A model generated the notes under the pieces. That model saw only the letters and a program-made list of their open reading frames with translations, ran no database searches and was not told the DNA's origin. The translations under genes and the position numbers were made by a program. Below, one piece after another: positions 1 through 64,000 of a stretch of 64,000 nt of DNA. Each line of letters opens with the position of its first letter. Positions within the stretch are counted from its first letter, which is position 1. This stretch comes from Terriglobia bacterium (GTDB lineage: Bacteria; Acidobacteriota; Terriglobia; Bryobacterales; Bryobacteraceae), in NCBI GenBank assembly GCA_020073145.1, contig JAIQFS010000003.1:124001-188000 (forward strand), written 5' to 3'.

Positions 1-977
1 TTGTTGGCCAAGTTGGGGTTGGCCCCGTGATCGAGCAGGTACGCGCCCACCTTGTAGTGCCGGTTCTGGGTCGCGGTCAGCAGCGGACTCCACCCGTAAT
101 TCGTCACCTGGTTGACGTTGGCGCCCGCTTCCACCAGCATCCGCACGCATTCCAGGCAGCCCTCGCGCGCGGCGTACACCATCGGCGTCAAGCCGCCGCC
201 GTCTTTGATCTGCGGCCCCCGGAAGAACGCCGCGAAGTCATCCACATCCGCCGCTGCTCCCGCGGCTCCGCCTGCGGCGCCCCCGCGTCCGCCTCGCCCG
301 CCCGCGCCCCGGCGGGCCCGTCCTGCTCCAAAATTCAGCGCGCCGCTTTGCTCCGAGTTCAACCGCTGCTGCACGCTCGGCGCGATGTTCAGCCGCGAAT
401 TCCGCGTGTCCGCGCCCGTGCTCGCGCTGATATCCGCCCCCGCGGCAATCAGCAGTTTGACGGCGTCGGCGTGATCCTGCTCCGCGGCCCACATCAAAGC
501 CGTGGTCCCGCGCAGAGTCTCTTTCGCATTGACATCGGCTTTATGATCCAGCAGCGCCTTGATGGCCGCGACATTGCCGTTGCGCGATGCCATCATCAGG
601 GCCGTCTCGCCGTTCGGTTGGTGTTCGTTCGGATCCGCGCCGGCTTTCAGCAGTTTCTCGATCATCGCCGCGCTGCCATTTTCGGATGCCAGCGAGAGCG
701 GGGTGGCGCCGTCATGGTTGGCCGCCTTCACGTTGGCCCCCGCGGCAATCAGCGTGTCCGCCAATTCCAGGTTGTCCCGATACGCCGCCCATTCGATCGC
801 CGTGGCCCCGTCCGGCTGCGCCGCGTTCACGTCCGCCTTCTGCCGGAGCAGCGAACGCACCGCCGTCGTATCCCCGTTCATGGCCGCGTCAGCCACTGGG
901 CTTCCGCCGGCGCCATAGGCGCTCAGCGATAACGCCAATCCTGCCGCACCGGCTACGACTGCATCTCTCAAGCGCAT
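1..977 (-). CDS. Secreted ankyrin-repeat protein (3' end beyond window)
   Basis: The frame is open from an ATG at 977 to base 1, so at least 325 residues are encoded and the C-terminus is missing. The N-terminus is a short signal-like stretch (MRLRDAVVAGAAGLALSLS). Then come ankyrin units with the usual ATAIEWAA / GATPLSLA / GETALMMA / GTTALMWAAE cores and ADVN-type turns at about residues 30-185. A Gly/Ala/Arg-rich linker at about 213-240 is followed by two or more further units. Ankyrin repeats bind proteins; no catalytic motif is visible. The gene lies 74 bp behind the DUF1552 gene on the same strand and is probably the third gene of the cytochrome operon. The partner is unknown. Confidence 0.85.
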   Translation of the reverse strand, partial: MRLRDAVVAGAAGLALSLSAYGAGGSPVADAAMNGDTTAVRSLLRQKADVNAAQPDGATAIEWAAYRDNLELADTLIAAGANVKAANHDGATPLSLASENGSAAMIEKLLKAGADPNEHQPNGETALMMASRNGNVAAIKALLDHKADVNAKETLRGTTALMWAAEQDHADAVKLLIAAGADISASTGADTRNSRLNIAPSVQQRLNSEQSGALNFGAGRARRGAGGRGGRGGAAGGAAGAAADVDDFAAFFRGPQIKDGGGLTPMVYAAREGCLECVRMLVEAGANVNQVTNYGWSPLLTATQNRHYKVGAYLLDHGANPNLAN

Positions 978-1051
978 CGTTCGCTCACTCCTTCTCGGCC
1001 GCCTCCCGCTTCCGGCGCAGCCCCTCGCGTCCGTTCTTCGATTCCTGCCGC

Positions 1052-2413
1052 TTACACCAGACCCGTCAGGTATCCCGTGCTGTCGCCCAGGCTCTCCTGG
1101 TGGATTCCGTACAAATTGATGATGCTCAACAGCAGGTTGCCGGTCGTAATCGTCTTGGTCGGAAACGCCAGGTGCCGTCCGCCCTTCAGTTGCCCCGACG
1201 CCCCGCCTACCAGAATGTGCGGCACGTCGTAATGCAAATGCTGGTTGGAATCGCCCATGTTGGTTCCATACAGCACCAGCGAGTGGTCCAACAGCGTGCC
1301 GTCCCCATCCGGTGTCTTCTGCAATTTATCGATGTAGTACGCCAGACACTTCACGTGATACTGGTTCAGCTTCGAGTACTGCGCGATGCGCTCCGGGTTT
1401 TCCGCGTGGTGCGACCCGCCGTGAAAGCTCAGGCTCGGAACATCGCTCGCCGGATACGCCCGGCCCGTCAGATCGCGTGCGAACAGCAGTGAAGAAACGC
1501 GCGTGATGTCGGCCTTGAACGCCAGCACCTGCAGGTCGAATTGCAGTTTGAGGTGTTCGTCGAACAACTCCGGAATACCGGTCGGAACCACCACCCCTTC
1601 CATCGAAACATTGCCCGTGGCCTTCTTGGCGATATCCAGCCGGCGCTCCAGTTCGCGGATGTCCTCGGTGTACTCGTCCAGCTTCGCCCGGTCGTCCGCC
1701 GGCAGGTCCTTCTTGAACCGCGCCAGGCTCTGCGTGACCGAATCGAGGATGCTCCGGTCCTGTTCGCGGCGCGCCGCGCGCTCTTCCGGCGTGCGCGCTT
1801 GTACATCCCCGAACAGGCGTTCGAACACAACCTGCGGGTTCAGTTCCATGGGCAGAGGCTGCTCAGGAGTGGCCCACGAGATCGAATTGGTGTAGGCGCA
1901 ACTGTAGCCCTCGCCGCAGTTGCTGGAATTGGCGCCCGGATCCTCGATCGCCAGTTGCAGCGAGGGCAGCAGCGTCTCCTGCCCGATCTTCTGCGCGATC
2001 AATTGATCGATGGTGGTGCCGTCCTGAATGTCCGCGCCCGTCGTCTTCTTCGGCTTGTCGGCACACATGAACGCCGCCGCCACCCAGTGGTCCGCCCCGG
2101 TCACGCCCGGAGGCGGCTCAGCCGACTTCGACCACATCCCGCTCAGAATCACCGTATGGTCCTTGTACGGCTCCAGCGGTTTCATGATGAACGGAAAGTT
2201 CCCCTCCTCCAGCACTGGTTTTTCCGGGATCCAATAGCCCGGCGCCATCCCGTGCGGAACAAAGATCCCCGTGAAGCGCGTCTTCGGAACCGCCGCCGTC
2301 TTTCGCAGGGGTGTTTGTGCCGGCACCATCGAATCCAGTAACGGCAACGCCAGGGCGACCCCGGCGCCGCGCAAGACGGTTCGGCGTGAGATGTGCTTCT
2401 TAGTAATAAACAT
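1052..2413 (-). CDS. DUF1552 family protein with Tat signal
   Basis: The 453-residue protein begins with a twin-arginine signal (SRRTVLRGAGVALALPLLD, about residues 9-28), so it is probably exported folded through the Tat system. The body matches the DUF1552 family: an early IFVPHGMAPGYWIP block, GADHWVAAAF, and a C-terminal LVLYGTNMGDSNQHLHYDVP segment. DUF1552 proteins are almost always encoded next to DUF1592-type cytochromes in Acidobacteria and Planctomycetes, and here the gene lies 50 bp downstream of one. The biochemical role is not established. The C-terminal His/Asp-rich block could bind metal, which is inference. Confidence 0.9.
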   Translation of the reverse strand: MFITKKHISRRTVLRGAGVALALPLLDSMVPAQTPLRKTAAVPKTRFTGIFVPHGMAPGYWIPEKPVLEEGNFPFIMKPLEPYKDHTVILSGMWSKSAEPPPGVTGADHWVAAAFMCADKPKKTTGADIQDGTTIDQLIAQKIGQETLLPSLQLAIEDPGANSSNCGEGYSCAYTNSISWATPEQPLPMELNPQVVFERLFGDVQARTPEERAARREQDRSILDSVTQSLARFKKDLPADDRAKLDEYTEDIRELERRLDIAKKATGNVSMEGVVVPTGIPELFDEHLKLQFDLQVLAFKADITRVSSLLFARDLTGRAYPASDVPSLSFHGGSHHAENPERIAQYSKLNQYHVKCLAYYIDKLQKTPDGDGTLLDHSLVLYGTNMGDSNQHLHYDVPHILVGGASGQLKGGRHLAFPTKTITTGNLLLSIINLYGIHQESLGDSTGYLTGLV

Positions 2414-2463
2414 GAGTCCCTCCCAGGGGTTCTGGTACTGATTCCGGTTTGCCGCGTCCGGCT

Positions 2464-4887
2464 CTAACGGGAGGCACGCAGCGTATGTTGTTGAGCATTC
2501 CCACTGACTTCAATCTTCTGATTCATCTGAAAGGGTTCGCTCTTCACCACGCCCAGCACCAGCGAGGAAAACCGGTAGTTGTTCTTCGCGGCGTCGCGCA
2601 CGATCGAGCGGATCAGGGGCATGTCGTAGTATTCCGTGCCGCGGCCGAGGGCGTAGATCATCAGCTTCTCCGTCACCAGCCGGACAAATTGAGGCGAATA
2701 GCGGAGCAGCGCGGTGCGCAGCCCCACTACCCCGTTCATCTTGGTGCCGTCCACCAGTTGGCCGCTGGCATCGATGGGGTTTCCTCGATCCACCGTGCGC
2801 CAGTGCCCGACGGCGTCGAAGTTCTCCAGCGAAAACCCAATCGGGTCCATGATCTTGTGGCAGCTCGCGCAGGGCTCAACGCTGCGGTGCATCTCCATCT
2901 GCTGGCGCATGCTCGGCTGCGCCGCACCGTGAACGTCGCTCGCGGTCTCCTTCAACTGCGGAACGATTGGCGGCGGATTGGGTGGGCTCACCCCGAGAAA
3001 CATCTGCATGATGGTCTTGCCGCGCACCGTGGGGGAGGTGCGGTTCACATAAGCCGTCACGGTCTCCACACTGGCTTTCCCCAAAAGGCCGCGGCGCATG
3101 TCGAAAGCCGGCGGCAGTTCCACCCGCCGGAAGTTGCTGCCGTAAATGTTCGGGATCCCATAGTGCTGCGCCAGACGCCCGTTGAGAAACGTGTAGTTGC
3201 CGTCCAGCAGATCCAGTACGCTCCGGTCCTCGTGCACAATGCTCTCGACAAACATCTCGGTCTCTTTGCGCATCGCCTGCCGCAGATTGTCGTCGAAATC
3301 CGGAAACTCCGAAGTCGTCGGTTCTTGCGTCTGTAAGCCGCGCAATTGCAGCCACTGCCCGGCAAAATTACTCACCAGTTGATTCGAGCGCGCGTCCGAC
3401 AGCATCCGCCGGACCTGTTGATCCAGCACCGCCGGTTCATGCAGCTTATTCTGGCTCGCCAGTGTCAGCAACTGGTCGTCCGGAATGCTGCTCCACAGGA
3501 AGAACGACAATCGCGAAGCCAGTTCTAGATCCGAGATCCGATACGGCTGCCCCGCCTTGGCGTTCGCCGGCTCCGTCTCCCGCCGGAAGATGAACTCCGG
3601 GTCCACCAGAATCCGCCGCAACGCCATCTCCACGCCGCTGTCGAAGTTTCCGTTGTTCCGGCCCTGCTGATAGAAGCCCATCAGCATCCCGGTGTCCTGG
3701 TTGGTCACCGGCCGCCGGAATGCCCGCCGCGCCAGCGTGTCGACAATCTGCTTCGCGCAGGCCGTTTCCTCCGCCGCGCCGGCTGGGTGGCACACATAAA
3801 TCCGCTTCCGGCTCTGCGAATCGCTCGCGCCCTTCGCGTTGGTCGGCCCGTCAATCGAGATCTTGCCCACATGCGGGAAAAACTTGAATCCCGGAAGTCC
3901 GCCCGTCTCGATCGTGCTGCGCAGGAAGTGCTGGTCCAGGTCGTTCCCCGGTGCGTAGTTGGTTGCCAGGAAGGTGACCACCACCTTGTGCGCTCCGGCC
4001 TTGGCCGGGAACTTGAAGTTGAACGTGCCGTCCTCGCGCGTCCGCTCCTTGTCCCAGTCGAACAACTTCAACCGCTGGCCGTCCATCAGGAATTCCAGCT
4101 TCTCGCCCGTAATCTCGCCGAACGGGCTGGTGTCGCCCATGTTCCCCTTGCTGATGGGTGTGATCTTAATGGCGTAGTCGCCATCCGCCGGGAAGTCGTA
4201 GGTCGCCAGTAGGCCGCCCCGGGTTCCGAACGGCATCCCTTCAATGTGATAGTCCTGCGACGTGTCCCCCGCTACCCGGAACACCTGCTGCACTGGAGAC
4301 GTGATGTCGCCGATCGCCAAACGGCTGATCTTTCCCGCCGCCGACGTGTACCCCTCCAACAGCGCCGGGGACAGCGACAACCCCGCCGCCACGTTGTCAA
4401 AACCGCGCGTGGAATCGTCCGGCGGCATGTACTTGCTGGCATCGATATTCAGCGCCAGCAGGTCGTGAATCGCGTTGGTGTATTCCGCCCGGTTGAGGCG
4501 ATGCAGACCCGGCGGCGGCAGGTTCGTCACCGCGTGGCGGTCCAGCTCGTTTTCCAGCCACTCGATCATGCCTTCGAAGGCAGCCCGGTCCGGCCGTGCC
4601 TCTCCCGCCGGCGGCATCATGCCCGCCCGCAATTTCCGCACTACCTTCTCCCAGTTTTCCGCATCTTTTTCCACATGCGCCGGGTCCAGCTTGTCCAGGT
4701 GCATCCCGCCGGAAGCCGCAGGCCCTGCGTGGCAATCAACGCAGTACTGGTCGAAAAGCTGGCTCTCCGCAGCCGCGGAAGCCACCGGCGTGACAGCCGT
4801 TTTTTGCGGTGTGGCAGTCTGCGCGGAAGCCGCCCAACCCACGAGCAGTATCCCCACGAATCCAATAACTGGTAATGTTTTCTTCAT
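2464..4887 (-). CDS. Planctomycete-type cytochrome c, DUF1587/1595/1592/1588/1585 protein
   Basis: The 807-residue protein has a signal peptide (about residues 1-22) and a haem-c motif CVDCH at 49-53. The family domain series follows: DUF1587 around LHRLNRAEYTNAIHDLL, DUF1595 around LARRAFRRPV, DUF1592 around DPEFIFRRE and LASRLSFFLWSS, DUF1588 around RGLLGKASVETVTAYVNRTS, and DUF1585 around YALGRGTEYYD. A second CXXCH (CASCH) lies near residue 672. Two haem motifs suggest a periplasmic electron-transfer or oxidative role; the substrate is unknown for the family. It leads a probable operon with the DUF1552 and ankyrin genes. The 280 bp upstream hold no gene. A TATAAT overlaps the start codon and so cannot serve that start as a conventional -10 box. 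Confidence 0.92.
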   Translation of the reverse strand: MKKTLPVIGFVGILLVGWAASAQTATPQKTAVTPVASAAAESQLFDQYCVDCHAGPAASGGMHLDKLDPAHVEKDAENWEKVVRKLRAGMMPPAGEARPDRAAFEGMIEWLENELDRHAVTNLPPPGLHRLNRAEYTNAIHDLLALNIDASKYMPPDDSTRGFDNVAAGLSLSPALLEGYTSAAGKISRLAIGDITSPVQQVFRVAGDTSQDYHIEGMPFGTRGGLLATYDFPADGDYAIKITPISKGNMGDTSPFGEITGEKLEFLMDGQRLKLFDWDKERTREDGTFNFKFPAKAGAHKVVVTFLATNYAPGNDLDQHFLRSTIETGGLPGFKFFPHVGKISIDGPTNAKGASDSQSRKRIYVCHPAGAAEETACAKQIVDTLARRAFRRPVTNQDTGMLMGFYQQGRNNGNFDSGVEMALRRILVDPEFIFRRETEPANAKAGQPYRISDLELASRLSFFLWSSIPDDQLLTLASQNKLHEPAVLDQQVRRMLSDARSNQLVSNFAGQWLQLRGLQTQEPTTSEFPDFDDNLRQAMRKETEMFVESIVHEDRSVLDLLDGNYTFLNGRLAQHYGIPNIYGSNFRRVELPPAFDMRRGLLGKASVETVTAYVNRTSPTVRGKTIMQMFLGVSPPNPPPIVPQLKETASDVHGAAQPSMRQQMEMHRSVEPCASCHKIMDPIGFSLENFDAVGHWRTVDRGNPIDASGQLVDGTKMNGVVGLRTALLRYSPQFVRLVTEKLMIYALGRGTEYYDMPLIRSIVRDAAKNNYRFSSLVLGVVKSEPFQMNQKIEVSGNAQQHTLRASR

Positions 4888-5167
4888 TATAGAGTATTCC
4901 GCGTCACAGACTTCACCGTCTCGAGCGCCGGGCCATTCGGGTACTGGCAGTCTAATTAAAGACGTTCACAGGCCTGGCGAAGGTAACCGCTTGGACCGCA
5001 CTGGAGCCGTTAAATCGACACCCCAAGTGCAGATCAACACCTGCGGAACCCGCGGCTGGATGCCGGTACATTGCGTTATCTCCAGGCTAATATACTCGGG
5101 GGCCGAAATGCTACCTGCAGACTCTGTAGTTACCGGCCCCGCCCGATAGCCATTTTGAGGGGGGGCG

Positions 5168-5878
5168 TTATCCTCCGTACTCCAAACCCGGGTACAGGGC
5201 CTTCAGGGAAAGGGCGAACAAAGGGGAAAAGATCGTGCCAAACACCTGCCACGCCACCAGCAGTCCAATGTAGCTGACGCCTCGGATCGAGTGTTCGAGG
5301 TCCAGCAGCCGCCCGGCCCGTTCCTCCGAGACGAGTAACCCCAATACCCCGAAACCATCCAGCGGCGGCACCGGAAGCAGGTTGAACGTCCCCAGCAGCA
5401 GGTTGAGCGAAAACAGCAGGCTCAGGAAGGTCGCCGCCCCGCTCGCCAGCCCCGGCTTCACTGCGTCCACTACCTGCATAAAGCTGGTGGCGTCGGGGTA
5501 CTGAAAGGCGCCGGTCCAGATCCCCACATGGATCAGAATTCCAGCCAGAATCGCCAGCGCGAAGTTCGCCGCCGGCCCCCCCAGCGACATCCAGGCCGCC
5601 CGCCGCGGGTGCTGCCGGGCCCACACCGGGTCGTAGGGCGCGCTCGCCCAGCCCATCATCCATCCCCCCAACGCGTACGAGAGCAGCGGAAAGATCACCA
5701 TCCCAAACGGCTCCCGCCGGATGTGCGGAGTGGGATCGAGCGACACTTGGCCGCCATGAAATGCCGTCAGGTCGCCGCCCAGCTTCGCCGCCAGCGCGTG
5801 CGCCGCCTCATGACACGTGGTCGATAGCAGAAAAACCACGTACCAGACCACTCCCGCAATCACGAAATCCGTGTTCAT
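5168..5878 (-). CDS. Site-2-protease-like M50 family membrane protein
   Basis: The 236-residue polytopic protein carries the zinc metalloprotease signature HEAAH at 23-27 in its first membrane segment and a second family motif, LPVPPLDG, at about 168-175, whose Asp is the usual third metal ligand. Several hydrophobic segments lie between (FGMVIFPLLSYALGG, FALAILAGILIHVG, FLSLLFSLNLLLG). This is the compact rhomboid-sized M50 type without a PDZ domain. I chose the ATG at 5878; an upstream in-frame start would add 17 Gly/Pro-rich residues before the hydrophobic segment. The substrate is unknown. The gene stands alone, upstream of and co-oriented with the cytochrome operon but 280 bp away. Confidence 0.85.
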   Translation of the reverse strand: MNTDFVIAGVVWYVVFLLSTTCHEAAHALAAKLGGDLTAFHGGQVSLDPTPHIRREPFGMVIFPLLSYALGGWMMGWASAPYDPVWARQHPRRAAWMSLGGPAANFALAILAGILIHVGIWTGAFQYPDATSFMQVVDAVKPGLASGAATFLSLLFSLNLLLGTFNLLPVPPLDGFGVLGLLVSEERAGRLLDLEHSIRGVSYIGLLVAWQVFGTIFSPLFALSLKALYPGLEYGG

Positions 5879-6051
5879 GCCGCCCCAAGTATACCCTCCG
5901 GGCCCGCCCATCGAAACGCGGGGAGCCAAACCTAAGGCCGCGGCCTGATCACGCAGGGCCGACAGATCGTGTGTTCCTCAAAGCGGACATGTTGACGAGT
6001 TAACGACACGGGCCTGCTGGACACGAGCTTGGTAGACTGAATGGAATACCT

Positions 6052-8628
6052 ATGCCGCTTTCCGCCGGCGACAAACTGGGCCCCTACGAAATTGTGGCAC
6101 CTCTCGGCAAGGGCGGCATGGGCGAGGTCTATCGGGCTCGCGATTCGCGCCTCGGCCGCGATGTCGCCATCAAGGTCTCGGTCGAGCGCTTCACCGAGCG
6201 CTTCGAGCGCGAGGCCCGCGCCATCGCCGCCCTCAACCACCCCAACATTTGCACGCTCTTCGATGTCGGCCCCGACCATCTGGTCATGGAACTGGTCGAA
6301 GGACCGACTCTGGCCGAGCGCATCAAGGAAGGGCCCATTCCCGTGGACGAAGCCCTCCGCCTTGCGCACCAGATCGCCGAAGCCCTCGAAGCCGCCCACG
6401 AAAAAGGCATCGTCCATCGCGACCTGAAGCCCGCCAACATCAAGATCAAGCCCGACGGCCTGGTCAAAGTGCTGGATTTCGGGTTGGCCAAAGCCATGGA
6501 GGCGCGCGACTCCGGGGCCCCCGACCTCACCGCCTCCCCCACCCTCACCCTGGAAGCCACCCGCGCCGGCATGATCCTCGGCACCGCCGGCTACATGAGT
6601 CCCGAGCAGGCTCGCGGCAAGCCCGTCGACCGGCGCGCCGATATCTGGGCCTTCGGCGTGGTCCTCTATGAGATGCTCGCCGGCAAAGCCACTTTCGAAG
6701 GAGAGACCGTTTCCGACACGCTGGCCGCCGTCCTCCGCGCCGACATCGATTGGTCGCAGCTTCCTGCCAAAACGCCGCCCCGCCTCCGCCGCCTCTTGAA
6801 CCGCTGTCTCGAGCGCGATCCCAAGCGCCGCCTCCGCGACATCGGCGATGCCTGGATCGAAATGGACGCCCCCGACGAGCAGGCTGCCGACGCCCCTGTT
6901 TCCACGTCCCGCCCCGCTCGCTGGTTGCCCTGGATCGCCGCCGCTGGCATCGCTGCCGCCGGCGTGGGCTGGGGCCTGTTTCACACGCCGCCCGCGCCGC
7001 CTCGCCAGGTCCTTCGCTGGTCCTACACCGAACCTACTTACTTCGGCTTGGTGGCGCTGTCCCGCGATGGATCCCGACTCGTCTACACCGAGCTCACCGG
7101 CGCCACCACGCGCCTGGTGTTGCGAATGACCGATGACTCGGAGCCCAAACCCATCGCCGGCACCGAAGACGCCATCTATCCCTTTCTCTCGCCCGACGGC
7201 CAGTGGTGCGCCTTCTTCACCCAGGATGGCAGGCTCAAGAAAGTCCCCGTCACCGGAGGCTCCCCTCTCGTCCTGGTCGATTCCTCCGCCAATGGCCCCG
7301 GCGATTGGGGAGAAGACGGCACCATTGTCTACACGCGGCGGCAAGGCCTCGCCCGGGTCCCGGCTGCCGGCGGTATGCCTCAGTCTCTCACTACCGTGAA
7401 CCCTGCCAAAGGCGAGACCAGCCATCGCGCCCCTCGATTCCTGCCCGGAGGCCGGAGTCTTCTCTATACCATCTCCTCTGGCGCCTCCAATCAAATCGTC
7501 GCCCGTGATCTAAAGTCCGGCGTCGATCGCGTCGTCGTCACCAATGGCATCGACGGAGATTACGTTCCCACCGGGCACCTCGTCTACTTGCGCGGCAACA
7601 CCCTCTTCGGCGTGCCCTTCGATCCCCGCCGTCTCGCCGTCACCGGCCCGGAGTCCGTTGTGGTTCAGGGAATCTCCACGGCCTTCAACGCCGGCGGCGA
7701 TTATACGTTCTCCAATTCCGGTCTGCTGGCTTACATGAGCGGTACGGGCCAGTCCGGCACCACCATCCTCGCCTGGGCCGACCGCAAGGGTTCCGTCGAA
7801 CCGATCTCCGAACCCAAAGGCTGGGGCACCGGCCACCTCTCCCCAGACGGCCTGCGCGTCGCCAATTCCATCGGCGTGAACGGCCCTAGCGATATCTGGG
7901 TCTTTGACACCGTCCGCCGCACCGCAAACCGCCTGACCTCCGACGGAACTGGCCACGACCCCATCTGGTCTCCCGACGGCCGCCGCCTCGCCTTCAGCGG
8001 CACCCTCGGAGGAAAGATCGGAATCTATACCATGCCGGCCGACGGGAGCGGCAAACCGGAACTGCTGCTCGCGACCGACTCGCCCGCCACCCCCACCTCT
8101 TGGTCTCCCGACGGAAAAAGCCTGGTCTTCGTCCACGCCGGCCCGGATCATAAATCCCATCTCTGGAGGGTGGCTCTGCCGGACGGCAAACCTGTCTTGC
8201 TCCATGACACTCCGTTCGCGGAATCCGATGGCCAGATCTCTCCCGACGGCCGCTGGTTGGCGTACGTCTCCAACGAATCGGGACCCAATGAGGTCTATGC
8301 CCAGCCCTTTCCTGGACCCGGCGGGAAGATCCGCGTTTCCACCCAGGGCGGCGACCGGCCCCGCTGGGCGCGCTCCGGGCGCGAGCTGTACTATTGGGGC
8401 GGGATGAACCTGGGCATGATGCAGATTAGTGTGGAGACCGCACCCGCATTTCACCTGGGCTTGCCCGAGGAACTCTTCAAATCGGTCGTCGGCACCACGT
8501 TCGGTGTGGCTCCCGATGGCAAGCGCTTCCTCGTCGAAACTATCCCGGGCATCCAGGGCGGTCAGCACATGGAAGTCGTGGTCAACTGGTTCGACGAACT
8601 GCGGCAACGTGCCCCCGTTTCCAAATGA
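6052..8628 (+). CDS. Receptor-like Ser/Thr protein kinase with PD40 beta-propeller
   Basis: The 858-residue protein has an N-terminal Hanks-type kinase: Gly-rich loop GKGGMGEVY (19-27), ATP-binding Lys41, catalytic loop HRDLKPAN with Asp124, and DFG at 142-144. SPEQARGK and ADIWAFGVVLYEM follow. A single membrane segment (WLPWIAAAGIAAAGVGWGLF, about 290-310) leads to an extracytoplasmic region of about 540 residues with repeated SPDG.W blocks (LSPDGQWCAFF, WSPDGRRLAFSG, WSPDGKSLVFVH, ISPDGRWLAYVS), the WD40-like PD40 propeller. It is likely a sensor kinase with an outer ligand-binding propeller. Its TGA overlaps the ATG of the anti-sigma kinase gene (ATGA), so the two should be translationally coupled. 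Confidence 0.95.
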   Translation: MPLSAGDKLGPYEIVAPLGKGGMGEVYRARDSRLGRDVAIKVSVERFTERFEREARAIAALNHPNICTLFDVGPDHLVMELVEGPTLAERIKEGPIPVDEALRLAHQIAEALEAAHEKGIVHRDLKPANIKIKPDGLVKVLDFGLAKAMEARDSGAPDLTASPTLTLEATRAGMILGTAGYMSPEQARGKPVDRRADIWAFGVVLYEMLAGKATFEGETVSDTLAAVLRADIDWSQLPAKTPPRLRRLLNRCLERDPKRRLRDIGDAWIEMDAPDEQAADAPVSTSRPARWLPWIAAAGIAAAGVGWGLFHTPPAPPRQVLRWSYTEPTYFGLVALSRDGSRLVYTELTGATTRLVLRMTDDSEPKPIAGTEDAIYPFLSPDGQWCAFFTQDGRLKKVPVTGGSPLVLVDSSANGPGDWGEDGTIVYTRRQGLARVPAAGGMPQSLTTVNPAKGETSHRAPRFLPGGRSLLYTISSGASNQIVARDLKSGVDRVVVTNGIDGDYVPTGHLVYLRGNTLFGVPFDPRRLAVTGPESVVVQGISTAFNAGGDYTFSNSGLLAYMSGTGQSGTTILAWADRKGSVEPISEPKGWGTGHLSPDGLRVANSIGVNGPSDIWVFDTVRRTANRLTSDGTGHDPIWSPDGRRLAFSGTLGGKIGIYTMPADGSGKPELLLATDSPATPTSWSPDGKSLVFVHAGPDHKSHLWRVALPDGKPVLLHDTPFAESDGQISPDGRWLAYVSNESGPNEVYAQPFPGPGGKIRVSTQGGDRPRWARSGRELYYWGGMNLGMMQISVETAPAFHLGLPEELFKSVVGTTFGVAPDGKRFLVETIPGIQGGQHMEVVVNWFDELRQRAPVSK

Positions 8629-9035
8629 GCGAGATCGACCTCACTTTCGACGGCGACCTGCAAGAGGTTGAACGCCTGGCCACCGAGGTCGAGTGGTATT
8701 GCCAGGAGAACGGGCTCGATAGCGAGGTCGAGTTCGATCTGAACCTGGCTCTGGAAGAGTTGTTCGTCAATGCCCTGCGGCACGGGGGGTGCCAAGGCAT
8801 CAAAGACGCCGTGCGCGTCCGCCTCGTGCGCCAGAAGGATGGCGTCCGCGCGGAGTTCTCCGACTGCGGGCCGGAGTTTGATCCCGCGACCGCGCCCCAG
8901 CCCGACCTGGAAGGGCCGCTGGCGGGCCGGCCGATCGGCGGCCTGGGCCTGCATCTGGTGCGCCACACCATGAGCGGCCTCGAGTACCGCCGCGCCGACG
9001 GACGGAATTACGTGACCATGTGGAGGCCGATTTGA
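8625..9035 (+). CDS. RsbW/SpoIIAB-like anti-sigma regulatory kinase (HATPase_c_2)
   Basis: The 136-residue GHKL ATPase has the N box LALEELFVNALRHGG (Glu and Asn for Mg-ATP), the G1 box DCGPEFDP and the G2 box GRPIGGLGLHLVRH. Length and layout fit the serine-kinase anti-sigma family that phosphorylates a STAS antagonist and sequesters a sigma factor or another target. It starts inside the stop codon of the Ser/Thr kinase and its end overlaps the STAS gene, so the partner-switching pair is encoded together. No sigma factor gene is nearby, so the target is unknown. Confidence 0.92.
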   Translation: MSEIDLTFDGDLQEVERLATEVEWYCQENGLDSEVEFDLNLALEELFVNALRHGGCQGIKDAVRVRLVRQKDGVRAEFSDCGPEFDPATAPQPDLEGPLAGRPIGGLGLHLVRHTMSGLEYRRADGRNYVTMWRPI

Positions 9036-9349
9036 TCCAGTTAACACACGAAATGCGCTCGGGTTGGTGCGTCGTGGTGGCGCGCGGGCGCGCTGACTCC
9101 GCCGCTGCCGATGAGCTCGAAGCCGCGCTGCGCTCCGCCGTCGAGCAGAGTCCCAAAGTCGCCGCCGATTTGGGGGCTGTCGATTACATCTCCAGCGCCG
9201 GCCTCCGCGCCATCCTGCAAGGAGCCCGCGCTGCCCAGGAATGCCGCGGCGAGTTCGTCGTGTGCCGCTTGACGGCGGGCGTCAAACGGGTTTTCGAGAT
9301 GAGCGGCATGCGCCACATTCTGCGAATCGAGGAGGAACTGCCATGCTGA
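9020..9349 (+). CDS. STAS-domain anti-sigma factor antagonist
   Basis: The 109-residue single STAS domain ends its core with DLGAVDYISSAGLRAILQ (about 50-67). The Ser-Ser pair at 58-59 is where SpoIIAA/RsbV proteins are phosphorylated by the cognate RsbW kinase. The GTG at 9020 gives a 16-bp overlap with the RsbW-like gene; a TTG at 9032 is an alternative start. Its 3' end overlaps the GPP34 gene by 7 bp. It is the expected switch partner of the preceding kinase. Confidence 0.9.
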   Translation: MEADLIQLTHEMRSGWCVVVARGRADSAAADELEAALRSAVEQSPKVAADLGAVDYISSAGLRAILQGARAAQECRGEFVVCRLTAGVKRVFEMSGMRHILRIEEELPC

Positions 9350-10011
9350 CCATGCTCGAAGAAGTCGTCCTGCTCGCCGTCGACGAGAAGACCGGCACCC
9401 TCCGCTCCACGCGCGAATTCGGGACCGCCTACGCCCTCGTGGGCGCCGTCTTCTTCGACCTGGCATTGGCGCGCAAAATCGACACCGACACCGAACAGAT
9501 CCAGATCCTCGATGCTAGTCCCACCGGCAACCCGACGCTGGACCGCGTCCTCACGGAAATGCGCGGCCGGCCCGAGGTCAAGACCGTTCGCAACTGGATC
9601 GAGGCCCTCTTCCAGTCCAAGGACGATCTGGAGGGTCAGGCGCTGGCTTCGCTGATCGAACGCGGCATCTTGCTGCACGAAAAAACCAAGCGCCTGTGGA
9701 TCATCGACGTCGAGCGGTTTCCGCTGGTCAACAACCAGCCCCAGGAGCACGTCAAGCTGCGCCTCACCCGCGCCATTCTGGGAGACGGAATCCCCGAGAC
9801 CCGCGACATCATGCTCGTGAGCCTCGCCGAGCCCTGCGGCCTGCTCGGCTTCTTTCTCACCGACATGCAGCGCGCCGTGCGCGGAGAGCGCATCCGCATG
9901 CTCTGTCACCTCGAGACCATCAGCCGCAAGGTAGCCGAAGCCATCGCCGCTCTGGACGCCAGCCTCCGCCAGGGCGGCTCCACCAGCAACGCAGCCCAAT
10001 CGCTGCGGTGA
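9343..10011 (+). CDS. GPP34 (GOLPH3/VPS74-like) family protein
   Basis: The 222-residue protein starts at the ATG at 9343, preceded by a strong ribosome-binding site (GAGGAGGA, 7 nt away). MLTMLEEVVLLAVDEKTG, the mid block LIERGILLHEKTKRLWII and the late block ILGDGIPETRDIMLVSLAEPCGLL are typical of the GPP34 family. The eukaryotic member GOLPH3/Vps74 binds phosphatidylinositol-4-phosphate and retains Golgi glycosyltransferases. The bacterial members are mostly uncharacterised. Overlap with the STAS gene suggests it is the output or a partner of the phospho-switch, perhaps at the membrane surface; that is inference. I see no signal peptide or membrane segment. Confidence 0.85.
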   Translation: MLTMLEEVVLLAVDEKTGTLRSTREFGTAYALVGAVFFDLALARKIDTDTEQIQILDASPTGNPTLDRVLTEMRGRPEVKTVRNWIEALFQSKDDLEGQALASLIERGILLHEKTKRLWIIDVERFPLVNNQPQEHVKLRLTRAILGDGIPETRDIMLVSLAEPCGLLGFFLTDMQRAVRGERIRMLCHLETISRKVAEAIAALDASLRQGGSTSNAAQSLR

Positions 10012-10022
10012 CGGCGAACGCG

Positions 10023-11441
10023 TTAGTGGGCCTTCAATTCGTCACGGAAGACGACTCCGCCCTTCATGACGAATTTAACCCGCTCCATTTCGGTGATGTC
10101 GGCCAGCGGATCTCCCGACACCGCCACCAGATCGGCGAACTTTCCCTTTTCGACGCTGCCGACTTGTTGGCCGAGGTCGAAGTTCAACCCCTCGGCGGCG
10201 TTGCTGGTCGCCATCCGCAGGGCCTGCGCCGGCGTCATCCCCCATTTCACGTAATACGCAAACTGGAACGCCTGCACGCCGTGTCCCACCGTGTACGCGC
10301 CGCTGCCGAAGACTTCTTCGATACCCGCCGCTACCAGCCTCTTGAAGCTCGCCTCCGTCAGTTTGAAGCGCGTGGTGCGGCCGCCGCTGGCCTTGAGATC
10401 CCGTTCCTCCAGCTCGCCCTTCAAATCCCACAAAGTCTGGATCACTGGGCGCGGCTTGCCGTCCGCCTGCGGCTGCTTCAGCAGCCGGATCGTCTCATCG
10501 TCGAGCCCCTCCGCGCCCGTCACCCCCACGATCACGTGCATCGGCAGGTCCACCCCCGCCGCCAGGCAGTTGCGGAGCCCCTCTCCTCCGTAGGCATGGC
10601 ACGCCACTTTCAATCCCCTACGGTGCGCCTCGTCGACGATCGCCTGGTTCTCTTCGAGCGTCAGCGACGGCACGTTGATCATCTTCCCGTCCGGCGTGAA
10701 GGCGCCCGCGCCTTGCGTCGGGTATCCGCCGCCTTCGTAATCCTCGGTTTCGTAGACTTTGATCCAATCCACGCCGTAGTGCGAGCGCTCACGGACCGCC
10801 GCGCGCGCCAGCCACGGCGAATTGATGTTGCCGGAATTCTGAAAATTATTGCTGCCCGGACCCAGCCCGAACGGCACCACCACTGAGGGCGCCGCATAGT
10901 ATGTCGCGCCGCGCGGATTGAGTTGCGGCCCCGCCACCTGCAGCCGCGGCCCCGCCACCAGGCCCTTGTTGATGGCATCCCGCAGCTCCACGGTGGCATA
11001 GCTGAAGCCCGACCCCATGTCCTGCAGGGTCGTAAACCCGGCGTGCAGATCGGCCAGCGCGTAGTTCAACCCGGTCAGCGCCGCGCGCCCATCGTTAACC
11101 TGCTGGTCCTGGATCAGGTGCACATGGCGGTCGATCAATCCCGGAAGCACCGTGGCCCGGCTCAGGTCGATCACCCGCGCGCCCGCTGGAATCGTCACCC
11201 GGTTGGCCGGCCCCACTTCCGCGATCCGGTCGCCCTGAATCACGATCACCTGATTCGTCAGATAGGCCCCGGTCTTAGGATCGAACAGCCGCCCCGCTCG
11301 CACCGCCACACCCGCGGCCGGCGGAGCCTGCATCTCGATCCGCGAGCCGTCGAACGGCCCCGCCTGCGGCCGCGCGCTCTGCGCCGCTAGCGGCAGCGCA
11401 AGGATCAGACACGCGAACCCCGACCCGCATCTCCATGGCAT
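10023..11441 (-). CDS. Secreted amidohydrolase family protein
   Basis: The 472-residue protein has a signal peptide (about 1-20, ending LPLAAQ) and the amidohydrolase metal motif PGLIDRHVHLIQD with His106 and His108. DWIKVYET supplies a candidate bridging Lys, followed by VACHAYGGEGL and AGVDLPMH. The C-terminal LGQQVGSVEKGKFADLVAVSGDPL strand block closes the composite beta sandwich. This is the imidazolonepropionase/prolidase-like group of periplasmic amidohydrolases, common in Acidobacteria and acting on unknown amides or dipeptides. It converges on the GPP34 gene with an 11-bp gap. Confidence 0.9.
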   Translation of the reverse strand: MPWRCGSGFACLILALPLAAQSARPQAGPFDGSRIEMQAPPAAGVAVRAGRLFDPKTGAYLTNQVIVIQGDRIAEVGPANRVTIPAGARVIDLSRATVLPGLIDRHVHLIQDQQVNDGRAALTGLNYALADLHAGFTTLQDMGSGFSYATVELRDAINKGLVAGPRLQVAGPQLNPRGATYYAAPSVVVPFGLGPGSNNFQNSGNINSPWLARAAVRERSHYGVDWIKVYETEDYEGGGYPTQGAGAFTPDGKMINVPSLTLEENQAIVDEAHRRGLKVACHAYGGEGLRNCLAAGVDLPMHVIVGVTGAEGLDDETIRLLKQPQADGKPRPVIQTLWDLKGELEERDLKASGGRTTRFKLTEASFKRLVAAGIEEVFGSGAYTVGHGVQAFQFAYYVKWGMTPAQALRMATSNAAEGLNFDLGQQVGSVEKGKFADLVAVSGDPLADITEMERVKFVMKGGVVFRDELKAH

Positions 11442-11510
11442 GGCGTGAAACAGTATATACCCGAAGGTGCGCCCCGACGCGCCGGGACTCGAGGAGGTGC
11501 GGAGTGGCGG

Positions 11511-12185
11511 CTACCGCGGCTGGCGCACAACGCGGCGGCGTCCCTGCCACGCGATACCGGCCAGCGCCAGGCTCCACAGGATGCCTGAATTGCCTTCGGG
11601 CACCGAGTCGGCGAACGACAGATCGTCCAGCGCGAAGTCGTTGCCTCCCCGGTCCAGGTTGAGATCGATGATCGACAGCGTGGCCGTTGAGTTCCCTCCC
11701 GAAGACCAGCTTCCGAAGAATTGCTGCCACTGCCCCGGCGTCGTCGATGCCGTAAACGTGCCCCCCACCTGTGTGCCGTTGATGAGAAATTCCATCTGAG
11801 CCGGACTGCTCGGATAATCCGACGCGATCCACGCGGAGAAAGTGTAATTCGTGCTCGCCTGGATGCCCAACGTCTCCGACCATACGACCACATTCGCCGT
11901 CGGCGCGCCATTCACAATCAACATGTTGCCGGAGCCGGTGGTGTGGTCGCCAAAACCCGTCCACAAATAATGGCACAGGTTCGGGTTGGTCCCCACCGTG
12001 TACGAGCCCTCCGGCCAGCACGACGTGTTCGGAGCGGGCGATACATAACTGTAGCCCGTCGTGAAGCCGGAAGTCCCTCCGGAAAAATCTCCATTGGTGA
12101 TGAGATTGGCCGAAGCCGCCGACGCGCACAGCAGCACGCCCCCCGTCAGGCTCATCACGGTTCGCAGTATTCCACCCTGGAACAT
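11511..12185 (-). CDS. Exported beta-sandwich protein with PEP-CTERM-like tail
   Basis: This 224-residue protein starts at the ATG at 12185 behind CAGGAGGACAT, a good ribosome-binding site. A signal peptide ends near SAASA. The N-terminal ANLITNGDFSGGTSGFTTGY and the long beta-rich body resemble carbohydrate-binding choice-of-anchor or DUF642-like modules. The C-terminus has VPEGNSG, a hydrophobic stretch (ILWSLALAGIAW) and an Arg-rich end, which is the three-part exosortase sorting layout with a degenerate PEP box. The ligand is unknown. No exosortase gene is in the window. Confidence 0.7.
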   Translation of the reverse strand: MFQGGILRTVMSLTGGVLLCASAASANLITNGDFSGGTSGFTTGYSYVSPAPNTSCWPEGSYTVGTNPNLCHYLWTGFGDHTTGSGNMLIVNGAPTANVVVWSETLGIQASTNYTFSAWIASDYPSSPAQMEFLINGTQVGGTFTASTTPGQWQQFFGSWSSGGNSTATLSIIDLNLDRGGNDFALDDLSFADSVPEGNSGILWSLALAGIAWQGRRRVVRQPR

Positions 12186-12346
12186 ATGTCCTCCTGTCCC
12201 CTTGCACGAGGATATCGTTGCCTCACGCGCGAAACCAGAGTACTGCGCCACCGATTCCATGGATTTGTCCTGGTACCAAGGGTCAACCGGGATCCGGGAG
12301 CAGAGCGCCCGCACTCGGCTTCCGGCGCTGCTATCCTTGCGGTTTG

Positions 12347-13489
12347 GTGGATCACACAAAGCTGCTCTTGCGCGTGTTCGCGCAGCCCGGCGCGGCCATG
12401 AGCGCCATCCTCGACCGCGGCAGCCTGCTCTATGCCAGCGTGGCCGTGCTGGCCGTCTCGTTTCTGCTCGCCAGGGCCGCGTTCGCCATCAGCTTCTACA
12501 CTCCGCTGCTGGTGCTAGCCGTGGTCTATGTCCCCGGCGCCGTGGTGTTGAGCAAGCTGCTGGCCGGCTTGGGCGGAGGCCTGGGCGCGGTCTTCCAGCG
12601 CGACTATTCTCCTTTGCTGACTTGCTCGGCCATGGCCTGGGCCGCCGCTAACCTGCCGCTGGTGGTGGCGGCGTGGTTTCTGCCCGAGTCCCTCCTGATC
12701 TATGCGGCCGGCGTCGCCTACGCGTACTTCGCCGTGCTGATGTTCTTCGCCGTGCGCACGGTCTTCGGCACCGAGAACCGCGCCGCCGTGGCGGTGGTCG
12801 GCCTCTCCTGGATTCCGCTGGTGGCGGCCGTGTTTCTGTGGGGACCGCTCCGCTTCCTGCTGGGCTGGATCGCCTCTCCCTTCTTCCTCTTCTTCGCGTA
12901 TTACTATCTCGGCAGCGAGATCGGCAACCTCGGAGCAGGCCTGCGCGGCCGCCAGAACTTTCACCGCATGCTGCAGGCCGCGGCCGTGAACCCGCACGAT
13001 GGCGAGGCGCAGTATCAGCTCGGCCTCATCTACCAGCAGCGCCGCCAGTTCACCGAGGCCATCCAGCGCTTTCAGAACGCCGTGGCCATCGACCCGAAGG
13101 AAACCGACGCGCACTTCCAACTCGGCCGCATCGCCCGCTCGCAGGGCCGGCTCCCAGACGCGCTGGCGGAGTTTCAAACCGTCCTCGACCAGGATGAGCG
13201 GCACAGCCAAAGCGAGATCCTCCGCGAGCTTGGCGCCCTGTACATCGCCGTCCGCCAATACGAGGACGCCCGCGCAATGCTGGCCGATTACGCCGACCGG
13301 CGGCCGTACGATCCCGAAGGACTCTACTACTACGGCCAGGCGATGGAAGGATTAGGCCGGACGGCCGAAGCCCGCGAGCTGTTCGAGCGGGCCGTGGAAG
13401 CCGACCGCACCGCGCCTCGCTACCGCCGCCGCGTCACCGCCTCGTGGAGCCGCCTCGCCCAAAAAGGCCTGGCCCGCGTGGCCGCGTGA
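12347..13489 (+). CDS. Yip1-like membrane domain fused to TPR repeats
   Basis: From the GTG at 12347 the protein has about 380 residues. The start DHTKLLLRVFAQPGAAM matches the lead-in of Yip1-family domains. About five membrane segments follow (VAVLAVSFLLARAAFAI, LLVLAVVYVPGAVVL, and others) up to about residue 190. Then come tetratricopeptide units: AVNPHDGEAQYQLGLIYQQR, AVAIDPKETDAHFQLGRIAR, and two or three more. A longer in-frame start adds 43 unlikely Pro/Gly-rich residues. The TPR region would face the cytoplasm and recruit partners; the function is unknown. Confidence 0.85.
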   Translation: MDHTKLLLRVFAQPGAAMSAILDRGSLLYASVAVLAVSFLLARAAFAISFYTPLLVLAVVYVPGAVVLSKLLAGLGGGLGAVFQRDYSPLLTCSAMAWAAANLPLVVAAWFLPESLLIYAAGVAYAYFAVLMFFAVRTVFGTENRAAVAVVGLSWIPLVAAVFLWGPLRFLLGWIASPFFLFFAYYYLGSEIGNLGAGLRGRQNFHRMLQAAAVNPHDGEAQYQLGLIYQQRRQFTEAIQRFQNAVAIDPKETDAHFQLGRIARSQGRLPDALAEFQTVLDQDERHSQSEILRELGALYIAVRQYEDARAMLADYADRRPYDPEGLYYYGQAMEGLGRTAEARELFERAVEADRTAPRYRRRVTASWSRLAQKGLARVAA

Positions 13490-13573
13490 CGACTTCAGCC
13501 CGGGACGTGCCTCTCCTCCATCTTTCGGCCAGCAGGAAGACGGGAGCTGGACGTGTTTCGGTGAGCCGCGCGC

Positions 13574-14005
13574 TCAGCGCCGCACTTTCCAGCCGCCGAT
13601 GGGCTGCACAATCGAGCAGCTCGGTTTACCGTCTTTGCCAGTGCCCGCAAAGCGCGCTTCCAGAACCACGGACGGTTCGATCTGGTCGTAGGTGATCCCG
13701 TCCAATGGAATCTCCAAGCGGCGATGCCAAACGGAGTCTGCCTGGCCCGCATAGGTGCCGATATCGATGTATACCATTTGCTGATCGGGCGGACCTTGTA
13801 TATACGGTCCCAAGAAGGTGGACATCGCCCCGGCACGGCTTGCCGTGAACTTCACCGGGAACTCGAAAGTCTGGTCGTCTCCTACGGATCGTTGCTTCTG
13901 GACGATCTCGGATTGGGCGCCGCTGCCTTTTTGCAGGCCATAATCGACTCCCTTCGGAGGTCTGTCCAAAACAATACGCAGCGTCAGTTCCGGTTCTAAC
14001 ACCAT
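13574..14005 (-). CDS. DUF5990 family protein
   Basis: With the ATG at 14005 the protein has 143 residues. LTLRIVLDRPPKGVDYGLQKG, QTFEFPVKF, LGPYIQGPPDQQMVYIDIGTYAGQ and WHRRLEIPLDGIT follow the DUF5990 pattern as I remember it. The C-terminal GKDGKPSCSIVQPI is also typical. There is no signal peptide or membrane segment. A GTG at 14080 in the same frame would add 25 residues but lies inside a repeat element, so I prefer the shorter form. The function is unknown. It sits downstream of rsmD on the same strand. Confidence 0.75.
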   Translation of the reverse strand: MVLEPELTLRIVLDRPPKGVDYGLQKGSGAQSEIVQKQRSVGDDQTFEFPVKFTASRAGAMSTFLGPYIQGPPDQQMVYIDIGTYAGQADSVWHRRLEIPLDGITYDQIEPSVVLEARFAGTGKDGKPSCSIVQPIGGWKVRR

Positions 14006-14077
14006 CGAACGGTTCCAGGATAACCCAACCCCGCGCGGCGCAGGCGGTGGAAGCGGAATCGGTTTGTGTCGTCTGCC

Positions 14078-14113
14078 CACGGCAGCGCGCGAGCCAAGGA
14101 GCCTTAGGCTACT
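14078..14113. repeat. Degenerate copy of dispersed double-hairpin repeat
   Basis: Read on the minus strand, AGTAGCCTAAGGCTCC followed by a GC-rich tail matches the start of the better copies at 20789 and 48949, but the second hairpin has decayed. The rsmD stop codon (TAA) falls inside the element, so the repeat contributes the last codons of that gene. Confidence 0.45.
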
Positions 14114-14634
14114 GGCGCGTAAAAGCTCAGGGCGTTGTCGCTCTGTTTGACGGTACGGGTACGGCGCAGCGGGCCGTACGCCTCCTTGAGCGAGAAATGA
14201 ACCGAATGCTGCACCACGACCAGCGGCGGCGGGGCTTCGGAGAGGGCATCGAGGGCGGCGGCGTACTCGAGTTCGTGGTCGTAGGGCGGGTCGAGAAAAA
14301 CCAGATCGGCGCGGTATTGCGGCAGCGCGACCAGCGCGCGGCCGGGAACCACGGTCGCCCGCGGCTCAATCTGCAGGGCGGCCAGGTTCTCGCGCAGCAC
14401 CACGAGCGCGGCGCGGTTGCGTTCCAGGAAGTACGCGTGGCGGGCGCCGCGGCTGAGCGCTTCGATCCCCACCGCGCCCGTGCCGGCATAGGCATCGAGA
14501 AACGTCGCGCCTTCGACGCGCGGCCCCAGGATGTCAAACAGGGTCTCGCGGAGGCGGTCCGGCGTCGGGCGCGTGGCCAGGCCCGGGACTCCTTTGATTG
14601 GGCGCGAGCGGAACTCTCCGGCAATCACCCGCAT
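14104..14634 (-). CDS. rsmD: 16S rRNA (guanine966-N2)-methyltransferase RsmD
   Basis: The 176-residue protein begins MRVIAGEFRSRPIK and RPTPDRLRETLFDIL, the RsmD opening. It has the SAM-binding motif LDAYAGTGAVGIEALSRGA and the catalytic motif DPPYDHELE (DPPY) used for exocyclic-amine methylation of guanine 966 in 16S rRNA. Size is normal for the family. The start ATG shares one base with the recG stop, so the genes are translationally coupled. Confidence 0.95.
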   Translation of the reverse strand: MRVIAGEFRSRPIKGVPGLATRPTPDRLRETLFDILGPRVEGATFLDAYAGTGAVGIEALSRGARHAYFLERNRAALVVLRENLAALQIEPRATVVPGRALVALPQYRADLVFLDPPYDHELEYAAALDALSEAPPPLVVVQHSVHFSLKEAYGPLRRTRTVKQSDNALSFYAPVA

Positions 14635-16733
14635 CAGCCCACCGTCACCAGTCCGTAGCGGCGCTGCCAGTGGTCACGAATGTAGGCGACGGCCCGAGTC
14701 AGATCGTCACGCGCCGGCGGACGCTCGACGAAGTCCACGGCCTCGCGGCGGGCCATCTCTAGGATTTCGGTGTCGCGGAGAATGTTGGCCACCCTCAGCG
14801 ACGGCAGACCGGATTGCTTGGTGCCGAAGAATTCGCCCGGGCCGCGGAGCTTCAAATCCATCTCCGAGATATAGAAGCCGTCCGTCGATTCCACCAGCGT
14901 GCGGATGCGCTCGCGCGCCGTGTCGTTCATCTTCTCGGTGACCAGGATGCAGTAGCTCTGGGCGGCGCCGCGCCCGACGCGGCCGCGCAGTTGGTGCAAC
15001 TGCGCCAGCCCGAAACGTTCGGCCTGCTCCACCAGCATCACAGTGGCGTTGGGCACGTCGACGCCGACTTCGATCACGGTGGTCGAGACCATGATCTTGA
15101 TCCGCCCTTCCTTGAAGCGCTGCATCACCGCTTCCTTCTCTTCCCCGCTGAGGCGGCCGTGCATCAAGCCCACCGGAATATCCGGAAAGACTTCGCGCGA
15201 GAGGTGCTCGTACATCTTCTCGGCGGCCTTCATGGCCTGGGCTTCCGACTCCTCGATGACGGGATAGACCACGTACGCCTGTCGGCCTTCGTCGACCTGG
15301 CGCTTGAGGAAGCTGTAGACCTGCTCGACGCGGTCGGCGGTGGCGTGCTTGGTGAGGATGGGTTTTCTCCCGGGAGGCATTTCGTCGATCACGGAGACAT
15401 CGAGATCACCATACAGCGTCATGGCCAGGGTTCGGGGGATGGGAGTGGCAGTCATCACCAGCACGTCGGGCGTGAGCCCCTTCTCGACCAGCCGTAGCCG
15501 CTGCAGGACGCCGAAACGGTGCTGCTCATCGATGATGGCGAGGCCGAGCTTCTTGAATTCGACGTCTTTTTCGAGCAGGGCGTGGGTGCCAATCACCACG
15601 TGCACCAGGCCTTCGGCCACCAGCTTCTTGAGCTGGACTTTTTCGCGGCTGGTGAAGGAGCCGGTGAGCAGCATCACGACGTAGCCGAGCTTGGAGAGGA
15701 TCTGCTTGAAGTAGTAGGCGTGCTGCGCGGCGAGGATTTCGGTGGGGGCGAGAACCGAGACCTGATAGCCGTTCTCGATGGCGATGACCGCGGCCTCGGC
15801 CGCCACGATGGTCTTGCCGCTGCCGACATCGCCCTGCAGGAGGCGGTGCATGGGGCGCGGCGCTTTCATGTCGTCGGCGATCTGCTGGATGACGCGCTTC
15901 TGCGCGCCGGTGGGCTTGAAAGGCAGCATGGCCTTGACCTTCTCGCGGACCCGGTCGTCGATCTCGAAGGCGATGCCGGGCAGCAGCTTCGCACTGCTGC
16001 GCTTCAGCGCGATGCCGCACTCCAGCCAGAAGAACTCTTCGAAGATCAGCCGGACCTGTTCGGGAGTGCGGAAGGCGTTCAGCAGACGGAGGTCGCCGTC
16101 CGGCGGCGGGAAGTGCGTGTGGCGCGTCGCCGTCCAGCGGTCGGGCAGCTTGAGGCGCTGGCGGATGTGCGGAGGCAGAGGATCGTCGAGCGGGTCTATC
16201 GATTGTAGGATGCGGTGGGTCAGGGTGCGGAGCAGGCGCGTGGTCACCTTGGAGACGGCCTCGTAGATGGGGACGATGCGGCCGGTGTGGAGAGCGCCTT
16301 CGCCGTCTTCGTCGTCCCCGGAGAGGATCTCGAACTCGGGATGCAGCATGGTCATCTCGCCGGAGTAGCTGTCGAACTCCACCTTTCCGAAGAGCGCGAC
16401 TTTCATGCCCTCGGCCAGAACGCTGGCGAGGTAGCCTCCGTGAAACCACTTGCCCAGCAGGATGGCGCGCGAAGCGTCGACAAAGCGGGCCTCGAACAGG
16501 CCCAGGCTGCGGCGCTTGAAGCCGGCGACCTTGGCCGAAAGCACGTCGGCGATGACCGTGGCCATCTCGCCGGGCGCGAGTTGGGCAATGGTCTTGAGGT
16601 TGCTGCGGTCTTCGTAACGGAAGGGAACGTAGGCCAGCAGATCTTCGACCATGGTCAGGCCCTTGGCCTCGAGCATGGCGGCGCGGGCCGGGCCGATGCC
16701 TTTGACGTAGGTGAGGGGAGTGGAAAGATCCAT
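14634..16733 (-). CDS. recG: ATP-dependent DNA helicase RecG
   Basis: The 699-residue protein has the normal RecG layout. The N-terminal wedge/OB region starts LSTPLTYVKGIGPARAAMLE. The helicase core carries Walker A GDVGSGKT, the DEQH box (IIDEQHRFG), motif III ATPIPRTL, and motifs V/VI in ATVMLVEQAERFG and QLRGRVGRG. RecG remodels stalled replication forks and branched DNA. It is the upstream member of recG-rsmD, with start codons back to back with fabI; the 58-bp gap to fabI must hold both promoters. Confidence 0.97.
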   Translation of the reverse strand: MDLSTPLTYVKGIGPARAAMLEAKGLTMVEDLLAYVPFRYEDRSNLKTIAQLAPGEMATVIADVLSAKVAGFKRRSLGLFEARFVDASRAILLGKWFHGGYLASVLAEGMKVALFGKVEFDSYSGEMTMLHPEFEILSGDDEDGEGALHTGRIVPIYEAVSKVTTRLLRTLTHRILQSIDPLDDPLPPHIRQRLKLPDRWTATRHTHFPPPDGDLRLLNAFRTPEQVRLIFEEFFWLECGIALKRSSAKLLPGIAFEIDDRVREKVKAMLPFKPTGAQKRVIQQIADDMKAPRPMHRLLQGDVGSGKTIVAAEAAVIAIENGYQVSVLAPTEILAAQHAYYFKQILSKLGYVVMLLTGSFTSREKVQLKKLVAEGLVHVVIGTHALLEKDVEFKKLGLAIIDEQHRFGVLQRLRLVEKGLTPDVLVMTATPIPRTLAMTLYGDLDVSVIDEMPPGRKPILTKHATADRVEQVYSFLKRQVDEGRQAYVVYPVIEESEAQAMKAAEKMYEHLSREVFPDIPVGLMHGRLSGEEKEAVMQRFKEGRIKIMVSTTVIEVGVDVPNATVMLVEQAERFGLAQLHQLRGRVGRGAAQSYCILVTEKMNDTARERIRTLVESTDGFYISEMDLKLRGPGEFFGTKQSGLPSLRVANILRDTEILEMARREAVDFVERPPARDDLTRAVAYIRDHWQRRYGLVTVG

Positions 16734-16791
16734 TCGGGCCGGCGCTTCCTGCTTCTTTTCCTCAGTCTACACGTTACACTGTAGGATACTC

Positions 16792-17562
16792 ATGTCCAAG
16801 CTGATGGAGGGCAAGCTGGCCCTCGTATTGGGGATTGCCAACAAGTGGAGCCTGGCGTACGCCATTGCGCAGGCGTTTTCCCGCGAAGGCGCGACACTGG
16901 CCCTGACCTATCTCGGTGAGAAGCAGCGGGAAACCATCGGGGAGCTGGCCGCGGGATGGGACGTGGCGGGCGTGTTCCCCTGCGACGTGACCAAAGAAGA
17001 CCAAGTGGCGGCGCTGACGGAATCGCTGCGCGGCCTGGGCCGGCCGCTCGACGCGGTGGTGCATAGCCTGGCGTTCGCCAACCGGGAAGATCTGTCGCGG
17101 CCGTTCGTGGAAACCAGCAAGGCCGGATTCCTGTTGGCCCAGGAGGTCAGCTCGTATTCGTTGGTGGCCGTGGCGCGAGCGACCGCGCCGTTGATGATGC
17201 GCGGCGGCTCGTTCAGCACCCTGACGTACGTCGGCTCGACGCGAGTGCTTCCCAACTACAACGTGATGGGCGTGGCCAAGGCCTCGCTCGAAGCCGCGGT
17301 GCGGTACCTGGCGAGCGACCTGGGTCCGCAGGGGATCCGGGTAAACGCCATTTCGTCAGGGCCGGTGAAGACGGTGTCGGCGCGGGGTGTCAAAGACTTT
17401 TCGACCATCCTGGAGGAGACGCCCAAGCGTGCGCCGCTGCGGCGCAACACGGACCCGGCGGAGGTGGCCGATGCGGCGGTGTTTCTGGCCAGCGATCTGG
17501 GGCGCGGCGTGACCGCCAACATTTTGTTTGTGGATTCAGGCATGCAGGCGATGGGACTCTAG
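16792..17562 (+). CDS. fabI: Enoyl-[acyl-carrier-protein] reductase (NADH) FabI
   Basis: Starting at MSKLMEGKLALVLG (ATG 16792) the protein has 256 residues. It catalyses the last reduction of each fatty-acid elongation cycle. FabI hallmarks are the modified nucleotide motif GIANKWSLAYAIAQ, Tyr146, Tyr156 and Lys163 (YVGSTRVLPNYNVMGVAKA), which fall on the same numbers as in the E. coli enzyme, and the SGPVKTVSARGVKDF substrate loop. The extra 27 residues available upstream overlap the recG start and are not homologous. The next gene follows after 5 bp. Confidence 0.96.
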   Translation: MSKLMEGKLALVLGIANKWSLAYAIAQAFSREGATLALTYLGEKQRETIGELAAGWDVAGVFPCDVTKEDQVAALTESLRGLGRPLDAVVHSLAFANREDLSRPFVETSKAGFLLAQEVSSYSLVAVARATAPLMMRGGSFSTLTYVGSTRVLPNYNVMGVAKASLEAAVRYLASDLGPQGIRVNAISSGPVKTVSARGVKDFSTILEETPKRAPLRRNTDPAEVADAAVFLASDLGRGVTANILFVDSGMQAMGL

Positions 17563-17567
17563 CTCAT

Positions 17568-18500
17568 ATGAAAGTCGAAGTGGTCCTGACGGAAGCGGAT
17601 ATCGCGCAGGAATTCGCGGAGGCGATGCAAGCCCGCGATCTACCGGAGAAGTTCTTCTTCTGGTCCCCGCGCTCCGCGATGGGGTGGAAAACGCTGACCT
17701 CGGAACCGGATTTGTACGGCGGCCTGGGAGAGACGTGGAAGGCGATTGCGGCCGGCGCGGGCGCGCTGGCGCAACACTTCGGCGGGCGCGTGCCGGTGAT
17801 CAGCTTTGGAGCCGGAGACGGGGAGCGGGACCGCTTGTTGATGACGGCGTTGCAGAGGGCCGGCTGCGAGTGCCAATACTTCCCGGTGGACTCGAGCCAG
17901 CCGATGCTGGAGATCGCCTGCGCCGGCGCCGACGATGAAGATTTCGAGACTACCGGCATTAAGGCGGACATCTCGAGCCCGGTCCACCTGGTCTATTGCG
18001 CCGACGCTGCGGAGCCGCCGCGGCTGTTCATCATGTCGGGGAACACCATCAGCTCCTTCGACCCGCTGGCGGAAATCCGGTACCTGGCCCAGGGCCTGCG
18101 CGGCGGCGACCGCCTGATTGTGGACGGCGAGCTGTACGACGAACACAAGACCATGGCGCGACGCGACAACGCGGCGGCGCGGAAATTCATCTTCACCATG
18201 CTGAGCGGCGTGGGCATTGAAAGCGACGACGGCGAGATCCGGTTCAACCATAAGCGCGACGAACGGCACGAGGGGCTGCACCTCATCACCCGCTCGTTCC
18301 GTGCGGCGCGAGACCTATCGGCCACGGTCGGCGGCGAAGAAGTTTCGCTGGAGCGCGGCGAGCGCATCGGCCTGAACTTCCAGTACACGTACACGCCGGA
18401 ATCGTTCCGCTGGCTGGTGGGCGAGCAGGGCGGGCTGGAGATTCTGGAAGAATACATCAGTCCCGACGGGCGGTTTCTGACCGCCATCTGCAAAAAGTAG
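17568..18500 (+). CDS. EgtD-family SAM-dependent (histidine-type) methyltransferase
   Basis: The 310-residue protein matches the histidine-specific methyltransferase fold (Methyltransf_33). Its SAM-site segment VISFGAGDGERDRLL is followed by FIMSGNTISSFDP, equivalent to the LGSSIGNF block of EgtD, then GDRLIVDGELY and a C-terminal YTYTPESFRWLVGEQGG. EgtD makes hercynine for ergothioneine. Here no egtB, egtA or egtE neighbour exists, and the sequence looks divergent in the substrate region, so the acceptor is uncertain. It is probably co-transcribed with fabI. Confidence 0.75.
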   Translation: MKVEVVLTEADIAQEFAEAMQARDLPEKFFFWSPRSAMGWKTLTSEPDLYGGLGETWKAIAAGAGALAQHFGGRVPVISFGAGDGERDRLLMTALQRAGCECQYFPVDSSQPMLEIACAGADDEDFETTGIKADISSPVHLVYCADAAEPPRLFIMSGNTISSFDPLAEIRYLAQGLRGGDRLIVDGELYDEHKTMARRDNAAARKFIFTMLSGVGIESDDGEIRFNHKRDERHEGLHLITRSFRAARDLSATVGGEEVSLERGERIGLNFQYTYTPESFRWLVGEQGGLEILEEYISPDGRFLTAICKK

Positions 18501-18630
18501 CGCGGCCGTGCGCCCGGTTTTGCTCAGCGGTGTTTCAGTCGTCGCTGCATTCTGGGGCCGACGCCAACTTGGCCGCGTTCTCGCGCGCCGGGGGGATGCG
18601 CGCCCGGCATTCTGGCCCGCGGGGGTTTCC

Positions 18631-18818
18631 TTAGCTGCCCGCCAGGGTATTGGCGGAAGTGAGAACGCTATTGGCCGTGCCCCAGATGCCGGCGGTGACG
18701 TTGCCGGCCTGGACGAACAAACCGGCTGCCACCAACGCAACAAATGCCAGCAGCAGCGTGTATTCGATCAAATCCTGGCCTTCTTCGTCCTTCCCAATCT
18801 GCTTCCAAAAAGAAACAT
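18631..18818 (-). CDS. Flp/Fap-type pilin, start codon out of frame
   Basis: The reading frame encodes a small Flp pilin: a charged leader (SFWKQIGKDEEG), the prepilin-peptidase site G|QDLIEY with Glu at +5, and a single hydrophobic helix (TLLLAFVALVAAGLFVQA) plus a short tail. The natural ATG at 18818, preceded by AAAGGGAG, is one base out of frame. One more T in the run of five (18807-18811 on the plus strand) would give MFLFWKQIGKDEEG. As read, initiation would need a GTG at 18891 with an odd leader. It may be a sequencing or slippage indel. No tad/cpa assembly genes are nearby. Confidence 0.7.
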
Positions 18819-19150
18819 CGTGTGACTCCCTTTCCCGGTAGGCCGACCCTTGCGGTCGGTCGGCCTTCCAGTTTCCAGCTTGCCGATTCACACGGCTGGA
18901 CAACAAGTCCCGTACTGTGGGCCGAAACGGGGCTTTCGTACTAGGAGACCGCTCAGGAAACCGGTACAGTGCCGAGTGAGTGCCCGGTTGGGCGGCGAGC
19001 CGTTTTTGAGGATTTCGAATTCGGAACTGGCCGTTCGCTCGCTAGATAACGTTACTTACTTCGGAGCGGCCAGCCGGATTGAGGCGGGACGCCCAAGCGT
19101 CAGCAAATCACTGCCCACCGCGACCGCCCCGGCCCATGGCGACTCGGTCC
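18819..19150. other. Non-coding region upstream of pilin, with a hairpin
   Basis: I see no credible gene in these 332 bases. A perfect 8-bp inverted repeat, GGCCGACC at 18841-18848 and GGTCGGCC at 18858-18865, forms a stem with a 9-nt loop in the pilin 5' leader. The rest shows no promoter I can place with confidence. Confidence 0.5.
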
Positions 19151-19423
19151 TCAGTTCACCGCTTCTTTCACGAGCGCGCTGATTCTTGCCTCTTCGGCGG
19201 CGGTCAGCTCTTTGAGCGCGAAGGCCACCGGCCACACATTGCCGTCGTCGAGGTTCGCCTCGTAGCTGAAGCCGAGCGTCGCGTACCTCGTCTTGAACTT
19301 CTGGGCACTCTGGAAGAAGCAGACGACCTTGCCCTCCTTGGCATACGCGGTCGTTCCGTACCAGGTTTTCGGCGAGAGGGAGGCACTGACTGTACTTGGG
19401 GCGGACCGGGAGAGCAACACCAT
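19151..19423 (-). pseudogene. C-terminal remnant of a DUF1801-type (YdhG-like) protein
   Basis: About 70 residues, from LSPKTWYG through [23 protein letters not shown] and [17 protein letters not shown] to the end, match the C-terminal half of a small DUF1801-type protein common in soil bacteria. In full-length members as I recall them, this half follows a roughly 60-residue helical N-terminus (family-typical ERIH..I..SAPDL before PKTWYG). Here that part is replaced by unrelated sequence in every frame. Translation could start at an ATG at 19423, giving 90 residues, but the domain would be incomplete. Confidence 0.6.
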
Positions 19424-19569
19424 TTTCGAGACAGCGCGGCTTCGGAACGGGCGCGTGCCTCGCGGTTCTGTCGCGAGCGACTCGGGCGCCGGCACGAGTG
19501 CCGACGCGGCACGCTGAAGCTGGCGCCTCGTTTGGTCTAGGCCGCGTTGATGAACGAAATGACTGTTCC

Positions 19570-20781
19570 CTAGACGCCGAAGGCTTGGCCGCGGCGCTCG
19601 CGGCTGAAATAGGAGGCAATGGCGGCGAGGATCAAGACCGTCGCGGCTGTGGAGGCCATGGCGACGGAATAGCTGGTGCGGCTGGCGAAGATGGCTTCGA
19701 TGTAGGCCACCGTTCCAGCGATCAGAACGCCGCATTGGTAGCCGAATCCCGGCAGGAACCCGCGCACCGAATCGGGCGACAGCTCGGAGAGGTGCGCGGG
19801 GATCACTCCCCACGCGCCCTGCACCATGAACTGCATCAGAAAGGCGCCGACGACCAGCAGGCGCATGGAGGGCGCGAATGCCCATAGCGGGATCACCACG
19901 AGGGCCATCAATAAGGCCGAGATCATGGCGCGACGGCGGCCCATGCGGTCCGAAAGCAGGCCAAACAGCGTCCCGCCGATGATGGCGCCGATGGACGAAA
20001 TGCCGGTCATCACCGCGACGGTTCTCGCCGAGAAGTTCCACTGCCGCTTCAAGAACGTCGGATACATATCTTGCGTACCGTGCGAGACGAAATTGAAGCA
20101 GGTCATCAGCACCACCATAAACGCGAGCACCTTCCAGTGCGAGACGATGGCCCGGAACAGATGACTCCAGCTTTCGCTGCGCGTCCTCTCCCACACTTCC
20201 GATTCCTTCACCCGGTACCAGACGAACACCGCCACCAGCGCGGGCAGACCACCCAGGAAGAACAGGGGACGCCAGCCGATCCGGTCGAACAGGAAGAAAT
20301 AGGCGACGCCGGCGAGAAGGTTGCCGGCCGCGTAACCTTGCTGCAGGACGCCGGAAAGCAGCCCGCGAATTCGCGGCGGCACTTTTTCCATCGCCAGCGA
20401 TGCGCCCACGCCCCATTGGCCCCCCATGCCGATTCCGAACAAGGCGCGGAGCAACATGAATGTCACGTAGTTGGGGGCCAATCCCGAGAGCACCTCCACG
20501 ACGGAATAGAAGACCAGGTTCATCATCAGGGGCAAGCGGCGGCCGTAACGGTCGGCCAGCAACCCGAAGAGGAATGCTCCGATCGGCCTGAATGCCAGAG
20601 TCAGCGTGAGAGAAAGGGCCATGGCCGCGTCGGACACATGAAAGTCATGCCCGATGGCGGTGAGGCAATAGACGACCAGAAAATAATCGAAAGCATCCAG
20701 GGTCCAGCCAAGAAAGCCCGCCATCACTGCAGCGCCGTGGCCGGTGGCGGCGGGAATCGACTGGGATCGCGTCGCGCTCAT
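19570..20781 (-). CDS. MFS transporter, sialate:H+ / lactate symporter-like
   Basis: From ATG 20781 the protein has 403 residues and twelve predicted membrane segments. The first, [19 protein letters not shown], carries the Asp motif typical of the SHS/JEN-type MFS carriers. The loop 2-3 motif [13 protein letters not shown] and its repeat [10 protein letters not shown] are present. [17 protein letters not shown] in segment 4-5 is typical of the sialate/lactate group. It probably imports a carboxylate by proton symport; the exact substrate is inference. A repeat element separates it from the dehydrogenase gene behind it. Confidence 0.88.
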
Positions 20782-20788
20782 AAAGATA

Positions 20789-20824
20789 GGGGCGCTCCGC
20801 GCCCGGCACAAGGCTGGAGCCTTA
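20789..20824. repeat. Dispersed double-hairpin repeat, copy A
   Basis: Read on the minus strand it is TAAGGCTCCAGCCTTGTGCC followed by a GC hairpin (GGGCGCGGAGCGCCC). The first half is the palindrome AAGGCT-CC-AGCCTT; the second is a separate stem-loop. It lies between the MFS gene start and the dehydrogenase stop. Other copies are at 48949 and 55779. Confidence 0.7.
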
Positions 20825-20829
20825 GGCCA

Positions 20830-22149
20830 CTATTTGCCGTAGCTGACGTGCCAGATGGACATGGAACCGTCGTCGGTAACGTACATGGAACCGTCCGTGG
20901 CGATGGCGACGCCCACCGGAGTGCCCCACTTCTTGCCATCGGGCAGGACAAAACCGGTCAGGAAATCTTCGTAAATTCCACTGGACTTGCCTTTCTCCAG
21001 GGGCACGCGGACCACTTCGCTGCCGGAACGCGTGGCGCGATTCCAGGAGCCGTGCTCGGCCGCAAACAGATCGCCTTCGTATTCCTTCGGAAACTGCTTG
21101 CCTTCGTAGAAGGTGAGGCCGAGCGAAGCGCTGTGCGGCTGGATGAGGATATCGGGCACGATGGCCTTGCCCACCAGGTCCGCCGGGGGATTCATCTTGC
21201 GCGGATCCGGATTGTTGCCGATGTAGAAATACGGCCAGCCGTAGAAGCCGCCTTCCTTGACGGACGTGATGTAGTCGGGAACGAGGTTATCGCCGAGTTC
21301 ATCGCGCTCGTTCACCGAGCACCAGACTTCGCCAGTGGCGGAATTGACGCCGAGGCCCACCGGATTGCGAATGCCGGAGGCATAGATCTTCACGAATTTG
21401 CCTTCGGGGGTGAACTCGAGGATGTTGGCGCGCATCTGGTTGTTGCCGTTGGCGTCGATGTTGTCGTTGGACCCGACGCCGACGAACATGCTTTTGCGGT
21501 CTTTGGAGAACACAATATCGCGCGTCCAATGATTGCCGTTGGGCTTGAGATCGGGAACGATGGTCTCGCCGGGGCCGCTGGCCTTCAAATCGCCGTTCTT
21601 ATAGGGATAGCGCACGACCGAACCGGTATTGCCCACATAGACCCACTGCGGGTTGGGCCCCGGAGGATAGAAGTTGACGCCGAAGGGGCGCGTCATGCCG
21701 CCGGCAAAGACGGAGACCTCGACGGGCTTGCCGTCCTTGTTGCCGCGGAAAATCTTGATGTCCCCATTGGCGCCGACGGGGCCGCCGAAGCCGCCTCCGG
21801 AGGCGGGGTAGCTCTCGGCCACGAACAGATCGCCGTTGGGCGCGGTGCGAATCTGACGCGGGGTGCTGAGGCCGGTAGCGTAGAGTTCCACCTTGAATCC
21901 GGGCGGCGCAATGGGCATGACGCCTTCGGGACGCGGGACCACAGCGCCGAAGTTGGCGCTCGACTTGGTGGCGAACGGCTTGGGAAGCTGGTCGACCGTA
22001 ATCTTATGAAATGTGCCGGGCTTGAGCGACTGCGCGTCGGCAAACGTCTGCAAATCTTTGGGATCGATCTTGACCCCGGCGGCGTGCAGGAGCCAGCCCG
22101 CGGTCAGAACGAATAGCCCTGCGGCCATGGTCCAGCGAAGCTTATTCAT
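20830..22149 (-). CDS. Secreted sorbosone/glucose dehydrogenase-like beta-propeller (PQQ-type)
   Basis: The start at ATG 22149 follows CTGGAGGAATCCTC and gives 439 residues with a signal peptide (about 1-24). The body is a six-bladed quinoprotein propeller of the sorbosone/soluble glucose dehydrogenase family: PPGFKVELYATGLSTPRQI, NGDLFVAE, GASGMTRPFG-like blade (FAGGMTRPFGVNF), ASGIRNPVGLGVNSATGEVW, VNERDELGDNLVPDYI and FAAEHGSWNR. It would oxidise a sugar or sugar alcohol in the periplasm. Whether it really binds PQQ cannot be read here, and no pqq biosynthesis genes are in the window. Confidence 0.88.
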   Translation of the reverse strand: MNKLRWTMAAGLFVLTAGWLLHAAGVKIDPKDLQTFADAQSLKPGTFHKITVDQLPKPFATKSSANFGAVVPRPEGVMPIAPPGFKVELYATGLSTPRQIRTAPNGDLFVAESYPASGGGFGGPVGANGDIKIFRGNKDGKPVEVSVFAGGMTRPFGVNFYPPGPNPQWVYVGNTGSVVRYPYKNGDLKASGPGETIVPDLKPNGNHWTRDIVFSKDRKSMFVGVGSNDNIDANGNNQMRANILEFTPEGKFVKIYASGIRNPVGLGVNSATGEVWCSVNERDELGDNLVPDYITSVKEGGFYGWPYFYIGNNPDPRKMNPPADLVGKAIVPDILIQPHSASLGLTFYEGKQFPKEYEGDLFAAEHGSWNRATRSGSEVVRVPLEKGKSSGIYEDFLTGFVLPDGKKWGTPVGVAIATDGSMYVTDDGSMSIWHVSYGK

Positions 22150-22260
22150 GAGGATTCCTCCAGAGCAGAACCAGGGTGATTGTATCACGCCGGAGTTTGC
22201 GGACCGTGACCAGCCGGCAACGAAAACCAATCACCTGCCAGGCGCTCCATCGCCACGCAA

Positions 22261-23736
22261 CTACAAGCCGGAGGTGGTGCAGCTGAAGTTCTCGGCCATG
22301 TCGATGCTGCCGGTGCCGCGATAACGGGCCACAGCAGGATAAGCGCAGATGGGGCGGGTGCGCGTGGTTTTGCCGGCTTCGACATGGGCGCCTTCCAGCA
22401 TGGTGGGGGCGATGCCCTTTTCCACCCAGTTCACGGCGGCCGTCAACCAATCCACATTGCCGCACCCCGGACCGCCGCCGCAGTGGAACATGCCGGGCAC
22501 CAGAAAGAGGCGGTAGAAGTCGCGGGTTTCCGCCTGGCCCATGGTCTTCTCAGCGGCCTCGTAATAGTTGATCGACATCTTGGCAGTCACGCCCGGGTCG
22601 GAATATCCGTGATAGTGGATGATCTTGCCGCCGCGCATTTTGACGGCAGTGAGATCGGGGATCGTGGCATCGATGCGCAGCGAGATGGAAGCCAGGCGGG
22701 CGATATCCGTATCGAAGTTGAAGGAATGGTAGTCCCAGGTGGGGCCGGGGGCGGGATCGAAGGCCATGAACTTCATGAAGGTGTCGGCTAAGCGGAAGTT
22801 GCCGGGCGCTCCGTCGCCGGCGCCGGCCGGGATCCCGGGAAACAGTTGCTTGCCCTTGGAATCCCGCGGGCCGTCATAGACTTTTTTGAGCGCGGCAATT
22901 TGCGGCGCGGTAAAGCAGGAGGCGCCGTCGGAGGAACCTGCGCACACTGCAAGGTCACGAACGGGATCGAAATCGCAAGCCGCCGGATTCTCGATCAAAC
23001 CGTCCACCAAACCATCGAGGCCATCGCATTTCTGGTAGACGGCCTGGGTCAGCAGTTCGGATTTCTGCGGCGAGATTTCGCCCGGGCCGGGTCCGGCGGC
23101 GCGGTAATTCCAGACGGCTTTCATCTGGAGGCCGCTGAGATACAGCACCGGCGCGCCCACCACGTAGCCATCGAAATCCTCGGGGTAGCGCTGGGCCTCC
23201 ATCAAACCCTGGCGGCCGCCGGTGGAACAACCGACCCAGTAGGAGTATCTGGGATCGCTGTCGTAGTAGGCGCGGATGAGTTTCTTGGCCAGGAGGGCGG
23301 TTTCATGGACGGCGAGGTAGCCGTGGTCGATGATCTTGCGCGCCGCGTTGGGATTATTCGGCCCGGGGTAGGCAAAGATCGCGCCGGGCTCCTTCTGGGC
23401 GTCGTGACCGGTGTCGGTGGAAGCGGCCGCATAGCCGTCGCGAACGGCCGTGTCCATGGCCGCGAGGCTGAGGACGCCGGCCCACCCTCCGTTGCCGACC
23501 ATTTCGAAGCGGGCGTTCCAAAAGGTCGGAAGTTTCACCGCGAAGTGATTCTCCGGCCAGATGACGCCGCGCACCTCGCAATACTCACGCAATTTGTCGG
23601 TGGCCGGGACGATGGCGGCGGAATCGATTTTGACGTCGGTGCCGAAGGAGGCGTGCGCGAGATCTTCGCATTTCTTGGGGGGCGCGGCGAGGAGAACGCC
23701 GGAAACGAGCAAGCAAGAGAGAGCGGCCTTTCTCAT
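22261..23736 (-). CDS. Tannase/feruloyl esterase family secreted hydrolase
   Basis: The 491-residue protein has a signal peptide (about 1-18). It carries the serine esterase motif GCSTGG with Ser171, an acid candidate in HGYSDPGVT (about 404) and a base candidate in MFHCGGGPGCGN (about 441). Paired Cys typical of the family flank the active site. Family members cleave galloyl or feruloyl esters of plant polymers. The neighbouring dehydrogenase and MFS carrier fit use of plant-derived compounds, but co-transcription is uncertain (111-bp gap to the dehydrogenase start). Confidence 0.92.
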   Translation of the reverse strand: MRKAALSCLLVSGVLLAAPPKKCEDLAHASFGTDVKIDSAAIVPATDKLREYCEVRGVIWPENHFAVKLPTFWNARFEMVGNGGWAGVLSLAAMDTAVRDGYAAASTDTGHDAQKEPGAIFAYPGPNNPNAARKIIDHGYLAVHETALLAKKLIRAYYDSDPRYSYWVGCSTGGRQGLMEAQRYPEDFDGYVVGAPVLYLSGLQMKAVWNYRAAGPGPGEISPQKSELLTQAVYQKCDGLDGLVDGLIENPAACDFDPVRDLAVCAGSSDGASCFTAPQIAALKKVYDGPRDSKGKQLFPGIPAGAGDGAPGNFRLADTFMKFMAFDPAPGPTWDYHSFNFDTDIARLASISLRIDATIPDLTAVKMRGGKIIHYHGYSDPGVTAKMSINYYEAAEKTMGQAETRDFYRLFLVPGMFHCGGGPGCGNVDWLTAAVNWVEKGIAPTMLEGAHVEAGKTTRTRPICAYPAVARYRGTGSIDMAENFSCTTSGL

Positions 23737-23770
23737 AGCTCCTTATCTTATGCCAATCGGCCGCGGGCCG

Positions 23771-24532
23771 CTAACGGCGGCTGCGTAACTTGGAGAGCAG
23801 GCGCAGCATTTCCAGGTAGAGCCAAATGAGCGTGACCATCAGACCGAAGCCCGCATACCACTCCATGTATTTGGGGGCTCCCTGCGCGACGCCTTGTTCG
23901 ATGAAATTGAAGTCGAGGATCAGATTGAGGGCGGCAATCACGACGACAACCAGGCTGAACAAGATGCCGATCGGGCCGCTGCCGTAGATTGCCGGGATCT
24001 GCACGCCGAAAAAGCCGAGCAGCATGCTGACCAGGTATACCAGGAAGATGCCGCCGGTAGCGGCGACGATCCCCAGCATGAACCGCCGCGTGGGCTGGAT
24101 CAGCCCGGAGCGGTAGGCCAGCAGCAGGCACAGGCAGGTGCCAAACGTCAGGCCGACGGATTCGATGGCAATGCCCGGGAAGCGAAGCTCGAGGGTGGCG
24201 GAAAGGCCGCCGAGGAAGAGGCCTTCGAGCAAGGCGTAAGCGGGGGCGGTGAGGGCCGACCACTCTTTCTTAAAGACGGTCACCAGGGCCATGATGAATC
24301 CCCCGAAGGCGCCCACGAGGATATACAGGCCGACGGAGGCCGGATCTTCGGTGGTAAAGAAGCGGCTCCAGGTCCAGAACGCCGTCGCCAGCACACACAG
24401 GAGGAGAATGCCGGTTCGATGGATGGTCCCGTTGATGGTCATGGCTTCGCCATACGCGAGCCGCGCCGAATCTCCGGTGAACGTGCCGGCGTTGAACGCG
24501 GGATTGGAAGAGCGCATGCCTTGGAGCTTCAT
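23771..24532 (-). CDS. Bax inhibitor-1/YccA family membrane protein
   Basis: From ATG 24532 the protein has 253 residues. The start MRSSNPAFNAGTF is typical of the larger bacterial BI-1-like proteins. Seven hydrophobic segments follow, ending AALNLILDFNFIEQGVAQGAPKYMEWYAGFGLMVTL in part, where the Asp in LILDFNFIE is the conserved pore-region acid of the family. BI-1 members are calcium-leak or stress-related membrane proteins; the bacterial role is poorly defined. The stop lies 35 bp upstream of the tannase gene. Confidence 0.9.
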   Translation of the reverse strand: MKLQGMRSSNPAFNAGTFTGDSARLAYGEAMTINGTIHRTGILLLCVLATAFWTWSRFFTTEDPASVGLYILVGAFGGFIMALVTVFKKEWSALTAPAYALLEGLFLGGLSATLELRFPGIAIESVGLTFGTCLCLLLAYRSGLIQPTRRFMLGIVAATGGIFLVYLVSMLLGFFGVQIPAIYGSGPIGILFSLVVVVIAALNLILDFNFIEQGVAQGAPKYMEWYAGFGLMVTLIWLYLEMLRLLSKLRSRR

Positions 24533-24677
24533 TATCTTTATTGTACGGGGGCCCGGATGGAACCAGACGGGTTGTCTTTCGGCAACGGAGCGGGTGGAAC
24601 AGGACCTCGCTTGCCGGAGCGAACGAGGCAAGCGCCCTCTGCCACCGGCATCCGGTCGGCGTTAAGATAGATCGGGT

Positions 24678-25154
24678 ATGAGGCGCAGACTGCTGACGCT
24701 GGTTTTGGCACTGGCCGCCATGGCCCTGGGCCAGAAATACGACGGTCCGCGGCCCCCCCAGGCGGACGTGCCCTATTTGAAGCACGCCGATACCCTGGTG
24801 GCGACGGAAGTCTCGGAAGCCAAAGAGCAATCGAGGAAGGACGACATCCTGTACGTGGTCGCGGGCGCCAGTTCGTCCGCGCGGACACCACTCGCTTCGC
24901 CGATTTTCCTGTTCCAGGCCGACAAGCTCGTGCCCGAGAAGTTGCAGCTGTTCAAGCTGGAATCGAAGAACGGGAGCCGCGAGATCCTGTTCTCTCATAA
25001 GAAGAAGCAGACGGCGAGCCCGATCCGGATGGAAGTCACCAAATTGAGCTCGGATAACCTGTATCGGCTGGAGGTGGAGGAAACCCTGGACAAGGGGGAA
25101 TATTCGCTGACGCCGGACGGGTCCAACCAGGTATTTTGCTTTCAGGTGTACTAG
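24678..25154 (+). CDS. Secreted hypothetical protein
   Basis: The 158-residue protein has a signal peptide (MRRRLLTLVLALAAMALGQ). The mature part, VPYLKHADTLVATEVSEA, IFLFQADKLVPEKLQLFKLE and the YSLTPDGSNQVFCFQVY end, reads as a small beta-rich domain. I do not recognise a named family. It is divergently oriented from the BI-1 gene with a 145-bp gap and precedes rpsO. Confidence 0.75.
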   Translation: MRRRLLTLVLALAAMALGQKYDGPRPPQADVPYLKHADTLVATEVSEAKEQSRKDDILYVVAGASSSARTPLASPIFLFQADKLVPEKLQLFKLESKNGSREILFSHKKKQTASPIRMEVTKLSSDNLYRLEVEETLDKGEYSLTPDGSNQVFCFQVY

Positions 25155-25235
25155 CCACGCCGGGCGATGGCTTGTGTTATCCTATCTAGGTACCAAAACG
25201 AGATTAAGAGAAGACAAGGAGTATGATCCTTTAGA

Positions 25236-25505
25236 ATGGCACTGGCGACAGACACTAAGCGGCAGGTTCTTTCCACGAATCAGCGCCACAAAACCGACAC
25301 CGGGTCGCCAGAAGTACAGATTGCCCTGCTCAGCCAGCGGTTGACGATGCTGCAGGAGCATTTCCAGGCGCACAAAAAAGACAACGGCTCCCGCAAGGGG
25401 CTGTTGACCCTGGTTGCGAAGCGTCGACGGCTTCTGACGTACTTGCGCGATACGGACCCAGAGCGTTACAAGGTGGTTCTGCAACGGCTCGGTATTCGCC
25501 GCTAG
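25236..25505 (+). CDS. rpsO: 30S ribosomal protein S15
   Basis: The 89-residue protein has all S15 signatures: HKTDTGSPEVQIALLSQR, LQEHFQAHKKDNGSRKGLL and RRRLLTYLRDTDPERY. It binds 16S rRNA helices 20-22 in the small subunit. The ribosome-binding site AAGGAG (25216-25221) is 14 nt from the ATG, longer than usual. A four-codon ATG-ATC-CTT-TAG sits between them, ending one base before the rpsO start. pnp follows 188 bp later, the widespread rpsO-pnp order. Confidence 0.98.
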   Translation: MALATDTKRQVLSTNQRHKTDTGSPEVQIALLSQRLTMLQEHFQAHKKDNGSRKGLLTLVAKRRRLLTYLRDTDPERYKVVLQRLGIRR

Positions 25506-25615
25506 TCCATTCATCGGAAGCGATCCGCATGTTACGGATTGTTCCGAATTCACTCCCAAACCGGTCCCTGCGCGCGAGAAAGGCCGCGGGGCTGTCGTTC
25601 CATTTATCCTGTCAA

Positions 25616-25645
25616 CTCCCATCTCACACGGCCCCGTTATGGGAG
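25616..25645 (+). promoter_or_regulatory. Hairpin in the rpsO-pnp spacer
   Basis: CTCCCAT (25616-25622) and ATGGGAG (25639-25645) pair perfectly, with an inner ACGG/CCGT stem. In E. coli a stem-loop at this place is cut by RNase III and lets PNPase control its own mRNA. A like role here is inference from position. Confidence 0.5.
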
Positions 25646-25693
25646 CCGATCCCTGCCTGGCCAGAGTGGCCGAGGCTGGAGGTTTAGAAAGAA

Positions 25694-27802
25694 ATGTCTC
25701 ACATCGTAGAAGTTGACCTGGGCGGCCGCAAGATCACGATCGAAACGGGCAAGATGGCCAAACAGGCGAACGGCGCGGTCGTCGTTCGATCCGGGGACTC
25801 GGTAGTCCTCGTGAGCGCGTGTATGGCCGATGAGGCCAAGCCGGGAGCGGGATTTTTTCCGCTGACCGTGGATTATCGCGAATACACTTACGCCGCCGGA
25901 AAGATTCCGGGCGGTTTCATTAAGCGCGAGGGCCGGATGTCGGAGAAAGAGACCCTCACCTGCCGCCTGATCGATCGACCGGTCCGGCCGCTGTTTCCGG
26001 AAGGGTTTCGCTACGAAACACAGATCATCGCGCTGGTGCTATCAGCCGATCCCGAACAGGACCCGAATTCGCTGGCGATCGCCGGGGCCGGCGCGGCGCT
26101 GGCGATTTCGGATATTCCGTTTCCGTACGTGCTGTCGGGCGTGCGCGTCGGCATGAAGGACGGCCAGTACATCGCCAACCCCACCTACACGGAGGGGCGC
26201 GAATCGAAACTGAACATCGTGGTGGCGGGCACCGAAGAGGGCATCGTGATGGTGGAGGCCGGCGCGCAGCAGGTCTCCGAAGCCGAGGTGCTGGGCGCCA
26301 TCGAGTTCGGGCACGACTGCTGCAAGAAGATCGCAGCCGCAGTCCGCGAACTGGTGAAACTCGCCGGCAAGCCCAAGCGGGTCTACACCCCGCCGGCGCT
26401 GGACCAGGCGCTGTATGACCAGATTGCGAAAGCGGTGCGCGTGGAACTGACCGACGCGCTGAATACGCAGAAGCACGACAAGATCGAAAGCTACGCGCTC
26501 GTGGATGCGCTGAAGAAGAAGGTGAAGGAAGCGCAGCCGGAAGACAAGCAGGACGAGGCCGGCAAGTGCTATGAAGCGCTGCTGGAGCGCATTTTCCGCG
26601 ACGAGATGCTGAAGAACCACCGGCGTCCGGACGGCCGCAAGTTCGACGAAGTGCGGAAGATCACGATCGAAACCGGGGTGCTGCCGAGGGTTCACGGGTC
26701 GGCGCTGTTCACCCGCGGCGAAACGCAGGCGCTGGTGACGGTGACGCTGGGCACCAAGGACGATGAGCAGCGCATCGAGCTGCTGGAGCCGGGCGAGGCC
26801 ACCAAGCGCTTCATGCTGCACTACAACTTCCCGCCGTTCAGCGTGGGGGAGACCGGCTTCATGCGCGGCCCGGGGCGGCGCGAAATCGGACACGGCGCGC
26901 TGGCGGAACGCTCGCTGACGGCGATGATTCCCGGCGAAGACGTGTTCCCGTACACCATGCGGGTGGTCAGCGACATTCTCGAATCGAACGGTTCGAGTTC
27001 GCAGGCCAGCGTCTGCGGCGCTTCTCTGGCGCTGATGGATGCGGGCGCGCCGTTGACGGCGCACGTGGGCGGAATCGCCATGGGGCTGGTGTTGGAGGGC
27101 AAGGACTACGCGGTCCTGACCGACATCGCGGGCGCCGAGGATCATTACGGCGACATGGATTTCAAGGTCGCGGGCACGCGCCAGGGCATCACGGGCATGC
27201 AGATGGACATCAAGGTGCCTAGCGTGACCATGAGCATTCTCAAGGAAGCGTTGGAACAGGCGAGGCGCGGGCGGCTGCACATTCTCGACAAGATGTACGA
27301 GGCAGTGCCGCAAGCCAAGGCCAACATCTCGCAATACGCGCCCCGCATTTACACGCTGCACATTCCGACCGACAAAATACGCGACGTGATTGGACCAGGA
27401 GGCAAGGTGATCCGCGGGATCATCGAGCAGACCGGGGTGAAGATCGACGTGGAAGACGACGGCACGGTGCATGTGGCGTCGGCGGACGAAGCGTCGGCCA
27501 ACAAGGCCATCCAGATCATAACCGACATCACGGCCACGGCCGAGGTGGGCAAGACGTATCTGGGAAAGGTGGTGCGGCTGGTGGACTTTGGCGCGTTCGT
27601 CGAGATCTTTCCGGGCACCGACGGTCTGCTGCACATCAGCGAGATCGCCGAGAACCGCATCCGCGACGTGCGCGATGAGTTGAAGGAGGGCGACCAGATC
27701 CTGGTGAAGGTGCTGGCGCTCGAAGGCAACAAAATCAAGCTCAGCCGCAAGGCGGTGCTCAAAGAGCAGCGCGAGAAGCTGAAGCCAACGCCGGCCCAAT
27801 AA
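25694..27802 (+). CDS. pnp: Polynucleotide phosphorylase (PNPase)
   Basis: The 702-residue 3'-5' exoribonuclease has two RNase PH domains: the first with KIPGGFIKREGRMSEKE and RPLFPEGF, the second with RGETQALVTVTLGTKDDEQ, FPPFSVGETG and GRREIGHGALAERSL. A KH domain (IGPGGKVIRGIIEQTG) and a C-terminal S1 domain (GKTYLGKVVRLVDFGAFVE) complete it. It degrades mRNA phosphorolytically. The start is set by GGAGG 11 nt upstream. A strong terminator follows. Confidence 0.98.
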   Translation: MSHIVEVDLGGRKITIETGKMAKQANGAVVVRSGDSVVLVSACMADEAKPGAGFFPLTVDYREYTYAAGKIPGGFIKREGRMSEKETLTCRLIDRPVRPLFPEGFRYETQIIALVLSADPEQDPNSLAIAGAGAALAISDIPFPYVLSGVRVGMKDGQYIANPTYTEGRESKLNIVVAGTEEGIVMVEAGAQQVSEAEVLGAIEFGHDCCKKIAAAVRELVKLAGKPKRVYTPPALDQALYDQIAKAVRVELTDALNTQKHDKIESYALVDALKKKVKEAQPEDKQDEAGKCYEALLERIFRDEMLKNHRRPDGRKFDEVRKITIETGVLPRVHGSALFTRGETQALVTVTLGTKDDEQRIELLEPGEATKRFMLHYNFPPFSVGETGFMRGPGRREIGHGALAERSLTAMIPGEDVFPYTMRVVSDILESNGSSSQASVCGASLALMDAGAPLTAHVGGIAMGLVLEGKDYAVLTDIAGAEDHYGDMDFKVAGTRQGITGMQMDIKVPSVTMSILKEALEQARRGRLHILDKMYEAVPQAKANISQYAPRIYTLHIPTDKIRDVIGPGGKVIRGIIEQTGVKIDVEDDGTVHVASADEASANKAIQIITDITATAEVGKTYLGKVVRLVDFGAFVEIFPGTDGLLHISEIAENRIRDVRDELKEGDQILVKVLALEGNKIKLSRKAVLKEQREKLKPTPAQ

Positions 27803-27806
27803 CCGA

Positions 27807-27840
27807 GCGGGGCAGGTCTTTCAACCTGCCCCGCCTTTTC
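27807..27840 (+). terminator. Rho-independent terminator of rpsO-pnp
   Basis: GCGGGGCAGGT and ACCTGCCCCGC form a perfect 11-bp stem with a 6-nt loop, followed by CTTTTC. It starts 4 bp after the pnp stop and lies just before the convergent rsgA stop. Confidence 0.9.
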
Positions 27841-27844
27841 GCCC

Positions 27845-28888
27845 TTACCGCCGGTACTTCGGGTGGTTCCGGAGCGATTTGTGAATCGTCTTCCAGCGTT
27901 TCCTTTCGGCGATCCGCGCGTGCGGGTCCTGTTCAACCATCTGGTGCCGCAACTCCCGCTTCAACTTCTGGTAGCTTTGCCAGCGTGACTGCTCGACGAC
28001 GCCGCTCTCCAGCGCTTCCCGAACAGCGCAGGCAGGCTCTTCGCTGTGTGTGCAATCGGCAAACCGGCAGCGCCGCGCGAGTTCCGCAATATCGTCGAAC
28101 GTGTCATCAAGCGCTCCCTCGCTGGCCCACAATTGCAGTTCCCGCATTCCGGGCGTATCGATGATCGCACCGCCTCCCGGCATCGGGATCAGCATCCGGC
28201 TGGTTGTGGTGTGCCGGCCGCGCGAATCCGCGACGCGGACTGGACCGGTGGCCTGCCGCTCCTGGCCGAGCAGGCCGTTGGCGATGGTCGATTTACCGGC
28301 GCCCGACGATCCGAACAGAGCGATGGTGCGGCCGCGCACCAAAGGCGCGACAAGACTCACGCTTTCGATCGCGCTGAGGACCACCATGCCTGCGCCCCGG
28401 GCGATCCGAGCCGCGGCCTCGCGGCACTCCGGAACGGAATGGCAGACGTCGGCTTTGTTGAGCACGATGACCGGTTCTGCTCCGCTCTCGCGCGCCAGAA
28501 CCAGATACCGTTCGAGACGGCGCAGGTTGAAATCGCCATCCAGCCCGCAGACGATCACCGCAAGGTCGATGTTGGCCGCCGCCACCTGCTCAGCCCCAGC
28601 CCTGCCGGCGGCGCGCCGCGAGAACTGCGTGCGCCTCGGCAGCACGTCCTGAATCAGCGCCAACGTCGAATCCACGGGCCGGGCCACCACCCAGTCACCG
28701 ACGGCGGGCAAGGCGCTGTCCCAGCGGATTCTTCCCGTCGGCGTTGCCTCGCACTCCGCCGCCTCTAGCAGGATCCGGTACTGTTCATGAGAGGTAAACG
28801 AGACCCGGCCGAGCTCCGTTCCTACCGTTGCGCGCGACCGAAAGAGTTCGCGGATCCGCGAGTCCGCGCCGATTTCTTCGAGAAACAT
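27845..28888 (-). CDS. rsgA: Ribosome small-subunit-dependent GTPase A (RsgA)
   Basis: From ATG 28888 the protein has 347 residues. It is a circularly permuted GTPase, with the order G4 (NKAD, 144-147), G1 (GSSGAGKST, 193-201) and G3 (DTPG), an N-terminal OB-fold region, and a C-terminal zinc-binding segment CRFADCTHSEEPAC. It helps mature the 30S subunit. The basic C-terminal tail (ERKRWKTIHKSLRNHPKYRR region) is typical. A GGAG lies 10 nt upstream of the chosen start. It converges with pnp. Confidence 0.93.
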   Translation of the reverse strand: MFLEEIGADSRIRELFRSRATVGTELGRVSFTSHEQYRILLEAAECEATPTGRIRWDSALPAVGDWVVARPVDSTLALIQDVLPRRTQFSRRAAGRAGAEQVAAANIDLAVIVCGLDGDFNLRRLERYLVLARESGAEPVIVLNKADVCHSVPECREAAARIARGAGMVVLSAIESVSLVAPLVRGRTIALFGSSGAGKSTIANGLLGQERQATGPVRVADSRGRHTTTSRMLIPMPGGGAIIDTPGMRELQLWASEGALDDTFDDIAELARRCRFADCTHSEEPACAVREALESGVVEQSRWQSYQKLKRELRHQMVEQDPHARIAERKRWKTIHKSLRNHPKYRR

Positions 28889-28943
28889 TTCTGTTCGCTC
28901 CAAAAGACACACGTCACCGTCGGTGTGGAGTGAGTCGTCTTCG

Positions 28944-28962
28944 AAGGCGCAACTCGCGCCTT
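28944..28962. other. Hairpin in the rsgA / hydrolase divergent spacer
   Basis: AAGGCGC (28944-28950) and GCGCCTT (28956-28962) form a perfect 7-bp stem with a 5-nt loop. It lies in the shared upstream region of two divergent genes. It could be a leader structure or a relic of a repeat. Confidence 0.45.
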
Positions 28963-29043
28963 TAGCGAACAGTCATAGGCGATTCAATTCCTGTATAGCA
29001 CATGAGCCCGGCGGCGCGCCGGTTCATGGCAAACTAGAAAGCT

Positions 29044-29784
29044 ATGAGCTCTCTAACTGAATCCGTCACCTTGTCCGTGAGCGACGGCACGTCGATGCAT
29101 GCCTATGTCGCCCGCCCGGCAGGCCAGCCCCGCGGCGGCCTGCTGGTGTTTCAGGAAGCCTTCGGCGTCAATGCCCACATTCGCGATGTGGCGGAACGAT
29201 TTGCCGGCCAAGGCTATCTGGCGATCGCGCCCGAACTGTTTCATCGGACGGCACCGGGCTTCGATTGCCTCTACACCGATTTTCCATCCGCCCTGCCGCA
29301 AATGCAGGCGCTGACCGATGCCGGCCTGGCCGCCGACATTCGCGCCGCGTTCGATTGGGTGCAGAGCGGCGCCAAGGGCCTACCGACCGCGGCCATCGGC
29401 TATTGCATGGGCGGCCGCACGGCCTGCCTGGCGGCGTTGACGGTGCCGCTGGCCTGCGCGGTTTCCTATTATGGCGGCGGAATCGCGCCCAGCCCCATGT
29501 TCCCGGACCTCATCGGCCGGCTCAAGGACGCCAAGGCTCCGGTGATGTTTTTCTGGGGTGGCAAAGATGGGCACATCGGACCGGACGCCGTCAGCGCGGT
29601 GGAGAACGCCATGCGCGCGGCCGGGAAACCATACGTGAACGTGGTGTTTTCGGAAGCCGACCACGGCTTCTTCTGCGACGCGCGCGCCAGCTACAACGCT
29701 GCGGCGGCCGCGCAAGCCTGGCCGCTGACGCTGGCCTTCCTGGAAACGCACGTGACGGCGGCCTCGCGCAAAGCAGGGGCGTAG
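29044..29784 (+). CDS. Dienelactone hydrolase family protein
   Basis: The 246-residue alpha/beta hydrolase has the full dienelactone hydrolase set: Glu38 in VFQEAFGVN, nucleophile Cys122 in GYCMGG, Asp176 in GGKDGHIGPD and His208 in EADHGFFCD. No signal peptide is present, so it is cytoplasmic. Family members open lactone rings in aromatic degradation, but many act on other esters; the substrate here is unknown. Confidence 0.92.
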   Translation: MSSLTESVTLSVSDGTSMHAYVARPAGQPRGGLLVFQEAFGVNAHIRDVAERFAGQGYLAIAPELFHRTAPGFDCLYTDFPSALPQMQALTDAGLAADIRAAFDWVQSGAKGLPTAAIGYCMGGRTACLAALTVPLACAVSYYGGGIAPSPMFPDLIGRLKDAKAPVMFFWGGKDGHIGPDAVSAVENAMRAAGKPYVNVVFSEADHGFFCDARASYNAAAAAQAWPLTLAFLETHVTAASRKAGA

Positions 29785-29794
29785 GGCCCGCGAG

Positions 29795-30526
29795 CTACGG
29801 CAGCGCCTCGCCGAAACGGATATCCGACTTCGAGCTGAAAAGCTTCCGAATTCCCTGACCTTCGTCGAATAACGCCAGGATGGCGGCGCCCGGGGCCGAG
29901 GATTCCGTCAGGAAATACCGGCGGCCCAGCCTGCCCACTTCCACCGAAACCGCTTGACCCGGGTTCACCGGATAGCGGGCTGCCGGCGGCCCCTTCGGAC
30001 ACGAGGCCTGGCGGGCATTGTTGACAGCGCAGAAGGTCACGAACGTCGGGTGCTCCGCGACATTGAGAAAATACAGCTGCTTGCCTTGCACCACCGATGC
30101 GCGGCTGACCCAATGGCTGTCCGCTGACGGGGAGTGAGCGCGCCGCGCGAAATCTTCGATGGCATTGCCCTGCAGGATTTCGACGAAAGCCTGGACGTCG
30201 AGGCCGGCGAAAGCGGTGACCCGCGCCCACGCCATGGCGCTGGTGGCCGCGCCGGAGTCCTCCACGCGGACATCGAGCGTGGCGCCGGGCTCGGCGGTGA
30301 AGGCGGGCCCGATGGGCAGACGGTCCCCGCTCTCTCCGTAGACGTCCACGGTCACCGATTGCACGGACGCCGATGCGTTCGTGAGCTTGAGAATGGACCA
30401 CTCGCTCGGCCCGTAGGCCAAGGCGGGAATGTAATGGACCTGCAAGGACGGGGCGGGCTCGGACGGTTGGCCCCACAGCGCCGGTATGAGAAGGAGAGCC
30501 GTGAGCAGCCGGGGTGAAACGCGCAC
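29795..30526 (-). CDS. Secreted hypothetical protein
   Basis: The 243-residue protein has a signal peptide (MRVSPRLLTALLLIPALWGQ). HYIPALAYGPSEWSILKLTNAS and SVTVDVYGESGDRLPIGP resemble an Ig-like beta domain, and the later FVTFCAVNNARQASC holds two Cys. I do not recognise a named family. It converges with the dienelactone hydrolase gene. Confidence 0.7.
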   Translation of the reverse strand: MRVSPRLLTALLLIPALWGQPSEPAPSLQVHYIPALAYGPSEWSILKLTNASASVQSVTVDVYGESGDRLPIGPAFTAEPGATLDVRVEDSGAATSAMAWARVTAFAGLDVQAFVEILQGNAIEDFARRAHSPSADSHWVSRASVVQGKQLYFLNVAEHPTFVTFCAVNNARQASCPKGPPAARYPVNPGQAVSVEVGRLGRRYFLTESSAPGAAILALFDEGQGIRKLFSSKSDIRFGEALP

Positions 30527-30595
30527 CCGTCTACCTTACCTTTTTTTGGGGCAGGGCCGTAAGGGCCAGGACGGGTCTTATGGTACTCTTCAGGC

Positions 30596-30946
30596 TTGAA
30601 AGTTCGCGTTGTCAATCAAACTCGGAACACCGTTCTGGCCACGGCGGCGGAGGTGGCCGACACCAGCGCCAAGCGGCGCACGGGCCTCCTCCAGCATGAA
30701 CGGCTGGAGCCGGGGGACGGCCTGTGGATCACTCCGTGCGAGTCGGTCCACACGTTCTTCATGAAATTCGCCATCGACCTGGTGTATCTGGACAAACACA
30801 AGAAGGTCCGCAAAGTGCGGCACGCGGTGGCGCCCTGGCGCCTGTCGGCATGCTTGACGGCGCACTCCATCCTGGAGCTTCCGGCCGGCGCAGCGCGTGA
30901 GGCCGCAACCGAGCGCGGGGATCAACTGACGATCGAAACCTTATAG
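30596..30946 (+). CDS. DUF192 family protein
   Basis: From a TTG start the protein has 116 residues. RRTGLLQHERLEPGDGLWI, CESVHTFFMKFAIDLVYLD and SILELPAGAAREAATERGD are the DUF192 core. Many relatives are exported, but this copy has no signal peptide. The function is unknown. Its stop is one base from the convergent M28 peptidase stop. Confidence 0.88.
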   Translation: MKVRVVNQTRNTVLATAAEVADTSAKRRTGLLQHERLEPGDGLWITPCESVHTFFMKFAIDLVYLDKHKKVRKVRHAVAPWRLSACLTAHSILELPAGAAREAATERGDQLTIETL

Positions 30947-30947
30947 G

Positions 30948-32435
30948 TCAGTGCGGGCGGACGCGCGCGTAGCGGGCCGCGGCGGCACTGTCGGGGTTCC
31001 ATCGCGGGGCCTGCGGGTCTTCGGCTAGCATCCAGATGCCCCGCGCCACCGCCGCATCCACCTGGGCCATGTTCTGGTAGTCGAGTTTGGGCCACTCGTC
31101 GCCGGGCATATGATAGTCCGGAAACAGGTAGGTCACAGAAAGCGTCGTGCAGGGAATGCCCGCCTCGGCGAACGAGAGATTGTCGCTGTCGGCGAAGAAG
31201 GGATCGCTGTTCGTTTCGTCTTTGACCAGGCGGACGCCGGCTTCCTCCGCAGCTTGGCGGAAGGGGCCCATGAGGGTGGTGAAGTCGAAGCCGGTGGCGT
31301 TGAACTGGCGGAGGCGGGGGCCCTGCAGGTCGTCGGTGCGGCCCATTTGTTCGAGGTTGATGTCAGCAACCACGGCCTCCAGGGGAACAACCGGGTGCGC
31401 CACGAAGTAGCGCGAACCCGCCAGCCCGCGCTCCTCGCCGAAGAAGGTCACGAACAGGATGCTCCGCTTGGGTTTTTCGGGCAACGCGGCCAGGGCGTTG
31501 GCGATCTCGATCACGCTGGCGGCGCCGCTGGCGTCATCGTTGGCGCCGTTGAAGATGCGATCGGCCGCGCCCTCCGGCCCCACGCCAAGATGATCGTAGT
31601 GCGCGCTGATAACCAAAAAGCTCTCTTGCAGGGCCGGATCGCTGCCCGGGAGCCTTCCGACCACATTGCGGACCGCCGCCGGCGTCGCCGAAGGCTCTGG
31701 AATGCGCGCGGAGACCGTCATCATGAGCGGTCCCGGTTCGGCGGCGGCGATCGCAGCCCGCACCGCCGGATCGAACACCCGGAGCGTGGGCGACCGGAGA
31801 GGCGCACCGGTCTCGCGCAACTGGGGCGGCGTCTCGCGCGCGCGATTGGTTCGCGGATCGAGCAGAACCAGCAGGGCGGGCTGCCCGGCTTCGGCGGCGG
31901 ACCGCAGGCGGTTGAACTCGTCGGCGGCCTTCTGCCTCTCCGCGGAGCGCACCCGGGCCAAGTCGGGAACTTCGACAAACACGACTTTCCCGCCCAGCGC
32001 GCTGCCGAGCGAGGCGGCGTTGTCCGCGGTCAGCTTGACGGCGGCGGCGTGGGACAGATCCACGGCAGCGGGTTCGACCACCGCCAGCGTGTTTCGAGCA
32101 GCCGGAAGCGCGGTTCCATTTTCGAGCGTCAGCTCCAGCCCATCGGACTTCGGCGTGACGAGCAAGTACCGCGCGGTCTGGAAGAAGCCGTCGTTGCCGG
32201 CCGGTTCGAGGCCCGCGCGCCGGAACTGGGCCGCGATGTATTCCGCCGCGATATCCAGGCCCCGCGACGGCGTGGCGCGACCTTCCAGGGCATCCGACGC
32301 CAGGAAGGAAACATCCGCCTTGAGGCTATTGGCGGCAAGCCCCGCTGTGATTCCGGGAAGAGTGGAGACACTCTGCGCCCGAGCGCTGACCGCAACCATC
32401 GCGCAAGCTCCCACCAGCCAGGGGATCCGATTCAT
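30948..32435 (-). CDS. Secreted M28 family zinc aminopeptidase with PA domain
   Basis: The 495-residue protein has a signal peptide (about 1-20, ending VSARAQ). A PA-like insert occupies about 110-240. The M28 catalytic core has metal ligands and catalysts in SAHYDHLGVG, GANDDASGAASV, FGEERGLAGSRYF and VVADINLEQMG. It would trim peptides in the periplasm. It is the last gene of an operon, 10 bp behind the CoA-binding gene. Confidence 0.92.
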   Translation of the reverse strand: MNRIPWLVGACAMVAVSARAQSVSTLPGITAGLAANSLKADVSFLASDALEGRATPSRGLDIAAEYIAAQFRRAGLEPAGNDGFFQTARYLLVTPKSDGLELTLENGTALPAARNTLAVVEPAAVDLSHAAAVKLTADNAASLGSALGGKVVFVEVPDLARVRSAERQKAADEFNRLRSAAEAGQPALLVLLDPRTNRARETPPQLRETGAPLRSPTLRVFDPAVRAAIAAAEPGPLMMTVSARIPEPSATPAAVRNVVGRLPGSDPALQESFLVISAHYDHLGVGPEGAADRIFNGANDDASGAASVIEIANALAALPEKPKRSILFVTFFGEERGLAGSRYFVAHPVVPLEAVVADINLEQMGRTDDLQGPRLRQFNATGFDFTTLMGPFRQAAEEAGVRLVKDETNSDPFFADSDNLSFAEAGIPCTTLSVTYLFPDYHMPGDEWPKLDYQNMAQVDAAVARGIWMLAEDPQAPRWNPDSAAAARYARVRPH

Positions 32436-32445
32436 TTCTGCTATC

Positions 32446-32847
32446 TTACGACGCGTGAGCCAGACGCCGGTGTTCTTTGAGGATGCAATGATCCATGATC
32501 ACCCACAAGCCCGCCCCTTCGGCGCGCCGCGCGGCTTCTTCGTGGATTACGCCCTCCTGCATCCAGATGGCCTTGGCGCCCTTGCGGATGGCCGCTTCCA
32601 CAATTTCCGGCACGAATTCGGAGCGGCGAAAGATGTCGACGATGTCGATGGGCTCCGGGACCGAATCCAGATCGGGATAGCTCTTCTCCCCCAACACCTC
32701 GGTCTCTTGCGGATTCACCGGAATAATGCGGTATCCGGCGCGCTGCATGTACTCGGTGACCCCGTAGCTGGGGCGGTAGCGCTTGCTCGAAACGCCCACC
32801 ACCGCAATCGTCCGTGCGGACTGCAGAATGTCGGAAATGTGTTTCAT
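32446..32847 (-). CDS. CoA-binding domain protein (YccU-like)
   Basis: The 133-residue single Rossmann-type domain begins ARTIAVVGVSSKRYRPSYGV and has GYRIIPVNPQETEVLGEKSY and AKAIWMQEGVIHEEAA, typical of the CoA_binding_2 family. The biochemical role is not known. Its start overlaps the rluB stop by 4 bp. Confidence 0.9.
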   Translation of the reverse strand: MKHISDILQSARTIAVVGVSSKRYRPSYGVTEYMQRAGYRIIPVNPQETEVLGEKSYPDLDSVPEPIDIVDIFRRSEFVPEIVEAAIRKGAKAIWMQEGVIHEEAARRAEGAGLWVIMDHCILKEHRRLAHAS

Positions 32848-33602
32848 ACGGCTTGCTTCCGGACGGCAGCGGACTGCGGGGCGCGGCGGACGGCGCGTTG
32901 CAGCTTGCCCACCTCGTCCATGGTGAGGTGCCGGAACTGGCCCGGCTTAAGCGGCCCCAGGTCGAGCGGGCCGATGCGCACCCGCTTGAGTTTCTCGACG
33001 AGCCGTCCAAAATTCTTGAACATCAGGCGAATCTGGTTGTTGCGGCCTTCCACGAGGCGTACTTCATACCACGGGTTCTCGGCCGCATGGACCAGTTTCA
33101 GGCCGGCGGGCAAGGTGCGTTGGCCGGAAAGCGGGACGCCGCGGCGGAATTGCTCTTCCTGGTCGGAGGTCAGGGAGCCATTGACCTTGACCAGATAGGT
33201 CTTGGGCAGATGAGTGGCGGCCGACATGATGGCGTTGGCGATCTCGCCGTCGTTGGTGAGTAGCAGGAGACCTTCACTGTGATAGTCGAGGCGGCCGACC
33301 GGATAGACCCGTTCCTTGACGCCGTGCAGCAAGTCCATCACGGTGGCGCGGTGCTGGGGATCGCTGACGGTGGTGACGGTGTTGTTGGGCTTGTGCAGCG
33401 CCAGGTAGACCAGCCGTTTGGGGGCGCGCAGGAGGCGGCCGTCCACCCGGATGTGGTCGCTCGCCAAATCGGCTTTCGACCCGAGTTCGGTGACCACAGC
33501 GCCATTGACGGCCACGCGGCCCTCCAGAATCAACTTCTCGGCGTGGCGGCGGGAGGCGACTCCGGCCTGGGACAGGATTTTTTGCAGCCGCTCGTCGGGC
33601 AT
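32844..33602 (-). CDS. 23S rRNA pseudouridine synthase, RluB/RsuA family
   Basis: The 252-residue protein has an N-terminal S4 RNA-binding domain (ERLQKILSQAGVASRRHAEK) and the catalytic motif VGRLDYHSEGLLLLTNDGE, whose Asp is the essential residue. EVRLVEGRNNQIRLMF closes the fold. Gene order scpA-scpB-rluB supports RluB (U2605 of 23S rRNA), but RsuA or RluE cannot be excluded by eye. It starts within the scpB stop. Confidence 0.92.
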   Translation of the reverse strand: MPDERLQKILSQAGVASRRHAEKLILEGRVAVNGAVVTELGSKADLASDHIRVDGRLLRAPKRLVYLALHKPNNTVTTVSDPQHRATVMDLLHGVKERVYPVGRLDYHSEGLLLLTNDGEIANAIMSAATHLPKTYLVKVNGSLTSDQEEQFRRGVPLSGQRTLPAGLKLVHAAENPWYEVRLVEGRNNQIRLMFKNFGRLVEKLKRVRIGPLDLGPLKPGQFRHLTMDEVGKLQRAVRRAPQSAAVRKQAV

Positions 33603-34303
33603 TACGTCTCCTGGGCAGGGGCGGGCGCCTCGGCCTCGGATGGCTCGCTGGCCGCCGGCTCACTTTCAGCCGGTTCACTCTCCGCCATCGCCATACGCCG
33701 GATTTCCTCGAATTCCTTGAGGGAGGGCAGCTCGCTGAGGTCCTTCAATCCGAACTGAACCAGAAAGTCCTTGGTGGTTTTGTACAGGATGGGCTTGCCG
33801 ATGACGTCTTTGCGGCCGGCGGTGGCGATGAGCTTGCGGTCGAGCAGCGTCTTCAGTACGCCGGCGCCCTGGACGCCGCGGATTTCCAGAATTTCGGGGG
33901 CGGTGACGGGCTGTTTGTAGGCGATCACGGCCAGCGTCTCGAGCGCGGCCAGCGAGAGTTTCAGCGGCGATTTCAGGCTCTTGACGAAATTGCGGACGGC
34001 CTCATGATGCTCGGGCTTGGTAGCCATCTGATAGCCGCCGGCCACTTCGCGGATGGCGAGCCCATGCTCAGGTTTTTCAAATTCAGCCACCAGGGAATCG
34101 AGCGCGACCCGCACCCGCTGCGCGGGTTGCTGGAGCACAGCTGCCATCTGATCCAGGGTGAGGGGCTCTTCGGTCACATAGACCATGGCCTCGATGACCG
34201 CCTGGAGCTGCGCGTCTGCCATGGAGACGTGCTCGGGCGCCGCATCCAGCAATTCGTCCATCGACAAGACCGATTGAGGTTCCAATTCTTCCATGCCGTT
34301 CAA
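33602..34303 (-). CDS. scpB: Segregation and condensation protein B (ScpB)
   Basis: The 233-residue protein carries two winged-helix units: VIEAMVYVTEEPLTLDQMAAVL, then the conserved ETLAVIAYKQPVTAPEILEIRG and LLDRKLIATAGRKDVIGKP. The tail is acidic and has short SEPAESEPAASEP repeats. ScpB binds ScpA and SMC in the condensin complex. It overlaps scpA by 4 bp and rluB by 1 bp. Confidence 0.95.
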   Translation of the reverse strand: MNGMEELEPQSVLSMDELLDAAPEHVSMADAQLQAVIEAMVYVTEEPLTLDQMAAVLQQPAQRVRVALDSLVAEFEKPEHGLAIREVAGGYQMATKPEHHEAVRNFVKSLKSPLKLSLAALETLAVIAYKQPVTAPEILEIRGVQGAGVLKTLLDRKLIATAGRKDVIGKPILYKTTKDFLVQFGLKDLSELPSLKEFEEIRRMAMAESEPAESEPAASEPSEAEAPAPAQET

Positions 34304-35082
34304 GCGTAATCTTTCTCGATCGCCGCCATGGGCTGATCGGAGGCAAACACGGAGTCAAAGCTGGCGTGGCGCTGCAGCGCGATCTCGCCGAACAGGTCCT
34401 TCTGGGCGACCACCACGGCCTGCATCCGCACCGCCTCGAGCACGGCCAGGAACAGGACAATCATGGCCCGGCGCGAGCGCTGCTGCTCGAAAATGCGGAG
34501 AATGAAGACGGGCTGATCGGGGCCGGCCTCGAGAAAACGATCGCGGAGGTAGCGGATCATGTCCGACACGGTGACGTCGGCCGCTTCCACCTCGTAGACC
34601 GGCCGGTTCTGGGCCCGTTCCAGGATTTCGCCGAAGGCCTTGACCAGATCGAAGAGGCTGACCGCCAAGCCTGGGTCTTCGTCGGCGCCAAAGGCCTTGG
34701 CCTGGGGATGGGACCAGACGTTCTCCTCGATCATCCGTTTCTGCTGCAGCATCTCGGCGGCGTTCTTGAATTTCTCGTGCTCCAGCAGGCGGTCGACCAG
34801 CTCCTGGCGCGGGTCGTCGCCGTCACCCTCTTTCTGCAGGGCCGGGTCCTGGGGCAGCAGCATCTTCGACTTGATGTGGATGAGGGTGGCCGCCATATAA
34901 ACGAATTCGGCGCTGAGGTCGATATCCATCTCGCGCGCTTTGTCCATGAATTCGAGGTACTGCGACGTGATCGTGGCGATGGGAATGTCTTTAATGTCGA
35001 TCTGCTGCTTGCGGATCAGATCCAGCAGCAGATCGAGGGGCCCCTCGTACTGTTCCAGGCGAAAATTCAGCGGCGCAGACAC
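34300..35082 (-). CDS. scpA: Segregation and condensation protein A (ScpA)
   Basis: The 260-residue kleisin subunit begins FRLEQYEGPLDLLLDLIRKQ and IDIKDIPIATITSQYLEFMD, followed by YMAATLIHIKSKMLLPQD, all ScpA signatures. The C-terminal winged helix that binds the SMC head is present. It is the first gene of a five-gene operon that ends with the M28 peptidase. Confidence 0.95.
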   Translation of the reverse strand: MSAPLNFRLEQYEGPLDLLLDLIRKQQIDIKDIPIATITSQYLEFMDKAREMDIDLSAEFVYMAATLIHIKSKMLLPQDPALQKEGDGDDPRQELVDRLLEHEKFKNAAEMLQQKRMIEENVWSHPQAKAFGADEDPGLAVSLFDLVKAFGEILERAQNRPVYEVEAADVTVSDMIRYLRDRFLEAGPDQPVFILRIFEQQRSRRAMIVLFLAVLEAVRMQAVVVAQKDLFGEIALQRHASFDSVFASDQPMAAIEKDYA

Positions 35083-35241
35083 GGTCTTTCAACGATAACA
35101 CGGGGGCTCGAAGCCGTAGTAGACAGGGCTGAGGAGTTGGCGCTAAACTCTATGTTTACAGGTACTTAAAAAAATCGCCCCTTTTGCCGTGGGACCGCTA
35201 ACCTTTAGAGCCCAAAAGGCGTCTTCTCTGTACTGATGTGG

Positions 35242-35260
35242 CCGGGTGATAGTGACCCGG
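35242..35260 (+). promoter_or_regulatory. Leader hairpin upstream of export cluster
   Basis: CCGGGT and ACCCGG form a 6-bp stem with a 7-nt loop, 25 bp before the first adaptor gene. It lies in the 203-bp spacer between divergent scpA and the export genes. Its role is unknown. Confidence 0.4.
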
Positions 35261-35285
35261 ATCTAGGGCTGGAAGGAACCGAAGA

Positions 35286-36704
35286 ATGTCATCGTTTTTT
35301 AGCAGTGCGCCAATCCCGAGCGAAGGGCCCCAGGGCCTACCGGCGGTTCCGCGAGGTCCCGGTCCGGCGATTGTGCCGCGCCCGGTGGAGCCGAAGCGGC
35401 CGCGCAAGATGGCTGGGATCCTGCTGGTCACGGTGTTGGTCGTGGCGGGCGGCTTGGCGTGGTACTGGAATACGCAGTCTAACGCGAAGGACACCACCGG
35501 CGGCCCGATCGCGGCGGTGCCGACCTTAGCTCTGGCGGCGGGAGACCTGCACGAGACGGTGCGCATCGCCGGCGTGGTATCGGCGGAACGGTTTGCGTCG
35601 ATCATGGCGCCGCGCATCCAGGGAAACCGGGGCAATTACAACCGTGGCGGACAGGGCGGAAATGGTCCGAACGGGCAGAATAACGACTTCAATCTCACCG
35701 TGACCAACCTGGTTGCCGCGGGCGCCAACGTAAAATCCGGCGACGTGGTTACCGAGTTCGACCTGACCGCGCAGCAACAGCGGCTGGACGATTACAAGGA
35801 CAACGTGGTGCAACTGGAGGCGAATCTCGCCCGTCTCAAGGCGAACCTCGCCTATTCCAGGGAGTCTCTGGCGCAGCAGGTCCGCAGCGCCAAGGCGGAC
35901 TGGGACAAGGCGAAGCTCGACCTGCAGACCGCGCCGATCCGCTCCCGAATCGATGCGGAAAAGTATCAGATCGCGGTAGATGAAGCCAAAGAGGCCTACG
36001 ACGAACTGGTCAAGCAAGCCAAGTTGCAGGAGGTTGCGCAAACCTCCGAGATCAAGGTTCAGGAAATCAACCGGGATCAATCGAAAATCGAGATGGACCG
36101 GGCAGCGGCCAATATCGAGCGGATGAAGATGAAGTCCCCCATCAACGGGATCGCGGTTCTGCAGACCCTCTTCCGCCAGGGCCAGATGGCGCAGGTTCGC
36201 GTCGGCGATCAGGTCAACCCGGGCCAGACCTTTCTTTCGATCGTCGACCCCAGCTCAATGGTGATCAATGCCATGGTGAACCAGGTGGAATCGGAGAAGC
36301 TCCGGTTAAGCCTGAAGGCCCATATCCGCCTGGATGCGTACCCGGATATCGAACTGCCGGGATCGATCATCGGAATTGGGGCCATGGCGACGACCAGCAA
36401 TATTCGCGCCTCCTACATCAGTCAGATTCCGGTGCGCCTGAAAATCGATCAGAGCAAGATCGATTCCCGGATTATTCCGGATCTTACGGCCAGCGCGGAG
36501 ATTGTGATCGATTCGGAAAGCAACACGATCATCGCTCCGCGAGAAGCGGTTTTTGACAACAGCGGCAAGCCGTATGTCTTCCTCCAGAGTCCGACGGGCT
36601 GGATTCGCAAACAGATTCAGCTGGGGCTGGAAAGCAACACAGCGGTGGCGGTGCGTTCGGGGCTGCAAAAAGGCGATGTGATTGCGCTCCAGCGTCCCAT
36701 GTAG
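35286..36704 (+). CDS. HlyD/MacA-type periplasmic adaptor subunit (first of three)
   Basis: The 472-residue protein has a Pro-rich cytoplasmic start, one membrane anchor (IAGILLVTVLVVAGGLAWYW region, about 42-60), a barrel/lipoyl half (LAAGDLHETVRIAGVVSAE), a Gly/Asn-rich loop (about 117-135), a long coiled coil (DDYKDNVVQLEANLARLKAN onward), the second lipoyl half (KMKSPINGIAVLQTLFRQGQ) and a C-terminal beta-barrel. Such adaptors connect an inner-membrane transporter to TolC. The start is supported by GGAAGGA upstream. Confidence 0.9.
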   Translation: MSSFFSSAPIPSEGPQGLPAVPRGPGPAIVPRPVEPKRPRKMAGILLVTVLVVAGGLAWYWNTQSNAKDTTGGPIAAVPTLALAAGDLHETVRIAGVVSAERFASIMAPRIQGNRGNYNRGGQGGNGPNGQNNDFNLTVTNLVAAGANVKSGDVVTEFDLTAQQQRLDDYKDNVVQLEANLARLKANLAYSRESLAQQVRSAKADWDKAKLDLQTAPIRSRIDAEKYQIAVDEAKEAYDELVKQAKLQEVAQTSEIKVQEINRDQSKIEMDRAAANIERMKMKSPINGIAVLQTLFRQGQMAQVRVGDQVNPGQTFLSIVDPSSMVINAMVNQVESEKLRLSLKAHIRLDAYPDIELPGSIIGIGAMATTSNIRASYISQIPVRLKIDQSKIDSRIIPDLTASAEIVIDSESNTIIAPREAVFDNSGKPYVFLQSPTGWIRKQIQLGLESNTAVAVRSGLQKGDVIALQRPM

Positions 36705-36750
36705 GCGACGGAACGCCTTTCAGCTAAACCTCAAATAACGGTGCAGTAGT

Positions 36751-38082
36751 ATGCCATCAAAAGATCTGAAACCCAAACAACGCTTAGGCCAAACTCATTA
36801 CGTGCGCCGCAAGATTATCAACTGGAGCTTGGCGCTCTTGATCGGCGGAGGCGTCGTGTTCGCCGGTTACCGGTACACCAACACCACCACCGTCGACGTT
36901 CCCGTGGTGCGGGTGCGGCGCGGGGATTTCATCATCAGCGTGCGCACCCGCGGAGAATTGGCGAGTTCCCATTCCATCATCTTGAACGCGCCCCAGGTGC
37001 AAAATCTCCGTCTCGTGAAGCTGGCGCAATCGGGGAAGTTCATCCACAAAGGCGACTTGGTGGCGGAATTCGACTCAGCCCAGATCGAAAATGCCGTCAT
37101 TCAGCGAACCACCAATGTCCGCTCCGCCGACAGCCAGATCCTGCAGATGAAGGCCAATCAGAAGATTGAAGACCAGGCCGATTCGATGAATCGGATGGCC
37201 AGCACCTACGACGTGGAGCGCGCCCGCCTGGACGCCAGCAAGGCCGCGGTCCTGTCGAAGATCGACGGGGAAAAGAACGCGATCACGGTGACGGTCACGG
37301 AGGGGGCGCTGCAGCGGCTGAATTCCCAAATTGCAGCCCACAAGGCGGGCCAGGAAGCCGATCTCACCAAGCTCACCCAGAACAAGGACAAGGCCGTTCG
37401 CGACCTGACGCTGGCTCAGGACTACCTGACCAAGGTGGAGATCCGCGCCCCTCAGGACGGCATGGTGAACATTCTGCCCAACACCTTCGTCAACGGCCAG
37501 TTCGGGCAGACCCCTCCCGCGTATAAGGAGGGCGACGACGTTCGAACCGGCTCGCCGATCGCCGAAATTCCGGACCTGACCCAAATGTACGTCGATCTCA
37601 AGATGGATGAGGTGGACCGGGGGCGGCTCCGATTGGGCCAGACGGTTCGCGTGCGCATCGATGCCGTTCCCGACCGGGAATTCACGGCCGAGCTCAACTG
37701 GATCAGCCCGATCGCGGCGCTCTTGTTCAAAGGCATCAACGCCAGCGGCGGCCGGCCCAGCCCGAACACGGAAAAGACCTTTCCGGCCCGCGCGCAGCTC
37801 AAGAACCTGGACCCGCGCTTGCGACCCGGGATGAGTTCGACGGCGGAGGTGATTATCGAGCGGGAGCCTTCCGCGCTTCTGATCCCGATCCGCGCCAGCT
37901 TCACTGAGAACGGCAAGCCCGCGGTCTACGTGCAGACCGGCGAGCAATTCCATCTGCGGTATATCCAGATTGGGAAGCGCAACGATGACGACCTGGTCGT
38001 GACTTCGGGGCTGAAGGAAGGCGACCTGGTGACCCTGGAGGATCCGATCGAGGCCGCCAAGAAGGCTAAGAAGAAACTGTAG
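36751..38082 (+). CDS. HlyD/MacA-type periplasmic adaptor subunit (second of three)
   Basis: The 443-residue protein has a membrane anchor at about 28-44 (WSLALLIGGGVVFAGYRY), the FIISVRTRGELASSHSIILNAP lipoyl half, coiled coil (about 110-225), the return strand KVEIRAPQDGMVNILPN and a beta-barrel (YVDLKMDEVDRGRLRLGQ). It ends with Lys-rich KKAKKKL. It follows the first adaptor after 46 bp and is its paralogue, so the cluster probably arose by duplication. Confidence 0.9.
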   Translation: MPSKDLKPKQRLGQTHYVRRKIINWSLALLIGGGVVFAGYRYTNTTTVDVPVVRVRRGDFIISVRTRGELASSHSIILNAPQVQNLRLVKLAQSGKFIHKGDLVAEFDSAQIENAVIQRTTNVRSADSQILQMKANQKIEDQADSMNRMASTYDVERARLDASKAAVLSKIDGEKNAITVTVTEGALQRLNSQIAAHKAGQEADLTKLTQNKDKAVRDLTLAQDYLTKVEIRAPQDGMVNILPNTFVNGQFGQTPPAYKEGDDVRTGSPIAEIPDLTQMYVDLKMDEVDRGRLRLGQTVRVRIDAVPDREFTAELNWISPIAALLFKGINASGGRPSPNTEKTFPARAQLKNLDPRLRPGMSSTAEVIIEREPSALLIPIRASFTENGKPAVYVQTGEQFHLRYIQIGKRNDDDLVVTSGLKEGDLVTLEDPIEAAKKAKKKL

Positions 38083-38115
38083 TCGTTGAGGCGTGAGCAG
38101 GGACAATCGTTCTTC

Positions 38116-40128
38116 ATGAAGAAAGTATTCATTCGTTTATTCGGGCTGGCGGTGCTGGCGGTTGCCGGTTGGGGCGGGTACCGCTTTGTCAAGCAGTTAC
38201 CCGAGCGGCAGGACCAGATTCCCACCACAAAGGTGCAGCAGAGCGACGTCGTAATTCGCGCGTATTCGCGCGGAGAGCTGCGCGCGGTGCGAACGGCAAC
38301 GATTACCGCGCCCAATCTGGGCGGCAACGTGCAAGTGACCGCGGTTGCGCCCAATGGCGCTTTGGCCCACGAGAAAGACCTGATTGTGGAGTTCGACGAT
38401 TCCGAACGCCGTGCCGCTCTCGAACAAAACAATCTGCAGGTGCGGCAGGCCGACGAGCAGATCGCGGAGCAGAAAGCCAATATTGCCATTCAGAAGAGCC
38501 AGGACGATGTAAATCTCTTACGGGCGAAATACTCCGTCCGGAACGCCGAACTGGATGTCCAACGCGCCCCCGTCCTTTCCGAGATCGATGCCAAGAAGAA
38601 CGCGCTGACGCTGGAGCAGGCCAAGAAGGCGTTGGCGCAACTCCAGAGCGACATTCAATCCCGCTACGAACAGGGGGAAGCGCAGTTGGCCGTATTGGCG
38701 GAGCAGCGCAACCGCGCGCTGATCCAAGTGCGCCAGGAAACGCAACGGCTCCAGCAGACCAAACAGCTTTCGCCGATCGAAGGGCTCGTGGCGGTGCGGC
38801 AAAACCGCACGGGGAACCAGAACTTTGGCCAGACTCCGCCGGACATCCGCGATGGGGACAACCTGCAGCCGGGTGTGCAGGTGGCCGATGTGCTGGATCT
38901 GTCCGAGCTCGAAGTGGTGGCCAAGGTGGGTGAATTGGATCGCGCCAACCTCCAGGAGGGCCAAGAGGCCCAGCTACGGCTCGATGCTCTTCCGGATCAG
39001 ACGTTCCGCGGAAAAATCAAATCCATGAGCGGTACCGCGTCACAGGATGTCTTTTCCGGCGATCCGTCGAAGAAGTTCGAAGTCGTATTTTCGCTCGACA
39101 TGCGCCAGCTCCTGACGGCGCTGGGCATGAAGCCCGCGGACATCGACCATGTCATGGCGACAGCCGTGCAAAATGCCAAGAGGCCGATTCAGAACACCGC
39201 CGGATCGTTCTTTGCGAGTTTGCGCGGCGGCGGGGCGGAGGGCGGAGGGTTCCCTGGAGGTGGTGACGCAGCGCCTGCCGCGGGCGGCCCGGGTGGCGGA
39301 GAAAATGGTGGATTCGGAGGAGGACGCGGCGGCCGGGGGCGCGGTGGCGCAGGCGGTGGATTCGGCGCCGGCGGCCCAGGCGGTGGATTTGCGGGCGGCC
39401 AGGGTGGCGGGTTTGGCGCCGCCGGTCCGGGTGCTCCGGGCGGTGGATTTGCGGGTGGGGGCCGCGGGGGCCGCGGCGGATTCAATAACGAGGCATTCGC
39501 CGGTCTGACCGATGAGCAGCGCCAGCAGGCCCAGCAGTTGATGCGGCAGGGCTTCCAAAGCGGGCAGATCACGGCCGAGAATCGCGATAAGGCGATCCAG
39601 GACATTGTGACCCGGGTCAAGTCGGGCCAGGCGGGAAGCGCAGCGCCGGCCGGAGGCAACCCTCCCGCGGCCGGCCGCGGCGGGGCCGCGAATCTCCCGG
39701 GCGGCGATCAACTGGAGGCTCTGTTGCGGCGCGCGGGCACTTCTCAATACAGCGATCAGGAGCGGGCGAACGCCAAGCTCCCCGTGCCGCCTGAAGAGGA
39801 TTCCCAAGTCCAGGTTCTGCTGCGGCCCGGCCTGCTGGCCGATGTGCAGATCCAAATCGAAAGGATCGCGAACGCTCTGCACGTTCCCGCGCAAGCGGTA
39901 TTCACCAAGAACGGCAAGCCGACGGTGTTCGTGCAGCAGAAGAACGGCAGGTTCGAGCCGCACGAGGTCCAATTGTCGAAACAGAGCGAGTCGGTCATGG
40001 TGTTGTCTTCCGGAGTCGAACCCGGCCAGATTGTGGCGCTGGCCGACCCCACCGCCAGCAAGTCCGACAAGAAGGACGAGAAGAAATCGCAAGGCAACGC
40101 CATGGGCGGTCTGCCGGGAGGCAAATAA
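38116..40128 (+). CDS. HlyD-type adaptor with Gly-rich insertion (third of three)
   Basis: From MKKVFIRLFG (ATG 38116) the protein has 670 residues, far longer than its two paralogues. The anchor, lipoyl half (VIRAYSRGELRAVRTATITAP), coiled coil and barrel (LDLSELEVVAKVGELDRANL) are standard up to about residue 365. Then comes a Gly-rich low-complexity block at about 370-459, a helical stretch (LTDEQRQQAQQLMRQGFQSG), and the final barrel strands that the paralogues have directly. The insert therefore splits the membrane-proximal barrel. The permease gene follows after one base. Confidence 0.88.
   Translation: MKKVFIRLFGLAVLAVAGWGGYRFVKQLPERQDQIPTTKVQQSDVVIRAYSRGELRAVRTATITAPNLGGNVQVTAVAPNGALAHEKDLIVEFDDSERRAALEQNNLQVRQADEQIAEQKANIAIQKSQDDVNLLRAKYSVRNAELDVQRAPVLSEIDAKKNALTLEQAKKALAQLQSDIQSRYEQGEAQLAVLAEQRNRALIQVRQETQRLQQTKQLSPIEGLVAVRQNRTGNQNFGQTPPDIRDGDNLQPGVQVADVLDLSELEVVAKVGELDRANLQEGQEAQLRLDALPDQTFRGKIKSMSGTASQDVFSGDPSKKFEVVFSLDMRQLLTALGMKPADIDHVMATAVQNAKRPIQNTAGSFFASLRGGGAEGGGFPGGGDAAPAAGGPGGGENGGFGGGRGGRGRGGAGGGFGAGGPGGGFAGGQGGGFGAAGPGAPGGGFAGGGRGGRGGFNNEAFAGLTDEQRQQAQQLMRQGFQSGQITAENRDKAIQDIVTRVKSGQAGSAAPAGGNPPAAGRGGAANLPGGDQLEALLRRAGTSQYSDQERANAKLPVPPEEDSQVQVLLRPGLLADVQIQIERIANALHVPAQAVFTKNGKPTVFVQQKNGRFEPHEVQLSKQSESVMVLSSGVEPGQIVALADPTASKSDKKDEKKSQGNAMGGLPGGK
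39224..39490 (+). repeat. Gly-rich low-complexity coding repeat
   Basis: Roughly 270 bases of GGN-rich codons encode runs such as GGGAEGGGFPGGG and repeated GGGFAGG and GGRGG units. The nucleotide units (GGCGGTGGATTTGCGGG and variants) recur imperfectly, so replication slippage may change its length. Confidence 0.8.
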
Positions 40129-40129
40129 C

Positions 40130-41383
40130 ATGGGGCTTTCCCATATCCTGCCCGAACTGAAGATGGGGCTGGCGAGCCTGTTCGCGCACAAGCTGCGCAG
40201 CCTGCTCACCATGCTGGGTATGATCTTCGGGGTAGGCGCCGTGGTGGCCATGCTCTCGATCACGGCCGGCGCCCAGAAGGAGATGATGAGCTTCATCGAC
40301 CAGCTCGGGGTGAATAACATCATCATTGAGGCGCGCGAAGCTGTGGATCAGAACGAGCTGCAGACCGTGCGGGCCACTTCGCCGGGCCTGAGTTTCCGCG
40401 ATTACCGCGCGCTCTCCGAGAATGTGGCGGGACTGGTCGCGATTACGCCGCGCAAGCGCTTCAAACCCCAACGCGTGCTCCCCAAGACGGCCCAGGAGCC
40501 GCCTCAGTTAATCGGAGTTCTCCCCAATTTTGTGGAGATCAACAGCCTGAAGCTGGTGTCCGGCCGGTTTTTCACCGAGGAAGAGAACCGCGCCTCGGCC
40601 GCGGTGTGCGTGCTGGGAGAGAGCGTCAAAGTCAACCTGCTCGGCTATGATGACGCCATCGGCAAGTACGTCAAGATCAACGACACCTGGCTGCAGGTGA
40701 TCGGCGTGTTGACGCAGCAGGCCGGTGGCGACGCCGACAACGAAGGGGTGCAAGCCGCCAACCGCAACAATCTGGTGATCGTACCGCTCAACACCGCGAT
40801 GCGGCGATTCGAAGACAACTCCAGTTACTTGAAGGACGAGATCGACGGGATCTACATGAAGGTGCAGCCCACCGTGGATTCGATCGAAACCTCCAACGTG
40901 GTGCGGGCGATTCTGACCGCCACTCACAAGGACGCGGGCGACTTTACCGTGATTGTGCCCGCGGGCCTTCTCGAAGAGCGCAAGCGCACGCAGTCCATCT
41001 TCAGCATCGTGATGATCTGCATCGCCGGCATCTCGCTGCTGGTGGGCGGCATCGGCATCATGAACATCATGCTGGCCACGGTCTTGGAACGCACTCGCGA
41101 GATCGGCATTCGCCGGGCGATCGGCGCGCGCCAGGGCGACATCGTGCGGCAGTTCCTCACCGAAGCCGTGATGATCTCGATCCTGGGTGGGTTGATCGGG
41201 ATCGCTTTCGGCTTTAGCCTTTCGCGCGTCATCGCTTCGGTGGCGGGCTGGTCGACCGTCGTGACCGGCTCTTCGATCGCCGTCGCATTTGGCGTGTCGG
41301 TATTCATTGGTTTGTTGTTCGGCATCTATCCGGCCGTGCAGGCCGCGAAACTGGATCCCATCGAAGCCATCCGCTACGAGTAA
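40130..41383 (+). CDS. MacB-type ABC transporter permease (no ATPase domain)
   Basis: The 417-residue protein has an N-terminal membrane segment (SLLTMLGMIFGVGAVVAMLS), a large periplasmic MacB_PCD domain (about 50-280) and three C-terminal FtsX membrane segments (ICIAGISLLVGGIGIMNIML, ISILGGLIGIAFGFSLSRVI, and the last near GVSVFIGLLFGIYPAVQAAK). Unlike MacB it lacks the N-terminal nucleotide-binding domain, and no ATPase gene lies in the cluster. It probably uses an ATPase encoded elsewhere. The gene overlaps no other; the TolC gene starts 5 bp later. Confidence 0.92.
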   Translation: MGLSHILPELKMGLASLFAHKLRSLLTMLGMIFGVGAVVAMLSITAGAQKEMMSFIDQLGVNNIIIEAREAVDQNELQTVRATSPGLSFRDYRALSENVAGLVAITPRKRFKPQRVLPKTAQEPPQLIGVLPNFVEINSLKLVSGRFFTEEENRASAAVCVLGESVKVNLLGYDDAIGKYVKINDTWLQVIGVLTQQAGGDADNEGVQAANRNNLVIVPLNTAMRRFEDNSSYLKDEIDGIYMKVQPTVDSIETSNVVRAILTATHKDAGDFTVIVPAGLLEERKRTQSIFSIVMICIAGISLLVGGIGIMNIMLATVLERTREIGIRRAIGARQGDIVRQFLTEAVMISILGGLIGIAFGFSLSRVIASVAGWSTVVTGSSIAVAFGVSVFIGLLFGIYPAVQAAKLDPIEAIRYE

Positions 41384-41388
41384 CAAAT

Positions 41389-43038
41389 ATGCTATTTCGA
41401 TTCTTGATCGCTGCAACCCTGACGGCGGGCTGCGCCTTGGCGCAGATCTCGTCATTCCCCAAGCCCTCGTATTTCCGCGAGACGTTTCAGAAGACGCAGA
41501 CTAAGGTGGAACTGCAGAACCCGGCGCATCTGAAGGATTTCGTGGCGGACGGCAAGCTCGAGTTGTCCCTGAAGAATTACCTGGCGCTGGTGATGGCCAA
41601 CAACACCGACGTCCAGCTCCAGTTGATTAGCCTGGAAATTCCGAAGAACAATATCTTGCAGCAATACGGCCTGTGGGACCCGAAGGCCACGGCCAGTTTT
41701 TCTGCCACACGCTCCACCACCGTGCCGACTAACGCCACCACGGCCGCCAACGCCGCCGCCTTGACGAAATCGCTGAACCAGCCGTACAGCCTGGCCTATA
41801 CCCAGACCCTGCCCGAGGGCTTGCAGTACACGGCCCAGTTCTCCGGGGCGAAGACCTCAGCTACCAATTCGTTTAACAACTACAATCCGGCGCTCACTTC
41901 CAACCTGAGGATGAGTATCACCCAGCCGTTGATCCAGAACCGGGGCTCGTACGTGAACCGGATTCCGCTGATGGTGGCGCAGGTGAGCTACAAGATTTCG
42001 CAGTTCCAGCAAACCCAGCAGCTGCTGAGCCTCATCAACACGGCGGAAACGGCGTATTGGAACGTGGTCTCCGCGCGCGAGAACCTGAAAGTGGCGGAAT
42101 CGGGCCGGACCAATGCCGACGAGTTCTTGAAGTACATGCAAAAGCAGTTGGACCTGGGGGCTCTGTCCCCGCTCGATATTTACAACCCGCAGCAGTCCCT
42201 GGCTGCCGCCGATCTGACGGTGTCGCAAGCGCGATTCAATCTGGCTCAAGCCGAAGATTCGCTGCGCCATCAGATGGGCGCGGACCTGGATCCGGATATC
42301 CGCAAACTCCCGATCAATCTGACAGAGACGGTCGACCTCGGACCCGCCGATTCCCTTCCGCCCGACACCGAGCAGGAGGTGTCGAAGGCCTTGATGACTC
42401 ACCCGGCCATCCGACAGGCCACCCAGAAACTGGATTCCGACGATCTGGGCATCCAGTCGGCGAAAAACGGCCTGCTTCCGAACCTCTCGCTTTCCATGTC
42501 GTATCAATCGAACGGCACCGGGGGTGTGTATGACACCAGCCGTTCGACGCTCCTCGGCGGCGGTCCCAACGTAATCATTCCGGGCGGCATCACAGATGCG
42601 CTGGGGCAGATGTTTGGGTTTGGTTACCCAACCTACTTCGCCAGCCTGAACCTCACGCTTCCCATCCGAAACCGCGCCGCCTCGGCGGCCATGGCCACGG
42701 CGCTGGTCCAGAAAAAAAGCGATTCGCTCACTCTACGCAACCAGCAGCAAGCCATCCGGCTGAACATTCTCACCGCCTTGACCCGCCTGGAAGGCGCGAA
42801 GGAGCAGTTGAAGCTGGCCAAGGTGCAATTGGATTTCGCCCAGAAGAACCTGGACGCCGAGAACACGAAGTTTCAGCTCGGCACGGAAATCAACCAGAAC
42901 GTGATCAACGCGCAGCAGGTGCTGGTGCAGGCGCAATCGGCCGTGGTCACCAACCAGATCGGCGTGCGGCTCAATCTGCTGAACCTGCTCACCCAGACGG
43001 GCGAGCTGCTGGATGAACGCGGTATCGTAGTCAAGTAG
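41389..43038 (+). CDS. TolC-family outer-membrane efflux protein
   Basis: The 549-residue protein has a signal peptide (about 1-18, ending CALA). It has the paired TolC repeats: ELSLKNYLALVMANNTDVQ with long helices, then a second half with MSYQSNGTGG and LNLTLPIRNRAASAAMATAL. The helix-rich end QLDFAQKNLDAENTKFQLGT is typical. It forms the outer-membrane channel of the export system whose adaptors and permease precede it. Confidence 0.93.
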   Translation: MLFRFLIAATLTAGCALAQISSFPKPSYFRETFQKTQTKVELQNPAHLKDFVADGKLELSLKNYLALVMANNTDVQLQLISLEIPKNNILQQYGLWDPKATASFSATRSTTVPTNATTAANAAALTKSLNQPYSLAYTQTLPEGLQYTAQFSGAKTSATNSFNNYNPALTSNLRMSITQPLIQNRGSYVNRIPLMVAQVSYKISQFQQTQQLLSLINTAETAYWNVVSARENLKVAESGRTNADEFLKYMQKQLDLGALSPLDIYNPQQSLAAADLTVSQARFNLAQAEDSLRHQMGADLDPDIRKLPINLTETVDLGPADSLPPDTEQEVSKALMTHPAIRQATQKLDSDDLGIQSAKNGLLPNLSLSMSYQSNGTGGVYDTSRSTLLGGGPNVIIPGGITDALGQMFGFGYPTYFASLNLTLPIRNRAASAAMATALVQKKSDSLTLRNQQQAIRLNILTALTRLEGAKEQLKLAKVQLDFAQKNLDAENTKFQLGTEINQNVINAQQVLVQAQSAVVTNQIGVRLNLLNLLTQTGELLDERGIVVK

Positions 43039-43065
43039 CCCGGGCGCCGGCCCGGCCACTCCCTG

Positions 43066-43947
43066 ATGCCGACCGCCGTACTCGTGCTCTTGCTGGCGGC
43101 GGTACTCAGCATCCTTTGCTCCACGGTCCAGAAGCGCGTCCGGTCGGTATTGGAACATCGGCCGGGCTGGATTTGGGCGGTTCCGTTTCTCCTGAGCGGC
43201 GTCTTCTGCGCCTCGGCGTTGCTGATCGGTGCGTGGACTCCTCCCCTCACCCTTCTGGCTCTGGGGTACACCGCGGCGCCCGTGCTGTGCGTCTGGCTGG
43301 CCGGCCCGGGCCCGGCGGAGCGGCCCGCGGTTCTGGATTTCGCCGCGATTCTGCTGCTGTGGCTGCCTCTGGAATTTGCCGCCGGGGCCGGGCTGGTGCC
43401 GCGCCCGGCGCAAGGATACCTGCACCGCGTCGCTTACGGAATCGCGATTCTGCTCGGCCTGCTGCTGTTTCTCGGCAACCGTTCGTTTCCCGGAATGAAG
43501 TTTAACCTGCCGCGATCCGCGCGGGACGTGTGGCTGCCGCTGGCTGGTTTCGCCGTGTCGGCGCCGGTGTTGATCGCGCTCGGAATTTCGATCGGGTTCC
43601 TTCCGCCGGCCCACCGGCCCACCCAGTCCGCCGGCGCGATGGCCTCCGCGGTAGGCGTGATTTTCTTCGGGACGGCGCTGCCGGAAGAGATCCTGTTCCG
43701 GTCGCTCATCCAGAATCTCCTCATGCTGCGCTTTGGCTCGGGCTGGCGGACGCTGGTCGCGGCCAGCTTCATCTTCGGCGCCGCCCATCTGGATAACGGC
43801 CCGCAGGCGCTCCCCAACTGGCGTTACATGATCCTGGCGACGGTGGCGGGCGTGGCCTACGGCGCGGTCTTTCAGCGCGCCTCGAGCGTGCTCTCTCCGG
43901 CTGCGCTGCACATGCTGGTGGATTGGACCAAACACTTCTTTTTCTAG
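43066..43947 (+). CDS. CPBP family intramembrane glutamic endopeptidase
   Basis: The 293-residue polytopic protein has the CPBP (Rce1-like) motifs in order: EEILFR (Glu207, Glu208, Arg212), FIFGAAH with His241, and HMLVD with His282 and Asp286. Such proteases cleave membrane-embedded substrates, and some process exported peptides. The gene follows the TolC gene by 27 bp on the same strand and may belong to the export operon. Confidence 0.9.
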   Translation: MPTAVLVLLLAAVLSILCSTVQKRVRSVLEHRPGWIWAVPFLLSGVFCASALLIGAWTPPLTLLALGYTAAPVLCVWLAGPGPAERPAVLDFAAILLLWLPLEFAAGAGLVPRPAQGYLHRVAYGIAILLGLLLFLGNRSFPGMKFNLPRSARDVWLPLAGFAVSAPVLIALGISIGFLPPAHRPTQSAGAMASAVGVIFFGTALPEEILFRSLIQNLLMLRFGSGWRTLVAASFIFGAAHLDNGPQALPNWRYMILATVAGVAYGAVFQRASSVLSPAALHMLVDWTKHFFF

Positions 43948-44159
43948 ACTCGTCAGAAGAAATCGTGGGTTGATTCGGGCTCCGGCAGCTTGCCAAGTGA
44001 GTGGCATGGCGCGGAAGCAAGCGGCAGCGAAAAGCCTCTACCATAGAAACCGCGCCACACCCAGCTCGCCTGCCGCATCGGGTTGTTTTTGACGCGACCA
44101 ATTAGTTTTCCTCGTCGGAATATACGGTAAATTTGAAGGGCCGCCAAGACACGACGCAG

Positions 44160-44834
44160 CTACTGTTTTGTGGCAACAACCGTTTGCCGATTGGAAGACG
44201 CCTTCGTCGATTTCAGTTCTTGTCTCCACTCGGCAGCCTTCTCCGGCTTGCCCCACGCCTGATAGAGCTGGGCGATCCATTCGCCAGCGCGGTCCAGATG
44301 ATACAGGTCCGGGACTGCCATCCGGTCTTTCCGTGCAACCATCCCCCGATACCCTTCGAGCAGCAGCGGCTCAGCTTCGGCGTATTTCTTCTGTCCGGCC
44401 AGGCTGGCGCCGACCAAGCTCTCGGCACCGAAGCGCTGCCAGTCATCCGGCCGCTTCTTTACGTCGGTGGCCAACGCTTCGCGGGCGAGTGGTTCGCTTG
44501 CGGCGAACTTCCCCTGCGACTGCCAGGCCAACGCCAGGTCGGCCGCCGCCGCCATCGTGTCCGGGTTTTCCGGGCCCAGGGTGTGCCGGCGTCCCTCCAG
44601 GGCCTTGGCTGCAAAATCCTCCGCCAGGACGAACTTACCCTGTCGCTGGTACATGGATGCCACAGCCGAAAGAGTGAAAAGAGTATAGGGATGCTCGGGA
44701 CCCAACACCCGGCGCCGGGTTTCCAGGACTTGCAGGTAAAGCGGTTGGGCCAGTGCGTATTTGCCCTGGAGAGATTGGGACCATGCCAGATTGTTCATGG
44801 ACATCAACGTGTCGGGATGCTCGGGACCGAGCAC
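44160..44834 (-). pseudogene. C-terminal TPR part of the split kinase
   Basis: This frame continues the TPR array of the upstream kinase after a 2-nt deletion near 44831-44839. It carries VLGPEHPDTLMSMNNLAW, a second VLGPEHPYTLFTLSAVAS unit, a TLGPENPDTMAAAADLAL unit and a final helical tail ending VVATKQ. The reading frame stays open about 70 bp further upstream, but that extension does not match the TPR pattern. It has no start of its own with a good ribosome-binding site, so it is probably expressed only if the frame is restored. Confidence 0.75.
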
Positions 44835-45500
44835 GGCGCTTGATCTCCAAGGCCTGACTCTGGAGCGCCTCCGCTTGCGCGTACTTGCCCTCTTCGGCGT
44901 AAACATTCGCCAGATTGTTCATGAGCAACAACGTATAGGGATGCTCGGGACCAAACACGCGGCGCCGGATCTCCAGGGCCTGACTATCGAGCGCCTCGGC
45001 TTGCGCGTACTTGCCTTGACCGTCGTAGGCGACCGCCAGATTATTCATGGACTTCAATGTATCGGGATGCTCCGGACCAAGCACGCGGCGCTCGATCTGC
45101 ACCGTTTCCTCACCCAGCGCCTCGCCTTGCGCGTACTTGGATTCCCGGTAGTAATAGCCCACCAGAGTACTCATTGACGCCAAAGTATCGGGATGCTCCG
45201 GGCCGACCACGCGGCGCCGGATCTCCAGGGTCTGCTGGTACAGTGCCTCGGCTTGCGGGTACTTGCCTGAATCAATATAGACGCCCGCCAGAAGGTTCAT
45301 GGAACTCAGGGTCTGCGGATGCTCGGGACCGAGCACGCGCCGCTCGATCTGCAAGGCCTGGTTCAGGAGGGACTCGGCCTCGGCGTGCAGGCCACCACGC
45401 CATGCCGCCTCTCCCAGGCGGTTCGCGGTGTCCAACGTCTTCGGATTTTCGGGACCCAGCACCCGGCGGTGCAATTCCACCGCCCGCTCCAGTTGCTTCA
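44520..45500 (-). repeat. Tandem 126-bp TPR-coding repeats
   Basis: Eight units of 42 codons each contain GPEHP.TL or GPENP.T, a run of ten or so small residues, then GKYAQAEAL and a basic RRR end. The GPEHP-coding motif recurs every 126 bp except between 44816 and 44940, where it is 124 bp. These are kinesin-light-chain-type TPRs (TPR_12). Confidence 0.85.
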
Positions 45501-46833
45501 TCGCCTCCGCAAACAGCCCGAGATCGATGTACGTCTTCCCGACCGTGTCCCGGATCGCGGCCTCCACCTCCGGTTGCCGGTCGAATTTTCCCGTGATCCG
45601 TTCTGCCGCCCGGTCTAAGGCCGTTCGCACCTTCAGGTCGGGATCGGGTTTGGCGCGCCCTCCGGATTGCGTCTCGGAGCGGGCCTGGGCCAGCAGGTCG
45701 TTCTGCAAAAAATCGTTCAACGCATTGGCCGTGGCCGCCTCCTGGTTGGCGCGCACCGCCGACCGCGTGCTGACCACGGTGGCCGCCGCCAGGATGAGAA
45801 ACACCGCCGCCACGCTGGCCGCCAGCGCCTTATGCCGCTGCGTGAATTTCTGTAATTGATAACTGACGCTGGCGGGCCGCGCCACGATCGGCTCGTCGCC
45901 GAGATACCGCCGGATATCCGCTGCCAGTTCCACAGCCGACGCGTACCGCCTCAGCTTGTCCTTCTCCAACGCCTTCGCCACGATGGTTTCGACGTCGCCG
46001 CGGTACACGCGATCAATCGAGCTCAACGGCGTGGGATCTTCTTCCCGGATGGTCTGCAGCGCCCGGTGCAGCTTTTGATCGAGCTTGTATGGCAGGCCTC
46101 CTGCCAGAAGCTCATAGAGGATCACGCCCAACGCGTAGACATCGCTGCGGGTATCCAGCTCCAGCGGATCGCCCAGCACCTGCTCGGGGCTCATGTAGGC
46201 CAGGGTCCCGACCAGTTGACCCATGTCCGTCTGGAGCGTGGCTTGCGCATCGCTGTCGGTGACGCGCGCCACGCCGAAATCCAGAATTTTGGGTTGGCCG
46301 GTATCGTCCACCAGGATGTTGCCCGGTTTCAGGTCGCGGTGAATCAGGCCGCGCTGATGCGCGTGGTGCACCGCTTCGCAGATCTTCGCTATGATTTCCA
46401 GGCGTTGCCGCGTGTTCGGGCGATGAGCTTCGGCCCAGACCCGCAGCGTCTGGCCGTGAATCAATTCCATGGCGAACCAGGGCTGCCGTCCAAAGGCAGT
46501 ATCCGCGGCGCCGGCCTCGTAGATCTGAGCAATTCCGGGATGCTGCAAGCGGCCGAGGGCCTGCGACTCCTGCTCGAAGCGGCGCAGCAGTTCGGGGCTG
46601 GCATGGCCGGGTTTGATAACCTTGAGGGCCACGGTGCGGCGGGGCTGATCCTGTTCGGCCTCGTAGACGGCGCCCATGCCGCCCTCGCCTAACAGGCGAA
46701 GGATGCGGTAACGGCCGATGGCGGCGGGCAACAGGCCCGTCGTGACGCCCTGCCGCGCCAGATCCGCCGCCATCGTGAGCGTTGGCTGGGGATCCTGCGG
46801 ATTGCCCGGCGCGGTTGAAGAAGTCGAATCCAT
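44635..46833 (-). CDS. Receptor-like Ser/Thr kinase with TPR array (frameshifted 3' end)
   Basis: From ATG 46833, behind GAGGGGG, the kinase domain has the loop GEGGMGAVY, Lys71, HRDLKPGN with Asp167, DFG at 185-187 and SPEQVLGD. A membrane segment (about 335-355) and then a TPR array follow. The array is intact for five units, then the frame is lost near 44834 and the chain ends after about 50 unrelated residues. With two bases restored the protein would run to 44160, about 890 residues. The TPR half would be extracytoplasmic. The gene is alone on this strand. Confidence 0.85.
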   Translation of the reverse strand: MDSTSSTAPGNPQDPQPTLTMAADLARQGVTTGLLPAAIGRYRILRLLGEGGMGAVYEAEQDQPRRTVALKVIKPGHASPELLRRFEQESQALGRLQHPGIAQIYEAGAADTAFGRQPWFAMELIHGQTLRVWAEAHRPNTRQRLEIIAKICEAVHHAHQRGLIHRDLKPGNILVDDTGQPKILDFGVARVTDSDAQATLQTDMGQLVGTLAYMSPEQVLGDPLELDTRSDVYALGVILYELLAGGLPYKLDQKLHRALQTIREEDPTPLSSIDRVYRGDVETIVAKALEKDKLRRYASAVELAADIRRYLGDEPIVARPASVSYQLQKFTQRHKALAASVAAVFLILAAATVVSTRSAVRANQEAATANALNDFLQNDLLAQARSETQSGGRAKPDPDLKVRTALDRAAERITGKFDRQPEVEAAIRDTVGKTYIDLGLFAEAMKQLERAVELHRRVLGPENPKTLDTANRLGEAAWRGGLHAEAESLLNQALQIERRVLGPEHPQTLSSMNLLAGVYIDSGKYPQAEALYQQTLEIRRRVVGPEHPDTLASMSTLVGYYYRESKYAQGEALGEETVQIERRVLGPEHPDTLKSMNNLAVAYDGQGKYAQAEALDSQALEIRRRVFGPEHPYTLLLMNNLANVYAEEGKYAQAEALQSQALEIKRRARSRASRHVDVHEQSGMVPISPGQIRTGPTALPASPGNPAPGVGSRASLYSFHSFGCGIHVPATG

Positions 46834-47256
46834 GTTCGCTGGCCCCCTCGCAGCGATCAATGCGGCCGCGCCAGAAACGCGGCGTCTCATGATTGTATAG
46901 GATGCTGGCGGGGCCAGGTGGGAACCGGCTGGCGTGATTAGAGTGAACGGGAGCGGGAGATTCAAGCGTGTCGTGATCTTGCGGTTGTAGCTTTCTTCTT
47001 CGCAGGGAGGTGTGGATGAATGTCTGGTTTGACTGGTTCCGAAAGAAAACTGCCTGGCGAAAAGACGAAGGCGAAGGCCTCGCTATCCGACATCGGCTTC
47101 GCCACCTGCGCGGACCGACCGACCTTCCCCCCGCTATACTCGAAACGTACCACCCACAGATTCTTCCGACGAGGCTTTTTCTAGCGGATGGCGGGCTGGC
47201 CTTGACGGCCGCGAGCGCGACCTCCTATACTCCGGGCAGAGGGACAGGAGGGAACC
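46834..47256. other. Intergenic region of 423 bp
   Basis: This is the divergent spacer between the split kinase and the HD-domain gene. An ATG at 47016 behind GGGAGGTG opens a short frame that overlaps the HD gene start and has no recognisable domain, so I do not call it. I see no tRNA or repeat. Confidence 0.5.
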
Positions 47257-48057
47257 GTGGACATCGATCGACAGGTGTTCCTGGCCGGTCTGGGCGGCCC
47301 CGCGGCCGCCGGCAGGATGAGCGATGAGGCCAAGGCCGACGCCCTGGAAGAGCACTTGATGACCCAGCTCAACCAGGCGCACCGGAAGTATCCCACCGCC
47401 GCCGAAGTGGCGCTGCAGATTGAAACCCGGCCGTTCCGGCGCGGCGCCGGCAACCTATTTGTGGCGACCCAAGGGAATGTGAAGCGGCTGCCACCCATGC
47501 CGGAGAGGCCGACCCTCATCGACTTCTTCAAGCTTCGCTTCCACGAAACCGCCAACCACGTGCTGCAAAGCGCCAATCGCGCCATGAACAACGGCATGCC
47601 GGAGGAGATCATTCTGGCCTGCCTCCTGCACGACACCGCGCTCGATCTGATCAAGGTGGACCATGGCTGGTGGGGCGCGCAGCTGTATGAGCCGTACGTC
47701 TCCGAGAAGGTCGCGTTCGCCATCCGTTACCACCAGGCGCTGCGCTTCTATGAGGACCTAGAGAACGGCTACGAATACCCGGACCTGTATCGCCAGATGT
47801 TTGGCGTGGATTACCAGCCGGAGCCGTACATTGAGGCTACGTACCAGATGGTGCGTAAACACAAGTGGTATCTGGAGCCGCGCCTGGTGACGGTGAACGA
47901 CCTGTACGCGTTCGAGCCCAACGTGAACCCGACGCTCGATCAGTTCACCGACATCATCGGCCGCCACTTCAAGCAGCCCAAGGAAGGCCTGGGGTACGAC
48001 AACAGCCCCGTGGCGCACATGTGGCGGTCGATCGCGCGGCCGGATTCGCCGCTGTAG
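47257..48057 (+). CDS. HD-domain protein (metal-dependent, function unknown)
   Basis: The GTG start follows AGGAGGG and gives 266 residues. The HD signature is His96 or His101 (RFHETANH), HD at 125-126 (LLHDTALD), and further His136 (KVDHGWWG) and His159 (RYHQAL). The extra His residues between the HD pair and the C-terminal Asp resemble the diiron oxygenase branch (PhnZ/inositol oxygenase-like) as well as phosphohydrolases. There is no signal peptide. The last 50 residues (NDLYAFEPNVNPTLDQFTD) are well conserved in composition but not recognised. Confidence 0.65.
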   Translation: MDIDRQVFLAGLGGPAAAGRMSDEAKADALEEHLMTQLNQAHRKYPTAAEVALQIETRPFRRGAGNLFVATQGNVKRLPPMPERPTLIDFFKLRFHETANHVLQSANRAMNNGMPEEIILACLLHDTALDLIKVDHGWWGAQLYEPYVSEKVAFAIRYHQALRFYEDLENGYEYPDLYRQMFGVDYQPEPYIEATYQMVRKHKWYLEPRLVTVNDLYAFEPNVNPTLDQFTDIIGRHFKQPKEGLGYDNSPVAHMWRSIARPDSPL

Positions 48058-48066
48058 GGCGGCGGG

Positions 48067-48903
48067 TTATTCGTAAAACGCCGGCGACTTCTTGATCTTT
48101 TCGTTGGCCAGGATGTCGTGCTGGATCCACAACTGCGCGTGCTTGGCTTTCAGGAACGCTTCCATCTTGGCCTTGGACACCACTTCCTGCTGCGGATTGC
48201 CGAGATTGCCAAGGGGCGTGAAATCCTTGAGTGTGCGCTCGGCCGGATAGTGGTACAGGTCACCGCTCAGAACCAGCGGCCCGGTCTTCTTGAGGTTCAC
48301 GAAGAGGGACTGGTGGCCGGGCGTGTGGCCGGGTGTGGCCACGATAACGACGCTGCCGTCCCCGAACACGTCGTAATCGCCCTCGATGATTTTGGTCTTG
48401 CTGTTGCGGAGCGCGCTATACCGCGCGGCCCCGTTGATCGGAGTGGCCGGCGGCGTCTCGGGAAACATGGCGTCGCGCTCGGCCTGATGCACCAGCCAGG
48501 TGGACCCGGCGAATTCGTTGGCATTGGCGGAGTGGTCGTAGTGATAGTGCGAGAGGGCCAGGTAGGTGATGTCCGATGGCTGATACCCGATCGCGGCGAA
48601 CTGGCCGCGGAGCGTAGTGTGCACGGTAGCGCGGGCTTCGGTAGTTCCTTCGGGCTTGATCAGCTCATCGGGGATCACGCCGGTATCCCAGAGCAGCGTG
48701 CCCCGCGGATGCACGATGAGGTATGCCAGCACCGACATATCGGTGGTGGTGACGCCGCGATCGAGCAGCGCCTTGGGATTGCCGCTGACCAGGTGCCCGC
48801 AATCGAAGACGTAGAGGCGCACCGAAGACGGCGGTTTCGGTTGGGCCGCAGCGAGCGCCGCGCAGAGGGCAATCGGCAATGCCGTTCGACGTAAGAGTTT
48901 CAT
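48067..48903 (-). CDS. Secreted metallo-beta-lactamase-fold hydrolase (AHL lactonase-like)
   Basis: From ATG 48903 the protein has 278 residues with a signal peptide (about 1-20). The zinc motif LSHYHYDHSAN carries His119, His121, Asp123 and His124. The Tyr between the metal ligands and VIVATPGHTPGHQSLF downstream resemble N-acyl-homoserine lactonases (AiiA type). The substrate cannot be fixed from sequence; a general lactonase or quorum-quenching role is possible. It converges with the HD-domain gene. Confidence 0.85.
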   Translation of the reverse strand: MKLLRRTALPIALCAALAAAQPKPPSSVRLYVFDCGHLVSGNPKALLDRGVTTTDMSVLAYLIVHPRGTLLWDTGVIPDELIKPEGTTEARATVHTTLRGQFAAIGYQPSDITYLALSHYHYDHSANANEFAGSTWLVHQAERDAMFPETPPATPINGAARYSALRNSKTKIIEGDYDVFGDGSVVIVATPGHTPGHQSLFVNLKKTGPLVLSGDLYHYPAERTLKDFTPLGNLGNPQQEVVSKAKMEAFLKAKHAQLWIQHDILANEKIKKSPAFYE

Positions 48904-48948
48904 GTACCCTCGCAATTCCGTTCAAGTCTATCGCGCCCGGCCGGTGGC

Positions 48949-48983
48949 ATAAGGCTCCAGCCTTGTGCCCGCGCGCAGCGCGG
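48949..48983. repeat. Dispersed double-hairpin repeat, copy B
   Basis: ATAAGGCTCCAGCCTTGTGC followed by CCGCGCGCAGCGCGG: a perfect AAGGCT-CC-AGCCTT palindrome, then a GC hairpin. It lies between the lactonase-like gene and the stop of the PQQ dehydrogenase gene. It matches copy A (20789) and copy C (55779). Confidence 0.75.
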
Positions 48984-49003
48984 TTCTTGGCGCGGGGCGC
49001 CAC

Positions 49004-50986
49004 TTAACTCGGCAGCTTGAACGCGATCAACTCCGCCGCGAAACCCGGGCCGGCGATGGCCAGAACCACGTACTGCTTGCCGTTCAACATGTAAGTCATG
49101 GGGGTCCCGGTCTGGCCGGCGGGCATGTAGACCGCGCCCAGCTCCTTGCCGGTGGCCTTGTCGTAAGCGCGCAGCATGGCGCCCACTTCGCCCGAGGGCG
49201 TGGTGAAGGTGCCGCGCTCGCCGGCGATGATGAGCGTCTTGGTGACCAGCACACTGAATACGCCCGCCCGGCCGGTGCGCGGAATGTTCACGCCCTTGAG
49301 CGCCGGGTGATTGCGGATATTGTCGGGCGTTTCGCCATGGGCGATCTGCCAGAGAATGTCGCCCTTGTTGAGGTCGATGGCGCTGATTTGGGCGTAGGGC
49401 GGCTTGTCCAGCGGCAACCCTTGCACGGTGAGACCGCCCGCGCCCCCGCGGCCGCCGGTGCGCGGCGCCGCGCTTCCCGAGATGTACCGCATGTCGGAAC
49501 GGTTGTTGTCCGGAGGCACCAGCCCCAGCGAGCTCAGCGATTTTTGCGAGGGCACGTACGCGATGTGGCTTTCGGGGTCGAAGGCGCCGCCGGCCCAGTT
49601 GGTGCCGCCGCCCGCTGTAGCCAGTGCCAGCGTCGCGTAGGGGCCTTCCGGCTTGCTCACCACCGGCGGGGTGAAGATCGGCCCGAGCTTGTATTTGGAA
49701 ACCAGTTGCACCGCCTCGGCATGCAGCTCGGGAGTGAAGTTGATGAGGTCATCCATGGTGAAGCCCTGCCGGTCATACGCCGGAGGCTTGACCGGGAACG
49801 GCTGCGTGGGCGAATACCACTCGCCGGGGACCTCCCCCTTCTCCACCGGCCGCTCCTGCATCCCGAAGATGGGCTGGCCGTTCTCGCGATTGAAGACATA
49901 CAGGAAGGCCTGCTTGGTGGGCTGCGCCAGGGCGTGAACTAGGCGCCCATTCTGCGTGATGTCCACCAGGATGGGAGCGTCCGGGATGTCCATATCCCAG
50001 ATGCCGTGGTGCACCAGTTGATAATGCCACTTGCGCTGGCCGGTCTTTAAATCGACGGCCACCACGGACTCGCCAAACAACCCGTTGCCGGGGCGATGGC
50101 CGCCGTAGTAATCGCCCGTGGGCAACTCGACGGGGATGTACGCCATGCCGAGCTGCTCGTCGACGCTGATCTGGCCCCATGCGCCAGTGTTGCCGGTGTA
50201 GTCGGCGGAATCCTGCTCCCAGGTGTTATAGCCGAACTCGCCCGGTTTGGGAATGGTGTGGAAGATCCACAGGCGCTTGCCGGTGAGGGCGTCAAACGCG
50301 CGGACGTAGCCTTTCACGTTGGCTTTGCCGGTGGGCACGCCGCCCGGCTTGTGGGCCGCGCCGACGATGATGGTATTGCCGGCGACCACGGGCGCGGCGT
50401 GAAGCCCGATCTCGCTCGACTCCAGATCGATGATCTGATCGTCATCGGTCTTCAGATCGACCGCGCCGCTGTTGCCGAAGCTGGAGATCGGGTTGCCGGT
50501 CTGGGCGTTCAATTCCACCAGCCGGTAGCCGGGGGTCACGTACACGATGCGCTCTTCGGTGCCGTTGGTCCAATAGGCCAGGCCGCGGCCGGAGAGTTTC
50601 CGCGGCGCGACATCCCCGCGCTTGCCTTCTTTTTCGCCGTGTACCCAGAGCAGTTCGCCGGTGGCGGCGTCGAGCGCCACCACATCGCGCCGCGTGCCGG
50701 CGGTGGAGTAGATCACCCCCTTGACCATCAGCGGCGTCCCTTCGAAGTTGTACTCGGGCGTGGGCCCGAGGTTGTCGGTCTTGAAGCGCCAGGCCACTTG
50801 CAGCTTGCTGAAATTGCCGCCGTTGATCTGGTCGAGAGGGGAGTAGTGCGTGTTCCCGAGGTCTCCGCCGTAGGTCCGCCACTCTCCGTTCTTGGCCCCC
50901 GATTGCGCCGTGACGGGCAGGGTGCCCCACAGCAGGCTCACCGCCAGAGCCGTATTTCCGAGCCCTCGAGCCACCATACGATTCAT
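49004..50986 (-). CDS. PQQ-dependent dehydrogenase (quinoprotein glucose/alcohol type)
   Basis: The 660-residue protein has a signal peptide (about 1-27) and the eight-bladed quinoprotein propeller: WRTYGGDLGNTHYSPLDQIN, GEWRTYGG lead, DAATGELLWVHGEKEG, RIVYVTPGYRLVELNAQTG, WGQISVDEQLGMAYIPVELP, GHRPGNGLFGESVVAVDLKT and GNDMGGTNWAGG-like TAGGGTNWAGGAFDPES. No CXXCH is present, so it has no attached haem and would pass electrons to a separate acceptor. It acts in the periplasm on a sugar or alcohol. A ribosome-binding site GGAAGGAGAG precedes the ATG. Confidence 0.9.
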   Translation of the reverse strand: MNRMVARGLGNTALAVSLLWGTLPVTAQSGAKNGEWRTYGGDLGNTHYSPLDQINGGNFSKLQVAWRFKTDNLGPTPEYNFEGTPLMVKGVIYSTAGTRRDVVALDAATGELLWVHGEKEGKRGDVAPRKLSGRGLAYWTNGTEERIVYVTPGYRLVELNAQTGNPISSFGNSGAVDLKTDDDQIIDLESSEIGLHAAPVVAGNTIIVGAAHKPGGVPTGKANVKGYVRAFDALTGKRLWIFHTIPKPGEFGYNTWEQDSADYTGNTGAWGQISVDEQLGMAYIPVELPTGDYYGGHRPGNGLFGESVVAVDLKTGQRKWHYQLVHHGIWDMDIPDAPILVDITQNGRLVHALAQPTKQAFLYVFNRENGQPIFGMQERPVEKGEVPGEWYSPTQPFPVKPPAYDRQGFTMDDLINFTPELHAEAVQLVSKYKLGPIFTPPVVSKPEGPYATLALATAGGGTNWAGGAFDPESHIAYVPSQKSLSSLGLVPPDNNRSDMRYISGSAAPRTGGRGGAGGLTVQGLPLDKPPYAQISAIDLNKGDILWQIAHGETPDNIRNHPALKGVNIPRTGRAGVFSVLVTKTLIIAGERGTFTTPSGEVGAMLRAYDKATGKELGAVYMPAGQTGTPMTYMLNGKQYVVLAIAGPGFAAELIAFKLPS

Positions 50987-51070
50987 GCCTCTCTCCTTCC
51001 GCGCTCCCTAGACCCGGCGCGACACTGTCGAAAGATTATATCCGAAAGGGATACGAGACGGGCCGTATCC

Positions 51071-51994
51071 TCAAGCCACTGGGTGGAACGCGTAGCGGAA
51101 GCCGTTCTCCGCAAGACCGCGCAATTCCGCTTCGCTGAACCCGAACGTCTTCGCGGCCAGCCCGTATTCTCCGACCAGCGAGCAGCGGAACATCGCGGGA
51201 TCGTCCGTGTTCAGCACGATCGGCACGCCCGCATCGAAGATTCGGCGCACCGGATGCTCTTCGACGCGCTTCACGACGCCCGTCACCAGGTTGCTCGTAA
51301 TGCAGATTTCGAGCGGAATGTTGTGCTCGCGGAGGTGCTTCAGCAATGCCGGGTCCTGGATGGCCGCGATGCCGTGGCCGATCCGCTCCGCGCCTAACGC
51401 GAGCGCCGCCCAGATGGATTCTGGGCCCATGCTCTCTCCCGCGTGCGCCGTCAGACGAAGGCCGGCCCGCTTGGCATAGGCGAAGACCTCGGTGAACCAC
51501 TCGGCGGGGCCGCGCTCCTCGCTGCCGCCGATCCCGTAGGCCACCACGCCCTGGTGGCTCCGCTCGGCTGCGAACTCGGCCACGCGCATTGCCGGCTCCA
51601 CTCCAAACTGGCGGACCGCATCCAAAATCCAACGCACTTCGACGGGGGAGCCCGCGGCCGCGCCTCGCACCGCATCGAAGATCGGCGCGAAATCCTCCCC
51701 TTTCCAGAGAACCACGCCCGCCGCCACGATAATTTCCGCGTAGCGCACGTTCTGCGCGGCCAGGCGTTCCAGCAGGCGGCGGGTGACCAGCGCGTAGTCT
51801 TTGGGCGTCCGCAGCCGCTTGCCCACGGCGCCGAAGGCCTTCAAGAACGCATCGAAATCGGCGTACTCATACAGGGCGCGGAAGTCCTCCATCGGCGTGT
51901 CCGGATCCAGCTCGTGCAGCGTCTCCGGTTCCACCGAACCCTCCAGGTGCACGTGCAGCTCCGCTTTTGGCAAATCCAGCAGGAAATCGGCCAT
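51071..51994 (-). CDS. add: Adenosine deaminase family protein
   Basis: The 307-residue protein has His14 and His16 (ELHVHLEGS), the THAHAGE-like LTAHAGESMGP with the catalytic Glu, ERIGHGIA, and LNTDDPAMF with the Asp pair that holds zinc and activates water. It deaminates adenosine or a related purine to inosine in the cytoplasm. Adenine deaminase is possible within this family. Its start is only 19 bp from that of glgB on the other strand. Confidence 0.88.
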   Translation of the reverse strand: MADFLLDLPKAELHVHLEGSVEPETLHELDPDTPMEDFRALYEYADFDAFLKAFGAVGKRLRTPKDYALVTRRLLERLAAQNVRYAEIIVAAGVVLWKGEDFAPIFDAVRGAAAGSPVEVRWILDAVRQFGVEPAMRVAEFAAERSHQGVVAYGIGGSEERGPAEWFTEVFAYAKRAGLRLTAHAGESMGPESIWAALALGAERIGHGIAAIQDPALLKHLREHNIPLEICITSNLVTGVVKRVEEHPVRRIFDAGVPIVLNTDDPAMFRCSLVGEYGLAAKTFGFSEAELRGLAENGFRYAFHPVA

Positions 51995-52013
51995 ACTTGT
52001 CTATTAGCCTCTC

Positions 52014-54188
52014 ATGACTGCCGAAGAGATAGAAGCAATTGTCGGCGGATTTCACGGCGACGCATTCCGGATCCTGGGGCCCCACGCCATCCGCAACAAG
52101 GCCGCCCACGAACAATGGGAGGTCCGCGCGTTTCTGCCGCAGGCGGAATCCGCGGAAGTCCGTTCGGAAGACCGGCGCATCCCCATGGCCAAGAAGCACC
52201 ACGACGGCCTGTTTGCGGCCGTTTTGGAGGGGGAGCCAGGCCGTTACAGCCTTCGCGCGCGCCTGTCGGACGGGCGTGAAATCGAATTCGAAGACCCCTA
52301 CCGCTTCGGCGCCCAGCTTTCCGATTCCGATCTCCGCCTGCACACCGAAGGTACCCTCTACGAAGGCTACCGCACGTTTGGCGCGCATGTGACCTGTGTC
52401 GAAGGAGTGCCGGGCGTGCGCTTCGCGGTGTGGGCGCCCAACGCCATCAACGTCACGGTCGTGGGCGAGTTCAACGATTGGGACACCCGCCGCCACCCCA
52501 TGCGATTGCGCAGCGGCGGCGTCTGGGAGATCTTCCTGCCCGGCCTGGGCGAGGGCGCCGCGTACAAATATCATGTCCGCTCCCGCTTCGTCGGCCACCA
52601 ACAGCTCAAGGCCGATCCCTACGAATTTTATTCGGAAGCCCCGCCGAAAACGGCTTCCATCGTGTGGGACACGGCCAAGTATCCATGGAACGACGCCGCG
52701 TGGCTGGAGTCGCGCGCGCGCACGGATTGGCTCAAAGCGCCGATGTCCATCTACGAAGTGCACGCCGAATCCTGGCTGCGCGGCCCGCAGGGGCAGCCTC
52801 TCACCTACCGCGAGATGGCGGTGAAGCTGGTGGCCTATGTAAAACAGATGGGCTATACGCATATCGAGCTGTTGCCCATCATGGAGCACCCGTTCTCGGG
52901 ATCGTGGGGCTACCAGGTCCTCGGCTATTTCGCCCCCACGGCGCGATTTGGCAATCCCGATGACTTCAAACACCTGGTGGACACCTGCCACCAGGCCGGT
53001 ATCGGGGTGATCGTCGATTGGGTTCCCGCCCATTTCCCCAAAGACGCGCATGGCCTGGCCTTCTTCGACGGCACGGCCCTCTATGAGCACGCCGACTGGC
53101 GCAAGGGCGAGCACCACGACTGGGGCACGCTCATCTTCAACTACGGCCGCAATGAGGTGCGCTCGTTCCTTATTTCCAACGCCCTGTTCTGGCTGAAGGA
53201 ATATCACATCGACGGGCTGCGGGTGGACGCGGTCGCTTCCATGCTCTATCTCGATTATTCGCGCAAGCCCGGCGAATGGATTCCCAACCAGTCCGGCGGC
53301 AACGAGAATCTGGAAGCCATCGATTTTCTGCGGCGCTTCAATGAACTGGCCCACAAGATCCCGGGCGTGTTCACGCTGGCGGAGGAATCCACCGCCTTTC
53401 CCGGAGTCTCCAAACCGGTCTACCTCAACGGGCTCGGCTTCACGTTCAAGTGGAACATGGGCTGGATGCACGACATGCTGGCGTACTTCCGCGAGGACCC
53501 GGTCAACCGCAAGCACCACCACAACCACATCACCTTCGGCCTGCTGTACGCGTTTCACGAGAATTTCGTCCTGCCCATCTCGCACGACGAGGTGGTGCAT
53601 GGCAAAGGCTCGCTGCTCAACAAAATGCCCGGTGACGAGTGGCGTCAATTCGCCAACGCGCGCGCTTTCCTGGCGTATATGTGGGCGCATCCGGGCAAGA
53701 AGCTGTTATTCATGGGCCAGGAGATCGGCCAACGCGAGGAGTGGAATTACCATGTGGGAGTGCGCTGGGAGCTGCTCGAGTTCGATTTTCATCGCAAGCT
53801 GCAGACTCTGGTGCGCGAGCTGAACCGCCTGTACCGCGCCAACCCCGCGCTCCACCAGGTGGACTTTCACCACTCGGGATTCGAGTGGGTCGATTTCCAT
53901 GACGCCGACCACTCCGTGATCGCCTTCCTGCGGCGGGCCGAAGACCCCAACGATTTTCTCCTCTTCTGCTGCAACTTCACGCCGGTGGTCCGCCAGGGCT
54001 ACGACTTCGGAGTGCCGGAAGAGGGAGCTTACGAAGAGGTCTTGAACACGGATTCGGAATGTTTCGGCGGGTCGAACATCACCAGCGGCGGCGTGATTCT
54101 CTCGCGGCCGGTGCCCAAGCATCAGCGCCCGCAGAGCATTCGCGTGACGCTCCCGCCGCTGGCGGTGGTGGCGTACCGCAAGCGTTGA
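52014..54188 (+). CDS. glgB: 1,4-alpha-glucan branching enzyme GlgB
   Basis: The 724-residue protein has the N1 and CBM48 domains ([33 protein letters not shown]) and the GH13 barrel: [52 protein letters not shown] with the nucleophile Asp near 405, LAEEST with the acid Glu near 457, and [13 protein letters not shown]. It introduces alpha-1,6 branches into glycogen. The next gene starts 3 bp later, so the two are co-transcribed. Confidence 0.97.
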
Positions 54189-54191
54189 GTC

Positions 54192-55769
54192 ATGGCGAAA
54201 TATGACGCCATCGTCATCGGCGGTGGGCACAACGGCCTCGTGACGGCCGCGTACCTGGCCCGCGCCGGGCGCACGGTGCTGGTGCTGGAGCGCCGCGAAC
54301 TGGTGGGCGGCTGCGCCGTCACCGAAGAAATCTGGCCGGGATACAAGGTCTCGACCGGCGCCTATCTGGCCAGCCTCCTGCAGGAGCGCATTGTCCGCGA
54401 GCTCGAGCTGGAACGGTTCGGCTACCATGTGGACGCCAAGGACCCCGCTTTCTTTTCCGTTTTTCCCGGCGGACGTTGTCTGTTCATGTGGCAGGACCGC
54501 GCCAAAACGCTGGCGGAGATCGCGAAGTTTTCCCGCCGCGACGCCGAGGCGTATCCGGCCTATGAAGACCAGCTCGAACGCCTCGCGCGCGTGGTGGAAG
54601 AGCTGCTGCTGGTGACGCCGCCGCGGTTTCCCCCAGGGAGCGTGCTCGATTTCCTGGATTATCTGAAGCTCGCCGGACGCCTGCGTGGCTTGAGTCCGAA
54701 AGACGTGGTGGCGCTGGTCAAGATCTTCACCCAGAGTGCCGCCGAGCTGCTGGACGAATGGTTCGAATCCGATGAAGTGAAGGTCACGCTGGCGACCGAT
54801 GGCGTGATTGGCGCCAACGGCGGGCCGCGCTCTCCGGGCACGGCGTACATCCTGCTGCACCATTGCATGGGGGGCGTAGGCGGACACCGCGGGTTGTGGG
54901 GTTTTGTGAAAGGCGGCATGGGCGCGGTTTCGGAAGCCATCGCGGCTTCGGCTCGCGCCCAGGGCGCGGTGATCCGCACCGGCGCCGCGGTTCGCCGGGT
55001 GCTCACGCGGAACGGGCGGGCGTATGGCGTCGCGCTCGAGAATGGCGAGGAAATCGAGGCCGGCCTGATCGCGTCGAACCTCGATCCCAAAGTGACCTTC
55101 CTGCGCTTGGTCGAACCCGGCGCGCTCGACCCGGAGTTCGTGGCGGCCATCAGAAACTTTCGCAGCGAGGGCACCAGCGCCAAAATCAACCTGGCCTTGA
55201 CGGGCCTGCCCGAGTTCACGGCGCTGCCGGGCGCTCCCGGGCCGCAGCACCGCGCCACCATGCACATCTGCCCCAACATCGAATACGTGGAACGCGCCTG
55301 GGACGACGCCAAATACGGCCGCCCCTCCGAACGTCCCCTGTTGGAGCTGACCATTCCCACCATGTACGATCCATCGCTCGCGCCCGCGGGCCGCCACATC
55401 ATGGGCATCTTTCTGCAGTACGCGCCCTATACCCTCCGCGAAGGCACATGGGACGAGATCCGCGAGCCCTTCGGCGACCGCGTCATCGATCTGATCGCCG
55501 AATATGCTCCCGACATCCGGTCGCTCATCGAGCACCGCCAGGTGCTGACGCCGCTCGATCTGGAGCGCCGCTTCGGCATCACCGGCGGCAACATCTTCCA
55601 TGGAGAAATGAGCCTGGACCAGATGTTTGTGATGCGCCCCGTCGCGGGCTGGGCGCGCTACCGGACGCCGGTTGCGGGCCTGTACCTGTGCGGCTCCGGC
55701 GCACACCCCGGCGGCGGCGTCATGGGCGCGCCCGGGTACAACTGCGCGCGCGAGATGCTGAAGGGATGA
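54192..55769 (+). CDS. Phytoene desaturase-like FAD oxidoreductase (PYROXD2-type)
   Basis: The 525-residue protein begins with the FAD-binding motif DAIVIGGGHNGLVTAAYLARAG and LERRELVGGCAVTEE, and ends PVAGLYLCGSGAHPGGGVMGAPGYN, the second FAD-contact block of this family. It resembles the carotenoid-desaturase superfamily and eukaryotic PYROXD2 rather than a true CrtI. No carotenoid genes lie nearby. Tight coupling to glgB suggests a link that is not understood. Confidence 0.88.
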   Translation: MAKYDAIVIGGGHNGLVTAAYLARAGRTVLVLERRELVGGCAVTEEIWPGYKVSTGAYLASLLQERIVRELELERFGYHVDAKDPAFFSVFPGGRCLFMWQDRAKTLAEIAKFSRRDAEAYPAYEDQLERLARVVEELLLVTPPRFPPGSVLDFLDYLKLAGRLRGLSPKDVVALVKIFTQSAAELLDEWFESDEVKVTLATDGVIGANGGPRSPGTAYILLHHCMGGVGGHRGLWGFVKGGMGAVSEAIAASARAQGAVIRTGAAVRRVLTRNGRAYGVALENGEEIEAGLIASNLDPKVTFLRLVEPGALDPEFVAAIRNFRSEGTSAKINLALTGLPEFTALPGAPGPQHRATMHICPNIEYVERAWDDAKYGRPSERPLLELTIPTMYDPSLAPAGRHIMGIFLQYAPYTLREGTWDEIREPFGDRVIDLIAEYAPDIRSLIEHRQVLTPLDLERRFGITGGNIFHGEMSLDQMFVMRPVAGWARYRTPVAGLYLCGSGAHPGGGVMGAPGYNCAREMLKG

Positions 55770-55778
55770 TGACCCAGG

Positions 55779-55817
55779 TGGCGCATGGCTCTTGCCTTGC
55801 GCCCGCGCGAAGCGCGG
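55779..55817. repeat. Dispersed double-hairpin repeat, copy C
   Basis: GTGGCGCATGGCTCTTGCCTT is followed by GCGCCCGCGCGAAGCGCGG. It aligns with copy B with a few changes; the first palindrome is imperfect. It lies just after the oxidoreductase stop. Confidence 0.6.
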
Positions 55818-55828
55818 TGGGTTCGGCT

Positions 55829-55986
55829 CTACTCTGGGGCGCGGATCTCCGCGAGCCGGCGGCGCAACTCGGCGGACAATCCCGCCTCCACTTCCGGAGT
55901 GATTAAGCCAACGCTGTCCAGATCCTGGATATGCACGCGGTCAACAGTTGTTCCACGTGTTCGTCGTACGCAGTTGCGGAAATCAC
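55829..55986 (-). pseudogene. Small unknown ORF, probably frameshifted
   Basis: A GTG at 55986, 13 nt after a TATACT box, opens ISATAYDEHVEQLLTA and then goes out of frame. A second frame continues HIQDLDSVGLITPEV and EAGLSAELRRRLAEIRAPE to a stop at 55829. Joined, they would make a roughly 50-residue helical protein. I do not recognise a family. It follows the phosphodiesterase stop by 24 bp on the same strand. Confidence 0.35.
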
Positions 55987-56010
55987 GGCTGCAAGCTTCA
56001 GTATACCGGC

Positions 56011-56865
56011 CTACCGCAGACCCCGCGTCTTGAGGTGCGCGATCAACTCGGCCGGATCGTCGGAGATGATGGCGTCCACCTTGGCCTCGATTAGCCGATC
56101 CCAGTCGGCCAAGGTATCCGCCGTCCACGGCGCCACCTGCAGGCCCGCCGCGTGCGCCGCCGCCACCTTAGCCGGCGTGACCAGGTGAAACTCGGGCGAA
56201 ACGATCTCGGCGTGTCCGGCCTCGCGGGCGATCGCGGCGAACTCCCGCGGGTCGTCTTCCGTAAGGGCCGAGAGCCGGATCTCGGGCGCTAGTTTCCGCA
56301 TCGCCACCAGAGTCCGGAAGTCGAACGACTGAAGAATGATTCGCTTCTCCAGCCGGTATTGCCGGATCTTCTCGAGCACCCGGCGCGCGAATTCCTCCGG
56401 CGCCGGCGTGTACTCCGGATGTTCCGGAAAACTCTTGGTTTCGATGTTGTAGTCGAAGGTGCCGCGGTCGGCCAACTGAAACACGTCATCGAGCGTGGGC
56501 ATGCGCGTTCCGGGGACCGTTTGCTGCGTGGGGAACTCGGGATTCCGCACGCCGCCGCAGTCCCACTGGCGCACCTCAGCCAGCGTCAACTGGTGAATGA
56601 CGTCGCTCTCCCTATCGGCCGCGGTGCACACCGGTCCGTGCAGGATCGGATCGTGGGAGATGACGATGACATTGTCTTTCGTCACGGCCATGTCCATCTC
56701 CAGCGCGTCGACGCCTTGCTGGATCGCGTACTCGAAGGCGGGCAGCGTGTTCTCCGGCCGCCGCGCGCGGGCGCCGCGATGACCGTGCACCAGGATTTTG
56801 GGCCGGTCCGCCGCCTCGGAGAGAAACGCGAAGAGCATCAGGCCCATCAGGAGCGCGCGCACCAT
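56011..56865 (-). CDS. Secreted glycerophosphodiester phosphodiesterase
   Basis: From ATG 56865 the protein has 284 residues with a signal peptide (about 1-18, ending SEAA). The GDPD motifs are GHRGARARRPENT with His29 and Glu38, ALEMDMAVTKD with Glu56 and Asp58, and SHDPIL with the second catalytic His near 70. It releases glycerol-3-phosphate from glycerophosphodiesters in the periplasm. A GTG start 75 bp upstream is possible but adds an unlikely basic leader. Confidence 0.92.
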   Translation of the reverse strand: MVRALLMGLMLFAFLSEAADRPKILVHGHRGARARRPENTLPAFEYAIQQGVDALEMDMAVTKDNVIVISHDPILHGPVCTAADRESDVIHQLTLAEVRQWDCGGVRNPEFPTQQTVPGTRMPTLDDVFQLADRGTFDYNIETKSFPEHPEYTPAPEEFARRVLEKIRQYRLEKRIILQSFDFRTLVAMRKLAPEIRLSALTEDDPREFAAIAREAGHAEIVSPEFHLVTPAKVAAAHAAGLQVAPWTADTLADWDRLIEAKVDAIISDDPAELIAHLKTRGLR

Positions 56866-56954
56866 CGGACTCAGTATAAGCGGAAATGGGCGAGGCCGCC
56901 GAAAGTGCTCGATCAGGAGGCGCAGGCGGCCAGTGACCACGCTCTACCGGTCGC

Positions 56955-59567
56955 TCACTCTTCCCGAAGGGCCATGGCTGGATCCACCCGCGTGGCGCGG
57001 CGCGCGGGGAAGTAGCAGCCGGCGAGCGTGGCGGTGGTCAGGATGAGCGCCACCGCCAGGTACACTGGCGGGTCAGTCGGCTGTACGGCATAAAGCAACG
57101 AAGTGAGATAGCGGGTCAGCGCGAGGGCGGCGATGCAGCCGGCGGCGATTCCGGAGCCAGCGAGGAGCAGACCCTCGCCGAGCACCTGACGCAAGACAGC
57201 GCCCGGGGCTGCGCCGAGCGCCAGGCGGATGCCCATTTCGCGGACGCGCTGCTCGACCGAGTGCGAAACCACAGCATAAATGCCGAAGCAGGCCAGGACC
57301 AGCGCGAGGAAGCCGAAGATGGAGATGACGCTGGTCTCGAGCGCGGGTTCCGCGGTGTCGGCCGCGACCACGTCTTCCATGTTCTGAATTTCCCAGATGC
57401 CTTGAGACGGGTTGACCTGACGGATCCGCCGGCGGACCGCCTCAGTGATGGCGGGGCTGCCGTCGGTGCGAACGACGAGAGCGAAAGCTCCGGTGGAACG
57501 CTGGGCGTTCGGCAGGAACAGGCAGGGATCGGGGGCCGTCCTGAGCCCGTTGTGATGGATGTCGGCGGCTACGCCGACGATTTCGACTTCGTCGGTGCGA
57601 TCCCAGGTGACGCGCATGCGTTTGCCAATGGGATCTTCGCCAGGATAGACCCGGCGCGCCAGCGTCTGGTTGATGACGGCGACCGACGGCGTTCCGGCCT
57701 GGTCGTGCTCATCAAACTCGCGGCCGGCCAAGATCGGAATGCCCATGGTGCGGAAGTAGCCGTCGGAGATGAGAGAGACGTCGCCACCGCCTTGCGCGGG
57801 CGGCGGGGCGGGCCGGTCGGCGCGGCTGTACCAGGACCCGGAGTTTCCTCCGGACAACGGCAGCAGATGGATGGAGCCGGCCGAGCGCACGCCGGGAAGG
57901 GTACGAACGCCATCGATCATTTCCCGGGCCAGGAGGGCGCGGCGCGCGCGAAGCTGAGGCAGATCCGGAGCCGAGGCCATGAGCAACATGCGGAAACTCA
58001 CGAGGTGGTCGGCCCGGAAACCGGGGTCGACGTGGCGCAGCAGCACGAAGCTATGCACCATCAGGCCTGCGCCGATGACCAGCAGCATGGCGAGCCCGAC
58101 TTCGGCGATGACCAGCACGTTGCGGACGCGGCGGTTGCCCGCAGTGCCGTGACGGCCGCCGGCGCGCAAGCCTTCCTGCAGGCGGGCGCGATCGATCTGC
58201 CAGGCCGGGAAGAGGCCGAACAGCAGACCGCAGGCCAGGGAGACGACCGCGGTGAACCCGAGGGCGGCGCGGTCGACGGCGATTTCCTCCCTCCGCGGCA
58301 GAGGGAATCCAGCCGGCAGAATACGGAGAATCGCGGGGACACCCCAATACGCCAGCAGGAAACCGAGCAAGCCCCCGGCGACGGCGAGCAAGGTGCTTTC
58401 GGTGAGCAGTTGATGCACCAGCCGCCAGCGGCCGGCGCCGAGCGCGGCGCGGACATTCATCTCGCGGCGGCGGCCGGCGGCCCGCAGGAGCAGGAGGTTG
58501 GCGACGTTGGCGCAGGCGATCAGCAGCACCAGCGCGGCCGTGCCCATGACGACCAGCAGCGCGGGCCGCGTTTCGCCCACGGTCTGCTCAAGCAGCGGCG
58601 TGACGGTGGCGCTCCAGCCGGTATTGAGGGTGGGGCGTTCCTTCGCGGTCTGGGCTGCAATACGCCGCATTTCCGCATCGGCGTCGCGGAGCGAGAGCGA
58701 GGGACGGAGGCGGGCCACCACGAAGTAGTTGCGGCCATCGAGTTCGGCTGCTCGGGGATAGATTTGCATGGGCGCGTACAGGTCAATGCCTGGCTGGGTG
58801 GGCAGACGAAAGTCCGGCGGCATGACGCCGATGACTTCGCAAGCGCGGCCTTGCACGATCACGTGACGGCCGAGGGCCTGATCGGAACCGCCGAACTGGC
58901 GCTGCCAGAAGCCATAGCTGAGGACGGCGACGGCTGGGGCGCCAGCGACATCGTCTTCCTTGCGGATGATGCGGCCGAGCAGCGGCGGCGTGCCGAGGAT
59001 TTCGAAGAAGCCGGCGGTGACGCGCAGGCCCCGAATCTGGACGGCGTCGCCACCGGTTTCGAGGTTAACGGGAAGGCTTTCGGTGGCGGCGATGCGCTCG
59101 AAGGAGCGGTTGCGCTCGCGCCAGACCAGGAAGTTGCCGGTTTGGACGACGTTCGGCTTCCCGGTAGGGGGCTGCGTTTCCCAAACCACGACGAGGCGGT
59201 CGGCATGGGGAAAGGGGAGGCGGCGCAGCAAGACGGAGTTGACGACGCTGTAGACGCCGGTGGTGGCGCCGATGCCCAATGCCAACGCGGTCACGGCCAG
59301 GGCCGCGAAGGCGGGCGATTTGCGCAGCATGCGGATCGAGAAGCGGAGATCCTGGCTGAGGCGCTCGAGGGCGCTCCATGCCCAGGCTTCGCGCGCCATC
59401 TCCTGGGTGCGGGTCAGGTTGCCGAAATCGCGAAGGGCGGAACGGTGGGCGGCCTCGGGCTCCTGGCCGCGCCCGGTGCGAAGGCGGGTCTCCTCGGCCA
59501 GATGAAATTGCAGCTCTTCGGCGAGTTCGCGATCCTCTCTCGAACGCCGCCATTGCCAAAAACGCAT
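56955..59567 (-). CDS. ADOP-type FtsX/MacB-like permease (870 residues)
   Basis: The protein has a cytoplasmic N-terminal segment (EELQFHLAEETRLRTGRG and ALRDFGN) typical of Acidobacterial duplicated orphan permeases. Two MacB_PCD-FtsX halves follow: the first with ALAVTALALGIGATTGVYSV and LLIACANVANLLLLRAAGRR, the second with VLVIAEVGLAMLLVIGAGLM and the closing LALVLACFGIYAVVSHSVEQ and EMGIRLALGAAPGAVL. It has no ATPase domain. Its start follows AGGAGGTGGGG, 11 bp after the PadR stop. Confidence 0.95.
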   Translation of the reverse strand: MRFWQWRRSREDRELAEELQFHLAEETRLRTGRGQEPEAAHRSALRDFGNLTRTQEMAREAWAWSALERLSQDLRFSIRMLRKSPAFAALAVTALALGIGATTGVYSVVNSVLLRRLPFPHADRLVVVWETQPPTGKPNVVQTGNFLVWRERNRSFERIAATESLPVNLETGGDAVQIRGLRVTAGFFEILGTPPLLGRIIRKEDDVAGAPAVAVLSYGFWQRQFGGSDQALGRHVIVQGRACEVIGVMPPDFRLPTQPGIDLYAPMQIYPRAAELDGRNYFVVARLRPSLSLRDADAEMRRIAAQTAKERPTLNTGWSATVTPLLEQTVGETRPALLVVMGTAALVLLIACANVANLLLLRAAGRRREMNVRAALGAGRWRLVHQLLTESTLLAVAGGLLGFLLAYWGVPAILRILPAGFPLPRREEIAVDRAALGFTAVVSLACGLLFGLFPAWQIDRARLQEGLRAGGRHGTAGNRRVRNVLVIAEVGLAMLLVIGAGLMVHSFVLLRHVDPGFRADHLVSFRMLLMASAPDLPQLRARRALLAREMIDGVRTLPGVRSAGSIHLLPLSGGNSGSWYSRADRPAPPPAQGGGDVSLISDGYFRTMGIPILAGREFDEHDQAGTPSVAVINQTLARRVYPGEDPIGKRMRVTWDRTDEVEIVGVAADIHHNGLRTAPDPCLFLPNAQRSTGAFALVVRTDGSPAITEAVRRRIRQVNPSQGIWEIQNMEDVVAADTAEPALETSVISIFGFLALVLACFGIYAVVSHSVEQRVREMGIRLALGAAPGAVLRQVLGEGLLLAGSGIAAGCIAALALTRYLTSLLYAVQPTDPPVYLAVALILTTATLAGCYFPARRATRVDPAMALREE

Positions 59568-59578
59568 AGCCCCACCTC

Positions 59579-59908
59579 CTATACGGGACGCATCACTAAA
59601 CCAATAGCTTCCACCATGCGACGCCAGCGCGACTCTTCGGCCTGTAGCTTCTTTCGGCCCTTGGCGGTAAGCCGGTAATAGCGGGCGCGCTGCTTGTTTT
59701 CAGAGAGCCGCCACTCGCCCTCGATCAGCCCTTCCTTACGCAGCCGGTGGAGGGCGGGATAGAGCGAACCGTGCTCCACCTGGAGAACCTCGCGGGAACT
59801 GGCGCGGATCGCAACTCCAATGCCGTGTCCGTGCTGCGCGCCGGCGCGGAGGGTGCGCAGGATCAACATGTCCAGCGTGCCCTGCAAAAGCTCGATGCGG
59901 TCGTCCAT
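59579..59908 (-). CDS. PadR family transcriptional regulator
   Basis: The 109-residue winged-helix protein begins LLQGTLDMLILRTLRAGAQHG and has VEHGSLYPALHRLRKEGLIEG and RARYYRLTAKGRKKL, the PadR-type DNA-binding domain with a short C-terminal dimer helix. ADOP permease genes usually carry such a regulator in front. It probably represses its own operon through the palindromes immediately upstream. Confidence 0.95.
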   Translation of the reverse strand: MDDRIELLQGTLDMLILRTLRAGAQHGHGIGVAIRASSREVLQVEHGSLYPALHRLRKEGLIEGEWRLSENKQRARYYRLTAKGRKKLQAEESRWRRMVEAIGLVMRPV

Positions 59909-59909
59909 G

Positions 59910-59953
59910 GTAGAAGATAGTCTACTACATCAGGTAGTCGATAATCTACTACC
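59910..59953. promoter_or_regulatory. Two near-palindromic operator candidates for PadR
   Basis: Site 1 (59910-59928) and site 2 (59933-59953) are both near-palindromes with GTAG ends and CTAC on the other side: GTAGAAGATAGTCTACTAC and GGTAGTCGATAATCTACTACC. Their centres are 24 bp apart, and site 1 ends 2 bp before the PadR start codon, so the message must start inside or after the sites. Self-repression is the likely use. Confidence 0.65.
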
Positions 59954-59977
59954 TTAGACGCAGGGAAGCAGGAACGG

Positions 59978-61486
59978 TTAGGCCTCGGATTCGACCCAGT
60001 CGAAGGAGCGCGTGACGGCTTTTTTCCAGAAGCGGTAGAGGCGCTCCCGCCGGGCCGAGTCCATGGAAGGCTTCCAGGTGCGGTCCACCGACCACCTCGA
60101 CCGCAAATTCTCGATGCTCTCGAAAAAGCCGGTGGCCAGGCCGGCCGCATACGCAGCCCCCAGCGCCGTGGTCTCCTTCACCGCCGGGCGCACCACTTCC
60201 CGGTCCAGAATGTCGGCCTGAAATTGCATGAGAAGCTCGTTTTCCACCATGCCGCCATCGGTCCGCAGGACCCGCACCGGGATGCCCGCGTCTTTCTCCA
60301 TGGCCTCCATCACTTCCCGCGTCTGGAAAGCGGTGGCCTCCAGCACGGCGCGGGCCAGGTGTCCCTTGTTGGTATGGCGGGTCAACCCCGCGATCACGCC
60401 GCGCGCATCGTGCTTCCAATACGGCGCGTAAAGCCCCGAAAACGCCGGCACAAAGTACACGCCGCCGTTATCCTCCACCGTCCGCGCCAGCGCTTCGATC
60501 TCCGCGCTCTTCCCAATCAGCCCGAAATTATCCCGGATCCACTGCACCAGCGCCCCCGTGATGGCCACGCTTCCCTCCAGCGCATAGCGGGCCCGCTGGT
60601 CCTTCAGGCGGAACGCCACGGTGGTGAGCAGGCCGTGGCGCGAGTGCACGATCTCGCCCCCCGTATTCATGAGCAGGAAGCATCCGGTGCCGTAGGTGTT
60701 CTTGGCCTCGCCCGCGTGGAAACAGGTCTGCCCCGCCAGGGCCGCTTGCTGGTCTCCCAGGATGCCGGCGATCGGAACGCCGCGGATGGCTTCGAGCGTG
60801 GCCGCGCCGTACACCTCGCTGCTCGATCGGATCTGCGGCAGAATTTGCCTGGGAATGCCGAACGCGTCTAACAAGTCCGGGTCCCAGTCCAGCGTTTCCA
60901 GATTCATCAACTGGGTCCGGCTGGCATTGGTCGGGTCCGTGATGTGCAAGCCGCCTTCGACGCCTCCGGTGAGATGCCAAACCAGAAACGTGTCGATGGT
61001 GCCGAAGAGCACGTCCCCCGCCTCGGCCCGCTGGCGGACCCCCGGCACGTTCTCCAGCAGCCAGCGAATTTTGAGAGCGCTGAAATAGGTGGATAGCGGC
61101 AGCCCGGTCTGGGCGCGGAAGCGGTCCGGCCCACCGGCGCGCGCGAACTCGGCCACCGCGTCCCCCACCCGCGTGTCCTGCCACACGATGGCGTTGTGGA
61201 CCGCGCGACCCGTCCGCCGATCCCACAACACCGTGGTCTCGCGCTGATTGGTGATGCCGATCGCCGCCAGATCCCGAGCCGTGAGCGAGCCCTGCCCGAG
61301 CGCCGCGCCGATCACCTGCCGGGTGCGGGACCAGATCTCGTCCGGGTCGTGCTCCACCCATCCGGGCCGGGGGTAAATCTGCTGGTGTTCCTGTTGCGCC
61401 GACGCCACGATGCGGCCGGCACGGTCAAGGACGATCAACCGCGTGCTGCTGGTGCCTTGATCCAGGGCTCCGATGTATTCCGGCAT
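59978..61486 (-). CDS. glpK: Glycerol kinase GlpK
   Basis: The 502-residue FGGY kinase begins [21 protein letters not shown] (in part) and has [20 protein letters not shown]-like [44 protein letters not shown] in part, and [20 protein letters not shown]. It phosphorylates glycerol to glycerol-3-phosphate. No GlpF or GlpD is adjacent. The start ATG lies 15 bp behind a terminator-like hairpin. Confidence 0.96.
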
Positions 61487-61501
61487 CCTCTACAAGCAAA
61501 A

Positions 61502-61530
61502 CCGGGCCGCGGTGGGGAACCACGGCCCGG
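61502..61530 (-). terminator. Terminator-like hairpin before glpK
   Basis: CCGGGCCGTGGT and ACCGCGGCCCGG on the minus strand pair along 12 positions with one mismatch, loop of 5, then TTTTGCTTG. It can end transcription of the upstream secreted-protein gene, but it also lies 15 bp before the glpK ATG and may act as an attenuator. Confidence 0.7.
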
Positions 61531-61625
61531 CATTCAGGATCTCAGCAATGAGAGGTGGTGTCAAAACACCAATTATCGAGTATTCCGCCTCTGGGGACGG
61601 TTAGTTCGGATTTATTTCAGGCCGC

Positions 61626-61982
61626 TTACTGTTTTTTGGCCGTGAACTCGATCGGGTTCCCGCGACCGCCTCCCCGGGTGAACTTGATCTCGCTGCCGGC
61701 AACCGTGCCCTTGTAGTTCTGCGTGATCTTGTTATCGCCAAACGTCAACTCGACGTCGAACGAGATGTTATCGCCATCAACCTTGCCGTTGGAGATGGTC
61801 TGGTCGCCGCGGCCGCCGGTGATGGTGCCGGTGACGGTGCCGCCGTCCTGCTTCAGGTTGAAGGTCATTTCCTGGTTTCCGTTGCGTCCCGGGACCTGTG
61901 CTGTCCACTTCCCCGTAACGTCGGCAGCGGAAGCCACCAATGCGAAGGCGCCCAACAGGGCGGTGAGTACAAGTATTCTCAT
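61626..61982 (-). CDS. Small secreted beta-rich protein
   Basis: From ATG 61982 the protein has 118 residues with a signal peptide (MRILVLTALLGAFALVASA). The mature part DVTGKWTAQVPGRNGNQEMT, DGGTVTGTITGGRGDQTIS and DGDNISFDVELTFGDNKIT is a lipocalin-like beta series seen in many Acidobacteria and Planctomycetes. It has no named domain that I recall. Function is unknown. Confidence 0.8.
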   Translation of the reverse strand: MRILVLTALLGAFALVASAADVTGKWTAQVPGRNGNQEMTFNLKQDGGTVTGTITGGRGDQTISNGKVDGDNISFDVELTFGDNKITQNYKGTVAGSEIKFTRGGGRGNPIEFTAKKQ

Positions 61983-62048
61983 GCAACAAAGATGGTTTTT
62001 AAGCACCCCAACGTTACATGAAAATCATTTCATTTCTTGTGCTTAACG

Positions 62049-62245
62049 TTACAGCCCCTTTTTCGCGGTCCGCCGCACGACGCGAGTAGCCCCATTCGTT
62101 GTCATACCAGGACACCACCTTGACGAGGTTGCCACCCAGCACCTTGGTCATGTCGGAATCGATGATGCTGCAATTGGAGTTATGCAGCATGTCGGTGGAG
62201 ACCACGGGATCCGTCGAGTACTCGACGGCGCGCTTCAGGGTCGAC
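62049..62245 (-). pseudogene. C-terminal remnant of glyceraldehyde-3-phosphate dehydrogenase
   Basis: TLKRAVEYSTDPVVSTDMLH, CSIIDSDMTKVLGGNLVKVV and SWYDNEWGYSRR are the end of GAPDH. After GYSR the frame shifts, and VVRRTAKKGL with a TAA at 62049 is the natural tail in another frame. The first 260 or so residues are absent, replaced at about 62245 by an unrelated gene fragment. Confidence 0.8.
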
Positions 62246-62762
62246 CGTCCGTATGCGCCAGCACCTGGGTCGGAAGTAGTTGTCCCGAGAGGCTCCACGG
62301 CGCGCTCGGCGTGTACGTCACCTGTCCGGACAGCCCATCGAATTTGACAATAGAAGTCGGCGCGCTTCCATTGCAGCCGCCCTGCATCGCCACCAGCCCT
62401 CCCTGGAAATCCGCCGCCACCGGATACTGTGTGCCGTCCGCGCATCCCACGTTCGCCGTCCACGCCGTGGTGCCGTCGCTGGTGATGGCTTGCACCGTGC
62501 CGTCGTTCTGGAAGGCGAACACGTCGGCCACGCCGCTCGGACTGGGGACCGCAGGCACAATCTTATAGACACCGGAAGCGCCGCCCGGGTTTGACCTCAG
62601 GGTGGGGTCACTTCCGTCCGTCCCCTGGATTTCCGCTGTCGATCCGCAGCATCCGCAGATAAACCACTTCATACCCCGCATCCGGCGGGCTATCGCGGGC
62701 ACGACGTAATCACGGGCCTCATGGCGCAGGCCAGCGCGGGCGCACACATATTCCAAACGCAA
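62235..62762 (-). pseudogene. Fragment of a secreted repeat protein fused to the GAPDH remnant
   Basis: An open frame of 175 residues has GVYKIVPAVPSPSGVADVFA, FQNDGTVQAITSDGTTAWTA and QVTYTPSAPWSLSGQLLPT, which read as beta-propeller or PQQ-repeat-like units of an extracellular protein. It has no signal peptide and ends abruptly at the GAPDH junction. Probably one truncated gene joined to another by deletion, or an assembly join. Confidence 0.4.
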
Positions 62763-62764
62763 GT

Positions 62765-63349
62765 CTAAGGATATTTCAGTTTATTCGTGTTGACGGAGAG
62801 CGCTCCTTGAATGTAAGTCTGTCCTTCTTTTTTCTCAGCGACCATCCCGATCCAAGCCCTGTCGGGGGCGAAACGGAGCATCCAGTCATTGTCTTGCGCG
62901 CCGGGCGTATCGCTGTGTTCGACTCCGAGAGCCAGCCTCTTCCCGTTCTCGTCTCCCATCCACAGGAGCGGTTTTTGGTAGATGCTGAGGTTCAGGCGCA
63001 TCCGGGTTTGGCCATCCGCTGCCCTTAGGTCCACAAACGGACTGTCATCAATGACACCAAAGGCGCCCCGTTGGTTGCGCGGATCGGAGAGGTCAGCCGG
63101 GTGCTTTCCTGCCGGCGCATCGGGAGCACCGACTGGCCAGTAGCTTCCGAACGCCAGGACTGCATACTTTCGCTTATCGATGCCCCAGTACGAAATCGCC
63201 GTGCCGGATTCGTCTACCAATTCGAAACTGCGCGCACGAATCACCTGTTGAGGGAGGTCCTGATCAGAGCCACGATCAACGCGCCCGCCGAGAAGTCCGC
63301 CCACAAAGCCGGCGATTAGCGCCCCGATAATGAGTACGATCTGCTTCAT
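62765..63349 (-). CDS. Membrane-anchored hypothetical protein
   Basis: From ATG 63349 the protein has 194 residues. One N-terminal membrane helix (IVLIIGALIAGFVGGLLGG) is followed by a soluble domain with IRARSFELVDESGTAISYWG, GAFGVIDDSPFVDLRAADGQ and RMRLNLSIYQKPLLWMGDEN. No family recognised; the repeated R-x-x-L-x-D-x-x-G pattern suggests beta-hairpin units. It follows the partial gene upstream closely. Confidence 0.7.
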   Translation of the reverse strand: MKQIVLIIGALIAGFVGGLLGGRVDRGSDQDLPQQVIRARSFELVDESGTAISYWGIDKRKYAVLAFGSYWPVGAPDAPAGKHPADLSDPRNQRGAFGVIDDSPFVDLRAADGQTRMRLNLSIYQKPLLWMGDENGKRLALGVEHSDTPGAQDNDWMLRFAPDRAWIGMVAEKKEGQTYIQGALSVNTNKLKYP

Positions 63350-63360
63350 AGTCTCTCCAT

Positions 63361-64000
63361 TTACCATTTCGCCGTATTCGGCTGACACGCTGGTGCACTG
63401 GGATTACCGGGAGTACAGGTGCAATCCGTGCCCATCCAAGTCGAAATGTTGACGGTAGCGTTGGAACCGGAAGAACGCCACAGGCCCTGCTGCTGAAAAT
63501 ATGCATTGGCGAATACCGCAGTATCGGGTTGCGCAGCGTAGGCGTGAAAAATCAACTCGTGAACCAACGTAAATTCCGGACGTGACTGGGAAAGGGAATT
63601 GGCCTGAAGAATCACCGCAGTTTGCCGATCGTACCCCATATTGGCTGTCGCCGCGGCTGCCCCACCATTGGTAAGATAATCTGTGAGGGTCACATTGTTC
63701 GGGGTTTGTCCCCCCGTCACTTGCCTGAGCGTAAGGTTCCCGATTCCTGGATTCCCCACATCGTAGAAGTTCGTCATCTGTTGTTTGCTCTGAACCCCTC
63801 CCAACGAATAATTTGGGATCATGGATGGAATCCCGAGCGGGTTTGCAAAAACCGAGCCGCACGTCGAGTTTGCAAAGTTTCGCCACGTTGCAGCAGTGAG
63901 GAGATTTTTTACGCCCTCGTTTGTTTTTGAATCCACAGGGATATTCTGCGGTGTGCCAGGAGAAGTGCTTCCCCGTTGGAACGGCGCAAAACTCACCCCA
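63361..64000 (-). CDS. Partial protein with HExxxH-like motif (5' end beyond window)
   Basis: The frame is open to the right edge; at least 213 codons are visible, ending at 63361. TLVHELIFHAYAAQPD resembles a zincin helix but has H-E-L-I-F-H, one residue longer than HExxH. SNATVNISTWMGTDC and Cys-rich CTCTPGNPSAPACQ end the protein. The layout could be the C-terminal domain of a large secreted or RHS-type protein. I cannot name the family. Confidence 0.55.
   Translation of the reverse strand, partial: GVSFAPFQRGSTSPGTPQNIPVDSKTNEGVKNLLTAATWRNFANSTCGSVFANPLGIPSMIPNYSLGGVQSKQQMTNFYDVGNPGIGNLTLRQVTGGQTPNNVTLTDYLTNGGAAAATANMGYDRQTAVILQANSLSQSRPEFTLVHELIFHAYAAQPDTAVFANAYFQQQGLWRSSGSNATVNISTWMGTDCTCTPGNPSAPACQPNTAKW

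Follow-up and report, generated by a model that had tools for sequence, protein, structure and literature searches.

What does a bacterial partner switch act upon when a GOLPH3-like protein, and no sigma factor, is encoded beside it? The question is posed by the window considered here—the whole 64,000-nucleotide stretch of contig JAIQFS010000003.1 from a Terriglobia bacterium (Acidobacteriota, Bryobacteraceae)—in which four overlapping genes, all verified by Pfam, follow one another in the order kinase, RsbW, STAS, GPP34 (Table 1). Little work has been done on GPP34 proteins of bacteria, to which no molecular role has yet been assigned. An earlier note on this DNA took the four genes for a complete phospho-relay with GPP34, or a membrane process, as the controlled output.

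Gene content of the locus

Two elements of a partner switch are present: a HATPase_c_2 serine kinase with N and G boxes, and a single-domain STAS protein with an acceptor serine. In RsbW the N-box (E45/N49/HG), the G1 box (DxG..FDP) and the G2 box (GGLG) are invariant across 12 homologues. Both serines of the STAS motif YISSAGLR are invariant in 15 sequences, the candidate phospho-acceptor being S59 in the numbering from the GTG start, equivalent to S55 from the TTG start. The four genes include no sigma factor gene, just as the earlier note had stated; none directly flanks them either, and no SpoIIE/PP2C phosphatase gene is found within the operon. Upstream of the region the window also encodes a planctomycete-type cytochrome/DUF1592-1588-1585-1587-1595 protein (2464-4887).

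The gene overlaps had been given as 4, 16 and 7 bp. The first (kinase/RsbW, ATGA) and the last (STAS/GPP34) stand, and the 16 bp between RsbW and STAS hold only if STAS starts at GTG 9020. That start is disfavoured, since most homologues begin with MIQ or MIE, matching TTG 9032, from which the overlap is 4 bp (TTGA).

Table 1. Features of the four-gene region (window positions) and of the fusion locus L066 (last row, positions in that locus)
Feature	Position	Strand	Evidence or remark
Ser/Thr protein kinase with PD40 repeats	6052-8628	+	Pfam Pkinase, E 7e-48
RsbW-like serine kinase/anti-factor	8625-9035	+	Pfam HATPase_c_2, E 7e-25
STAS anti-anti-factor	likely 9032-9349 (TTG start); alternative GTG 9020	+	Pfam STAS_2/STAS, E 1e-12
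GPP34/GOLPH3-like protein, 222 aa; candidate output	9343-10011	+	Pfam GPP34, E 1e-37
STAS/GPP34 7-bp overlap, ATGCTGA	9343-9349	+	GPP34 start codon within STAS stop region
GPP34-molybdopterin oxidoreductase fusion (L066)	7977-10886		divergent from STAS gene and RsbW-like gene

Conservation of the STAS-GPP34 block

GPP34 is patchily distributed in the phylum, being detected in 42 of 396 genomes (37 over the curated cut-off). Within the family it exceeds the cut-off in 13 of 150 genomes, and the four congeners that were sampled besides this genome all lack it. The M50 neighbour of the locus finds only weak matches in four congeners, and no empty insertion site is definable. The named relatives of the locus group belong to the Bryobacteraceae/Solibacteraceae of the Acidobacteriota, which are bacteria of soil.

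Among the Bryobacteraceae-type loci, of which 17 are distinct, GPP34 is without exception directly preceded by one and the same dedicated STAS gene, and the overlap between the two is kept as NTG-YTR-A (7 bp); at most of these loci a GGAG-like Shine-Dalgarno sequence sits just 5' of the GPP34 start, inside the STAS gene. RsbW adjoins the pair at 12 of the 17 loci and lacks this adjacency at five, in one of which (L109) it is found about 5 kb upstream. The 17 loci constitute one clade and therefore do not represent 17 independent events. Only one locus of the family, L066, departs from this pattern: its GPP34 forms a fusion with a molybdopterin oxidoreductase, beside which the STAS and RsbW genes are divergent, and an ABC substrate-binding protein is encoded nearby.

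The flanking genes are mostly unrelated between loci, apart from a few related pairs such as L059/L062, which means that the STAS-GPP34 block survives rearrangement. The linkage of a sigma-less partner-switch pair to GPP34, described by the earlier note for a single genome, extends beyond it, and the conserved unit is STAS-GPP34, usually accompanied by the RsbW kinase, rather than a four-gene relay. Could the arrangement reflect nothing but shared expression, with the genes sharing a transcript and no functional interaction? Operon position by itself is indeed no proof of interaction, but the retention of the block while its neighbours change and the invariance of the coding overlap make this explanation highly improbable.

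STAS also adjoins GPP34 in two further lineages, upstream in family f8 (L009/L070) and downstream in f48, whose GPP34-STAS order is seen in 14 loci (L013-L026). At L080 (5838-9049) a Xan_ur_permease-family transporter, GPP34 and STAS lie in a row on one strand. Locus L109 carries, also on one strand (191-11180), genes for RsbW, an ABC substrate-binding protein, a STAS protein, a permease and an ABC ATPase, followed by STAS-GPP34 and then by another STAS gene and a CheB/CheR-PAS histidine kinase; this cluster might supply the switch with a ligand-sensing input. Numerous GPP34s of Acidobacteriota have no such partners, and plasmid-borne GPP34s from other phyla (Pseudonocardia, Chroococcidiopsis, Mesobacillus) have no adjacent STAS or RsbW in the annotated records, so that control by STAS is no general property of GPP34 proteins. 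No natural STAS-GPP34 fusion occurs among the loci retrieved.

In gene trees the GPP34s with an upstream STAS make up one clade (support 100/100), as do the GPP34-linked STAS proteins (99/99), which identifies STAS and GPP34 as a co-inherited pair. The sister of this GPP34 clade (97/88) comprises P450-fused GPP34s together with the f48 GPP34, which has STAS downstream; just outside fall the molybdopterin fusion and an f8 member whose STAS gene is upstream. Eleven RsbWs of RsbW-STAS-GPP34 trios cluster (82/86), and that of L091, whose gene order is STAS-GPP34-RsbW, is placed outside the main trio group with strong support (97/93), which suggests that RsbW was probably added to the STAS-GPP34 core on two or more occasions. 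Midpoint rooting and the long L066 branch limit finer conclusions from these trees. All three genes are under purifying selection, with dN/dS of about 0.03-0.45 and RsbW evolving fastest.

The propeller kinase

Is the propeller Ser/Thr kinase the dedicated sensor of the switch, as a four-part relay would require? It has one transmembrane segment at about residues 291-311 (by eye), an extracytoplasmic PD40 beta-propeller and, by reading, HRD and DFG motifs, and its ATGA translational coupling to RsbW in its own genome is consistent with such a role. However, no homologue of the kinase is present at any further GPP34 locus in the family, where the upstream-side neighbours of RsbW belong, as far as Pfam recognises them, to varied other families: GH10, sortilin-like, GFO/IDH, DsbA-like, amidohydrolase, peptidase and HD response regulator. 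The genome itself holds at least 12 similar kinases including that of the window (12 strong matches), that is, at least 11 paralogues. The closest outside relative, 62% identical, is found in genome G415 on a contig other than that of the G415 trio, with no RsbW, STAS or GPP34 nearby.

Absent from other loci, rich in paralogues and with its 62% relative unlinked to the trio, the kinase is rejected as a conserved module member and is probably a local addition, despite its translational coupling to RsbW here. These observations, together with the lack of a SpoIIE gene in the operon, do not bear out the 'complete phospho-relay' of the earlier note. We regard the four-part relay as quite improbable; it could exist as a lineage-specific addition in this one genome.

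The question of a sigma factor target

The genome has one GPP34, that of the window, against 10 STAS domains and about four stand-alone RsbW-type ATPases; given these numbers and the recurrence of the neighbourhood elsewhere, the linkage to GPP34 is more than chance. Eight SpoIIE matches exceed the cut-off, none of them in the operon. A second, separate RsbW-STAS pair (G000:C83:25416-26165) is unlinked to GPP34, because the only GPP34 of the genome sits in the window.

An ordinary sigma switch, in which the partner of RsbW would be a sigma factor encoded elsewhere, with GPP34 as no more than a co-expressed accessory, would agree with the canonical motifs of RsbW and STAS, and five full-length sigma-70-type matches (90-134 bits) offer possible targets. 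However, no sigma factor of the genome, these five included, attains the SigB/F/G family cut-off of 234 bits, which makes a sigma target less likely. The immediate neighbourhood is likewise devoid of sigma genes, and STAS pairs with GPP34 at 17 of 17 loci, oftener than RsbW does. We therefore hold such a switch to be unlikely.

The GPP34 protein

The GPP34 of the window scores 130.5 bits in Pfam against a cut-off of 29.1, and its AF2 model (pLDDT 80) matches GOLPH3 (9qpq; VIA Z 18.9) and Vps74 (17.3) over about 190 residues, with nothing else above 3.3. In GOLPH3, PI4P is bound by W81, R90, R171 and R174 (PMC13408441). A profile alignment pairs these with R24, V33, D94 and E97; among the homologues position 33 is never basic and 13 of 14 have Glu at position 97. 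The phosphoinositide binding to which the earlier note had alluded thus fails at the residue level, as all four PI4P-binding residues are replaced, and it is rejected as the functional basis. The client-binding D247 of GOLPH3 aligns with G166.

The membrane-inserting beta-hairpin of GOLPH3 (190-201) corresponds to residues 112-126 of the window protein (HEKTKRLWIIDVERF), where L118 and W119 are invariant and the model has pLDDT <50. This stretch is among the most conserved parts of GPP34, its core WIIDVERF having been one of the two patterns used in the peptide-pattern scan for loci.

Relatives of the protein occur fused to enzymes. GPP34 fused N-terminally to a cytochrome P450 is confirmed by Pfam in L076, L077, L082 and L083, and L078, L079 and L088 resemble these by ORF length and tree position; such fusions occur in several acidobacterial lineages. 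Long ORFs around GPP34 measure 671-812 aa, and the four that were scanned are P450 fusions. The extra N-terminal parts of L073 and L091 match no family and look like 5' read-through. Next to the P450-GPP34 gene of L083 are genes for an RND transporter and for a methyltransferase whose C-terminal part matches sterol methyltransferases. By analogy, the P450 and molybdopterin oxidoreductase fusions of relatives suggest that GPP34 serves as a membrane-tethering adaptor, and it is on the GOLPH3 fold, the putative hairpin and these fusions that we base its reading as a putative peripheral-membrane adaptor.

A possible mechanism

What, then, could the switch be doing? We favour a sigma-less partner switch with a dedicated target, the GOLPH3-fold protein GPP34, which would be controlled through phosphorylation of STAS by RsbW, and put the probability of this reading at roughly 55%. 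STAS and GPP34 would be made together from their overlapping genes and are most likely the regulated pair. RsbW would phosphorylate the STAS serine S59/S55, thereby switching whether STAS (or RsbW) engages GPP34. We infer that the phospho-state of STAS sets whether GPP34 is free, through either STAS-GPP34 or RsbW-GPP34 binding. That the switch works by touching GPP34 directly is plausible, and STAS is favoured as the direct partner because it is linked more tightly to GPP34 than RsbW is. Resetting of STAS would probably fall to one of the genome's roughly eight SpoIIE-type phosphatases, encoded away from the locus. GPP34 itself, with its GOLPH3 fold and putative hairpin segment but with the PI4P pocket lost, would probably bind the membrane as a peripheral adaptor.

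The direction of control might also be the reverse, with GPP34 as a membrane-state sensor that recruits STAS and RsbW to the membrane and the signal passed to some other target. The same linkage data fit this scheme, and STAS domain proteins such as SypA do act on unknown targets (PMC8256260). Against it, the N-terminal P450 and molybdopterin oxidoreductase fusions of relatives are tether-like rather than sensor-like, and no downstream target is linked; we judge this scheme fairly unlikely.

If GPP34 is indeed the target of the switch, a further, tentative extension may be considered, one that we would not call likely: phosphorylation of STAS might switch the hold of a GOLPH3-like adaptor on membrane client enzymes, giving a regulated, unfused enzyme-retention system. 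The analogy is with the same GPP34 superclade, in which P450s and molybdopterin oxidoreductases are tethered by direct fusion in other lineages.

The conserved translational coupling gives a specific hypothesis, namely that STAS binds GPP34 in a phosphorylation-dependent manner. If true, a membrane adaptor would join the known targets of partner switching, and there would be a hint at how GOLPH3-like proteins work without phosphoinositides.

Comparison with known systems

The coupling of an RsbW-STAS switch to GPP34 is apparently undescribed so far: a literature search confined to published, openly accessible papers found nothing joining GPP34 with STAS or with Acidobacteria, in keeping with the earlier note's opinion of the GPP34-linked partner switch.

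Among the closest parallels are the SpoIIAB/SpoIIAA/sigmaF and RsbW/RsbV/sigmaB switches of Bacillus, which share the Bergerat-fold serine kinase, the single-domain STAS protein with an acceptor serine and the translationally coupled genes. In contrast to these, the present locus has no sigma gene, GPP34 occupies the downstream place and no PP2C phosphatase is linked. In SypE/SypA of Vibrio fischeri and BtrW/BtrV of Bordetella a serine kinase likewise controls a STAS protein, the target of SypA being unknown (PMC8256260); those systems are without GPP34, whereas in the present locus a coding overlap joins STAS to the gene of its likely target. MlaB, the STAS subunit of the Mla lipid transporter, is another non-sigma, membrane-linked STAS regulator, and its partner is an ABC transporter and not a GOLPH3-fold protein (PMC7367683).

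On the side of the target, SCO4440 of Streptomyces coelicolor is the only bacterial GPP34 with a reported phenotype that we found, affecting peptidoglycan composition and wall-deficient cells (PMC12402492). Its synteny, unlike that seen here, is with the D-Ala-D-Ala carboxypeptidase gene sco4439, and no partner switch is reported for it (PMC12402492). The eukaryotic Golgi adaptors GOLPH3/Vps74 share the fold with the window protein, in which the stretch matching their hairpin is conserved and which differs from them in lacking the PI4P residues and D247 and in having a link to STAS and RsbW in place of PI4P and acylation (PMC13408441).
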